From an uncultured Chromatiales bacterium (lineage in GTDB: Bacteria; Pseudomonadota; Gammaproteobacteria; Steroidobacterales; BM003): a DNA stretch of 48,257 nucleotides. The notes beneath the pieces are model-generated. The model searched no databases, was not told the DNA's origin, and was given only the letters and a program-made list of their open reading frames with translations. Position numbers and translations under genes: made by a program. The stretch is taken from contig CAKZML010000123.1 of assembly GCA_937128475.1 (NCBI GenBank), positions 1 to 48,257 of the forward strand, given 5' to 3'. Of this stretch, positions 1-48,257 are shown in pieces. Each line of letters begins with the position of its first letter. Position 1 is the first letter of the stretch.

Positions 1-411
1 CCCCTGTTTGGCATGGGTTCATTCGCAGCTATCCCGACACCCTTCGGTGATTTGGTGTGTACCGGTACTCCCGGTGGCGAAATCGTACCTAATGGCAATG
101 CAGCTGGATGTACCGACGAGGGTTACGTAACTGATTCTTCCTGGGGTTACAGAATGCGCTTGGTGTTCCAGTATGACGATGCCTTCAAGGGCGTTAACCT
201 GGTACCCAGTATTAGCTATTCCCATGATGTCAGTGGCTGGCACCCGGCTGGTATCTTCAATGAAGGTAGCAAGAGCCTGGGATTGTCACTCAAGGCCAAT
301 TACCTGCAGCGCTATACGGCTGAACTCTTCTACACGGACTTCTCCGGTGGTGATTACAACACGCGCAATGACAGGGATTTCGCCGGCTTTAGCTTCGGCG
401 TTAGCTTCTAA
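1..411 (+). CDS. DUF1302 family outer-membrane protein, C-terminal part
   Basis: Only the last 136 codons or so are in the window. The frame is open from base 1 and ends at TAA 409-411. The visible part reads as alternating beta strands (SWGYRMRLVFQYDD, VNLVPSISYSHDVSGW, SLGLSLKANYLQRYTAELF) and ends FAGFSFGVSF. A C-terminal Phe after alternating hydrophobics is the usual sorting signal of outer-membrane beta-barrels. The sequence style and the DUF1329 gene 31 bases downstream match the DUF1302 family, which is thought to form FadL-like or porin-like barrels. The pairing suggests transport of hydrophobic compounds across the outer membrane; that role is inferred. The ATG at base 13 is internal and not the true start, which lies before the window. 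Confidence 0.8.
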   Translation, partial: PLFGMGSFAAIPTPFGDLVCTGTPGGEIVPNGNAAGCTDEGYVTDSSWGYRMRLVFQYDDAFKGVNLVPSISYSHDVSGWHPAGIFNEGSKSLGLSLKANYLQRYTAELFYTDFSGGDYNTRNDRDFAGFSFGVSF

Positions 412-442
412 GCTAAGCCTACTGATTTTAGAGGATACAAAA

Positions 443-1804
443 ATGACTTTATTGAAGAAAAGTATGCTGGCTGTCGCGGCCGCGACTTATATGGTATCCG
501 TCGGCGCGTCTGCTGCAATTTCGCAGGAGCAGGCTGACCGACTGGGTGGCTCCGAGTTGACCCCGATGGGTGCAGAACGAGCCGGCAACGCTGCCGGCAC
601 GATTCCCGAGTGGAACCCGATTAAATCGGCGCCTGCCGGGTACGTTGCGGGTGGGCCTTTGCTTGATCCGTTTGCCAGTGACCAGGTGAAGTTCTCGATT
701 ACTGCGGCAAACTACGAGCAATACGCTGATAACCTATCTCCCGGTCAAATCGCACTTCTGAAGCGTTACCCGAGTACTTTCAAGATGGACGTGTATGAAT
801 CACGCCGTTCATCCGGGTATCCCCAGGCTGTGTATGACCAGGTGAAATCTGGTGCTACCAAGGCCGAACTGGCCGCCGGTGGTAATGGTTTGAAGGAACT
901 GGTGTCTGACGCACCGTTCCCGATTCCTGCCAGTGGCATCGAGGTAATATGGAATCATATTCTTCGTTACCGGGGCGGCAGCGTGAAGCGCAGCTATACC
1001 CAGATTCCGGTCCAGGCCAATGGCAATTTCAGCCCTGTCGTGTTCGATGACCAGATTACCTGGGCGAACTACATGCAGGACAAGGTTGATCCGAATCGCC
1101 TGTTCTTCTACAAGCAGGCCATCGTGGCTCCTGCGCGTCTTGAGGGCGGCGTCTTGCTGGTGCATGAGAACATCGATCAGGTTAAAGAGCCTCGTGCAGC
1201 CTGGGTATACAACGCCGGTCAGCGTCGTGTTCGCAGAGCTCCTGATGTAGCCTATGACGGTCCCGGTACCGCTTCAGATGGTCTGCGTACTGCCGATGAT
1301 CTTGATCTGTATAACGGCGCACCAGATCGTTACAACTGGAAGCTTCTTGGCAAGAAAGAGATGTACATTGGCTACAACTCTTACCGCATGCTGGGTAAAT
1401 CCCTCAAGTACAAGGATTTGTTGCAAGCCGGCCATATGAACCCTGATTACCTGCGCTATGAATTGCACAGGGTATGGGTTGTTGAGGGGACTCTTAAGGA
1501 CGGTGCCCGGCATATTTATGCCAAACGTACTTTCTATGTCGACGAGGATACCTGGCAGATTTCCATTGCAGACCTGTATGACGGGCGTGGCGAAATGTGG
1601 CGCGTGAAAGAAGCCCATAACCTTACCCATTACCAGGTTAACGTTCCGTGGTATGCGACTGAAACCAGTTACGACTTGATCTCGGGTCGTTATCTTACAA
1701 TCGGTTTGGAAAACGAAATTCCTGAGTACACCTATGTGTGGGGCTATCCGGCATCATCCACGGAGTACACCCCCGCAGCGTTGCGCAGGGCTGGAAAACG
1801 ATAA
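443..1804 (+). CDS. DUF1329 family periplasmic protein (LolA/LolB-like)
   Basis: This 453-residue protein has a Sec signal peptide (MTLLKKS, then a hydrophobic stretch ending ASA at about residue 24). The mature part has the family features: TPMGAERAGN near the N-terminus, then many Trp- and Tyr-rich beta strands such as GEMWRVKEAHN. Length matches the family's usual 450 or so. DUF1329 proteins are predicted to adopt the lipid-binding half-barrel fold of LolA/LolB and occur beside DUF1302 barrels. I infer a periplasmic shuttle for a lipid or hydrophobic substrate. The ATG at 443 is preceded by GAGGA at 431-435. An upstream in-frame extension to base 173 runs inside the DUF1302 gene and lacks a signal peptide, so it is rejected. 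A terminator follows directly. Confidence 0.85.
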   Translation: MTLLKKSMLAVAAATYMVSVGASAAISQEQADRLGGSELTPMGAERAGNAAGTIPEWNPIKSAPAGYVAGGPLLDPFASDQVKFSITAANYEQYADNLSPGQIALLKRYPSTFKMDVYESRRSSGYPQAVYDQVKSGATKAELAAGGNGLKELVSDAPFPIPASGIEVIWNHILRYRGGSVKRSYTQIPVQANGNFSPVVFDDQITWANYMQDKVDPNRLFFYKQAIVAPARLEGGVLLVHENIDQVKEPRAAWVYNAGQRRVRRAPDVAYDGPGTASDGLRTADDLDLYNGAPDRYNWKLLGKKEMYIGYNSYRMLGKSLKYKDLLQAGHMNPDYLRYELHRVWVVEGTLKDGARHIYAKRTFYVDEDTWQISIADLYDGRGEMWRVKEAHNLTHYQVNVPWYATETSYDLISGRYLTIGLENEIPEYTYVWGYPASSTEYTPAALRRAGKR

Positions 1805-1846
1805 TATAAATCGTCAGCTAGCAGTTTGACGCATTTGTAATAAGAT

Positions 1847-1884
1847 AGCGGCTCGTCGTTTTTACGGCGAGCCGCTTATTTTTT
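1847..1884 (+). terminator. Rho-independent terminator between DUF1329 and YCF48 genes
   Basis: A perfect 9-bp stem, AGCGGCTCG at 1847-1855 pairing with CGAGCCGCT at 1868-1876, is followed by TATTTTTT. It lies 43 bases after the DUF1329 stop and 35 bases before the next start. It should end or attenuate the DUF1302-DUF1329 transcript, so the YCF48 and RND genes are probably made at a lower level by read-through or from a promoter very close by. Confidence 0.85.
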
Positions 1885-1918
1885 GGGCTGCCAACTTGGC
1901 CCGTGAGTGAGGGATTAA

Positions 1919-3103
1919 ATGCAACCGAATAATAAGGCCATCACCAGAATGGCGTATGGACTGGTGACTGTTGCGTCATTGCTGGTCGCAGGAACTGTTT
2001 ACGGGCAGTCAGACGGGGAAGTGCGTACCGATTTCAGGTATCTCCCGGCCGTAAAAACTCACTGGATTGAACGTGCTTTGTTACTGGATGTCGCCAGGGC
2101 CAACGGGCGGTTGGTTGCGGTAGGTGAGCGAGGAATTATCATCCATTCAGATGATGATGGCCGTAGCTGGGTACAGGCTGATGTGCCGGTATCGGTTACC
2201 TTGACCGCTGTGAATTTTCCCAGCCCGCAGATGGGCTGGGCAGTGGGTCATGAAGGCACGATTCTGCATAGTTCAGATGGCGGTACCAGCTGGTCAGTTC
2301 AGTTTACCGGTCAGCAGGTTGCGGAGCAGGAAGTGAGCTTCGCAGAGGCCGTGATAGCCAGCAAGCAGGAAGCGATGGAAACCGCAGACGAGTTTGAACT
2401 CGAAGACCTGGGGTTTGAACTTGAGGAAGCCGAGTATGCGCTTGACGACGCCACGGTTGCGGTCGAGGCTGGCGGTACAACCAATCCCTTGCTCGATGTC
2501 TGGTTTGCTGACGAAAAATCAGGGCTTGCAGTTGGCGCTTATGGATTGATCTTCAGCACTGATGATGGTGGTGAGAACTGGAAAATTCGTTCTTCGGATC
2601 TGGATAACCTGGATAAGTATCATTACTACAGCATCGCCTCAGCTGATGGCCAGACCATCTACGTCTCTGGTGAGGCGGGGATGTTGTTTCGTTCTGATGA
2701 CGCGGGCGTTACCTGGATTCGTCTGGATTCGCCGTATGAAGGTTCATTGTTTGGCATTGTCGCCTTATCCAATGGGTCGGCAGGTCGGGTAATATCGTTC
2801 GGACTCAGGGGTAACATCTTTGTCTCTGATGACAAGGGAGAGACCTGGGAGCGAAGGACGACGGCAAGTCAAAATACACTCATGGGTGGTGTGATTTCCC
2901 CTGGTGGCAAACTGGTGTTAGTCGGTCGTTCAGGTGCGGTACTAAGCAGTGACGATGCAGGAGAGACATTCAGCGTTGTTATCAGGGAAGATCGAAGCTC
3001 GTACAGTGCATTGATTGCTAATCCTGATGAAAACCTGGTCCTGGTGGGCGAGGGCGGTATACACCGGGCGAAGCCTGACGGTTCAGCTGAGGAAGAAGAA
3101 TAA
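1919..3103 (+). CDS. Secreted YCF48/BNR-repeat beta-propeller protein
   Basis: This 394-residue protein starts with a signal peptide, residues 1-30 (probable cut VYG/QS). The rest is a string of propeller blades with the Asp-box/BNR look: IIIHSDDDGRSW (74-84), ILHSSDGGTSW (115-125), IFSTDDGGENW (211-221), LFRSDDAGVTW (256-266), IFVSDDKGETW (300-310) and VLSSDDAGETF (341-351). The family includes the photosystem II assembly factor Ycf48; outside phototrophs it is often encoded beside RND permeases. Residues of about 133-188 form an acidic, helix-prone insertion between blades 2 and 3. Start: ATG with GAGGGA just upstream. Its stop overlaps the RND start by one base (TAATG), so the two are translationally coupled. 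I infer a periplasmic partner or assembly factor for the permease. Confidence 0.85.
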   Translation: MQPNNKAITRMAYGLVTVASLLVAGTVYGQSDGEVRTDFRYLPAVKTHWIERALLLDVARANGRLVAVGERGIIIHSDDDGRSWVQADVPVSVTLTAVNFPSPQMGWAVGHEGTILHSSDGGTSWSVQFTGQQVAEQEVSFAEAVIASKQEAMETADEFELEDLGFELEEAEYALDDATVAVEAGGTTNPLLDVWFADEKSGLAVGAYGLIFSTDDGGENWKIRSSDLDNLDKYHYYSIASADGQTIYVSGEAGMLFRSDDAGVTWIRLDSPYEGSLFGIVALSNGSAGRVISFGLRGNIFVSDDKGETWERRTTASQNTLMGGVISPGGKLVLVGRSGAVLSSDDAGETFSVVIREDRSSYSALIANPDENLVLVGEGGIHRAKPDGSAEEEE

Positions 3104-5502
3104 TGAAAGGCCCAACTAAACATCACCTGACCCACCCTGTTGAGGATGTAGAACCTCTTATAGAACGCCTGATTTTTAATAATCGGGTGGTCTTGATGGT
3201 AGTGCTCGCCCTGGTAACGCTGTTTCTCGGATACCAGGCGTCTCATATCCGTCCGGATGCCAGCTTTGAGAAGATGGTGCCTACATCCCATCCCTATATT
3301 GCCAATTTCCTGAAGAACCGTGATGACCTGGCAAGTCTGGGCAACTCGGTGCGGATAGTTGTCGAGACCAAGAAGGGAGATATCTTCGACAAGGATTTCC
3401 AGGAAATCCTGCAAAAAATTAATGACGAAGTGTTTTATATCCCGGGCGTGGACCGGTCGAAACTAGAGTCTCTTTGGTCGCCAAATATTCGCTGGAGCGA
3501 AGTGACCGAAGAGGGTTTTCGTGGTGGCGCTGTCATTCCCGACGGTTATGACGGATCCCATGAGAGCCTGGAAAACTTAAGAGAAAACGTACTAAAGTCT
3601 GGTCAGATTGGACGGCTGGTCGCGAATAACTTCAAGTCGACCATTGTGCTGGCACCGCTGGTTGATCGGGATGCAGAAACCGGTGAGAAACTTGATTACA
3701 AAGAGTTGTCACAAAATCTTGAAACCCTGGTGCGGGACAAGTACGGCAGTGACGTGGTGGCTATTCACATCATTGGTTTCGCCAAAATTGTCGGCGACCT
3801 CATCCATGGTGCGAACCAGGTCGGCATATTCTTCCTGATCGCTTTCTTGACCACCATGGTCTTGTTGTACCTCTATTCTCGCTGTCTGTGGAGCACCGCG
3901 GTTCCCCTGCTTTGTTCCACTATCGGCGTGGTATGGCAGCTGGGTTTGCTGAACGTACTTGGCTTCGGTATTGATCCATATTCTATGCTGGTACCGTTTT
4001 TGGTCTTTGCAATCGGGGTGAGCCACGGTGTGCAGATGATCAACAGCATCAGGGCCAAGTCACTGTTTGGAGCTAGCCCCATGGCTTCGGCCAGGCTCAC
4101 TTTCCGTCAGCTCTACATCCCGGGTTTGGTGGCGCTGGTCAGTGATGGTATCGGCTTCTTGACCTTGATGGTGATTGAGATTCCAGTCATCCAGGAGTTG
4201 GCGCTGACCGCTAGCCTGGGTGTGGCGGTACTGATCCTGACTAACCTGATTTTGTTGCCGGTACTGATGTCCTATACCGGAGTGACGAAAAATTCTGTTC
4301 AGCACATGGAGAAGCGCAAGGACAATCCCAGCAAAGTGTGGGAATGGTTCTCTGGGTTCACCGATATGAAACGGGCTCGCGTCACGTTGGGTATCGCAGT
4401 AGGCCTGTTTGTTTTCGGATTGTATTTTGGCCAGGGCCTGAAGATTGGTGATCTTGATCCCGGCGCTCCCGAGTTGCGTGCCGATTCGCGTTACAACAGG
4501 GACAACGCGTTCCTGACGGCCAACTACTCGAACAGCACCGATGTCTTTGTGGTGATGGTGGAAACTCCCGCCCAGGCCTGTGGTAACTACGAGGCGGTGG
4601 CGGCCGTTGATCGGTTCCAGGGTGAAATGGAACCGGTAGAGGGCGTCCAGTCGGTTGTCTCCCTGGTGAACGTGGCGAAGTTGGTTAATACCGCCATGAA
4701 CGAGGGCAGCCTGAAGTGGGCAGCCCTGAGCAGGAACCAGTTCGTGTTGAACAGTTCCCTGAGTCGGGTTCCCAGTATCCTGATCAATACGGACTGCTCA
4801 ATGGTGCCGGTCCTTGTGTTCCTTGAGGATCACAAGGCCGATACGCTTTTGCGGGTGGTGGCTGCTGCGGAGGAATTTGCGGCTACCTATAACAGTCCGG
4901 ATGCGACTTTCGTCCTGGCTGCGGGTAACTCCGGTGTTGAGGCGGCGACTAATATTGTTATCGCCAAGGCCCAGTACCAGATGCTTGCCTGGGTATACGG
5001 CGTGGTCAGCCTTTTGTGCTTGATCACCTTCCGTTCGCTGCGTGCAGTGTTGTGCATTATCTTGCCCCTGGCCCTGACATCTGTCCTCGCCCAGGCACTC
5101 ATGGCCGCCATGGGGATTGGCGTAAAGGTCGCCACCTTGCCGGTTATCGCACTTGGTGTGGGTATCGGCGTGGATTACGGAATCTACATTTACAGTCGGA
5201 TGCTTGGCTTTATCAAGGACGGGCTGAAACTGACCGATGCCTATTTCAAGACTCTGCAGTCCACTGGCGTGGCCGTGGCCTTTACCGGGATGACCCTGGC
5301 CATTGGCGTAGGAACCTGGATGTTCTCACCCATCAAGTTCCAGGCAGATATGGGTCTGATGCTGACATTTATGTTCCTGTGGAACATGCTTGGTGCGTTG
5401 ATTCTGCTGCCGGCCCTTGCAAGGGTCTTGCTTGAACCAGCCAAAATTCGTCAGAAATCTGCGGATGAGTTGGAGCAACTTGTGGCGGATAGCCGAAAGT
5501 GA
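3103..5502 (+). CDS. MMPL/RND family transporter
   Basis: This 799-residue inner-membrane protein has the RND layout of two halves. Each half has one transmembrane helix (first near residues 28-45, second near 425-440), a large periplasmic loop, and a bundle of about five helices (about 235-390 and 627-780). It resembles the MMPL/HpnN-type lipid exporters rather than AcrB-type drug pumps. The second half keeps GIGVDYGIYIY, with the Asp (residue 691) expected to carry protons. The equivalent first-half motif is AIGVSHGVQMI (Ser307-His308), without the acidic residue. It is coupled to the YCF48 gene by a one-base overlap and followed by a strong terminator. Together with DUF1302 and DUF1329 it may form a trans-envelope path for a lipid-like substrate. 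Substrate and direction cannot be read from sequence. Confidence 0.85.
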   Translation: MKGPTKHHLTHPVEDVEPLIERLIFNNRVVLMVVLALVTLFLGYQASHIRPDASFEKMVPTSHPYIANFLKNRDDLASLGNSVRIVVETKKGDIFDKDFQEILQKINDEVFYIPGVDRSKLESLWSPNIRWSEVTEEGFRGGAVIPDGYDGSHESLENLRENVLKSGQIGRLVANNFKSTIVLAPLVDRDAETGEKLDYKELSQNLETLVRDKYGSDVVAIHIIGFAKIVGDLIHGANQVGIFFLIAFLTTMVLLYLYSRCLWSTAVPLLCSTIGVVWQLGLLNVLGFGIDPYSMLVPFLVFAIGVSHGVQMINSIRAKSLFGASPMASARLTFRQLYIPGLVALVSDGIGFLTLMVIEIPVIQELALTASLGVAVLILTNLILLPVLMSYTGVTKNSVQHMEKRKDNPSKVWEWFSGFTDMKRARVTLGIAVGLFVFGLYFGQGLKIGDLDPGAPELRADSRYNRDNAFLTANYSNSTDVFVVMVETPAQACGNYEAVAAVDRFQGEMEPVEGVQSVVSLVNVAKLVNTAMNEGSLKWAALSRNQFVLNSSLSRVPSILINTDCSMVPVLVFLEDHKADTLLRVVAAAEEFAATYNSPDATFVLAAGNSGVEAATNIVIAKAQYQMLAWVYGVVSLLCLITFRSLRAVLCIILPLALTSVLAQALMAAMGIGVKVATLPVIALGVGIGVDYGIYIYSRMLGFIKDGLKLTDAYFKTLQSTGVAVAFTGMTLAIGVGTWMFSPIKFQADMGLMLTFMFLWNMLGALILLPALARVLLEPAKIRQKSADELEQLVADSRK

Positions 5503-5630
5503 TTATGGTGGAGAGCCAGGGCGCCATAACCGAGGTCCTGCATGCTTTGCGTGCAGGGCCAAATTTAGTGGATGTCCTGGACTGACAAAGACAGACACGT
5601 CCGCTAGCGTTTGGTTGATGTTCGTTAAAG

Positions 5631-5657
5631 AGCCCGCAATAGCGGGCTTTTCTTTTT
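5631..5657 (+). terminator. Rho-independent terminator after the RND gene
   Basis: The stem GCCCGC (5632-5637)/GCGGGC (5642-5647) with loop AATA is followed by TTTTCTTTTT. It lies about 130 bases after the RND stop and closes the envelope cluster. Confidence 0.9.
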
Positions 5658-5881
5658 GGCAGGTAGCGGTGTCGTACCGCCCCCGGAAGGCGCGTTCAAG
5701 GCTGAAGTAGTGGCACAAATACGCCACGCTTAATTAGAGGAAACCTCCCGGGAGTGAAAATCTGCAACCTGATTCGCACTTTTCTGGAGCCGGTCTGGGT
5801 AAATTGGCAGGGCTGGCTCCATGAATCTTGCGGATATTTGGTATCGAATTAGATTAATTAACTAATAAACATGGGGTTAGC

Positions 5882-5909
5882 TTGTTTTCTTAAAAAAGTA
5901 TGTCACAAT
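5882..5909 (+). promoter_or_regulatory. Possible sigma-70 promoter for the GGDEF-EAL gene
   Basis: TTGTTT (5882-5887), 16 bases, then CACAAT (5904-5909) is a weak match to a -35/-10 pair in the most AT-rich part of the gap. The -10 box overlaps the left arm of the GTCACA/TGTGAC dyad. Judged by eye only. Confidence 0.3.
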
Positions 5910-5924
5910 CACCTCGGATGTGAC
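5902..5924. promoter_or_regulatory. Inverted repeat GTCACA-N11-TGTGAC, possible operator
   Basis: Perfect 6-bp arms (5902-5907 and 5919-5924) flank an 11-base spacer about 80 bases before the GGDEF-EAL start and overlap the candidate -10 box. The arms are in the opposite order to a CRP/FNR site, so those regulators are not implied. No regulator is identified. Confidence 0.3.
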
Positions 5925-6005
5925 TGAATTCTGTTCAGCTATCCGAATGGGGTTTGCCAATAGCGGTTAAGCAAGATCGGCGCAAAAATTTATAGAGGTC
6001 GGCCA

Positions 6006-8693
6006 ATGGCAGTACGATCCGACGATGACAAGCATGAAATTACCCTAACGGGTTTGAGCGGCCGCCATCCTGTTGGAGTAGGCGCACGCAGTCGTTCGGG
6101 AATGGATACCGTATACACCAAGGCCGCAATTGATTTGCAGACCGTGGTGGAGGATGGTGCCGAAGCGATCGCAGAATGCCTTGAGTCGGTACGAGACGTC
6201 TCAGGCGTTGATGCCGTGTTCATCGCGATGTTGGACGAAGGCCGCCAGCGAATTGAGAACGTTTATTCTGCCCGCAGCGTATTTTCTACCTGTAACCCTG
6301 AAGTGCTTGCCGGTATGGAGATTGCGCCTTACGCCTGGTTGCAGTCGCACATGACCCATCTCCGGGTACTGGAACTCACCGATACGAATAACTCCGCCGA
6401 GGCCGAAGCCGGGCTGTTCGCCGAATTGAATGTAGGCGCAGTGCTGCTGGTTGGGCTGAGCATCAACGGTGAAGTTCGTGGATTTATCGCAATGGCCAGT
6501 TGCCTGCCCCGGGCGAGCTGGGATGCGAATCTTCATCTGGTGCTGAAACTGCTGGGTACCAGCTTCGTATCAGGCCAGGAAAGACATCTCTTGCGCTCGG
6601 AGTTGGCCGAGTCCAACGAGCTGCAAATGTTGGCAAGCGTGTCAGCCAATGATGGTATCTGGGATTTTGATCTCAAGACCAATGGCACTTATTTTTCGCC
6701 CCGCTGGAAATCAATGCTGGGGTATGACGAAGGCGAGTTCGTTAACGCGACGCCTGACTGGCGCAAACTGGTGCACCCGGATGACATGATCGGTGTGCAG
6801 GCGTCTATTCGCGATCACCTGGCGGGTAATTCACAGCAATTTGAAAGCGTTCATCGTATGCGTCACACCAACGGAGACTGGCGGTGGGTGCTGAGTCGCG
6901 CCAAAGCGCTACATGACCAGACCGGTCGCCTGAAACGCCTGGTGGGCGTGGAACTGGATATCACTGAGCGCAAGCTTTACGAGGAAGCGCTGTTTCGCGA
7001 GAAAGAGAGCGCCCAGATTACCTTGCAGTCTATCGGTGACGGCGTAATCACCACCGATGGCCAGTCCATGGTGGAATACATTAATCCGGTGGCAGAAGAA
7101 CTCACCGGCTGGAAGCTGGATGACGCTACCGGCAGGCCTATTGACGAAATATTCCGTTGTTTCCACGAGGAAACCTGCGAGCCGCTGGAAAACGCCATGT
7201 CGGTTTCCATTCGTCGTGACAGGCCGATTAAATCTGTTCGACCCACACTGCTGATTCGTCGTGATGGCAACGAGCTTTACATTGAGAGTACGGCTGCGCC
7301 AATTCGGGATGACCGTGGTGTGGTCAGCGGTGGCGTGCTGGTGTTCCATGATGTCAGTGAGTCACGCGAACTAAACCGACGCCTGAGTTATCACGCCAGT
7401 CACGATATTCTTACCGGTCTTGTTAATCGCCGGGAATTCGAAGCCCGCCTGGAAAGAGCGCTCAAGAGCGCCAAGGCCAGGGAAACCTCTTACGCATTGC
7501 TTTCACTCGACCTTGATCAGTTCAAGATTGTTAACGATTCGTGTGGGCACGGCGCTGGCGATGCTCTGCTGGGACAGTTGGGAGCATTGCTTAAATCCAA
7601 GATTCGCTGGCGCGACACCGTGGCCCGCCTGGGTGGCGACGAGTTCGGCATCTTGTTGGAGAGTTGTTCGCCGGAAGAGGCGATTGCCACCGCGGACACC
7701 CTGCGAGAAGCAGTAAGAGACTTCAAGTTCCAGTGGGAAGATAAACCCTTCCGACTGGGAGCGAGTGTTGGCGTGGTGCCGATCACTGCTGACAACCAGG
7801 ATGTCGAAACCCTGGTTAGTGCAGCTGAAAGCGCGTGTCGCGCGGCCAAGGAAGCTGGGCGTAACCGTATCCATTGCTTTAAAGAAAATGATATTGATCT
7901 CATGCGTCGGCGCAAGGAGATGCAGTGGGCGGCCAGGATTAATAACGCACTGGATGAGTCGCGTTTTGAATTATTCCGGCAGACCATCCGTCCGTTGCAT
8001 GACAACATGGAGCAGGGCACGCATTTTGAAATATTGCTGCGTATGCGAGATGAAGCGGGCAAGCTGATTTCGCCTGAGTTGTTTATCGTCGCAGCCGAGC
8101 GTTACGGCATTACTCCCAATATTGATCGCTGGGTGATCGCGAACACCTTGCGTTGGCTGGTTTCCGAGGCGGATGAGAGAGAACGCCTGACCTTGTGCTC
8201 AATCAACCTCAGCGGCCAAAGCCTGGCTGATGACAAATTCCTGCCATTTGTGATTGAGCAGTTTCATCGCAGCGGCATAGATCCGAGCAAGATCTGTTTT
8301 GAGATTACTGAGACAGCGGCGATTGCCAGTTACTCCCAGGCCAACCGTTTCATTCATTCCCTCAAGGAACTGGGCTGCATGTTTGCCCTGGATGATTTTG
8401 GTACTGGTTTGTCGTCATTCGGTTACCTGAAGCATTTCCCGGTGGACTTCCTGAAGATCGATGGCAGCTTCGTACGAGAAATGCTGCATGATCCTATCGA
8501 TAGGGAAATGGTCAGGTCGATTAACGAGATTGGGCACCTGACCGGCAAGCGGACCATTGCTGAATTCGCCGAGAATGAAGAAATCATCACCATGCTCAGG
8601 GGAATGGGCATTGATTACGCCCAGGGCTACGGCGTATCGGAACCCAAGCAGATTATGAAGGCCAGCCTTACCGAGACCACCGGGCGGATTTGA
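6006..8693 (+). CDS. GAF-like/PAS/PAS/GGDEF/EAL cyclic-di-GMP turnover protein
   Basis: This 895-residue soluble protein has an N-terminal GAF-like sensor (about 35-195), PAS plus PAC (about 205-325, ending GVELDITERK), a second PAS (about 335-455), GGDEF (about 465-625) and EAL (about 640-885). The diguanylate cyclase motif RLGGDEF is intact (GGDEF at 543-547), and RWRD five residues before it fits the RxxD product-inhibition site. The phosphodiesterase motif reads EIL (675-677) instead of EAL, but the other catalytic elements are present: INLS, EITET (766-770), DDFGTG (796-801), Lys817 in KID, AEFAE and QGY. Both activities are therefore possible. There is no membrane segment, so the signal sensed is cytosolic. 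The gene stands alone: a terminator lies upstream and nadC is convergent, with one base between the two stop codons. Confidence 0.92.
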   Translation: MAVRSDDDKHEITLTGLSGRHPVGVGARSRSGMDTVYTKAAIDLQTVVEDGAEAIAECLESVRDVSGVDAVFIAMLDEGRQRIENVYSARSVFSTCNPEVLAGMEIAPYAWLQSHMTHLRVLELTDTNNSAEAEAGLFAELNVGAVLLVGLSINGEVRGFIAMASCLPRASWDANLHLVLKLLGTSFVSGQERHLLRSELAESNELQMLASVSANDGIWDFDLKTNGTYFSPRWKSMLGYDEGEFVNATPDWRKLVHPDDMIGVQASIRDHLAGNSQQFESVHRMRHTNGDWRWVLSRAKALHDQTGRLKRLVGVELDITERKLYEEALFREKESAQITLQSIGDGVITTDGQSMVEYINPVAEELTGWKLDDATGRPIDEIFRCFHEETCEPLENAMSVSIRRDRPIKSVRPTLLIRRDGNELYIESTAAPIRDDRGVVSGGVLVFHDVSESRELNRRLSYHASHDILTGLVNRREFEARLERALKSAKARETSYALLSLDLDQFKIVNDSCGHGAGDALLGQLGALLKSKIRWRDTVARLGGDEFGILLESCSPEEAIATADTLREAVRDFKFQWEDKPFRLGASVGVVPITADNQDVETLVSAAESACRAAKEAGRNRIHCFKENDIDLMRRRKEMQWAARINNALDESRFELFRQTIRPLHDNMEQGTHFEILLRMRDEAGKLISPELFIVAAERYGITPNIDRWVIANTLRWLVSEADERERLTLCSINLSGQSLADDKFLPFVIEQFHRSGIDPSKICFEITETAAIASYSQANRFIHSLKELGCMFALDDFGTGLSSFGYLKHFPVDFLKIDGSFVREMLHDPIDREMVRSINEIGHLTGKRTIAEFAENEEIITMLRGMGIDYAQGYGVSEPKQIMKASLTETTGRI

Positions 8694-8694
8694 T

Positions 8695-9597
8695 CTACAT
8701 CTGCTCCAGGGTGAACCGCATTGAAAAGTCGGTTGCCCTGAGGTGCTTGGTGACAGCTCCCACAGAGACGAAGTCGACACCCGTCGCAGCGATCCCCGGC
8801 AGGGTCTGTTCAGTGACCGATCCGGACGCTTCAAGCATCGCCCTGTCCCGGGGCAGGCTGGCAGCCAGTTCCTGATTTAGTCGAACAGCCTCGGTCATTT
8901 GCTCCAGGCTAAAGTCGTCCAGTAGCAGGATGTCGGCACCGGCTGTGATGGCCTCGCGAGCCTCTTTCAACGTTTCCACCTCAACCTCAACCGTCAGCTC
9001 GTGAGCCGTTTCCCGGGCCGCTGCAACCGCTGCGGTGATACTGCCGGCGGCCATGATGTGGTTCTCCTTGATCAGGATGCCATCAAACAGGCCGATACGG
9101 TGGTTGCGCATTCCGCCACACAGGGCGGCGTATTTCTGAGCCTGGCGAAGTCCCGGGATGGTTTTCCGGGTGTCCAGGACGCTGCAGCCGGTCCCGGCCA
9201 CCAGCGCGGCCAGGTTCGCAGCAGCGGTGGCGGTACCTGAAAGGGTTTGCAGAAAGTTCAGGGCAGTGCGTTCTCCGGTAAGCACCGCCCGGGCGGGGCC
9301 GTTAATTTTGCAGATTCGGGTATCGGGCTCTACCCGCTCGCCTTCTTTTACCATCCATTCCACGGAAATCTCCGGGTCCAGTTGGCGGAAAGTCTCGTTG
9401 AACCAGGGTTGCCCGCAAATCACCGCGCGCTCCCGGCAGGTGACCCAGGCGGTGGCCCGGGCCCCGGAGGGGATCAAATTCGCTGTAACGTCGCCGTCTC
9501 CCACGTCCTCTGCCAGGGCGGCCTGGACGTTAAATTGGGCGATTGAGGGGATATCGGGGGCCTTTTGGCCCGGATTCATGCTCTTTCTGTTGCTCAT
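8695..9597 (-). CDS. nadC: Nicotinate-nucleotide pyrophosphorylase (quinolinate phosphoribosyltransferase)
   Basis: NadC makes nicotinate mononucleotide from quinolinate and PRPP in de novo NAD synthesis. Visible family features are ALAEDVGDGDVTANLIP at the N-terminus, the substrate-binding run SGTATAAANL, LDTRKTIPGLR, the KYA..CGGMRNHRIGLFDGILIKENH block, VEVEVET, and the C-terminal VDFVSVGAVTKH. Three in-frame ATGs are possible (9630, 9597, 9579). I chose 9597 (MSNRKSMNP, 300 residues), close to the usual length; none has a clear ribosome-binding site, so the start is uncertain. It is convergent with the GGDEF-EAL gene and divergent from sodB. Confidence 0.93.
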   Translation of the reverse strand: MSNRKSMNPGQKAPDIPSIAQFNVQAALAEDVGDGDVTANLIPSGARATAWVTCRERAVICGQPWFNETFRQLDPEISVEWMVKEGERVEPDTRICKINGPARAVLTGERTALNFLQTLSGTATAAANLAALVAGTGCSVLDTRKTIPGLRQAQKYAALCGGMRNHRIGLFDGILIKENHIMAAGSITAAVAAARETAHELTVEVEVETLKEAREAITAGADILLLDDFSLEQMTEAVRLNQELAASLPRDRAMLEASGSVTEQTLPGIAATGVDFVSVGAVTKHLRATDFSMRFTLEQM

Positions 9598-9621
9598 GGG
9601 AATCTGAATTTGCCTGTGTTC

Positions 9622-9630
9622 TGGTATCAT
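9622..9630 (+). promoter_or_regulatory. Possible extended -10 promoter for sodB
   Basis: TGGTATCAT fits an extended -10 element (TGn plus TATCAT), about 60 bases before the sodB start and inside the divergent nadC/sodB gap. No good -35 is visible. Weak. Confidence 0.25.
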
Positions 9631-9697
9631 ATCGTTTTTATCGACCAATCTCGGTCTATTTTCTCAGTAACCGGGACCCCGTTTAAAGGAGAATTAC

Positions 9698-10279
9698 ATG
9701 GCACATGAATTGCCAAAACTGCCCTATGCAATGGATGCTCTTGAGCCCCATATCTCGAAGGAAACCCTTGAGTATCATTACGGCAAGCACCACAACACCT
9801 ACGTTGTGAACTTGAACAAGATGATCCAGGGTACGGAGTTCGAGAACTCCTCGCTGGAAGACATCGTACGCAAGTCCAGTGGTGGAGTGTTTAATAACGC
9901 CGCCCAGATCTGGAATCACAGTTTTTACTGGAATTGCCTGAGCCCTAATGGCGGCGGCGAGCCTACCGGTGAACTGGCCGATGCGATCAACAAGGCTTTC
10001 GGTTCATTCGCGGCGTTCCGTGAAGAATTCTCCACCAAGAGCGTGACCGTGTTTGGTTCTGGCTGGGGCTGGCTGGTGCGCAAGGCTGATGGCAGCCTGG
10101 CTATCGAGCAGACCAGTAATGCTGGCACCCCGCTGACCGGTGACAGCACTCCGTTGCTGACCTGTGATGTTTGGGAGCACGCGTACTACGTTGATTACCG
10201 GAATGCCCGTCCCCAGTATGTGGAAGCGTTCTGGAACCTGGTCAACTGGGACTTCGTGGCCGCCAACTTCGCCAGCTGA
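9698..10279 (+). CDS. sodB: Iron superoxide dismutase
   Basis: This 193-residue cytosolic enzyme of standard SodB length converts superoxide to hydrogen peroxide and oxygen. The metal ligands are all present: His27 (EYHYGKHH), His74 (IWNHSFYW), and Asp and His in DVWEHAYY. Fe-type signatures include the N-terminal [28 protein letters not shown] and [17 protein letters not shown] sits just before the ATG. DUF1289 and grxD follow on the same strand, which gives a small cluster tied to iron or redox homeostasis. Confidence 0.97.
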
Positions 10280-10289
10280 GTCGTAGTCG

Positions 10290-10499
10290 GTGAAAGAAGC
10301 AATTGGGGGTAGGCGGCTGGCCGTCAAATCCCCCTGTATATCGGTCTGTGACATGGGGGATGAAGGCTTGTGTACAGGCTGTTTCAGAACCCTTGAAGAG
10401 ATTGCAACCTGGGGCGCTATGGATGAATCCCGGCGCCTCCAGGTAATATCCCGACTTGATCTGCGACGGAATCAGAGCAGAAACAAGGCTGATGGTTAA
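10290..10499 (+). CDS. DUF1289 small Cys-rich protein
   Basis: This 69-residue protein has the DUF1289 signature SPCISVCDM..GLCTGCFRTLEEIATW, with four conserved cysteines (CxxxC and CxxC) that could bind a metal or Fe-S centre. The family function is unknown. The start is GTG at 10290; the next in-frame ATG would remove the first Cys pair, so GTG is preferred although no strong ribosome-binding site is visible. It lies 10 bases after sodB and 23 before grxD, probably in one transcript. Confidence 0.85.
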   Translation: MKEAIGGRRLAVKSPCISVCDMGDEGLCTGCFRTLEEIATWGAMDESRRLQVISRLDLRRNQSRNKADG

Positions 10500-10509
10500 G
10501 AACGACCCT

Positions 10510-10515
10510 GGAGGG
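10510..10515 (+). promoter_or_regulatory. Ribosome-binding site fixing the TTG start of grxD
   Basis: GGAGGG lies 7 bases before TTG 10523. No ATG or GTG exists between it and the conserved N-terminal region, so TTG must be the start. Confidence 0.75.
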
Positions 10516-10522
10516 TTTTTAC

Positions 10523-10840
10523 TTGGACATTAAGGAAAGAATTGAGAATGAGCTGGGTTCGCACCCGGTGTTGTTGTTTATGAAGGGTTCACCAGATTTT
10601 CCCCAGTGCGGGTTTTCGGCCCAGGCCGTCGCCGTACTGCGCGCCTGTGGAACCAACTTCGATAGCTTTAATATTCTTGAAGACCCGGAGCTCAGGGAAG
10701 CCCTGAAGGCGTATTCAAACTGGCCTACGTTTCCCCAGCTGTATGTGAAGGGCGAGCTGATCGGCGGGAGTGACATCCTGGTCGAGATGTATCAGTCCGG
10801 AGAATTGCAGCCGGTGCTTGCCGAGGCTGATGTCGCCTAG
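10523..10840 (+). CDS. grxD: Monothiol glutaredoxin Grx4 family
   Basis: This 105-residue protein carries the CGFS active site (29-32) typical of monothiol glutaredoxins that bind a [2Fe-2S] cluster with glutathione and help Fe-S delivery. Other family motifs are LFMKGSPDFPQCGFSAQAV, the TFPQLYVKGELIGGSDI segment (cis-Pro and glutathione-binding region), and the C-terminal EMYQSGEL. It starts with TTG behind a strong GGAGGG site. It ends the sodB-DUF1289-grxD series; a strong terminator follows. Confidence 0.95.
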   Translation: MDIKERIENELGSHPVLLFMKGSPDFPQCGFSAQAVAVLRACGTNFDSFNILEDPELREALKAYSNWPTFPQLYVKGELIGGSDILVEMYQSGELQPVLAEADVA

Positions 10841-10862
10841 GCCTGGCTAGAAATAGCTGACC

Positions 10863-10900
10863 AAACGGTTGCGGACTTGATGTCCTCAACCGTTTTTTTT
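10863..10900 (+). terminator. Strong Rho-independent terminator after grxD
   Basis: AAACGGTTG then GGAC pairs with GTCC then CAACCGTTT around loop TTGAT, with one internal C-T mismatch, followed by eight T. It lies between the convergent genes grxD and rnt. Confidence 0.92.
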
Positions 10901-10916
10901 GTCCCGTCGAAAGTGC

Positions 10917-11558
10917 CTAGCCCTTGGTGGCAACGGATTGCCGATAGATGTCCCTGAACTGATTGACGATCATGCAGAACAGGTCGGCAGTGCGTTCGGC
11001 ATCGTAGGCGGCAGAATGTGCCTGCTTGCTGTCCCATTCAATTCCCGCCGCATCAATAGCCCGGGCCAAAACGGTCTGCCCGAAGGCGACGCCTCCCAAG
11101 GTGGCGGTGTCGAAGGTGCTGAATGGGTGGAACGGATTGCGTTTGACCTGGGTGCGATTGACTGCGGCATTGAGGAAAGACAGGTCAAAGCTGGCATTGT
11201 GTCCCACCAGGATCGCACGTGTGCAGCCGGTCTCTTTAACTTCTCGGCGAATTTCCCTGAAAATCCGGGTCAGCGCATCTTTCTCATCCAGGGCCGGTCG
11301 TAACGGGTGGTGTGGGTCGATGCCGGTGATTTCCAGCGCTGCCTGCTCAATATTTGAGCCTTCGAACGGCGCCACGTGAAAGCGCACGGACTCTCCGGGG
11401 CTCAAGATACCCTCATCGTCCAGCTTCAGCGGTACTGCCGCGATTTCCAGTAGCGCGTCTGTCTGACAGTTGAACCCGCCGGTTTCAACATCGACTACCA
11501 CCGGCAGGAAGCCCCTGAAGCGGCTTGCCATGCTGGAGGTCTTTTTTTCTTCAGTCAT
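10917..11558 (-). CDS. rnt: Ribonuclease T
   Basis: This 213-residue 3'-5' exoribonuclease of the DEDDh family trims tRNA ends (CCA turnover) and matures stable RNA 3' ends. Exo motifs are [10 protein letters not shown] (Exo I, Asp and Glu), [11 protein letters not shown] (Exo II) and [11 protein letters not shown] (Exo III, His and Asp). Typical RNase T strings such as [18 protein letters not shown] and [16 protein letters not shown] confirm the type. Its start overlaps the pyrC stop by 8 bases (11551-11558), so translation is probably coupled to pyrC. Confidence 0.95.
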
Positions 11559-12600
11559 TTAAAGTGTTTTCCATGCGCCAGTTGATGGTTTCACCGGCTC
11601 TGAGAGGAACAATGGGGTCGTTGACCAGGTAGGGATAGTTACCGGGGACCTGCCAGGGTTCCCTTATCAGTGTGATCGTATCTGTATTTCGGGGCAGACC
11701 GTAAAAGTCAGGCCCGGCTTCGCTGGCGAATTTTTGCAGGTGCTTGAGTTTGCCAACCTGTTCAAATGCTTCCGCATAGAGCTCGATACCCGCGTGAGCG
11801 GAGAAGATGCCGGCGCAGCCACAGGGATTTTCCTTGGCGCTGCGCGCATGGGGCGCGCTGTCTGTGCCGAGGAAAAAGCGCTCTGATCCACTGGTTGCCG
11901 CCTTTAGCACCGCTTCCCGGTGGCTCTCATGTTTGAGTACCGGTAGGCAATAGTGGTGGGGCCGCATGCCGCCGGTAAACAGCGCATTTCGGTTCATCAG
12001 CAGGTGTTGGGGCGTAACCGTCGCCGCCAGTCCGGGCCTGCCGGAATTCACGAAGGCCACGGCATCAGCCGTGGTGATGTGTTCCAGGACAATTTTCAGT
12101 TCGGGCAGCCGTCGGGACAGGGGCTCGAGTATCTGGTCGATGAAACACTGTTCGCGTTCAAATACATCCGTGTTGTCCGTGACCTCACCGTGTACCAGAA
12201 GTGGCATACCAAGTTCGGCCATGCGCTCCAGGGTTGGCAGCGCGTTGTCGATGTCAGTCACACCGGAGTCGGAGTTGGTGGTCGCTCCGGCCGGGTAAAG
12301 TTTGACTGCCACGATATGTCTGGATTTTGCTGCCTCGGAAATCACCTGGGGAGTCATCTTGTCCGTCAGGTAGAGAGTCATTAGCGGATCGAAATCCGAC
12401 TCCGCGGGGAGGGCATCGAGGATGCGTTGCCGATAGGCCAGCGCCTGGACGGCGGTGGTCACAGGCGGTCGCAGATTGGGCATGACAACGGCCCTTCGGA
12501 ACTGTCGTGCCGTAAACGGGACCACGGCAGCCAGCGCTTCGGTATCTCGCAGATGCAGGTGCCAGTCGTCGGGGCGTGTGATAACCAGGCGATCAGTCAT
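11551..12600 (-). CDS. pyrC: Dihydroorotase, class II
   Basis: This 349-residue enzyme closes carbamoyl-aspartate to dihydroorotate in pyrimidine synthesis. The two-zinc site is complete: His14 and His16 (DDWHLHLRD), the Lys that becomes carbamylated (Lys100 in [12 protein letters not shown]), His137 (LVHGEV), His174 (LEHITT) and Asp247 (GTDSAPH). The length is that of the E. coli-type PyrC. The ATG overlaps the aminopeptidase stop by one base (TAATG) and its own end overlaps rnt, forming a three-gene minus-strand operon. Confidence 0.97.
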
Positions 12601-14126
12601 TAGCTGTCCAGATTTTTCATGAATTTCTGATCAAGAAGCAGGTTCATTATAAACCTCACGCCGAAGCCTGTAAGCGCGGTGGGGACATGACCCAGGCCAC
12701 CCTTATGGTTCACAGAGCTCAGGTCCACGTGAACCCAGGCGATATCCTTGCCGACAAACCGGCTCAGGAAACGGGCGCCCATGATGTGATCGCCATCGTT
12801 GGTAGTCGGGCATTGCAGGATGTCCGCGACTTCGCTGTGCATGGATTGGTCAAAATCTTCGTCCATGGGGAATGGCCATACTCTCTCACCGCTGTCCTTG
12901 CCGGCGGTGATCAGCGCAGGGTGAAGGTGTTCCCGGTTGGTGAATACGCCGCTATATCGTTCTGTCAGGGCGGCCACGCAGGAGCCTGTCAGGGTGGCGA
13001 AGTCAATAATCGCCCTGGGCTTGGTCTGACTGGCCAGGTGCAGGGTGTCTGCCAGGACCAAACGGCCTTCGGCATCCGTATGTATCGCCTGGATAGTCGT
13101 GCCATTGGCGGCAGTAATGATGTCCTGGGGGATATACCCGTTGGGACCCAGGCGGTTTTCGGAAATTGCCAGCCAGCAGTCTACCGGTTCCGGGTAACCC
13201 ATTTCTGTCAGGGTCTGGAGCAGGCCGACGGCCACTGCGCTACCGCCCATGTCTTCGTGCATATTCAGCATTGATTTGAAGGGCTTGAGCTGTGAGCCAC
13301 CGGTGTCGAAACAAATGCCCTTGCCCACCAGGGACAATCCGGCCCTGGCGGTCTTCTTGCCCGGGCGGTAACGGATGTGGGCAATGCCCGCATCGCGTTC
13401 GGCACTGGCCTGGCAAACGGCCAGGAATGCACCCGCACCTTTTCTTGCCAGTTCCTTTTCACCGATGAACTTGAAGTCCCAGCCGTTTTCGCTGGACAGT
13501 TTCTCCAGGTGTCGTCTGTAGCCGGTTGGATTGATTTCGTTGGGAGGCAGTGCTGTCAGCCAGCGTGCGAGGTGGTTGCCATTGGCTTCGGCCTTGATAC
13601 GCCGGGTATCAAGTTTGCCGGGCAGACCGACGAAGTCGATCTGGGTCAATGAAGGCGCCGGGTCAGGCTTGGTCTTGCGATTGGGCATCATCGCCGCGGC
13701 GGCATAAAAGGCGCTGGCGATGGCCTCAGCCATGATCATGGCAGTATCAGCCTCCAGACCGGCCAGCATCACGGTGACCGCCGACGGGCGATCCTCCATA
13801 AATTTGCTGACCAGAGCCCTGGCCTGGGTCAGGCGCGCGAACTGGGTGGCCTTGGCCGGAGTGGGGCTCAGCAAGACCTGGCAGGCTTTGCCTTCATGAG
13901 AAATGAAGGATCTGCGGATTTGAACGGGCTTGGACTCGGAGATTGCCAGCAGTTTGCGCAATTTGGCGCCATCGGGAACCATTTTCCACACAGACTCGGG
14001 CGGGGTTTCGGGGACCACCAGCATGAGGTTGCCACGACCAAGCAGTCTGGATGATGAAATATCACCCTTTAGCTGTGAAATTTTAAGTTTGACCGCTGTC
14101 AAACGATGAATCGGCCGTGTTGCCAC
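12600..14126 (-). CDS. M17 leucyl aminopeptidase family protein
   Basis: This 508-residue protein has the C-terminal M17 peptidase domain (about 170-500). The two-metal site is readable in VGKGICFDTGG (Lys and Asp), QLKP (Lys), HEDMGG (Asp) and HTDAEGRL (Asp, Glu, Arg). The usual motif is NTDAEGRL, so the first Asn is His here. The N-terminal domain (1-165) is diverged from E. coli PepA. It is expected to cleave N-terminal residues from peptides in the cytosol; specificity is unknown. The start is GTG at 14126 behind GAGAGAGGT. It is first in the operon with pyrC and rnt and divergent from aceE, so the 182-base gap should hold both promoters. Confidence 0.9.
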   Translation of the reverse strand: MATRPIHRLTAVKLKISQLKGDISSSRLLGRGNLMLVVPETPPESVWKMVPDGAKLRKLLAISESKPVQIRRSFISHEGKACQVLLSPTPAKATQFARLTQARALVSKFMEDRPSAVTVMLAGLEADTAMIMAEAIASAFYAAAAMMPNRKTKPDPAPSLTQIDFVGLPGKLDTRRIKAEANGNHLARWLTALPPNEINPTGYRRHLEKLSSENGWDFKFIGEKELARKGAGAFLAVCQASAERDAGIAHIRYRPGKKTARAGLSLVGKGICFDTGGSQLKPFKSMLNMHEDMGGSAVAVGLLQTLTEMGYPEPVDCWLAISENRLGPNGYIPQDIITAANGTTIQAIHTDAEGRLVLADTLHLASQTKPRAIIDFATLTGSCVAALTERYSGVFTNREHLHPALITAGKDSGERVWPFPMDEDFDQSMHSEVADILQCPTTNDGDHIMGARFLSRFVGKDIAWVHVDLSSVNHKGGLGHVPTALTGFGVRFIMNLLLDQKFMKNLDS

Positions 14127-14308
14127 CTTGACCTACCTCTCTCAAAACCCGATCATTGACCAGACAAAATTATACGAAATACGAGCACTTACGCAGAATT
14201 GCCAAGAGTGCGAAAAACCGGGCCATCGTATCAGTTGGTTGCCCGTAAATCATCCGCCGGCCTACTAGTATGGGCCAACCGTTATTCGATGCATTGGATA
14301 AAACCCAG

Positions 14309-16972
14309 ATGTCAGATTCCGTAAGGTTCGAGGATATCGACCCCGAAGAAACCCGCGAGTGGATTGAATCGATCGATTCCGTGCTCAAGGCCTATGGACC
14401 CGAGAGGGCCCATTTCCTGCTTGAGAGCATTATTGATCATGCCCGACGCTCAGGTGCCTACCTGCCGTTCAAGCCCAATACAGCCTACCTGAATACCATT
14501 TCAGTCGGGCAGCAACCCCCTTATCGGGGTGAGCGAGAGCTGGAGCGGCGAATTGAGGCATATATCCGCTGGAATGCCATGGCCATGGTGGTGCACGCCA
14601 ATCGTGAGAGCAAAGAGGTGGGTGGACACATTGCCAGCTACCAGTCCTCAGCCACCCTGTACGAGGTTGGGTTCAATCATTTCTGGCGTGCCCCCTCCGA
14701 AGAGCATCCTGGAGATATGGTCTTTTTCCAGGGGCATTCTGCGCCTGGCGTTTACGCCAGGGCATATATGGAAGGGCGCCTGGATGAGGCTCGTCTCAAG
14801 CGTTACCGCCGGGAAGTCGAGCCCGGCGGCCTGTCCAGTTATCCCCATCCCTGGTTGATGCCTGATTTCTGGCAGTTCCCTACTGTATCGATGGGATTGG
14901 GTCCGCTAATGGCCCTGTACCAGGCCAAGTTCTGCCGTTACCTGGAAAACCGGGGAATGGTGCCCAAGTCAGATCGCAAGGTCTGGGCATTCCTGGGCGA
15001 TGGTGAAATGGACGAACCCGAGTCACTGGGCGCTATCACCATGCCGGTTCGCGAGGGACTGGATAACCTGGTGTTCGTGGTTAACTGCAACCTGCAAAGA
15101 CTGGATGGTCCGGTGCGGGGCAACGGCAAGATTATCCAGGAGCTTGAAGCGGCATTCCTGGGCGCTGGCTGGAACGTTATCAAGGTTGTCTGGGGATCTC
15201 GCTGGGATCGCCTGCTGGCCAAGGACAACGACGGCTTGCTAAAGCGCCTTATGGAAGAGTGCGTGGACGGTGAGTACCAGGCCTTTAAGGCCAAGGGTGG
15301 AAAATTCACCCGGGAAAACTTCTTCGGCAAGTATCCGGAATTGCTTTCCATGGTCGCCAATATGTCAGATGACGAAATCTGGCGCCTGAATCGTGGTGGT
15401 CATGATTCATTGAAAGTGCATGCGGCCTACCAGGCGGCAGCCAATCACAAGGGACAGCCCACGGTAATCCTGGCCAAGACGATCAAGGGTTACGGCATGG
15501 GTGCGGCGGGCGAAGGACAGAATATTGCCCACCAGCAGAAGAAGCTGGCTGAGGAAGACCTGCGCAGTTTCCGCGACCGGTTCAGTATTCCGGTGTCGGA
15601 CGATGAGATTGCCAGCGTCCCGTTCTGCAAGCCTGCAGAGAACAGTCCGGAAATGAAATACATGAAGGAGCGGCGCGAGCTGCTGGGTGGCTCGCTGCCC
15701 CAGCGCAAGGGTGATGCGCCTGCGTTGAAACTGCCTCCGCTGGGCACCTACAAGGCCTTGCTTGAGGGTAGTGGCGATCGCGAGATTTCCTCGACCATGG
15801 CGCTGGTTCGCATGATGACCAGCTTGATGCGGGACAAGGAGATTGGTTCCAACGTGGTGCCTATCGTTCCCGATGAGGCTCGTACCTTCGGTATGGAAGG
15901 ACTGTTCCGCCAGGTGGGTATTTACTCCTCGGTGGGTCAGCTCTACACGCCCCAGGATGCGGACCAGTTGATGTATTACCGCGAGGACAAGAAGGGCCAG
16001 GTGCTGGAAGAAGGTATTAACGAAGCCGGCGCCTTCAGTTCCTGGATAGCTGCCGGCACCGCATACGCCAACCATGGCGTGAACATGGTGCCGTTCTACC
16101 TGTTCTATTCGATGTTTGGCTTCCAGCGGATCGGTGACTTTGCCTGGGCTGCCGGCGACATGCAGGCCAAGGGTTTCCTGGTGGGTTGTACCGCCGGTAG
16201 AACGACCCTTGCCGGTGAAGGCTTGCAGCACCAGGACGGTCACAGTTTGTTGGCTGCCTCCACCATTCCAAATTGCGTTTCCTACGATCCCACCTACTCA
16301 TATGAGTTGGCGGTGATTGTGAATGACGGCTTGAAGCGCATGTACGAGAAGCAGGAAAGCGTTTTCTATTACATCACCTGCATGAACGAAAATTATTCTC
16401 ACCCGGCGCTTCCCGAGGGCGTGGAAGAGGGCATTGTTCGCGGCATGTACCGACTGAGCAAGGGCGGGCGTGGCAAGGCCAGGGTCCAGTTGTTTGGTTC
16501 GGGTACGATCCTGCGCGAGGTGGAAGCTGCAGCGGAGTTGCTGTTGCAGGACTACAAGGTCAAGTCGGATGTGTGGAGTGTGACCAGTTATTCGGAACTG
16601 CGGCGTGATGCGCTGGAGGTGGATCGCTGGAACAGATTGCACCCGGAGGACACCCCGCGGCGTTCCTACCTGGGCAAGTGCCTGGAAAATGTCGAGGGAC
16701 CGTTTGTGGCGGCCAGTGATTACGTGAAGCTGGTTCCCGATCAGGTTCGTCCCTGGATAGACGGTCGGTTCGAGGTGCTTGGCACTGACGGCTATGGCCG
16801 CAGTGATACCCGCAAGGCCTTGCGTTCGTTCTTTGAAGTGGATCGTCATCACATTGTGCTAGCCGCCCTGGGTACCCTGGTGGATGAAGGCAAGCTCAAG
16901 CGATCTGTATTGAAGGACGCCATTGATCGATATGGCATCAATCCCGAAAAACCCTATCCGGCCAACAGCTAG
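14309..16972 (+). CDS. aceE: Pyruvate dehydrogenase E1 component, homodimeric type
   Basis: This 887-residue enzyme decarboxylates pyruvate with thiamine diphosphate and passes the acetyl group to the E2 lipoyl arm. Family features include the start FEDIDPEETREWIESIDSVL, HIASYQSSATLYEVGFNHF, the ThDP/Mg site GDGEMDEPES (from residue 230) through VVNCNLQRLDGPVRGN, and GEGLQHQDGHS in the C-terminal half. I chose ATG 14309 because MSDSVRFEDIDPEE aligns with known AceE N-termini; an upstream ATG at 14270 would add 13 residues. It starts the aceE-aceF-lpd operon, with 20 bases to aceF. Confidence 0.97.
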   Translation: MSDSVRFEDIDPEETREWIESIDSVLKAYGPERAHFLLESIIDHARRSGAYLPFKPNTAYLNTISVGQQPPYRGERELERRIEAYIRWNAMAMVVHANRESKEVGGHIASYQSSATLYEVGFNHFWRAPSEEHPGDMVFFQGHSAPGVYARAYMEGRLDEARLKRYRREVEPGGLSSYPHPWLMPDFWQFPTVSMGLGPLMALYQAKFCRYLENRGMVPKSDRKVWAFLGDGEMDEPESLGAITMPVREGLDNLVFVVNCNLQRLDGPVRGNGKIIQELEAAFLGAGWNVIKVVWGSRWDRLLAKDNDGLLKRLMEECVDGEYQAFKAKGGKFTRENFFGKYPELLSMVANMSDDEIWRLNRGGHDSLKVHAAYQAAANHKGQPTVILAKTIKGYGMGAAGEGQNIAHQQKKLAEEDLRSFRDRFSIPVSDDEIASVPFCKPAENSPEMKYMKERRELLGGSLPQRKGDAPALKLPPLGTYKALLEGSGDREISSTMALVRMMTSLMRDKEIGSNVVPIVPDEARTFGMEGLFRQVGIYSSVGQLYTPQDADQLMYYREDKKGQVLEEGINEAGAFSSWIAAGTAYANHGVNMVPFYLFYSMFGFQRIGDFAWAAGDMQAKGFLVGCTAGRTTLAGEGLQHQDGHSLLAASTIPNCVSYDPTYSYELAVIVNDGLKRMYEKQESVFYYITCMNENYSHPALPEGVEEGIVRGMYRLSKGGRGKARVQLFGSGTILREVEAAAELLLQDYKVKSDVWSVTSYSELRRDALEVDRWNRLHPEDTPRRSYLGKCLENVEGPFVAASDYVKLVPDQVRPWIDGRFEVLGTDGYGRSDTRKALRSFFEVDRHHIVLAALGTLVDEGKLKRSVLKDAIDRYGINPEKPYPANS

Positions 16973-16978
16973 CGGCCC

Positions 16979-16984
16979 GGGGAG
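16979..16984 (+). promoter_or_regulatory. Ribosome-binding site fixing the TTG start of aceF
   Basis: GGGGAG lies 8 bases before TTG 16993. The protein then reads MATRTEILIPDIGDF, which begins the first lipoyl domain directly, so no other start fits. Confidence 0.8.
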
Positions 16985-16992
16985 ATAAAGTA

Positions 16993-18633
16993 TTGGCTAC
17001 GCGTACAGAAATTCTGATTCCCGATATTGGTGATTTCACCGATGTAGAGGTCATTGAAGTCCTGGTGTCCCCCGGTGATCAGGTGCACAAGGAACAGGGC
17101 TTGCTGACTGTGGAAACCGACAAGGCCACCATGGATATCCCGGCGCCAATTTCAGGCAAGGTCCTGGAAATGTGTGTGTCTACTGGCGACAAGGTGTCTA
17201 TGGGAGACCTGGCCGTGATTATGGAGATCGGCGCGGATGTTCCCGAAATGGCCGTTCCCCATGCGAAAGCACCGGCGGTCGCCGCGGCACCTGCCCAGGC
17301 CGTGGCAGCAGCCTCTCAACCTGAAAAGGCTGCTGCTGAAACTGCTTCTACGCCTTCATCGATGCAAGTGAGCGTTCCGGATATTGGTGATTTCGACGGA
17401 GTGGAAATTATCGATGTGCTGGTCAAGGTTGGCGACGCGGTGGAGTCCGAGCAGAGCCTGGTCAGTCTTGAAACCGATAAGGCCACGATGGATATACCCT
17501 CGCCCCATGCGGGCGTGGTGGAGTCATTGCAGGTCAAGGTCGGTGACAAGGTTTCCGAAGGCAACCCTCTCTTGGTGCTGACCGTCATGCAGTCGATGGG
17601 TGAGTCGACTCCCGCACCGCAAGAGAATCAATCGGCAAAAGTTTCAGCGCTCGCATCTGAACCCGTCAAGGCAGTCGCTGCCCGGGTTCCGGAAAAGAAA
17701 TCCAGGGCCGTTGATGAAGAAGGTTTCGCGTTGGCCCATGCAGGTCCCTCGGTACGCAAGTTTGCCCGGGAGGTCGGTGTTGACCTGATCAGGGTGACGG
17801 GAACCGGGCGCAAGGGTCGTATTACCCACGCCGATGTGAAGCAACACATCAAGAGCCGGATGAGCGAGGCGCCGGCAATAGCATCTGTCGGGCTGCCGTC
17901 GGTTCCCCAGGTGGACTTTGCCAAGTTTGGCCCGGTAGAGATTCGTCCCCTGGGGCGGATACACAAGATCTCCGGTCCTCGTTTGCAGGCCAGTTGGCTG
18001 AACATCCCCCATGTGACCCAGCACGACCTGGCTGACATTACCGACATGGAGGCGATGCGCAATGCGCTGAAGCCAAGCGCTGAGGCCAAGGGTATACGAC
18101 TGACGCCCCTGGCATTCATCATGCGTGCCTGTGCCATGGCCTTGCAGGAATTTCCCCAGTTCAATACTTCGTTGGACAGCACTGGCGAGAACCTGGTGTA
18201 CAAGCAGTATGTGCACATCGGGTTTGCCGCGGACACCGAGAATGGCCTGGTGGTGCCGGTGGTGAAAGACGCTGACAAGAAGGACGTTTTCGAACTGGCC
18301 AAGGAACTGGCGGACCTGAGTGCCGCCGCAAGGGATGGCAAATTGACCGCGGCCCAGATACAGGGTGGATGTTTCACCATCTCCAGCCTGGGCGGAATTG
18401 GTGGCACGGCCTTCACTCCGATTGTTAATGCACCGGAGGTGGCGATCCTGGGTGTGTCCAGGTCCAGCATGGCGCCGGTGTATGACGGGGAGAACTTCGT
18501 CCCCAGGCTGATGTTGCCCCTGTCCCTGTCTTACGATCACCGGGTGGTCGATGGCGCCGATGCCGCCAGGTTCACCAATTACCTGGGAGAGGCCATGGCT
18601 AATGCGACCAAGCTAATCCAGGCCATTCCCTGA
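16993..18633 (+). CDS. aceF: Dihydrolipoyllysine acetyltransferase (E2 of pyruvate dehydrogenase)
   Basis: This 546-residue E2 subunit transfers acetyl from lipoyl to CoA and forms the core of the complex. Domains in order: lipoyl 1 (2-78, lipoyl Lys44 in ETDKATMDIP), an Ala/Pro-rich linker, lipoyl 2 (123-197, Lys161 in the same motif), a second linker, the E1/E3-binding domain (about 247-284, VRKFAREVGVDL..GRKGRITHADV), and the catalytic domain (about 310-546) ending with SYDHRVVDGADAA (His516, Asp520). TTG start. Three bases separate its stop from lpd. Confidence 0.97.
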   Translation: MATRTEILIPDIGDFTDVEVIEVLVSPGDQVHKEQGLLTVETDKATMDIPAPISGKVLEMCVSTGDKVSMGDLAVIMEIGADVPEMAVPHAKAPAVAAAPAQAVAAASQPEKAAAETASTPSSMQVSVPDIGDFDGVEIIDVLVKVGDAVESEQSLVSLETDKATMDIPSPHAGVVESLQVKVGDKVSEGNPLLVLTVMQSMGESTPAPQENQSAKVSALASEPVKAVAARVPEKKSRAVDEEGFALAHAGPSVRKFAREVGVDLIRVTGTGRKGRITHADVKQHIKSRMSEAPAIASVGLPSVPQVDFAKFGPVEIRPLGRIHKISGPRLQASWLNIPHVTQHDLADITDMEAMRNALKPSAEAKGIRLTPLAFIMRACAMALQEFPQFNTSLDSTGENLVYKQYVHIGFAADTENGLVVPVVKDADKKDVFELAKELADLSAAARDGKLTAAQIQGGCFTISSLGGIGGTAFTPIVNAPEVAILGVSRSSMAPVYDGENFVPRLMLPLSLSYDHRVVDGADAARFTNYLGEAMANATKLIQAIP

Positions 18634-18635
18634 GC

Positions 18636-20396
18636 ATGGCCATGAATGAACGGATGACAATTGAAATTCCGGATATCGGAGATTTCCCCAGCGTCGATGT
18701 GATCGAGGTGCTGGTTTCCCCTGGTGACAAGGTGGAGCCGGAACAGGGCCTGATTACCCTGGAAACGGACAAGGCCACTATGGATATTCCGGCGCCCTAT
18801 GCCGGGACGGTTGTGGAGGTCCTGGTCAAGGCGGGAGACAAGGTTTCCAAAGGGACGCCGTTTATTGTGCTTGACGCCACTGACGCGGTCGCGAACCCAT
18901 CGGCTGCGGAAGTAATGGAAGAACCCCCGCAGGTATCAGAGGCGCCGCCAGAGAGCGCTGGCGCTGCCCAGATGCCTGAGGGCGACGTGGATATGCATGC
19001 GCCACTGCTGGTGCTGGGAGCAGGCCCTGGCGGCTATACAGCGGCATTTCGTGCCGCAGACCTGGGGCAGGAAGTGGTGCTTGTCGAGCGCTGGAATACC
19101 CTGGGCGGGGTTTGCCTGAACGTAGGCTGCATTCCCTCCAAGGCCTTGCTGCATGCGGCAAAAGTCATGGAAGAGGCTGAGGCGGCCGCGGAAATTGGTA
19201 TTCGCTTTGCCAGGCCGGAAGTGGACCTGGAAAAACTGGTTGCCTGGAAAGACGGCGTGGTAGGCAAACTTACTGGTGGCCTGGACGGCTTGTCCAAGCG
19301 ACGCAAGGTTAGCGTGGTTCACGGTGTAGCCCGGTTTGTGTCTTCCCATCGCGTCCTGGTGACCAACGAAGAGGGCGAGAAACTGATCAGTTTTGATCAG
19401 TGCATTATCGCCGCAGGATCTGAGCCCATGCGCCTGCCGGGAACCCCGGATGATCCGCGTGTGATGGATTCGACCGGGGCTTTGAAACTGGAAGAGCTGC
19501 CCGAGCGCATGCTGGTGATCGGCGGCGGTATTATCGGGCTGGAGATGGCCACGGTATATGCCGCCCTGGGTGTCAAAATCACCGTCGTGGAATTGACCGA
19601 CGGCCTGATGCCCGGTTGCGACCCTGACCTGGTTAAACCTTTGGCCAAACGTCTTGAAGCACGCTACGAAAACATCATGCTGGGTACCCGGGTGGCCTCA
19701 ATGGCTGCCGAAAAGGACGGTATCCACGTGCAGTTCACCCGTGGCGATGAAGCCTTCTCTGAGGTATTTGGCCGGGTGCTGGTTGCGGTGGGAAGAACAC
19801 CCAACGGCAATGGGCTGAACGCCGGGGCTGCCTCGGTGGATGTAAATGAGCGTGGATTCATCACGGTCGACAAGCAAATGCGCACCAGCGCGGGCCACAT
19901 TTTTGCGATTGGCGATATCGTGGGGCAACCCATGCTCGCGCACAAGGCGACTCACGAAGCACGGGTGGCTGCCGAGGTTGCCGCTGGCCACAAGAGTAAT
20001 TTTGATGCCAGGGTGATTCCCTCGGTTGCCTATACGGATCCCGAAATTGCCTGGTGCGGACTGACCGAGATCGAGGCCGATAATCGCGGCATCAAGGTGG
20101 GCAAGGGCGTATTTCCCTGGGCTGCCAGCGGACGCTCGCTGGCGATGGCCAGGGATGAGGGTCTAACCAAATTGTTGTTCGACCCAGAGTCTGGCAAAGT
20201 ACTCGGAGCCGGAATCGTCGGGCCAAACGCCGGTGATCTTATCGGTGAGGTGGTCCTGGCTATCGAGATGGGATGTGATGCGGCCGACATCGGTTTGAGC
20301 ATTCATCCTCACCCAACCCTGTGTGAAACGGTTGGGCTGGCGGCCGAGGCATTTGAAGGTACGATCACCGACCTGTATATGCCGCGTAAGAAATAG
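18636..20396 (+). CDS. lpdA: Dihydrolipoyl dehydrogenase (E3) with N-terminal lipoyl domain
   Basis: This 586-residue protein is about 110 residues longer than a plain E3 because residues 7-82 are a lipoyl domain (Lys46 in ETDKATMDIP), followed by a flexible linker (about 83-120). The E3 part has the FAD motif VLGAGPGGYTAAFRA, redox cysteines 160 and 165 in GGVCLNVGCIPSK, the NAD motif VIGGGIIGLEMA, and the C-terminal HPHPTLCET (His557/His559 region). It reoxidises dihydrolipoamide with NAD. The lipoyl-E3 fusion is known in some bacteria, Neisseria among them. The upstream neighbours show it belongs to pyruvate dehydrogenase, but it may also serve other lipoyl enzymes. Confidence 0.96.
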   Translation: MAMNERMTIEIPDIGDFPSVDVIEVLVSPGDKVEPEQGLITLETDKATMDIPAPYAGTVVEVLVKAGDKVSKGTPFIVLDATDAVANPSAAEVMEEPPQVSEAPPESAGAAQMPEGDVDMHAPLLVLGAGPGGYTAAFRAADLGQEVVLVERWNTLGGVCLNVGCIPSKALLHAAKVMEEAEAAAEIGIRFARPEVDLEKLVAWKDGVVGKLTGGLDGLSKRRKVSVVHGVARFVSSHRVLVTNEEGEKLISFDQCIIAAGSEPMRLPGTPDDPRVMDSTGALKLEELPERMLVIGGGIIGLEMATVYAALGVKITVVELTDGLMPGCDPDLVKPLAKRLEARYENIMLGTRVASMAAEKDGIHVQFTRGDEAFSEVFGRVLVAVGRTPNGNGLNAGAASVDVNERGFITVDKQMRTSAGHIFAIGDIVGQPMLAHKATHEARVAAEVAAGHKSNFDARVIPSVAYTDPEIAWCGLTEIEADNRGIKVGKGVFPWAASGRSLAMARDEGLTKLLFDPESGKVLGAGIVGPNAGDLIGEVVLAIEMGCDAADIGLSIHPHPTLCETVGLAAEAFEGTITDLYMPRKK

Positions 20397-20447
20397 TCGG
20401 AGTTGTTCACAGGTGACTCTGCCGGTAAATCCCGACAGGGGGAGTCC

Positions 20448-21815
20448 ATGAAAAACCTGCCATTGTTTGCCGGACCAGTGTTGGCCGGATTGCTTGGCTG
20501 GTATCTGTTTGAAACAGGCTCGTCTGCGGATGTGGCCTGGACGGCGGGGCTCACCGTGTTGTGTGCCACCTGGTGGATCTTCGAACCGGTTCCTATTCCC
20601 GTTACTTCCTTAATCCCAATTGCGATATTGCCCCTGGTTGGCGTGCTTACGCCGGCCCAGGTGGGCGAGTCCTATGGCAGTCCGTTGATTCTGCTATTGC
20701 TGGGCGGGTTCATGCTCTCCATGGGTATGGAGCGTAGCGGCGCACACCGGCGCATCGCACTGGGAATGGTGAATGCTTTCGGCGGCAGCAGTGGACGACG
20801 ATTGGTAATGGGCTTTATGGCGGCCGCTGCGGTACTGAGTATGTGGATATCCAACACCGCGACCACGCTGATGTTGTTACCCATTGTGATTGCCGTCATG
20901 GAGAAAGTAGATAACCAGCGCCTGCGTCTTGCCTTGCTGCTGGGTGTGGCCTACGCGGCAAGTATCGGTGGTCTTGGTACGCCGATAGGCACTCCGCCTA
21001 ACCTGATTTTCATGAAGGTGTACGCCGAAAATACCGGCATAGAAGTGACCTTCCTGCAATGGATGTCCTGGGCTCTTCCCGTGGTTCTGCTGATGCTGGC
21101 AGTGTCGGCTACATGGCTGACACGCGGGCTGGGTCACCCAGCCGGGGTGGACATGCCGTCCGTGGGTCGCTGGCGCAAGGAAGAGGTGCGCACCATGATT
21201 GTGTTCAGCATCACGGCCTTGTTGTGGATGACCCGCAAGGAACCCTTCGGCGGGTGGAGTGAGTGGTTCGGCCTGCAAACCGCCAACGATGCCAGTGTTG
21301 CCTTGCTGGCGGTTGTCGCCATGTTCCTGGTACCCAACGGGCGTGGTGAGCGCTTGCTTGACTGGGAGACTGCCGTACGAATTCCCTGGGGGATCCTGAT
21401 CCTGTTTGGAAGTGGTATTGCCATCGCCAAGGCTTTTGTCGGCTCGGGATTGAGTGAGTCGGTGGGCATGTCCCTGGCTGGGCTGGGCGCGCTGCCGGTA
21501 GTGCTGGTTGTCGCAACTGTCTGCCTTGCGGTGACATTCCTGACCGAGATAACCAGCAATACCGCATCGACTACCTTGCTGATGCCGATTCTGGCTGCCG
21601 GGGCGATGAACTCCGGAATGGATCACCTGTTGCTGATGGTGCCTGCGGCCATGAGCGCAAGCTTCGCGTTCATGCTGCCTGTGGCCACCGGTCCCAATGC
21701 CGTGGTGTTCGGCTCGGGACTGCTGAGCGTCAAGGACATGGCCAGGGCGGGCGTGGCGCTAAATTTCTTTGGCGTCGCGGTGATCACCCTGGTTACGGTG
21801 TTGATGCATGGCTAG
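20448..21815 (+). CDS. SLC13/DASS family anion symporter
   Basis: This 455-residue membrane protein has roughly 11-13 hydrophobic segments. The twin SNT motifs of the DASS family are present: SNTATTLMLLPI in the first half and SNTASTTLLMPI in the second, with GGLGTPIGTPPN between. These form the substrate and sodium sites. Members carry C4-dicarboxylates, citrate or sulfate with sodium; the substrate here is not known, though a carboxylate would suit the neighbouring pyruvate dehydrogenase operon. The start at 20448 is chosen for AGGGGGAG immediately upstream; an upstream TTG (20403) gives a hydrophilic, unlikely N-terminus. The TAG stop at 21813-21815 lies inside the left CTAG that flanks the palindromic element. 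Confidence 0.92.
   Translation: MKNLPLFAGPVLAGLLGWYLFETGSSADVAWTAGLTVLCATWWIFEPVPIPVTSLIPIAILPLVGVLTPAQVGESYGSPLILLLLGGFMLSMGMERSGAHRRIALGMVNAFGGSSGRRLVMGFMAAAAVLSMWISNTATTLMLLPIVIAVMEKVDNQRLRLALLLGVAYAASIGGLGTPIGTPPNLIFMKVYAENTGIEVTFLQWMSWALPVVLLMLAVSATWLTRGLGHPAGVDMPSVGRWRKEEVRTMIVFSITALLWMTRKEPFGGWSEWFGLQTANDASVALLAVVAMFLVPNGRGERLLDWETAVRIPWGILILFGSGIAIAKAFVGSGLSESVGMSLAGLGALPVVLVVATVCLAVTFLTEITSNTASTTLLMPILAAGAMNSGMDHLLLMVPAAMSASFAFMLPVATGPNAVVFGSGLLSVKDMARAGVALNFFGVAVITLVTVLMHG
21812..21815. repeat. Left CTAG target-site duplication
   Basis: CTAG directly precedes the left inverted-repeat end, and its TAG is the symporter stop codon. It matches the CTAG at 21975-21978. TA alone could be the duplicated unit, because the palindrome makes the exact boundary ambiguous. 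Confidence 0.7.
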
Positions 21816-21974
21816 GGAGCCTCTGATCTATTCATGAACTTGTATCTTGGGTCCAAAAAACCCAGCTTCTATGTTGCCAATCTTCGCAATAGCGAGCTAT
21901 TACGTTCGCTTGACGCCTTGAATCTGACTTTTTTGGCTCCCAATCTGCTAAGCCCAGAATAAATCAGAGGCTCC
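21816..21974. mobile_element. 159-base palindromic MITE-like element
   Basis: The ends are inverted repeats: left GGAGCCTCTGATCTATTC, right the reverse complement of GGAGCCTCTGATTTATTC, 18 bases with one mismatch. The similarity continues inward: CCAAAAAA blocks near 21853-21860 and their complement near 21931-21938, and a centre AATAGC-GA-GCTATT at 21888-21901, almost exactly at the midpoint. The whole element is thus one long imperfect palindrome that could fold on itself. It is flanked by CTAG on both sides and has no transposase, so it must rely on one elsewhere. CTAG or TA duplications fit IS630-type or IS5/IS427-type transposases; the family is not settled. A 42-codon frame runs through it but is probably not a gene. 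Confidence 0.8.
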
Positions 21975-21978
21975 CTAG
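21975..21978. repeat. Right CTAG target-site duplication
   Basis: CTAG directly follows the right inverted-repeat end. Read on the minus strand it supplies the TAG stop of the DoxX gene (21975-21977). Confidence 0.7.
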
Positions 21979-22568
21979 TGTCTGAAGCGTCTCTCAATCC
22001 AGTAATCGATGCTGACGTAACGACCGCCGCCCATGAACAACAGGGCGAGCAACATCACCAGGTAAGTGATGGCCCATTCAATGCCATTGTTGGACAACAC
22101 AAAGTTCCCATACTGGGTCAGCCATTCGTAATTGCCATGTTGCTGGAGAATTTCTTTAGCCTCGTCCAGGCGCACCATGGCATCGGCAGCGTGAGGACTG
22201 GCGAAGGGGCTTTGCAAATCGTGCACGGCCTGCCAGCCGTTATGCCAATGCACGCCGGTAGCTGCTACCACCATGGTCACGATCAGCGGTATGCAACTCC
22301 AGCGTGTTGCCAGACCCAGCAACAGGGTCACGGCGCCGACGACTTCTGCTGAAACAGCCAGGGTCGCCATGAGCGTGGGGAAGGGCAGCCCAAGTCCCCA
22401 GTCCGAATTGCCGAACCAGGCCACCACGCTTTCAAAGCCCTGCAACTTGTTAGTGCCGGCGATCCAGAAAACCGGCGCCAGGTAAAGGCGTAGCGCCAGG
22501 GGTGCCAGCCAGTCGACGCTGCGTGTTGCATCCAGCATATCTTGCAGTCGGTTAAAGAATGAAAGCAT
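21975..22568 (-). CDS. DoxX family membrane protein
   Basis: This 197-residue protein has about four hydrophobic segments. The DoxX signature is seen in APLALRLYLAPVFWIAGTNKL and in the second helix pair AEVVGAVTLLLGLATRW. The N-terminus lacks a signal peptide. It is last in a minus-strand set with DUF2063 and DUF692. DoxX-type proteins accompany MNIO/bufferin loci, where their role (redox or quinone-linked, or helping export of the modified peptide) is unclear. The stop TAG lies in the right CTAG flank of the palindromic element, so the C-terminus (ERRFRH) appears undamaged. Confidence 0.88.
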   Translation of the reverse strand: MLSFFNRLQDMLDATRSVDWLAPLALRLYLAPVFWIAGTNKLQGFESVVAWFGNSDWGLGLPFPTLMATLAVSAEVVGAVTLLLGLATRWSCIPLIVTMVVAATGVHWHNGWQAVHDLQSPFASPHAADAMVRLDEAKEILQQHGNYEWLTQYGNFVLSNNGIEWAITYLVMLLALLFMGGGRYVSIDYWIERRFRH

Positions 22569-22643
22569 GGGTTCCTCCAGGTTGATCCCTTCTTTTGTAG
22601 TCTCGGTTTTCTATTCCGGGTTTTATATTTGGGAGTACTGTCG

Positions 22644-23408
22644 TCAGGCGTTGCGGGTACCGAGAATGACTTGGCTGTCGCGCAATCGGGTGAGAATTTT
22701 TTCACCGGCCGTAATGGTCGAGACTGAATCCTGCTCGCCAAGTTCAGCTGCTATTTTTTTCAGTATCTCTTTGCCAGTGAACTGATCTTCTTCCATCAGT
22801 TCGAGCAGCCTGGCGGTGACCGGATTGATTTCGGTGAAATTTACCTTGTCATTGTCATCACGGTTTATCAGCAGGTGCACCGGTTGCTCTTCAGGTTCGG
22901 TGGGTTGGTAGTCCACTGAGATTCTGTGCACGGCAAAGTGATATCCCAATCGCCATGCCAGCGGGGAAAGCACCGGGATTTCTTCAAGCAGATCGCCGGA
23001 TGGATTTACGCCTGAAAGATCTTCCAGGTCGTCTTCCAGGGTCATGGCCAGTTCCACCCACTCGTAATGGGCCAGTTCGAACAAGTAGGGCGGGTCATCG
23101 TTGTTGGATGCTCTTGCTTGTTGCAGGTAGGCCAGGAATTCTTCCGATACCTGGTGAAAGTAGGGGGTGTGGCAACGGTGTTCAATCATGAAATCCCGGA
23201 TCAAACCTTCCCATGCTGATTGGCCGATGACTTTGTTCAGTACCGGGAAGGTTCCGGACAACAGGCTGGAGAGATTGTTGAAAAACAACTCCCGGTAAAT
23301 CGCCATGCGACGGTCTTCTATGTCGGCCGGTGGGGGCGTGTTCTGCGGATTTCGTATGTGGGCAGCGAAATCAAATTGCAGATCCTGGAAGCGTTTGCGA
23401 TCACTCAC
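22644..23408 (-). CDS. DUF2063 (HvfC/BufC-type) MNIO partner protein
   Basis: This 254-residue protein matches the DUF2063 family: an N-terminal helical domain with [13 protein letters not shown] and [23 protein letters not shown], then [14 protein letters not shown] and [14 protein letters not shown], and a C-terminal winged-helix-like part (about 190-254, [13 protein letters not shown]). These proteins act as the peptide-recognition partner of DUF692 enzymes in copper-related RiPP loci. The start is GTG, overlapping the DUF692 stop by 8 bases, so the two proteins are probably made together and form a complex. An older database note calls this family DNA-binding; that is not supported here. 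Confidence 0.9.
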
Positions 23409-24267
23409 GAGAGGCGCTTCCTTCAGATCCGGCCCACTTTTCCTGCAGGGCGTGTATCTGGTCTACCTCTTGGAGCAGTTGCGGCAGGGGCGGGATGTTG
23501 AAGTCTCTTTCCAGCAGGGTGGGGACGATGCCGAAATGCCGGTAGGCTTGTTCCAGCAGGGCCCAGACCGGGTCGCAGACATCCGAACCATGGGTGTCCA
23601 CCCGCAGGTCTTCGGCCTCCACGTAGTGGCCTGCCACGTGGAAATAGCGGACTCGTTCCGCGGGCAGGCCCGTCAAAAATTCCATGGGGTCATAGCCGTG
23701 ATTAATGCTGTTAACGTAGATGTTGTTCACGTCCAGCAGTAAATCGCAGTCCGCCCGCAGCAGTACCTCGTTAACGAACTCAAGCTCGCTCATCTCTTTG
23801 CCGGGGGCTGCGTAGTAGGAAACATTTTCCACCGCAATGCGTTGCCCCAGCATGTCCTGTACCCGGCGGATCCGTGCGGCCACATAGTCCGCTGCTTCGG
23901 TGGTGAAGGGGATGGGCATCAAGTCGTACAGGTGACCGTCGTCGCCGCAATAGCTCAGGTGTTCCGTATACAAGCGAATGTCATGTGCCTGGATGAAGGC
24001 CTTCACTTGCTGAATGAAGTCGGTATCCAGGGGGGCGGGGCCTCCCAGGGACATGGATAAGCCGTGAACCACGAATGGGTAACGCTCGGTGAAATAGCGG
24101 AACTTCCGGCCCAGTGCACCGCCCACGCCTATCCAGTTCTCCGGCGCCACCTCCATGAAATCTACCTGGGACGGAGGATTTTCCTTGAGCACATCCATGA
24201 TCCCGCGCCGCAAACCCAGGCCTGCGCCGGTCACCGGGTATTGCCTGTTTGCGAGGGATTGGGTCAT
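23401..24267 (-). CDS. DUF692 multinuclear non-heme iron oxidase (MNIO, BufB-type)
   Basis: This 288-residue TIM-barrel enzyme keeps the iron-ligand segments of the MNIO family: [63 protein letters not shown] and LERDFNIP. Family members modify Cys residues of precursor peptides to oxazolone/thioamide or thiooxazole groups, often producing copper-binding peptides. DUF2063 and DoxX follow as in bufferin loci. A DUF2282-type precursor normally lies just upstream, but only 92 bases separate this gene from DUF1841 and no Cys-rich frame fits. The peptide must be elsewhere or lost. The ATG at 24267 agrees with the family start. Confidence 0.9.
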
Positions 24268-24359
24268 GTGCGTGGCTCGGCGTTGGGGGGACGTTACAAT
24301 TTTTCTATTATTTTGATCAGACCGCGCTTCTCGGCGGTGGTTCCGATATTTGTCTTACG

Positions 24360-24791
24360 CTACGGCAGTTTGCGCTGTATGGACAGCAGGTATTCCTGTT
24401 CATCTGTCTCGGTGCCGTTGCGATGGGCTTTCCACAATGACTCTGCCAGGCACTCCAGCAGGCTGTGCTCGGCGTCATGCTCGGTGTCTGCGGCCGCGGC
24501 GATGCGTGCGTATGCTGCCTTGATTCCCATTGGCCTGTCGGTGCTGACCTGGTCGCGAATTGCCAGGTGCAGCCCCATATGCAGGAAGGGGTTGGACTGG
24601 CCAAGCTCCGGGGGAAAGTCCTGGCTCAAGGCGGCATCGGGATTGTCCAGGATCCCATGGTATTCCGGGTGGGCCTGGACCACGGCGGCAATCTGCGCCT
24701 GCAACGGCTCAAGGGGTTGGCCCTGGCGGAATCGATTCCATGCATCCAGGTACATCTGACGTAGTTGATTGCGATCAGGATTAAAAAGCAT
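24360..24791 (-). CDS. DUF1841 family protein
   Basis: This 143-residue protein begins MLFNPDRNQLRQMYLDAWNRF and has HPEYHGIL and NPFLHMGLHLAIRDQVSTDRP, which are hallmarks of DUF1841, a family of unknown function common in beta- and gammaproteobacteria. It is probably cytosolic and mostly helical, with several His residues that might bind a metal (inference). The frame extends 102 codons upstream into nth with no family similarity, so the start is ATG 24791. It follows nth by 58 bases and is probably the last gene of the metG-rnf-nth transcript. Confidence 0.88.
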   Translation of the reverse strand: MLFNPDRNQLRQMYLDAWNRFRQGQPLEPLQAQIAAVVQAHPEYHGILDNPDAALSQDFPPELGQSNPFLHMGLHLAIRDQVSTDRPMGIKAAYARIAAAADTEHDAEHSLLECLAESLWKAHRNGTETDEQEYLLSIQRKLP

Positions 24792-24849
24792 GTAACAGGC
24801 GCCTTGGAAATTTGCGAAGGACCATTCTAACCGGGTGGAGGCCGCCGGG

Positions 24850-25485
24850 TCAGGCCGGGGTCTTTTTTCGATATTCGCACAGGTCGGCAATGCCGCAGCG
24901 GGGACAATCGGGTTTGCGGGCCTTGCACACATAGCGTCCGTGAAGGATAAGCCAGTGGTGGGCATCCAGTTTGAATTCGTCCGGCACCAGTCGCAGCAGT
25001 CGCTTTTCCACCTCGACAACGGTCTTTCCCGGCGCAATGCCAGTGCGGTTGCTGACCCGGAAAATATGCGTATCCACCGCGATGGTCGGCTTGCCAAAGG
25101 CGGTGTTCAAAATCACATTGGCGGTTTTTCTACCTACCCCTGGCAGCGCTTCCAGATCCTCCCTGTTCTGAGGAACCACGCTGTCATGTTTCTGGACCAG
25201 GATATGGCAGGTCTTGATGACGTTTTGCGCCTTGGTGTTAAACAGGCCGATAGTCTTGATGTAGCGCTTCAGCCCGTCCAGACCCAGCGCCAGTATGGCC
25301 TCGGGTGTATTGGCCACGGGATAGAGTTTGTCAGTCGCCTTGTTCACGCCCACGTCAGTGGCCTGGGCAGACAGGATGACTGCGATCAGCAGTTCGAAAG
25401 GGGAACTGTAGTTAAGTTCTGTGGTGGGTTTGGGATTGGCTGTGCGCCAACGGCTGAATATTTCGATGCGCTTGTCGCGATTCAT
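24850..25485 (-). CDS. nth: Endonuclease III
   Basis: This 211-residue DNA glycosylase/AP lyase removes oxidised pyrimidines. The helix-hairpin-helix with catalytic Lys is seen in LEALPGVGRKTANVIL, and the catalytic Asp in VDTHIFRVSNR. The C-terminal cysteines follow the [4Fe-4S] spacing C-x6-C-x2-C-x5-C (CKARKPDCPRCGIADLC). It lies 14 bases after rnfE, the usual rnf-nth order in gammaproteobacteria, where it is thought to share the transcript. Confidence 0.97.
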   Translation of the reverse strand: MNRDKRIEIFSRWRTANPKPTTELNYSSPFELLIAVILSAQATDVGVNKATDKLYPVANTPEAILALGLDGLKRYIKTIGLFNTKAQNVIKTCHILVQKHDSVVPQNREDLEALPGVGRKTANVILNTAFGKPTIAVDTHIFRVSNRTGIAPGKTVVEVEKRLLRLVPDEFKLDAHHWLILHGRYVCKARKPDCPRCGIADLCEYRKKTPA

Positions 25486-25499
25486 AAGACGCTGGGTGG

Positions 25500-26186
25500 T
25501 CAGGAAGGCGTTGCAACAGGCAGCGCTTCGGCAGGTTTGGCTGCCCGCCGGGCAAGACGCGCATCGATGACATTTTTTGCCGCGATCATCAGACCCAGCC
25601 CGATGAATGCGCCGGGCGGGAGCAGGGCGATCAGCAGTCCATGGCGATCGGCGCCAAACTGCAGGGTCCAGTCCCTGGCCATGGGGCCGAACAAGGTGTG
25701 TGCCTGGTCGAACAAGGTTCCCTGGCCGATAATTTCACGGCCGGCACCCAGGATGACCAGCACTGCAGTAAAGCCGAGTCCCATCATCAGACCGTCCACG
25801 GCTGCGGCCGGTACCGGGTTGCGCGAGGCGAAGGCCTCGGCCCTGCCGATGATGGCGCAGTTGGTCACGATCAGCGGAATGAAAATTCCCAGTACCCGGT
25901 ACAACTGGTGGAACCAGGCGTTCATGGCCAGGTCCACCGCCGTCACCAGCGAGGCGATGACCAGCACAAACACCGGTATGCGGATTTCCCTGGGAACCCA
26001 GGCCTGGATCATGGAGATCACTGTGCTGGAACCCACCAGTACCATGGTGGTGGCCAGGCCCAGTCCCAGGCCGTTGGTCAGGCTGTTACTGACCGCCAGC
26101 AAGGGGCAAAGTCCCAACAGCTGCACCAGTCCGACGTTGTTACGCCAGAGGCCGTCGCGGCTAATTTCGCGGTAGCTTGTTTGCAT
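25500..26186 (-). CDS. rnfE: Rnf/Rsx electron transport complex subunit E
   Basis: This 228-residue integral membrane subunit has six predicted helices and is homologous to RnfA and to NqrD. Typical strings are [20 protein letters not shown] near the N-terminus and [23 protein letters not shown], containing one of the conserved membrane cysteines that hold the buried Fe-S centre shared with RnfA. Rnf couples ferredoxin and NAD redox to ion movement; in many gammaproteobacteria it also reduces SoxR. Its start overlaps the end of rnfG by 26 bases. Confidence 0.95.
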
Positions 26187-26847
26187 GGTCCTGGGTTCCA
26201 GTTTTCTCGTCAGGCTGGGAGAACAATTCGTCTTTGTGTGCGGCGAAGTATATCAAAGTGTTTTTGACGGCCTTGATTACCGACCGTGGGGTGATGGTCG
26301 CGCCGGTGAACTGGTCGAATTCGCCACCATCTCGTTTGACCTGCCAGCCGTCCATGTCCGGGCGGCCCAGCCCACGGCCATCAAATCCCATCACCCAGTC
26401 CGAACGCTCGATCTCGATGCCGTCACCCAGTCCGGGTGTTTCCCGGTGGCTGGTGACGCGCACTCCGGCCAGGCTGCCGTCGGTATTTACGCCAACCAAC
26501 AGGTGTATGGCGCCGTTGTATCCATCCGGTGCGGTCGAGGCGATGATCGCCGCCACGGGCTTTCCTCCCTTGCGGGCTCGATACACCTGCACCGGGTCCT
26601 TGCTGCCCAGCAGTTCCCGGTTGTGGACCATCAGCAAGTCGTTAAACAGATCGTTGTCGTAGCGTTGTTCGTCGACAATCTGGTTAAGGCTGCGCAGGGT
26701 AAATTCCCGTTCGTTCTGGGCAATGCGTTCATAAGTGCTGGAATAGGTCAGTGCCAGCAGGCTGCCGCCGGCCAGGGCGAACGCCGCCAGTAATATTCCG
26801 GCCTTTGCCGAGTGTTTCCAGATTGGCCCGCCGGGATTACTGCTCAT
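26161..26847 (-). CDS. rnfG: Rnf/Rsx electron transport complex subunit G
   Basis: This 228-residue protein has one N-terminal membrane anchor (about 15-34) and a periplasmic FMN-binding domain. The covalent FMN attachment motif is TGATIT (181-186), with Thr184 the expected attachment residue. [15 protein letters not shown] is another family mark. It passes electrons between RnfD/RnfE-side carriers and the rest of the complex. The start overlaps the rnfD end by 11 bases. Confidence 0.95.
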
Positions 26848-27871
26848 TGCCGTACACCCGGGGTCGTGTGAAATGATCGATCAGGGGGGCTGCTGCGTTC
26901 ATCAGCAAGACGCCAAAGGCGATGCCGTCGGGATAGCCTCCCCACTTGCGAACCACGAAGGTAATCACACCCACGCCCAGTCCGTATATCAGTCTTCCCC
27001 GGGGGGAGGTGGCTGCCGAGACAGGATCGGTGGCGATGTAAAAGGCACCCAGCAAGGTCGCACCGCTGAACAGGTGCAGGCCTGGTGAGCCGTTACTGCC
27101 GGGATCGACCACGTAGGCCAGGGTGGCGGGAATCAGGACGCCCAGGATGACGGCTACCGGTATGTGCCAGCGGATGACGTTCTTATAAATCATCCAGGCG
27201 CCGCCCAGGGCGATAAAGTTGCCTACCCATTCATACCCGCGCCCGGCGAAATCTCCGAACATCACGTGGGATTTTATTTCCGGCATGGTGGTTAGCCTGG
27301 CCAGTTCTGTTTTCACGTAGTCCAGGGGAGTGGCCATGGTGACCGCATCCCACTGCAGACCACCGCCAAATTGCCCGGTAAATGTGGCCCACACGGTTTG
27401 CAGGGCGTCGGGACCATTGCTGGCCAACGTGGTAATCGGTAGCCAGCGGGTCATTTCCTGGGGGAAGGAGATCAGTACCAGCACATAGCCGGCCATGGCT
27501 GGGTTAAACGGATTGTGGCCGAGCCCGCCATACAGGTGTTTTGCGAAAACCACCGCGAAGATCATGCCGGTTGCAGTGATCCACCAGGGAGTGGCCGGCG
27601 GCAGGCACCAGGCGAACAACACCGCTGTGACCAGTACGCTGCCATCGCCAAGGTAAGGCCTCAGAGGGCGTTTTCGGAGGTTCAGGACCGCTGCCTCGGC
27701 CAGTATTCCAACAATGCTGGCGACCAGTATGTTCAACAACAGTCCCGGGCCGAAGAACCAGGTGTAGGCCGCGGCAGCCGGCGCCAGTGAGAGCAGCAGA
27801 CGAGTCATCATCTGGCTGACGGAGTTTTTCGGTTGCAGGTAGGGTGCGCCCGAGGTATCGAAGCGTTTCAT
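26837..27871 (-). CDS. rnfD: Rnf/Rsx electron transport complex subunit D
   Basis: This 344-residue membrane subunit is homologous to NqrB. It has the expected helices, KHLYGGLGHNPFNPAMAGY and the C-terminal ATDPVSAATSPRGRLIYG. The probable FMN-carrying Thr is 181 in TMATPLD, at the position known in E. coli and Vibrio RnfD. The ATG overlaps the rnfC stop in ATGA, which implies translational coupling. Confidence 0.95.
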   Translation of the reverse strand: MKRFDTSGAPYLQPKNSVSQMMTRLLLSLAPAAAAYTWFFGPGLLLNILVASIVGILAEAAVLNLRKRPLRPYLGDGSVLVTAVLFAWCLPPATPWWITATGMIFAVVFAKHLYGGLGHNPFNPAMAGYVLVLISFPQEMTRWLPITTLASNGPDALQTVWATFTGQFGGGLQWDAVTMATPLDYVKTELARLTTMPEIKSHVMFGDFAGRGYEWVGNFIALGGAWMIYKNVIRWHIPVAVILGVLIPATLAYVVDPGSNGSPGLHLFSGATLLGAFYIATDPVSAATSPRGRLIYGLGVGVITFVVRKWGGYPDGIAFGVLLMNAAAPLIDHFTRPRVYGNEQ

Positions 27872-29427
27872 TGTGTTTCGCCTCCCTCGTCAGCATCGGT
27901 TTGTTTCGCCTTGCTGCGGGCAAGAATGGCGTCTATCTCACCCTTGATAGCCTTGGGGGCCTTTTCCTGGGAGGCTCTTTTCTTGCGCTTCTCTTCCAGG
28001 CGTTGCTTGCGTCGCGCGGCCTCGGAATCCAGGCGTTCTTTACGATCTTCGAAGCGCTGCCGCGCAATGTCGGACTGTACGCGCCGGGCGTCCAACAACC
28101 GGACCTGGGACTTGGCGAAGCGATAATACTGGCTCAAGGGGATATGGCTGGGGCAGACAAAGTCGCAGCAGCCACATTCGATACAGGCGGAGAGATTGAG
28201 CTCGTCGGCCCCGGCAAGGTCATTGCCGCGAATATGCCAATACAGTTCCTGGGGCTGGAGTTGCGAGGGGCATGCTTGCTCGCATTCGCCGCAACGTATG
28301 CAGGGCATCTGGTCGCCCGTGGCGCGCACCTCGTCTTCCTGTAATACCAGCATGCAGTTGGTTGCCTTGACCACCGGTACCTCATCACTGGGCAGTGCAA
28401 TACCCATCATGGGCCCACCCATGATCAGCCTGGATGCCTTGGGGCTGTAGCCGCCCGCTGATTCGGCCAGCGCTCCCAGGGGAGTGCCGAGCATGGTCAG
28501 GTAATTGCCGGGTTCTGCGATACCGCTACCGGTTACCGTGGTGATGCGTGAGACCAGGGGGTGGCCATCCTTTACCGCACGGTAGATTGCCGCCAGGGTG
28601 GCCACGTTCTGGCACAGGTAGCCGATGTCGATGGGCAGTTTGCCGGCGGGTACTTCCTTGCCGCTGAGAACCTGGATCAATTGGCGCTCACCGCCAGCGG
28701 GGTAGATGGTAAAAATCTTTTCCAGTTGAAAGCGTGGATCACCCAGTCGATCGATAGCGGCCGACATGCTTTCCAGGGCCTTAAGCTTGTCCCGTTCGAT
28801 GGCGACCAGTGCGCGTTGAGCGCCCAGTGCATCCAGTACGATTTTCGCACCCAGCAAAATCTGGTCTGCCTGCTCTCGCATCAGCATGTCGTCGCAGGTG
28901 ATGTAGGGCTCGCACTCGGCGCCGTTAATCACCAGGGTGATTCCGGTGGAGGCAGCTGCCCCGGCCAACTTGGTGGCCGTGGGGAAGGTGGCGCCACCGA
29001 GTCCGGCAATTCCCGCGTCGCTCACTCGAGTGAGCAGGCTGGGCAAATCCAGATGGTCTGGATCCATAGCCGGAAGGAAGTTGCCGAATTCATTTTTACC
29101 GTCGGGTTGCAGTACCAGGCAGTCGCCCATCAGGCCGCTGGGATGGGGGATGGGCAAGCGTTGAACACCCAGCACTGTAGCTGAGGTTGGTGCATGCAGA
29201 CTGCAGGAGACCTCGCCATCGGGCCTGGCAATTTCCTGGTGCCCGAGTACCCGGTCTCCTGCGTTGACCACCGGCACCGCTGCCCGACCGGCATGTTGGG
29301 TCAATGGCAGGATTAGTTGTGCCGGGACGGCGGCGGTCTTCAGTGTGCCGCTGGTCGATTCCAGCTTGTGGCCGTTAAGTGCCAGGCCGCCGTGAAAGCT
29401 TTTAGCGCGTGGTGATTTATTCATCAT
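27868..29427 (-). CDS. rnfC: Rnf/Rsx electron transport complex subunit C
   Basis: This 519-residue peripheral subunit holds the NADH/FMN site (GDCLVLQPDGK, AGLGGATFPTATKL, INGAECEPYITCDD) and two [4Fe-4S] clusters (CIRCGECEQACPSQL and CIECGCCDFVCPSHI). The C-terminal tail after about residue 440 is short, charged and coiled-coil-like (Arg, Lys, Glu rich). E. coli RsxC carries a much longer Ala/Lys-rich repeat tail. Two adjacent ATGs (29427, 29424) are equally good starts. Confidence 0.96.
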   Translation of the reverse strand: MMNKSPRAKSFHGGLALNGHKLESTSGTLKTAAVPAQLILPLTQHAGRAAVPVVNAGDRVLGHQEIARPDGEVSCSLHAPTSATVLGVQRLPIPHPSGLMGDCLVLQPDGKNEFGNFLPAMDPDHLDLPSLLTRVSDAGIAGLGGATFPTATKLAGAAASTGITLVINGAECEPYITCDDMLMREQADQILLGAKIVLDALGAQRALVAIERDKLKALESMSAAIDRLGDPRFQLEKIFTIYPAGGERQLIQVLSGKEVPAGKLPIDIGYLCQNVATLAAIYRAVKDGHPLVSRITTVTGSGIAEPGNYLTMLGTPLGALAESAGGYSPKASRLIMGGPMMGIALPSDEVPVVKATNCMLVLQEDEVRATGDQMPCIRCGECEQACPSQLQPQELYWHIRGNDLAGADELNLSACIECGCCDFVCPSHIPLSQYYRFAKSQVRLLDARRVQSDIARQRFEDRKERLDSEAARRKQRLEEKRKKRASQEKAPKAIKGEIDAILARSKAKQTDADEGGETQ

Positions 29428-29428
29428 C

Positions 29429-29986
29429 TCAGGCCGCGCTCTTGCTGCTGGGCTCTGCCGGGGATGGCTTTGGCCAGCTCCATGCAGCCAGTCCGGTCTT
29501 TACGACCACCATGTCTATGCAGTCCACCGGGCATGGCTCCAGGCACAGGTCACAACCGGTGCATTCACTGGCGATGACCGTATGCATTTGTTTTGGACCA
29601 CCGACGATGGCATCTACCGGGCAGGCCTGGATGCACAGGGTGCAGCCAATACAGGTGTCCTCGTCGATCACTGCCACCGTAGTGGGTTTTTCCTCGCCGT
29701 TCTCCGGATTCAGCGGCTTGGCTTCCCGGCTGAGCAAGTCTGCCAGGGCGCGAATGGTTGGTTCTCCGCCGGGAGGACACTGGTTGATGTCCGCCTGGCC
29801 GTCGACGATTGCCTCGGCATAGGGTCGGCAACCGGCGAAGGAGCACTGGCCGCACTGAGTCTGGGGAAGCAGTGCATCCACCTGGTCCACTACCGGATCA
29901 CCCTCGATGCGAAAACGCTGGGCGGCAAAGCCCAGTGCCAGGCCGAAGGCCAGGGCGAGTGATGTCAGAAGCAGTACCGCGACCAT
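29429..29986 (-). CDS. rnfB: Rnf/Rsx electron transport complex subunit B
   Basis: This 185-residue ferredoxin-like subunit has an N-terminal membrane anchor (1-25), a four-Cys [4Fe-4S] domain ([21 protein letters not shown] plus CPPGG), and two further ferredoxin clusters ([16 protein letters not shown] and [16 protein letters not shown]). It accepts electrons from, or gives them to, soluble ferredoxin. It lies 4 bases after rnfA and 1 base before rnfC. Confidence 0.96.
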
Positions 29987-29990
29987 GATG

Positions 29991-30566
29991 CTACGCCAGG
30001 CCCGCGAAGCCGAGGAATGCCATGGACATCAGACCTGCGGTGATCATGGCGATGGCTGCTCCCTGGAAGGGCTCGGGCACATCGGCCATGGCCATGCGCT
30101 CACGCATGGCGGCGAACAGGGCCAGTACAAGCGAGAATCCGGTGGCGGCGCCAAAGCCATACACCAGGGACTCGACAAAGGAATGTGACTCCTGCACGTT
30201 GAGTAGCGCAACGCCCAGCACGGCGCAATTTGTCGTGATCAGTGGAAGGTAAATACCCAGCACCTGGTAGAGCAGGGGGCTTACTTTCTGCACCATCATT
30301 TCGGTGAACTGCACCACTGCGGCGATCACCAGGATGAAGGCGATGGTGCGCAGGTATTCCAGGTCAAGGGGGGCCAGCAGGTAGGTGTCCACCAGGTAGC
30401 TGCAGGCCGCCGACACCGTCAGGACAAAGGTGGTTGCGGCAGCCATGCCCAACGCGCTTTCCAGTTTTCTGGAAACACCCATGAACGGACACAGGCCAAG
30501 AAACTTCACCAGGACGAAGTTATTGACCAGTACCGTACTCAGGATGATGAGCGCCAGTTCTTTCAT
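29991..30566 (-). CDS. rnfA: Rnf/Rsx electron transport complex subunit A
   Basis: This 191-residue integral membrane subunit with six helices begins with the conserved [20 protein letters not shown]. It contains [19 protein letters not shown], the counterpart of the RnfE Cys motif. It is the first Rnf gene and starts only 9 bases after the metG stop, so Rnf is probably transcribed with metG unless an internal promoter lies inside metG. Confidence 0.96.
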
Positions 30567-30575
30567 CAGCAGGTG

Positions 30576-32594
30576 CTACTTGATCCGCATGCCGGGCTCG
30601 GCACCTTCGTCGGGTGACAGGATAAAGATATCCGCGCCACCGGGGCCTGCGGCGAGCACCATACCTTCGGAAAGGCCGAAGCGCATCTTGCGAGGCTTGA
30701 GATTTGCGACCATGACTGTCAGTCGGCCAATGAGTGTCTCGGGGTCGTAGGCGGCCTTGATGCCGGCAAACACATTACGTGTCTCGCCCCCGATATCCAG
30801 GGTTAACTGCAGCAGCTTTTCTGCGCCTTCAACCTGTTGTGCATTGACGATGCGCGCAACCCTCAGGTCTACACTGGCGAATGTATTGATATCGATTTCG
30901 TCGGCGATGGGGTCCATGGGTTTTGTTTTCTCCGAGGTCTTCAGGTCTTCGCGTGAGGCGTCCACCATGGCGTTCACAGACTGGGGGTCTACTCGAACGG
31001 CCAGCGGTTTGAATGTTTCGATCTTGGTTCCAAGCAGGGGCGACGAAACGCTGTCCCAGTTCATATCGCCGGTGGCCAGGAACTCTTCCGCCCGCTGGGC
31101 AATGCCTGGCAGTACCGGTTTGAGGAATCCCATCAGCACCCGGAACATGTTCAGCCCCTGGGTGCACACGGCCTGTACCGCATGCAGCTGTTCGGGATCT
31201 TTCGCCATGACCCAGGGCTTGTGAGTGTCTATGAACTGATTTGCCTTGTCTGCCAGCGCCATGATCTCGCGCATGGCCCTGGCGAATTCGCGCGACTCGT
31301 AGGCCTGGGCAATGCCTTCGCTGGCCTGGGTGAATTCTGCAAACAACGCGGGGTCCATGAGCTCATCAGATAGCTGGCCGTCAAAACGCTTGCTGATGAA
31401 GCCGGCGCAACGACTGGCAATGTTTACCAGCTTGCCCACCAGGTCGGAATTCACCCTGGCGGTGAAATCTTCCAGGTTCAGGTCAATGTCGTCGATGCCC
31501 GCGCCCAGCTTGCTGGCGTAGTAATAACGCAGGTATTCCGGATCCAGGTGATCCAGGTAGGTACGGGCGGTGATGAAAGTGCCCCGGGACTTGGACATTT
31601 TCTGGCCGTTCACGGTCAGGAAGCCATGAGCGAAAACGGCAGTCGGGGTGCGATAGTTCGCGCCGGTGAGTACCGCAGGCCAGAACAACGAATGGAAGTA
31701 GACGATGTCCTTGCCAATGAAATGATACAGCTCGGCTTTGCTGTCCCTGCCCCAGAATTCATCGAAGTCCAGGTCGTCGCGACGTTTGCACAGGTTCAGG
31801 AAACTGGCCTGGTAGCCAACCGGTGCATCCAGCCAGACGTAAAAGTACTTGCCGGGCTGGTCAGGTATTTCAAAGCCAAAGTAGGGAGCATCGCGGCTGA
31901 TGTCCCAGTCCTTCAGGCCTGCGTCAAACCACTCTTCCAGCTTGCGTGAAACGCTTTCGTGCAGCCGGCCCGAAGAAACCCACTCCCTGAGCATTTCTTC
32001 GAAATCTCCAAGGCGGAAAAAGAAGTGCTCGGATTCGCGTTCTGAGGGGGGCGTGCCGGAGAGCACGGACACCGGGTTTTTCAGATCGCCGGGAGAGTAG
32101 GTGGCACCACAGGACTCGCAGCTGTCGCCATACTGGTCAGCTGCTCCGCAACGCGGGCATTCGCCACGCACAAAGCGGTCGGGCAGGAACATGTTCTCCT
32201 GCTCGTCAAAGGCCTGCTTGATGACCTCGCTGCGAATATGGCCCGCGTCCCGAAGGCGCAGGTACATTGTCTCCACCAGTTCACGATTTTCTTGGGAATG
32301 GGTGCTGTGGAAATTATCGAAGTCCACCAGGAAATCCGAAAAGTCCTTGCTCATTACCTCGCCGACCCGGGCGATCAGATCCTCGGGGGCAATGCCTTCC
32401 TTTTGGGCCCGAAGCATGATGGGAGTGCCGTGGGTATCGGTAGCGCAAACGAAGATGCAGCGATGACCGCGCATCTTCTGGAAGCGCACCCAGATGTCTG
32501 TCTGGAGATACTCCACCATATGACCTAGATGGAGGTCCCCATTAGCGTAGGGCAGGGCGCTGGTGACAAGGATATTTCTTTCGTGTTCGCTCAT
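30576..32594 (-). CDS. metG: Methionyl-tRNA synthetase
   Basis: This 672-residue class I synthetase has the HIGH motif HLGH (22-25), a zinc knuckle (CPRCG and CESCG), KMSKS (332-336), an anticodon-binding helical domain, and a C-terminal tRNA-binding OB-fold (from about 565, [22 protein letters not shown]). It charges initiator and elongator tRNA-Met. I chose ATG 32594 ([19 protein letters not shown]); an upstream extension of 14 codons lacks family similarity. The gene order metG-rnfABCDGE-nth resembles other gammaproteobacteria. Confidence 0.97.
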
Positions 32595-32635
32595 GAGCTG
32601 GACCCGCGGGGTCTGTGTGGTTGACCAAACCCCCA

Positions 32636-32644
32636 ATTATGCCA
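32636..32644 (-). promoter_or_regulatory. Possible extended -10 promoter for metG
   Basis: On the minus strand TGGCATAAT fits an extended -10 box, about 42 bases before the metG ATG in the 116-base gap after the pilT-like gene. No clear -35 is visible. It would allow metG and rnf to be expressed apart from the kinase/pilT operon. Confidence 0.35.
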
Positions 32645-32710
32645 TAGCCAGTGCAGCAACTGGTCACGAAAGATGGCGTTTGATCGGCCGGAATTCACCG
32701 ACCGGAGCCC

Positions 32711-33784
32711 CTAGCTGCCGTAGAGCCCGGTGCCTTTGAGTTCCTCGAACTTCAGCTTCTTGATGGCTTTTTGGTAGGCCTCGTCACCGGTGATCTTCCG
32801 TTGCTTGTAGAGCTGCGTCAGTGCCCCGTCCATGGTCTGCATCCCGGATGAAATTCCGCTTTGGATGGTATTTTCCAGCTGGTCCAGTTTTCCTTGCCGG
32901 ATCAGGTTGGAGACCGCCGAGGTGTTCACCATGATTTCCAGGGCCGCCACGCGTCCCTTTTTGTCGGCAGTGGGTATGAGCTGCTGTGAGATGACCGCGC
33001 GCAGCGAGGTGGCCAGCATGGTCCGAATCGGGCCTTGCTTGTCGCTGGGGAAGGCGTTCACGATACGGTCCACAGTGGGTGCGGCGCCGTTGGTGTGCAA
33101 GGTGCCCATGACCAGGATGCCCATCTCGGCCGCGGTAACGGCAATTGACATGGTCTCCAGGTCGCGTAGCTCGCCCACCAGGATGACATCAGGATCCTCA
33201 CGCAATGCGGAATGCAGGGCAGCGGCGAATGAGCTTGTATGCACGCCCACTTCACGTTGGCTGATCAGGCAGCTGCGACGTGGGTGTATGAATTCGATAG
33301 GGTCCTCAATGGTGATGATATGCCCCTTCATCCGACGATTAATCGCATCAACCATTGCAGCCAGGGTGGTGGATTTACCAGAGCCGGTTTTTCCGGTAAC
33401 CAGTATCAAGCCGTTCTTGTGCTTGCACAGGCTGTAAATCACGCTGGGCATGTTGAGTTCTTGAAGGGTCTTGGCTGCAGAGGGGATCGCCCTGAATATT
33501 CCGCCCAGACCATTCAGATGACGCATTACGTTCACCCTGAATCGTCCAATGCCCTCGATTTCATGGGCAAAATCGGCGCCATCGTGGTCGTCCAGTGCCT
33601 TGCGCGCAGTGGCCGACAGGATTTCTTCCAGCATTTCTTTCGCCATCGCTGGCTGAAGCACGTCATTTTCCAGAGGTTTCAGATCGCCATTAACCCGAAT
33701 CCGGGGTGGATCGCCCGCAAGGAAGTGCAAATCTGAACCGCCGTTCTCGACCAGGCGCTTGAGGTATGAGTCTATTGCTGCCAC
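32711..33784 (-). CDS. PilT-family retraction ATPase, paralog 1
   Basis: This 357-residue protein has an N-terminal PAS-like domain (SDLHFLAGDPPRIRVNG) and a RecA-like ATPase domain with Walker A GKTGSGKST (131-139), the Asp box IITIEDPIEF, Walker B DVILVGELRD and the His box GTLHTNGA. SNLIRQGKLDQ near the C-terminus is close to the AIRNLIRE motif needed for PilT retraction. It is expected to form a hexamer that depolymerises a pilus. The start is GTG, set by GGAGAG 6 bases upstream. It is the last gene of an apparent kinase-pilT-pilT operon. It is clearly related to PilT and PilU but not obviously the canonical copy, and no pilin genes are in the window. Confidence 0.88.
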   Translation of the reverse strand: MAAIDSYLKRLVENGGSDLHFLAGDPPRIRVNGDLKPLENDVLQPAMAKEMLEEILSATARKALDDHDGADFAHEIEGIGRFRVNVMRHLNGLGGIFRAIPSAAKTLQELNMPSVIYSLCKHKNGLILVTGKTGSGKSTTLAAMVDAINRRMKGHIITIEDPIEFIHPRRSCLISQREVGVHTSSFAAALHSALREDPDVILVGELRDLETMSIAVTAAEMGILVMGTLHTNGAAPTVDRIVNAFPSDKQGPIRTMLATSLRAVISQQLIPTADKKGRVAALEIMVNTSAVSNLIRQGKLDQLENTIQSGISSGMQTMDGALTQLYKQRKITGDEAYQKAIKKLKFEELKGTGLYGS

Positions 33785-33804
33785 GTGTTCTCTCCTATGC
33801 CCGC

Positions 33805-34899
33805 TCAGGAATCAGCCAGGTCGATCTTGGGAAGAATTGATGTGTCAGTAACAAAGCGCTGGAACTGCTTTTTGTCCACTGCATAATTGTAGGCATCATC
33901 CGGGTCGATCTCCTTGGCCTGGATTGCCAGCAGCAAGGCCTGATCCAGTAACTGCATTCCTTTATCACGGCCGGTCTGCAATTGAGCAGGAATCTGGTGG
34001 GTTTGATCAGTCATGATTAGCTTGGCGATGGCCTTGGTCATCACCAGGGATTCAACGATAGCTTTGCGACCACGGCCGTCCGGAGTGCGAATCAGGAACT
34101 GTGACAGCACCGCAATCAGGCTTTGTGACAGGAAGCTCTTGGTTTGCTCTCTCTCATCGGAGGGCAAGGCGTCCACGACCCTGTCCAGGGTTTTAACCGC
34201 ACTGGTGGTATGCAGCGTTCCCAGGACCAGGTGTCCGGTTTCCGCTGCGGTCATGGCCATCGAAATGGTTTCTTCGTCACGCAGTTCGCCTACCAGGATA
34301 ACGTCGGGGTCCTCACGCATGGCGGCGCGCACGCCTTCTGCGAAGCTGGGTACATGAGTACCAACTTCGCGCTGGATTACCTGGGATTTCTTGCTTCGAT
34401 GCACAAATTCGATGGGGTCTTCGAGACTGATGATATTGACCGCGCGATTGGTGTTGATGAAATCAATCATCGAGGCCAGGGTTGTGGATTTGCCGGTACC
34501 GGTGGAGCCGGTGACCAGCACCATGCCCTGATGGTAGTCACATAATTTCGGCACAATCTCGGGCAGTCCAAGCTTTTCCAGAAGAGGGATGTCGCCAGGA
34601 ATGTTTCGGAAGGTGGCTCCCAGGCCAGTTTCCTTGCGGTAGATGTTTGCCCTGAAACGGCCGCCGTCTTCGGAGACGTAGGAGAAATCCAGGTCCTGTC
34701 CGCCGTCGAACCATTCCTTCTGCTTGGGCGTCAGGACTTCGTAGATATAGGTTTCCAGTTCCGAATCACTCAAGTCGCGGAACTTGATTGGCATGAGTTC
34801 GCCGAACATTCGAAGCATTGGGGGAATGCCCACGGCCAGATGAACATCTGAACAGCCCTGGGCCATGCCGAGTTTGAGGAATGAGTCTAGTCTAGCCAT
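33805..34899 (-). CDS. PilT-family retraction ATPase, paralog 2
   Basis: This 364-residue protein has the same layout as its neighbour: SDVHLAVGIPPMLRMFGE at the N-terminus, Walker A GSTGTGKST (131-139), IISLEDPIEF, DVILVGELRDEET and GTLHTTSA. The C-terminal segment AIAKLIMTDQTHQI takes the place of AIRNLIRE, so this copy is the more divergent there, and it has a longer C-terminal tail ending KIDLADS. Two unequal PilT-type motors made together could form mixed or cooperating hexamers, as PilT and PilU do (inference). It lies 20 bases before paralog 1 and 47 after the kinase gene. Confidence 0.88.
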   Translation of the reverse strand: MARLDSFLKLGMAQGCSDVHLAVGIPPMLRMFGELMPIKFRDLSDSELETYIYEVLTPKQKEWFDGGQDLDFSYVSEDGGRFRANIYRKETGLGATFRNIPGDIPLLEKLGLPEIVPKLCDYHQGMVLVTGSTGTGKSTTLASMIDFINTNRAVNIISLEDPIEFVHRSKKSQVIQREVGTHVPSFAEGVRAAMREDPDVILVGELRDEETISMAMTAAETGHLVLGTLHTTSAVKTLDRVVDALPSDEREQTKSFLSQSLIAVLSQFLIRTPDGRGRKAIVESLVMTKAIAKLIMTDQTHQIPAQLQTGRDKGMQLLDQALLLAIQAKEIDPDDAYNYAVDKKQFQRFVTDTSILPKIDLADS

Positions 34900-34946
34900 T
34901 TGTCACCCTGTGCCGTACCTGGCACCGGAGTGATAACCAGGAACGG

Positions 34947-37325
34947 CTATTTAAATTTTTCTACCGCCTTCTTGAACTCGTCCATGGAGGCGTATCTCTT
35001 GCTCCGATCTACCTGCATGGCTTTTGAAACTGCAGCATCCAGTTCTTCTGGAATTTCAGCGTTCAACTGCCTTACCGTCTGGGCCTTGCCCTGGACATGC
35101 TGGTACATGACCGACATGTGGTCGCCCTTGGTATACGGAGGTATTCCCGTAAGCATTTCGTACAATATCACGCCAACACTGTAAATGTCGGCCTTCTCAT
35201 CGACCTTTTTACCAAGGATTTGTTCCGGTGCCATGTACTTTGGCGAGCCAATGACATAACCGGTTTTGGTGAGCTGGGTGTCTCCGCTTGAGCGTGCCGC
35301 GGCAACACCAAAATCCACGATCTTCAGCAAGCCTTCATCATTAATCAAAATGTTTGCGGGCTTCAAGTCGCGATGCACGATGCCCGCCTGGTGAGCCACC
35401 GTCATTCCGGTGGCGATATCCATGGCGAAGCCCACGGCCTTGCCGATTGGCAACGGCTTTCCGTCAGTTTCCTGGCCCAGGGTGTGGGAGGGGAAGTATT
35501 CCATGGAGATGGCGTAATGGCCGCCCAGGTGCAAGAAGTCATAGATTCGAATGACGTTCTTGTGAGTGATCTTTCGTGAATAACGCAATTCGTGCACGAA
35601 GCGCTGCAGCATTTCCTCGTCTGAAGAAACGTTGGGGTTCAAGAACTTCAGGATAAGCTGTTCGTCCACCACTGTATCTTCCATCAGCAACACGGTGCCG
35701 AAAGCGCCCTTGCCGATCTTCTGCAGATACTTGTAACGCCCTTCGATTATATCGCCGGGGTTGAGGGTGGAAATATCCAGGCTGGGTGCTTTCTGCCTCT
35801 CCATCACTTCCTGGATATCCTTGCTGTCCATCAGCAAGGTCTTGGCCGGTTCCACGAATTTTTCCGCGTCTTCCCTGGCTGCAATAGCGGTGGGCGAGAA
35901 GCGGTCATCCAGGTTCGAAATGGCCGAGGACACAGCCTTGTTTACCGAGCTGTCCTGTCCGGTGCTCAAACTGGCCAGGTTTGCCCTGATGGTATCTGCC
36001 TGGGATTCCTCTGACAGGGACGAGAGGGCCTTGACCGCCTCGATTTTGATTTCTCTTTCCGGGCTGGCCAGTAATTTCATCAGCTCATCGACGGCGCCGT
36101 GATCTCCCAACTTGGTCAGTGCCCTGATTCCCGCGGGAATTGAGCGCGGATCTCCGGTAAGCATTTTTCTCAGTGCCGGAATCGCCTTTTTGTTGCCAAT
36201 TTCAGCCAAGGCATCCGCGGAGCGCTCTTTCACCCACCAGTCCTTGTCCTCAGTGGCGCTGATCAAGTGATTAACAGCCCTTTCATCTTTGGTGGAGTTG
36301 AGGATTTCCACGGCCGAGCGCCGGATTTCCTCATCCTCGTCCTGGACCAGGACCAGTACAGCTTCCACGACCTTTTGTCCGCCAATCTTGGCCAGTGCGT
36401 CTCCGGCCCGGGAGCGAACCCACCAGTCCTCGTCCTTGATAGCGTCCAGCAGGTACTTGATGGAATCCACGTCGCCAAGTTCGTTGAGAACCTCGACCGC
36501 TGCGCGTCTCGCGTACTCCGATTCGTCCTTCAGAACTTCAACCAGGTACTTGACTGTATCCGGGTGGCGCTGGGCGATGATTACGTCTACGGCCTTGTCC
36601 TGTACGTCCAGTTCCGGGTCCTGCAACAGGACGCAAAGTGTCTGGATATTGACGTTGCCGGAGATTTTTTCCAACGCGCTCAGGGCGGCGTGCTTTACCA
36701 GTTTGTTGCGATTGCCCAGTTGCTTCTCCAGGGCCCGGTGCACTGGAGGAATGTTGAATTTGGCCAGGATGGACATCAGGTGCACTCGCACCAGGGTATC
36801 TTTGCCTTCAAGCCGGTTTATCAACTCGGGGACCATGGCCTCATCAGCCATTTCCCCGATGATCTTGAACAGTGCCGCTTTATCCTGTGGTTCAAGTTCA
36901 TAAACAATCGTGAGCAATTCCCGCATATTCAGCCGGCTTTTATGGGCTGACAGAATTGCAATGACGCCGCCCTTGTTCATCTCAGGGGCAGCGAGCAGAG
37001 GCAGCAACTTGTTGGGGTCATAGCGCTTGTTACTGCTCATGGCCCAGGCGAGGCCAGAAATAATGCGCTGATTTGAGCTTTTCAGTCCCTCTACGAACAG
37101 GTTCAAGGTCTTGGTGTCCAGCACCTTGGATAGAACCTCGACAATCAGTACGGTTTCTTTCTTGTTGCTGTGCTCCAGAGCGGCGATCAGCTTGGGCACC
37201 GACGCGCCACCGATCTTGGCCAAGGCCTCAACAGCCTTTTCGCTCTGCGCAGAATCCTTGTCCGCGCTTTCGATCAGCTGGGCAATGAGCTTGTCAGCTC
37301 TTAATGATCCAAACATTTTCAACAT
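34947..37325 (-). CDS. HEAT-repeat/Ser-Thr protein kinase fusion
   Basis: This 792-residue soluble protein has no membrane segment. Residues of about 1-470 are tandem HEAT/PBS-lyase-type helical repeats; two near-identical units contain DEDWWVRSRAGDALAKIG and DKDWWVKERSADALAEIG. A linker follows (about 470-525), then a eukaryote-type kinase: Gly loop GKGAFGTV (538-545), LILKF with the ATP Lys, HRDLKPAN (651-658), DFG (671-673), YMAPEQ and DIYSVGVILYEML. All catalytic residues are present, so it should be active. The HEAT part probably binds a partner protein. It is followed by two PilT-type genes, which suggests it regulates or recruits the motor. Start: ATG 37325; 37316 is an alternative, and neither has a strong ribosome-binding site. 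Confidence 0.9.
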   Translation of the reverse strand: MLKMFGSLRADKLIAQLIESADKDSAQSEKAVEALAKIGGASVPKLIAALEHSNKKETVLIVEVLSKVLDTKTLNLFVEGLKSSNQRIISGLAWAMSSNKRYDPNKLLPLLAAPEMNKGGVIAILSAHKSRLNMRELLTIVYELEPQDKAALFKIIGEMADEAMVPELINRLEGKDTLVRVHLMSILAKFNIPPVHRALEKQLGNRNKLVKHAALSALEKISGNVNIQTLCVLLQDPELDVQDKAVDVIIAQRHPDTVKYLVEVLKDESEYARRAAVEVLNELGDVDSIKYLLDAIKDEDWWVRSRAGDALAKIGGQKVVEAVLVLVQDEDEEIRRSAVEILNSTKDERAVNHLISATEDKDWWVKERSADALAEIGNKKAIPALRKMLTGDPRSIPAGIRALTKLGDHGAVDELMKLLASPEREIKIEAVKALSSLSEESQADTIRANLASLSTGQDSSVNKAVSSAISNLDDRFSPTAIAAREDAEKFVEPAKTLLMDSKDIQEVMERQKAPSLDISTLNPGDIIEGRYKYLQKIGKGAFGTVLLMEDTVVDEQLILKFLNPNVSSDEEMLQRFVHELRYSRKITHKNVIRIYDFLHLGGHYAISMEYFPSHTLGQETDGKPLPIGKAVGFAMDIATGMTVAHQAGIVHRDLKPANILINDEGLLKIVDFGVAAARSSGDTQLTKTGYVIGSPKYMAPEQILGKKVDEKADIYSVGVILYEMLTGIPPYTKGDHMSVMYQHVQGKAQTVRQLNAEIPEELDAAVSKAMQVDRSKRYASMDEFKKAVEKFK

Positions 37326-37718
37326 AAGTAGTCGCGTGACCCCGGGGATTCCCAACAGCTAAAGTCTCCGACGTGATCGCCGGGTTCACTAAAAATGTCT
37401 GGACGTGGTTTACACATCACACAGTATGTCCTTAACAAGCTTCATCTGATTGATTCTCTGACCCGGGACGTCCCTGTTTCACCGGGTGGTATGCATGGCT
37501 TGGGCACTTCACCCTCCCGGACATACCTCGCCGAATTATGCCATACCCACCAAACTCTTATAAGTCGAACGAGTCTGAATTTGGTGACCAAGTTTACCCT
37601 TCCGTGGGGTTGGGGCAAGGGAGCTGGTGGATTGAATAGTGAGGATTTCTCTGTTTCGGGTACAATCTTGTGCTTTCGGGCATTCTGACTTGGCGCAGTA
37701 AGGATTGATGGTATCTCT
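37326..37718. other. 393-base divergent intergenic region between kinase and mrp
   Basis: It should hold promoters for both the minus-strand kinase/pilT operon and the plus-strand mrp-dcd pair. A 10-bp perfect palindrome GGGACGTCCC lies at 37465-37474. A TACAAT at 37661-37666 might be a -10 box for mrp, but I found no matching -35. A 97-codon plus-strand frame (37395-37688) has no recognisable similarity, so I do not call it a gene. Confidence 0.5.
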
Positions 37719-38813
37719 ATGGAGCAAGACGTAGATAAGCAGGTTAAAGAGGCGATTGCCGCAATTCAGGATCCCTATGCGGGCAAAAGCCTGGGCGAAT
37801 TGAAATGGGTGAAGTCGACGGCGGTGGAGCGGGGTGTTGCCTCGGTTCACATTGAACTTGGTTATCCGGCCGCAGGTGCCAGGGAACAGTTCGAACAGCT
37901 GGCGCGAGAGGCCGTGGAGTCTCTGGAAGGCGTGAAAGAGGTGAAGGTGGAGATCTCCTGGAAGATCCTTTCCCATGCCGTGCAGCGCAATCTCAAGCCG
38001 ATCAAGTCCATCAAGAACATCATCGCTGTTGCCTCGGGCAAGGGCGGCGTGGGCAAGTCCACTACCTCGGTGAACCTGGCCCTGGCGTTGATCGCCGAGG
38101 GTGCCACAGTGGGTTTGCTGGACGCAGATATTTATGGCCCCTCCCAGCCGCGAATGCTGGGTTTGTCCGGTCGTCGTCCTGAAACTCCGGATGGAAAGTC
38201 GATTGATCCCCTGGAAGCCTATGGTCTGGAATGTATGTCCATCGGCTTCATGATCGATGACGAAGAGCCAATGATTTGGCGGGGTCCCATGGTGACATCG
38301 GCTCTGAACCAGCTGATCGGCGACACTAACTGGAGCGAACTGGATTACCTGGTGGTGGACATGCCCCCGGGTACTGGAGACATCGCCCTGACCCTGTCAC
38401 AGCAAGTGCCTGTGAGCGGTGCGGTCATTGTTACCACGCCCCAGGATATCGCCTTGCTGGATGCCCGTAAGGGTCTGAAAATGTTTGAGAAAGTTTCCGT
38501 TCCCGTGTTGGGTGTGGTGGAAAATATGAGCACCCATATCTGCAGCAACTGTGGCAATGAGGAACATATTTTTGGTACCGGTGGCGGCGCATCGATGGCC
38601 GAGCAATACAGTGTGCCCCTGCTGGGTTCGCTTCCCCTGGATATTCGTATCCGTGAGGAAGCTGACTCAGGTCATCCCACGGTCATTGCCGACCCGGAAG
38701 GACCGTTGGCGTTGCGCTATCGCGAGATCGCCCGCAGCGCGGTGGCAAAACTGGCTGCACAAGGACGCGACTACAGTCGCCTCTTCCCTAAAATCTCCAT
38801 CGAAAACAGTTGA
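37719..38813 (+). CDS. mrp: Mrp/ApbC iron-sulfur cluster carrier ATPase
   Basis: This 364-residue protein has an N-terminal MIP18/DUF59 domain (1-85) and a ParA/MinD-type P-loop domain with the deviant Walker [14 protein letters not shown] (from about residue 104), [10 protein letters not shown] and [13 protein letters not shown]. The C-terminal CSNCG (CxxC) binds the bridging [4Fe-4S] cluster in the dimer. It delivers Fe-S clusters to apo-proteins. dcd follows 4 bases later and is probably co-transcribed. Confidence 0.96.
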
Positions 38814-38817
38814 TTAC

Positions 38818-39384
38818 ATGAGTATTAAATCAGATAAATGGATCCGTCGGATGGCTGGCAGCCAGGGAATGATTGAACCCTTTGAGCCAGGTCAGATAAG
38901 GGCAAACGAGAAAGGAAAAATCGTCTCCTACGGCACCTCAAGCTACGGCTATGACGTGCGCTGTGCTGGCGAATTCAAGATCTTCACCAATATCAATTCC
39001 GCGGTGGTGGATCCAAAGAATTTTGACGCCAACAGTTTCGTGGACGTCAATGCGGATGTCTGCATCATTCCGCCGAATTCCTTCGCCCTGGCCCGCACCG
39101 TGGAGTACTTCCGGATTCCCCGTAACGTGCTGACTATCTGCCTTGGAAAATCCACCTATGCGCGTTGCGGGATCATCGTGAACGTAACCCCGCTGGAACC
39201 CGAGTGGGAAGGTCACGTGACCCTGGAATTCTCGAACACCACACCGCTGCCGGCGAAGATCTATGCCAACGAGGGCGTCGCCCAGATGCTGTTCTTTGAA
39301 TCGGATGAGGTCTGCGAGACCTCGTACAAGGACCGGGGCGGCAAATACCAGGGACAGATCGGGGTAACCTTGCCCCAGACCTGA
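38818..39384 (+). CDS. dcd: dCTP deaminase
   Basis: This 188-residue trimeric enzyme, of exactly the usual length, makes dUTP from dCTP for thymidylate synthesis. Motifs are [41 protein letters not shown] (seen in parts; contains the catalytic Arg and Glu), and the C-terminal [19 protein letters not shown] region. ATG 38818 is chosen by family length; an open frame running back to 38551 lies inside mrp and is spurious. It is convergent with the DUF3108 gene, 48 bases away; no clear terminator was seen. Confidence 0.97.
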
Positions 39385-39432
39385 GTCGACGAGACCCAGG
39401 TTAATATCCTCGGCCAAGAGGAGCGCTTCGGC

Positions 39433-40233
39433 TTAGTCGGTTTTCGCCTGAGCAGCGTTTGAGGCCGGTTGCTCACAGGCCACGACCGGGCCGTATCCAT
39501 TTCGGGCCAGGCTGTTGATGGTCATGGTGGCCTGGGTTTTCCCCCTGCGCTTGTACTGGATTTTTACCGGCAGGTAATCCAGTTCGGGAGCAACCCACAC
39601 TTTGCGAGTGCGGATGTCAGTCTCAAGGCCTTCCTGCAAAACCAGTGTAGAGACCTTGCCCACCTTGGTCTCCAGTTCTTCTTCACCGACCGCCTTGAAC
39701 GGGTAGGTCTTGATCTTGGTCCTGTCCAGGGCGGTATAGGTGCCCAGGGTCAGTCCCTGTTGCATATCCAGCATGACTGCCAATGACAAAATCTGGGGGT
39801 CCACGGTGCCTGGGGGCAGGTCGAAGTTCAACGTTTCGCCCTGGTAGTTCACTGTGGCTTTGTGATTGTCGGCGTCGAATGCGGTGAACACATCCTCGTC
39901 CAGTTTTTCCGAGCCATCATCCCGCTGGTTCTCCACCGGGACAATGCCGCGACAATCCAGCTTGAATCGGCCCTGATCGTTGGCGATGCCTGGAAATTTC
40001 AACGTTGCCAGGCCATTGGCCTCAACTCTCGTTTGGTAGGCGTACTCAGCGGCCTCATCATTCCAGCCGATGGTCGTGTCGGTGTCTGCGGTAAAAGTCA
40101 GAATGCCGAAGCGGTAGCTGGCGGTGTAAGAAACCGAATACAGGGGCATGCTGATTTCAGCCGCTGAGGCGAGGTTGCCAACGCCGGTCAGGGCAAGCGT
40201 CAGTATCAGGATTCGCGTTGCAGTCATAGGCAT
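39433..40233 (-). CDS. DUF3108 periplasmic protein
   Basis: This 266-residue protein has a signal peptide (1-25, ending ASA/AEI). The mature part is beta-rich and fits DUF3108 (YSVSYTASYRFGILTFTADT, VWVAPELDYLPVKIQYKRRGKTQATMTI, seen in parts). Family function is unknown. The ATG overlaps the purN stop by one base (TAATG), an arrangement also remembered from Pseudomonas. It is probably made at low level with purM and purN. A link with purine metabolism is not implied. Confidence 0.88.
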   Translation of the reverse strand: MPMTATRILILTLALTGVGNLASAAEISMPLYSVSYTASYRFGILTFTADTDTTIGWNDEAAEYAYQTRVEANGLATLKFPGIANDQGRFKLDCRGIVPVENQRDDGSEKLDEDVFTAFDADNHKATVNYQGETLNFDLPPGTVDPQILSLAVMLDMQQGLTLGTYTALDRTKIKTYPFKAVGEEELETKVGKVSTLVLQEGLETDIRTRKVWVAPELDYLPVKIQYKRRGKTQATMTINSLARNGYGPVVACEQPASNAAQAKTD

Positions 40234-40895
40234 TATCTCGACAGGTCGAACTCCATGGGTTTCTCTAGTGGCTTGTCATCCAGCCACGCTTGACCGTCTT
40301 TCATTTCTATCCGCTTCGCAGCGAGCATATTCAGTACGGCTGGGTACATCTTGCGTTCGCGTTCCTTAACGCGAGCTGAAAGCGACTCTTCATCGTCCCC
40401 ATCCAGTACCTTTACCCTGGCCTGCATAATCAGCGGGCCGCCGTCGAGTTCCGCGGTAACAAAATGTACGCTCGTACCGTGCTCGGCATCACCGGCTTCC
40501 AGGACCCTTGCGTAGGTATCCAGGCCGCGGAACCTGGGCAGCAGCGATGGATGTATGTTCAGTATCTTGCCCGCGAAGCGCTCGACGAAGCTCTTGCCAA
40601 GAATGCGCATGTAACCGGCCAGCACAATGTACTGGGGTTTGTAACGGTCGATGCACGAGGCGAGGGCGTGATCGAAGCCTTGTCGATCAGGATAGTCCCG
40701 GGGTAACAGGGCGCAGGTCTGGATGCCCACGTTCTCTGCCCGGGTCAGTCCGGTGGCATCAGGCTGATCGCTTATAACAGCGTTGATCTCGACGTTGATA
40801 TTTCCAGAGCGTATCTCGTCGATAATCGCCTGCAATGTGGTTCCGCTACCGGATAGCAAAACTACTATTTGCAGCGGAGAAGCGGGGTCGTTCAC
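40233..40895 (-). CDS. purN: Phosphoribosylglycinamide formyltransferase
   Basis: This 220-residue enzyme adds a formyl group from 10-formyl-THF to GAR in purine synthesis. Conserved elements are VLLSGSGTTLQAI (phosphate binding), ILNIHPSLLPRFRG with the catalytic Asn and His, HFVTAELDGGPLIMQ with the catalytic Asp, and a Ser-Ala-Arg-Val-containing C-terminal helix. The start is GTG, overlapping the purM TAG by one base (TAGTG), and no other start fits. Confidence 0.96.
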   Translation of the reverse strand: MNDPASPLQIVVLLSGSGTTLQAIIDEIRSGNINVEINAVISDQPDATGLTRAENVGIQTCALLPRDYPDRQGFDHALASCIDRYKPQYIVLAGYMRILGKSFVERFAGKILNIHPSLLPRFRGLDTYARVLEAGDAEHGTSVHFVTAELDGGPLIMQARVKVLDGDDEESLSARVKERERKMYPAVLNMLAAKRIEMKDGQAWLDDKPLEKPMEFDLSR

Positions 40896-41926
40896 TAGAT
40901 CAGTTCAACCTCGTCACTGCCGCTGACAGTCTCGCCAATGTGCCAGGCTTTCTCGCCCAGGGCGATCAGTTCTGCGACACATTGTTCCGCCTTGTCGGCG
41001 TCCACCACCAGTACCATGCCAAGTCCGCAATTGAAGGTGCGGTACATTTCACGATCTTCGATGTTGCCCTGTTCCTGCAGCCACGGGAAAATCTCGGGAC
41101 GGGTCCAGCTCTTGCTGTCAATGCGAGCGCCAATGCCATTGGGCAATACCCGGGGCAGGTTTTCAGGCAGGCCGCCGCCGGTAATATGCGCCATCGCTTT
41201 GATGGGAATCTTTTTTATCAGCTCCAGTACCGGTTTTACGTACAGGCGGGTAGGGGCCAGCAGCGCCTTGCCCAGGGTCGTTTCACCCAGGGGCTGATCC
41301 AGGTCGGCACCGCTGGTCTCGACTACCTTGCGAGCAAGTGAATAGCCGTTTGAATGGCAGCCGGAAGACCCGATGCCAATCAGTGCATCGCCTGCGCCGA
41401 CCGATTCGCCGGTGATCATTTCGCTGCGCTCGACGGCGCCGACACAGAAGCCGGCCAGGTCGTAATCGCTGCCCGAGTACATGCCCGGCAGTTCCGCGGT
41501 CTCACCACCGATCAGCGCGGCACCGCAATCCTTACAGGCTCTTGCGATACCAGCCACCACGGCTTCGGCAACATCTACGTCCAGGTGGCCGGTAGCGTAG
41601 TAGTCCAGGAAAAACAGGGGCTCGGCGCCGCATACCAGTACGTCGTTCACGCACATTCCCACCAGGTCATACCCTATGGTGTCGTGAATGTTCAGGTCTA
41701 TAGCGAGCTTGAGCTTGGTGCCGACTCCATCGGTACCTGAGACCAGCACCGGTTCTTTGTAACGGTCCACGGGGAACGCAAACAGCCCGCCAAAGCCGCC
41801 AATACTGGCCATGACTTCGGGGCGCCGGGTTTTTTCGACGTGGGGTTTGATTCGTTGAACGAGATCATTGCCTGCGTCGATGTCGACGCCAGCATCTGCG
41901 TAGGTCAAAGAGGGCTTGCCGGTCAT
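40895..41926 (-). CDS. purM: Phosphoribosylformylglycinamidine cyclo-ligase (AIR synthetase)
   Basis: This 343-residue ATP-dependent enzyme forms AIR from FGAM. Typical segments are [75 protein letters not shown] and [15 protein letters not shown]. The length is standard with ATG 41926; a longer open frame to 42310 is antisense to the divergent gene and rejected. It heads purM-purN-DUF3108 and is divergent from DUF2066. Confidence 0.97.
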
Positions 41927-42043
41927 AAGCTGTCTGGTTCCGATGGAGGAATTTAATTGGATTGTTTGCCCGAAATGGCCACAGCCATTCCAAGGGTTGT
42001 AGTATTCTACATGAGCTTTTCCTGGAGGACACGAGACACCGTG

Positions 42044-43075
42044 ATGGTACCCATGAGCAGAACCTTGTTCGGCTGCAGTCTTGCCCTGATGATTTTCATG
42101 GCCATCTGGTCGGGAACCGCCGTGGCGGTGACCCGTGTTGACCTGTATAGCGAGACCGTTGAAGTGGAGGCCAGGGATTACGCCGCGCGGCTGAAGGGCT
42201 ACCAGGAGGCGCTTGCCCGGGTACTGGTGCGGAGTACCGGCAGGCGGGATATAGCCAATGAAGCCGGAATTGCCGGCCTGGTGAAGGGGGCCAACCGGCT
42301 GGTGTTGCAATACCGGTTCCTGGAAGACGGCCGCATGAACGTCAGTTTTGACGGCCCGGTCATCGAGCGATTCCTGTCCAGTAACAAGCTGACCCTGTGG
42401 AGTCGTGAGCGTCCCAAGACCTTGATTTGGTTAGCAATGGACAATGGCGCCGGGGCGCGAACCCTGGTGGGTGGCGAGCAGGCGGCCCAGGCAAAGGAAT
42501 TTCTGGAGGGACTTGCCCAGGTGCGCGGAATGCCGGTGGTGTTTCCGATTATGGACAGTGTTGACATGGCGGCTGTCCCGTTTGTGGATGTCTGGGGCGG
42601 GTTCAGTGACAAGGTTATGCAGGGATCCGAGCGATATCAGCCGGATGCGGTATTGATTGGTCGCGCATTACGTGACGCCGCCGGCTACTGGTCGGTCCGC
42701 TGGAGCCTGCATTTCGACGGCCAGGTCCAGGCATTTAACGGAACTATTGATGACGGTGTGCAGGTCAGCGCCGACTGGTTCGCCCGGCAGTTCGCTATCG
42801 AACTGGACTCGGGGCCCTCGCGAGTCCAGATGCACATTATCGGGATCGAGGATGTGGAGCAGTACGGCCGGGTGCAGGCCTATCTCAGGGATTTGAGCAT
42901 GGTGCGGTCGCTGAGGGTGCTCCAGGCCAGCGCAGATGATGTGGTGTTTGACCTGACCCTGGGTAGCAGCCTGCAGGTATTGCGTCGGGCAATGGCACTG
43001 AACAGGACAGTGGTCCAGGTGAGCGGGCAGGCAGCTGGACAGGATGACACTCTGTACTATCGGATAGGTAAGTGA
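42044..43075 (+). CDS. DUF2066 domain periplasmic protein
   Basis: This protein of about 343 residues has an N-terminal signal peptide or anchor ([21 protein letters not shown]) and the DUF2066 start [31 protein letters not shown] (in parts). Family function is unknown; it is commonly found between purM and a CDP-alcohol phosphatidyltransferase/hda pair. The start is uncertain: GGAGGA at 42024-42029 could serve GTG 42041 or ATG 42044, and ATG 42053 is also possible. Its stop overlaps the next GTG (GTGA). Confidence 0.87.
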
Positions 43076-43632
43076 AGCTCAGTTACATTCCAAACTTGAT
43101 TTGCCTTGGTCGCATCGTGCTGGTGGGACCGATCGTGATGAGTCTTGTTCGGGAGCGCTATGAGGCGGCTATCTTGATGTTTGTGCTGGCCGGCTTGTCA
43201 GACGGACTGGACGGTTTCCTGGCCAGGCGTTTCGACTGGCGTACCCACCTTGGGCTGATCCTTGATCCTCTTGCTGACAAGCTGCTGATGGTCAGTGTTT
43301 TTGTCACCATGACGGTGATGGGCCTGATCCCAACCTGGTTGGCCGCGGTGGTGGTGGGACGGGACCTGATCCTGATGGCCGGTGGCATTGCCTATCACTT
43401 TATGATCGGCCAGGTGGATGGAGAGCCATCCCAGATCAGTAAGTGGAATACTTTCCTGCAGCTTGTTTATGTGTTCGGCACCATGCTGGCCGCTGCCGGT
43501 TTGAGTTTCCACCCGAAGGCCATGATCATCCTGGGTTACGTCGTCTTTTGCACGGTGATTATCAGCGGCGTGGACTACATTGTCTTGTGGGCACGCAAGG
43601 CAATCAAGAACCGGCCGGGCGCGAACCAGTGA
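43072..43632 (+). CDS. CDP-alcohol phosphatidyltransferase family protein
   Basis: This 186-residue inner-membrane enzyme has about five to six helices and the complete catalytic motif SDGLDGFLARRFDWRTHLGL followed by ILDPLADK (D-G-x2-A-R-x8-G-x3-D-x3-D). It makes a phospholipid head-group linkage, probably phosphatidylglycerophosphate or cardiolipin by homology to PgsA. This neighbourhood usually holds a second copy rather than the main pgsA. GTG start overlaps the DUF2066 stop and its own stop overlaps hda. Confidence 0.9.
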   Translation: MKLSYIPNLICLGRIVLVGPIVMSLVRERYEAAILMFVLAGLSDGLDGFLARRFDWRTHLGLILDPLADKLLMVSVFVTMTVMGLIPTWLAAVVVGRDLILMAGGIAYHFMIGQVDGEPSQISKWNTFLQLVYVFGTMLAAAGLSFHPKAMIILGYVVFCTVIISGVDYIVLWARKAIKNRPGANQ

Positions 43633-44327
43633 GCCAGATCCCTCTTGGATTGGTGTTGCGGGACCGCAGCACCTTCGACACATTTTTCCCGGCTGGAAAT
43701 GAGCAAACCGTCGCTTTCTTGCAGAGCTTTGTGCTGCAAGGAGAGCAAAATGTGGCATGGATCTCCGGTCCGGCCCACAGCGGTAAGACTCATCTGCTTG
43801 GTGCATCCTGTATCGCCGCTATCGAAGCCGGCAGGCAGGCTGCCTACCTGAGCATGGATCAGTTACGTGACCTTGGGCCGGATTCCCTGGCAGGCTGGGA
43901 AGAGCATGATTTGCTGTGTCTGGACGAACTGGACGCGGTGCTTGGGAACGCGGCCTGGGAACAGGCTCTGTTTTCCCTGTTCAACGCGATGAACGACTCG
44001 GGCAAGCAGTTGCTGGTGGCAGCTTCGGGTGGCCCCCGGGCCTATGAGTTCTCCCTTGCAGATTTGCAGTCCAGGCTGAGCTGGGGAGGCGTCTATGAAT
44101 TGGCGGAACTTGGCGATGAGCAGCGCGTATCGGCCTTGAGGTTGAGAGCACATACCAGGGGTTTCGAACTACCGGAGGAAACCGGGCGGTATTTGTTGCA
44201 GCGAATTCCCCGGGACATGACCAGCCTGTATCAATTTCTGGACACCCTGGATAAAGAGTCCCTGGCGGCTCAGCGACGCCTGACCATTCCCTTCGTCAGG
44301 ATGGTTTTGGAGCAGAAAACGTCCTGA
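43629..44327 (+). CDS. hda: DnaA regulatory inactivator Hda
   Basis: This 232-residue AAA+ protein resembles DnaA domain III. It has the P-loop GPAHSGKTHLL, Walker B LLCLDELDAV, the Arg-rich sensor region LQSRLSWGGVYEL, and a C-terminal lid (FVRMVLEQKTS). With the DNA-loaded clamp it triggers ATP hydrolysis on DnaA and so limits re-initiation of replication. The GTG start overlaps the previous stop (GTGA) and matches known Hda length; the open frame upstream is inside the phosphatidyltransferase gene. Confidence 0.95.
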   Translation: MSQIPLGLVLRDRSTFDTFFPAGNEQTVAFLQSFVLQGEQNVAWISGPAHSGKTHLLGASCIAAIEAGRQAAYLSMDQLRDLGPDSLAGWEEHDLLCLDELDAVLGNAAWEQALFSLFNAMNDSGKQLLVAASGGPRAYEFSLADLQSRLSWGGVYELAELGDEQRVSALRLRAHTRGFELPEETGRYLLQRIPRDMTSLYQFLDTLDKESLAAQRRLTIPFVRMVLEQKTS

Positions 44328-44330
44328 TTT

Positions 44331-45611
<1,281 letters not shown>

Positions 45612-45718
45612 CTTCTGGCCTTTTGGGCTAAACAAGGCTGGCATTGTAGACCGGGATTGCTTGACGGCCTAGGGGGAGCTTGCTAGTTTGCTTGTCTCTT
45701 CTGACGGTATGTAATGGC

Positions 45719-46045
45719 GTGTTGTTGAATATCCTTAAATCATTGCCTAAATTGGCGGTTCTGGTGTTTGCCAGCCTTGTGCTGCCAGGCCTGTCCGCAT
45801 GCTCGGTAGCACCTGTTCAGGAGATGAGTGATGCCCGCCAGGCCGTGAGTGCCGCTGAGCAGGCTGGCGCTGCGGATTATGCATCGGAATCCCTGGGTCG
45901 AGCCCAGGCGCTGTTGCATAACGCCGAGAGCAAACTTTCCCAGCGCCGGTACAAGGAAGCCAGGGAAGAGGCCAATGCAGCAAAAGCCGAGGCGCTTGTG
46001 GCCCTGCGCACTGCAGAGCAGACCAGGGAATCCGACAAGCCCTGA
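45719..46045 (+). CDS. Small DUF4398-type lipoprotein
   Basis: This protein of about 108 residues has a lipoprotein signal ending LPGLSAC (lipobox LSAC). A charged, Ala-rich helical region follows (DARQAVSAAEQAGAADYASESLGRAQALL, in parts, then YKEAREEANAAKAEALVAL), the look of DUF4398. It is likely anchored in the outer membrane and extends as a coiled coil. Start uncertain: GTG 45719 or TTG 45722/45725; a further TTG at 45680 lies close behind GGGGGAG but makes an odd N-terminus. acyP follows 11 bases later. Confidence 0.78.
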   Translation: MLLNILKSLPKLAVLVFASLVLPGLSACSVAPVQEMSDARQAVSAAEQAGAADYASESLGRAQALLHNAESKLSQRRYKEAREEANAAKAEALVALRTAEQTRESDKP

Positions 46046-46056
46046 GGCTATCCCCC

Positions 46057-46344
46057 ATGAATGAACTTACTGCGCGTCGCTGTTTTGTCAGTGGCCGGGT
46101 GCAGGGCGTGTTTTTTCGCGCCACCACGGCTACCCGGGCAAGAGAACTGGGACTGGACGGCTATGCGATTAATCTGCCCGACGGCAGGGTAGAGGTGCTG
46201 GCGGTGGGTGAGGCCCAGGCAGTGGATACGCTTGCCCAATGGCTTTGGCAGGGATCGGCCATGTCAGAGGTCAGCGCGGTGGAGTGTCAGTCAGTGGACG
46301 AGTTGGACGAGAAATATCGTCGGGGAAGATTTATTACTGGATAA
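46057..46344 (+). CDS. acyP: Acylphosphatase
   Basis: This 95-residue enzyme hydrolyses acyl phosphates. The active site is GRVQGVFFR with Arg21, and Asn39 in YAINLPDGRVEV. The usual string is VQGVGFR, so a Phe replaces the second Gly; Arg and Asn, the catalytic residues, are kept. It is convergent with the transglycosylase-like gene. Confidence 0.93.
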   Translation: MNELTARRCFVSGRVQGVFFRATTATRARELGLDGYAINLPDGRVEVLAVGEAQAVDTLAQWLWQGSAMSEVSAVECQSVDELDEKYRRGRFITG

Positions 46345-46364
46345 CGCCGGGTTGCTCGTCGGAT

Positions 46365-46928
46365 CTAGGGCATCCAGACCCGGGTCCAGCGACCGATCAC
46401 CTTGCGGGGATAATCGGGCTTGCCCAGGCTGCCGTTGTATCGAGCCAGGGCAGGGATGTAGTCCCCTTTTTCCATGTCCAGGTAGTAACGCAGGATAGTG
46501 CAACCCATTCGCAGGTTGGTGCGAATGTCCATCAGGTTATCCTGGGGACGCCCAATTTCCTTGAGCCAAAAAGGCATGACCTGCATCAGTCCCTGGGCTC
46601 CGGCATGGGACAATGCAAATCGATCAAACGCGCTTTCCACTTCGATGACCGACAGCACCAGTTCCGGTGACAGCGAAGCCCTTGTGGCCTCGTAATGCAC
46701 GTGACGCAGAATCTTTAGTCGTTCCTCGGGATCGGAGACGAACCTTTCCGCCCGCTGGGAGTTCAGCTTGAGCCATACCTCGGCGTCGTAGCGATCGGTA
46801 AAACTGTCGGCCGATTCAATTGCCTGGCGCAGCAGTCCCAGCAATTGCGGGTCTGGCTCATCGGCCCCCGACCACCCGGGCAGGGCGGTCAGGACACAAC
46901 AACAGATTGTAAGGATCAGCTGGCGCAT
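46365..46928 (-). CDS. Lytic transglycosylase SLT-domain protein
   Basis: This 187-residue protein has a signal peptide (1-22, ending WSGA/DEP) and a goose-lysozyme-like SLT domain from about residue 75: SPELVLSVIEVESAFDRFALS with catalytic Glu98, AGAQGLMQVMPFW, DIRTNLRMGCTILRYYLD and ALARYNGSLG. It should cleave peptidoglycan glycan strands to form anhydro ends in the periplasm. It is short, with no LysM or extra domain. It lies 12 bases after the proS stop. Confidence 0.93.
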   Translation of the reverse strand: MRQLILTICCCVLTALPGWSGADEPDPQLLGLLRQAIESADSFTDRYDAEVWLKLNSQRAERFVSDPEERLKILRHVHYEATRASLSPELVLSVIEVESAFDRFALSHAGAQGLMQVMPFWLKEIGRPQDNLMDIRTNLRMGCTILRYYLDMEKGDYIPALARYNGSLGKPDYPRKVIGRWTRVWMP

Positions 46929-46940
46929 TGTTCCACTATG

Positions 46941-48257
46941 CTAGTCCCTGTTGGTGCGGTCCATGACGAACTGCACAATTTCGTCGATGGCCACGTCCTC
47001 GTTGGTCTCGGACCTGCGGTGCCTGTATTCCAGTTTTCCGGCGTCCAGACCGCGTTCACCGATAACGATGCGGTGGGGAATTCCGATCAATTCGGCGTCG
47101 GCGAATTTCACCCCAGGGCGGGCATCGCGATCATCCAGCAACACTTCCAGTCCGGCCTCGGTGAATTCCCGGTAAAGCCTGTCTGACTCCTCGCGAACAC
47201 GTTGTGACTTTGCCGGGTTCATGGGAATCAGGATCACCTGGAAGGGTGCAATGGCATCGGGCCAGATGATGCCCTTGTCATCGTTATTCTGTTCGATGGC
47301 TGCGGCAACTACCCGGGTGACACCGATGCCGTAGCAGCCCATGTACATGTCAACTTCGCGACCCTGTTCGTCCACAACCTTTGCGCCCATGGCTTCGCTG
47401 TACTTGCGGCCCAGCTGGAAGATGTGTCCGACCTCAATTCCCCGGGCGATATGCAAGGTGCCTGTGCCGCTGGGGCTGGGATCACCTTCGACGACTTCGC
47501 GCAGATCGGCTGCCTGGGGTTCGGCGATATCCCGTTCCCAGTTGACGCCGGTAATGTGCAGGTCTTTTTCGTTGGCGCCGCACACGAAGTCCGCCATGTT
47601 GGCGGCAGAGAAATCCACAATCAGGTTGCAGTTCAGACCCACCGGTCCAATGAAGCCCGGTTCGCAACCGGCGACTTCCAGCACTCGTTCCGGGGTGGCC
47701 ATGCACAGGGGGCTGGCGACGCCGGGAATCTTTTCTGCCTTGGTGGCGGATAGCTGGTGATCGCCCCGCAGGGCCAGGGCAACCAGTTTGCCGTCTTCAC
47801 CTTCTACCAGGAGTGTCTTCAGGCACTGCTCGGGCCCAACCTTCAAGAAGCCGCACAACTGATCGATGCTGCGCACCTCCGGGGTGGCCACCTTCTCCAT
47901 TTCACTGGAGGGGGCGGGACGGGGATCTGCCGGGGCCTTGGCCGGTGCGACCTCCACGTTAGCGGCGTAGGCATCGCCATCGGAGAACGCGATGGCATCT
48001 TCACCCGAGTCTGCCAGCACGTGGAATTCCTGGGACTCGCTGCCGCCGATATTGCCGCTGTCTGCCTGCACTGCGCGGAATTCCAGTCCCAGTCGGGTGA
48101 AAATCCTCGAGTAAGTGTCATGCATAATCCGGTAGGTCTCGGCCATGGACTCCTGGTTCAGGTGAAAGGAGTAGGCGTCTTTCATGATGAACTCCCGGGA
48201 GCGCATCACCCCGAAACGGGGGCGAATCTCGTCACGGAATTTTGTTTGAATCTGGTA
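46941..48257 (-). CDS. proS: Prolyl-tRNA synthetase, N-terminus outside the window
   Basis: The frame is open to the last base, so the N-terminal part (class II motif 1) lies beyond the window. The visible 438 residues begin [20 protein letters not shown] (motif 2), followed by the YbaK-like editing insertion (about residues 100-280 of the visible part, with [19 protein letters not shown]), motif 3 [17 protein letters not shown], and the C-terminal anticodon-binding domain ([23 protein letters not shown], in parts). This is the long bacterial ProS that proofreads Ala-tRNA-Pro. The ATG near 48206 is internal. Confidence 0.96.

Follow-up and report, generated by a model that had tools for sequence, protein, structure and literature searches.

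Why would a serine/threonine protein kinase built on HEAT repeats be encoded beside two pilus retraction motors? The question is raised by the stretch of 48,257 nucleotides analysed here, hereafter the window, which is a whole contig (C123) of a 3.06-Mb assembly (G000; 307 contigs, 96% complete). Its minus strand carries, in order, a HEAT-repeat Ser/Thr kinase and two PilT/PilU-family ATPases, which we call PilTa and PilTb, separated by gaps of 47 and 20 bases. All three open reading frames (ORFs) were present as the original prediction had described them, and the pilin, PilB, PilC and secretin genes that it had noted as lacking were likewise absent from 20 further ORFs of the window scanned with Pfam (some small ORFs lay outside the scan). 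The features are as follows.

34947–37325, minus strand: HEAT-repeat Ser/Thr protein kinase, 792 aa, with no obvious membrane segment (ORF, Pfam, identity to orthologs).
35856–37325, minus strand: N-terminal HEAT array of the kinase, residues 1–490 (PF13646, AlphaFold helices 2–490, invariant columns).
34986–35735, minus strand: C-terminal kinase domain, residues 531–780 (PF00069, ortholog alignment, PknB/Stk1 fold).
33805–34899, minus strand: PilTa, a PilT/PilU-family ATPase, 364 aa (TIGR01420, a tree clade of its own, motifs).
33808–33864, minus strand: C-terminal tail of PilTa, residues 346–364, FQRFVTDTSILPKIDLADS (tail motif in orthologs).
32711–33784, minus strand: PilTb, a second PilT/PilU-family ATPase, 357 aa (TIGR01420, a tree clade of its own, His-box change).

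The kinase was read from an ATG at 37325, a start that fits its orthologs better than a longer TTG start at 37355. Pfam matched HEAT_2 (PF13646) over five stretches (E 7e-52) and Pkinase (PF00069) at E 2e-50, and the catalytic residues Lys560, Glu579, HRD651–653, Asn658 and Asp671 were invariant in an alignment of 37 orthologs, bearing out the earlier claim of a kinase with all catalytic motifs joined to a HEAT array. Its Pkinase domain, in which the catalytic Lys, Glu, HRD, Asn and DFG are all in place, makes the protein a Hanks-type kinase. T686 in the activation loop was also invariant in the ortholog alignment, as were two D-x-D-W-W-V repeats in the HEAT array (residues 298–303 and 360–365). 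Identity to orthologs was 46–92% within the window's order and 40–48% outside it. An AlphaFold model from a 37-row alignment (mean pLDDT 85, pTM 0.48) laid the protein out as a HEAT solenoid (1–490), a disordered linker near 487–500 and a kinase domain (531–792) whose activation loop had low confidence. The solved folds nearest to the kinase domain, by Foldseek and structural alignment, were mycobacterial PknB and PknA and staphylococcal Stk1 (Z about 31–34). The PknB/Stk1 PASTA kinase model NF033483 scored 273 bits, below its cut-off of 450, and matched over the kinase domain only; those kinases bear PASTA domains, whereas the window kinase bears HEAT repeats instead.

Both ATPases belong to the PilT/PilU family, with TIGR01420 full-model scores of 412 bits for PilTa and 444 bits for PilTb against a curated cut-off of 319. 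The two are about 43% identical and both keep Walker A and B, conserved in 36 of 36 members of each ortholog group; a PilTa profile matched PDB 3jvu at 1e-121. They resemble PilT/PilU (for example, the twitching motility ATPase of PDB 3jvu/3jvv) in family, in Walker motifs and in being two adjacent paralogs, and differ from it in their clades, in a conserved C-terminal tail on PilTa, in a His-box change in PilTb and in their linkage to a kinase. A maximum-likelihood tree of 74 sequences placed PilTa (support 100/100) and PilTb (100/99) in clades separate from those of canonical PilT, PilU and a third PilT-like gene, giving two extra clades beside the three of the same genome. The sister relation of PilTa and PilTb had moderate support only (96/75). 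Judged from sequence, PilTa and PilTb are not orthologs of canonical PilT or PilU. Walker A/B and both His-box histidines are present in PilTa (motifs in 36 of 36 orthologs), the first histidine being H in 36/36. PilTb has lost this first histidine (GHLV to GILV), the position being Ile in 34 of its 36 orthologs and Val in one more. The tail motif F-x-[RK]-[FY]-V-[TS]-[DN]-x-x-[LI] occurred in 34 of 36 PilTa orthologs, in 0 of 36 PilTb and in 0 of 38 comparison proteins (canonical PilT, PilU and third clade, including one PilTb). Its T351 column is Ser or Thr in 35/36 orthologs and Asn in ortholog L088, and the tail is eroded in family f14. The tail with T351 is a candidate phosphosite or docking motif.

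The original prediction depended on these two not being the only pilT/pilU genes of their genome, and three further genes of this type were found there: contig C146 has a canonical pilT-pilU locus, adjoining yggS/proC-type and chemosensory genes (names read from sequence), and a third PilT-like gene. The same genome has a type II secretion cluster on contig C257, and a search of its assembly contigs yielded no PilB. Both observations would suit a role of PilTa and PilTb outside the type IVa pilus, for instance in a minor pilus or in the pseudopilus of type II secretion. So would the single-contig genome G101, which has the trio, PilT and PilU, with a type II secretion cluster at a distance of 14 kb from the trio, and in which no PilB was found. 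However, most kinase genomes have PilB, as do most relatives and a genome of the same genus (G001), so its absence from the window's assembly is probably a gap. In addition, G413, a single-contig genome with the trio, had no GspE-like match besides PilB at a comparable score. A different machine thus appears quite improbable.

We then determined how closely the kinase and PilTa are inherited together in a class-level sample of 369 genomes. The kinase was counted at ≥39% identity, with family f169 excluded, and PilTa at ≥59%, the next best matches being PilTb or canonical PilT at ≤48%. The excluded f169 forms are diverged HEAT kinases (26–30% identity), and the one inspected adjoins clpB without a PilT. 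The kinase occurred in 48 genomes and PilTa in 46, with both in 46, the kinase only in 2, PilTa only in none and neither in 321; the two kinase-only genomes were assembly breaks, one a scaffold gap and one a contig end. Fisher's test for this co-occurrence gave 1e-56, uncorrected for shared ancestry. More telling than this P value, the presence and absence of kinase and PilTa varied jointly within families f5, f16, f59, f121, f139 and f142. Within the window's order, genomes without the kinase also lacked PilTa and vice versa, bar one contig-truncated case. In a phylum-wide sample of 398 genomes, no kinase ortholog was found besides the window's own, and the genomes listed were mainly of the same class. 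Taxonomic scope here follows kinship labels, with "gammaproteobacteria-like" inferred from gene content. At least two true orthologs, L100 and L101 (metagenome bins labelled "Proteobacteria bacterium"), were among the 80 kinase-alignment matches listed. Most of those 80 loci shared just the common HRDLKP motif.

Gene order separates functional linkage from mere proximity. Members of the window's order share rnf-metG-pilTb-pilTa-kinase/mrp-dcd-purNM as one syntenic block; adjacency among them therefore says little, and it would fit a kinase that is only a syntenic neighbour with an independent function. The flanking metG, rnf, mrp, dcd and purMN are, however, common to this order only, and adjacency persists outside it, where all flanks differ. 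Conservation of the neighbourhood across genomes was the check named by the original prediction: of 43 kinase genomes outside the order, 37 had the kinase-pilTa-pilTb row, 2 had the kinase unlinked and 4 were undecidable (contig ends or gaps), so that the row was kept in 37 of 39 decidable genomes, tallies made partly by hand from tables. Gaps between the three genes across loci had medians of 7 and 15.5 bases, overlaps included. Co-occurrence also persists where adjacency is lost: in G220 and G421 the kinase is unlinked, the pilTa-pilTb pair is intact elsewhere, and all three genes are kept. Together with the joint shifts within families, these observations make an independent neighbour very improbable. 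The kinase, PilTa and PilTb are a conserved module, far beyond chance, and their co-inheritance indicates that they very probably act together.

We next looked for further members of the module by clustering the ORFs that surround 24 loci from other orders. A protein family of about 155 aa lies directly upstream of the kinase and nearly always adjoins it (consensus LWVHPEGRV..RFYNK..MMDGS..RLYDYLN..LVNKSYI); 35 of 42 kinase genomes encode it, against none of 38 that lack the kinase. It was absent in all 59 of the window's relatives searched. The protein had no Pfam match above cut-off (DUF6812 fell below threshold), no NCBIfam model and only chance PDB sequences, and its structure model (pLDDT 87) showed weak likeness to two Sm/Hfq-like barrels (Z 3–4). 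In the cyanobacterial PilB–Hfq–EbsA complex, a conserved C-terminal extension of PilB recruits Hfq (PMC12288463). That complex is alike in the C-terminal extension of its motor and, as far as the model of the ~155-aa protein suggests, in a weakly Hfq-like partner; it differs in that the motor is PilB and no kinase is mentioned. By this analogy the ~155-aa protein was considered as a partner of the PilTa tail, which is disfavoured: genomes of the window's order lack the protein and yet retain the tail.

Other neighbours outside the window's order point to a signalling circuit. A protein with an FHA domain (PF00498, 2e-20), or one that combines cyclase and FHA, is often encoded downstream of pilTb, and a PP2C phosphatase (PF13672, 5e-13) stands divergently upstream in several loci; the FHA and PP2C counts are lower bounds, set by how much flank was taken and by matching to a few seeds at E 1e-5. 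In G113, G183, G252, G101 and G265, a gene beside the trio encodes an adenylate/guanylate cyclase that carries an FHA domain. The window's locus lacks the FHA, PP2C and ~155-aa genes alike; a phosphatase and reader for its module would therefore be encoded elsewhere. Unlinked relatives of these partners are present in the window's genome, namely a kinase-PP2C-FHA cluster on contig C207 and a cyclase-FHA gene on contig C159, 38% identical to the cyclase-FHA found beside the trio in other genomes.

In bacterial Ser/Thr signalling, the kinase, PP2C phosphatase and FHA domain are writer, eraser and phosphothreonine reader. Since a phosphatase and an FHA phospho-reader adjoin the module in other lineages, phosphorylation control is favoured. 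Our preferred reading, to which we assign an even chance, is that a dedicated kinase switches, by Ser/Thr phosphorylation, an accessory pair of motors that retract type IV pili. The main rival runs the signal in reverse. PilTa and PilTb would sense load or engagement, and the HEAT kinase would report retraction via FHA and cyclase-FHA proteins as a surface-sensing output. This would account for the cyclase-FHA gene beside the trio at some loci and for its unlinked homolog on C159, and pilus retraction in P. aeruginosa is discussed as a surface cue into CyaB/cAMP in a 2024 review (PMC11656802). However, the cyclase is found at a minority of loci, and two catalytically intact ATPases exceed the needs of a sensor. 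We regard signalling in this direction as unlikely, though well short of negligible; it is compatible with a phosphorylation switch, and both may hold.

Under the phosphorylation switch, PilTa and PilTb would act, much like PilT/PilU, as another pair of motors for the usual type IVa pilus apparatus, whose genes lie at other sites in the genome. The HEAT arm would serve to scaffold the kinase, a cytosolic protein, with the PilTa hexamer as the likeliest platform; docking of the arm on a motor hexamer is plausible, at somewhat less than an even chance. That the kinase phosphorylates a motor would be the simplest link, and we lean slightly towards it. The best candidate site would be Thr351 in the PilTa tail, a guess from sequence conservation that is more apt to be wrong than right. 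The switch would set whether the PilTa/PilTb pair engages or assists retraction; we infer both an effect on retraction and its direction. PP2C, the FHA reader and the small ~155-aa protein, or some of these, would join the circuit in most lineages of other orders. A more specific and doubtful version is kinase-gated motor exchange, in which phosphorylation by the docked HEAT kinase would pick PilT/PilU or PilTa/PilTb as the driver of the pilus, with phosphatase, FHA reader and cyclase linking retraction and signalling both ways. Points counting against a phosphorylation switch are the erosion of the tail in f14, the Asn in L088, G101 without PilB and the partners missing at the window's locus.

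The closest logic among known systems is found in two pathways. In the threonine phosphorylation pathway of the type VI secretion system (T6SS), the kinase PpkA, the phosphatase PppA and Fha are clustered with the machine that they control (PMC5995506). The ingredients are alike (Ser/Thr kinase, phosphatase, FHA protein), whereas the machine here is a pilus retraction ATPase pair and the kinase carries HEAT repeats. FHA proteins of the module from other genomes scored 33 to 42 bits against the T6SS TagH model TIGR03354 (cut-off 120), and visual inspection of the ORFs at the loci examined in this way revealed no recognisable T6SS gene. In the Sulfolobus archaellum network, Ser/Thr phosphorylation involving the kinases ArnC and ArnD and the phosphatase PP2A acts on motility (PMC5300886). 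This network likewise applies Ser/Thr phosphorylation to motility by a type-IV-pilus-like machine; it differs in being archaeal and in that the target of ArnC and ArnD is a repressor, ArnB, rather than a PilT motor from a neighbouring gene. Deletion of Stk1 in P. aeruginosa abolishes twitching and lowers pilus protein levels (PMC8560001); PilT goes unmentioned in the main text of that study, in contrast to the module described here. We found no description of a HEAT kinase with a PilT pair in the open-access literature. The domains are known, and so is this type of circuit; what is new is the machine, for which the literature searched describes no such circuit.

When a pilus retracts, and by which motor, is a largely open question. 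The 2024 review of pilus motor control covers motor competition, cyclic nucleotides, PilZ/FimX and inhibitory peptides, and the kinase passages found in it concern two-component systems only (PMC11656802). A widespread module of one kinase and one motor pair, carried by many gammaproteobacteria-like bacteria, makes direct phosphorylation control of retraction testable, and suggests that motors for surface crawling and surface sensing are under a phosphorylation switch not described so far. The module would also supply a role for the many genes whose annotation is likely just "PilT" or "protein kinase", and would place a conserved, nameless family of ~155-aa proteins in context. Kinase-gated motor exchange, if true, would be, to our knowledge, the first case of a pilus retraction ATPase switched directly by covalent modification.

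The single-contig genome G101 (L235 and G101:C1) carries the kinase trio, that is, the HEAT-repeat Ser/Thr kinase with its two PilT-type ATPases, together with genes for PilT and PilU and a third that is PilT-like; PilB is absent from this single-contig genome. A type II secretion cluster lies 14 kb from the trio, and G241, a congener of G101, has PilB and lacks the trio. The canonical pilT-pilU locus of the window's own genome, G000, comprises three tandem PilT/PilU-family genes rather than two (L075 11754-15070, contig C146), the third falling outside both the PilT and the PilU groups.

Related signalling genes and a diverged HEAT kinase were found at other loci:

within L242 5213-9303 (G000:C207), Ser/Thr kinase of 843 aa, N-terminus CHASE2-like as judged by eye
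L243 5921-6883 (G000:C159), cyclase-FHA protein
L089 7168-9582, diverged HEAT-repeat kinase (family f169), about 29% identity

In that interval the gene of the first forms a row with one for a PP2C phosphatase and one for an FHA protein, the row holding homologs of partners that adjoin the kinase-PilT module in other orders. The cyclase-FHA protein shares 38% identity with those adjoining the module in other orders, and in G000 its gene is unlinked from the module.

Two further gene rows were noted in the window. Genes for DoxX, a DUF2063/NGO1945-type protein and an MbnB/TglH/ChrH-type RiPP precursor-modifying enzyme are consecutive at 21975-24267, possibly a small peptide-modification cluster; a DUF1329 protein, a YCF48/BNR-repeat protein and an MMPL transporter are encoded consecutively at 173-5502.

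The f169 kinase gene adjoins clpB, without PilT, and HEAT kinases thus also occur in other settings.
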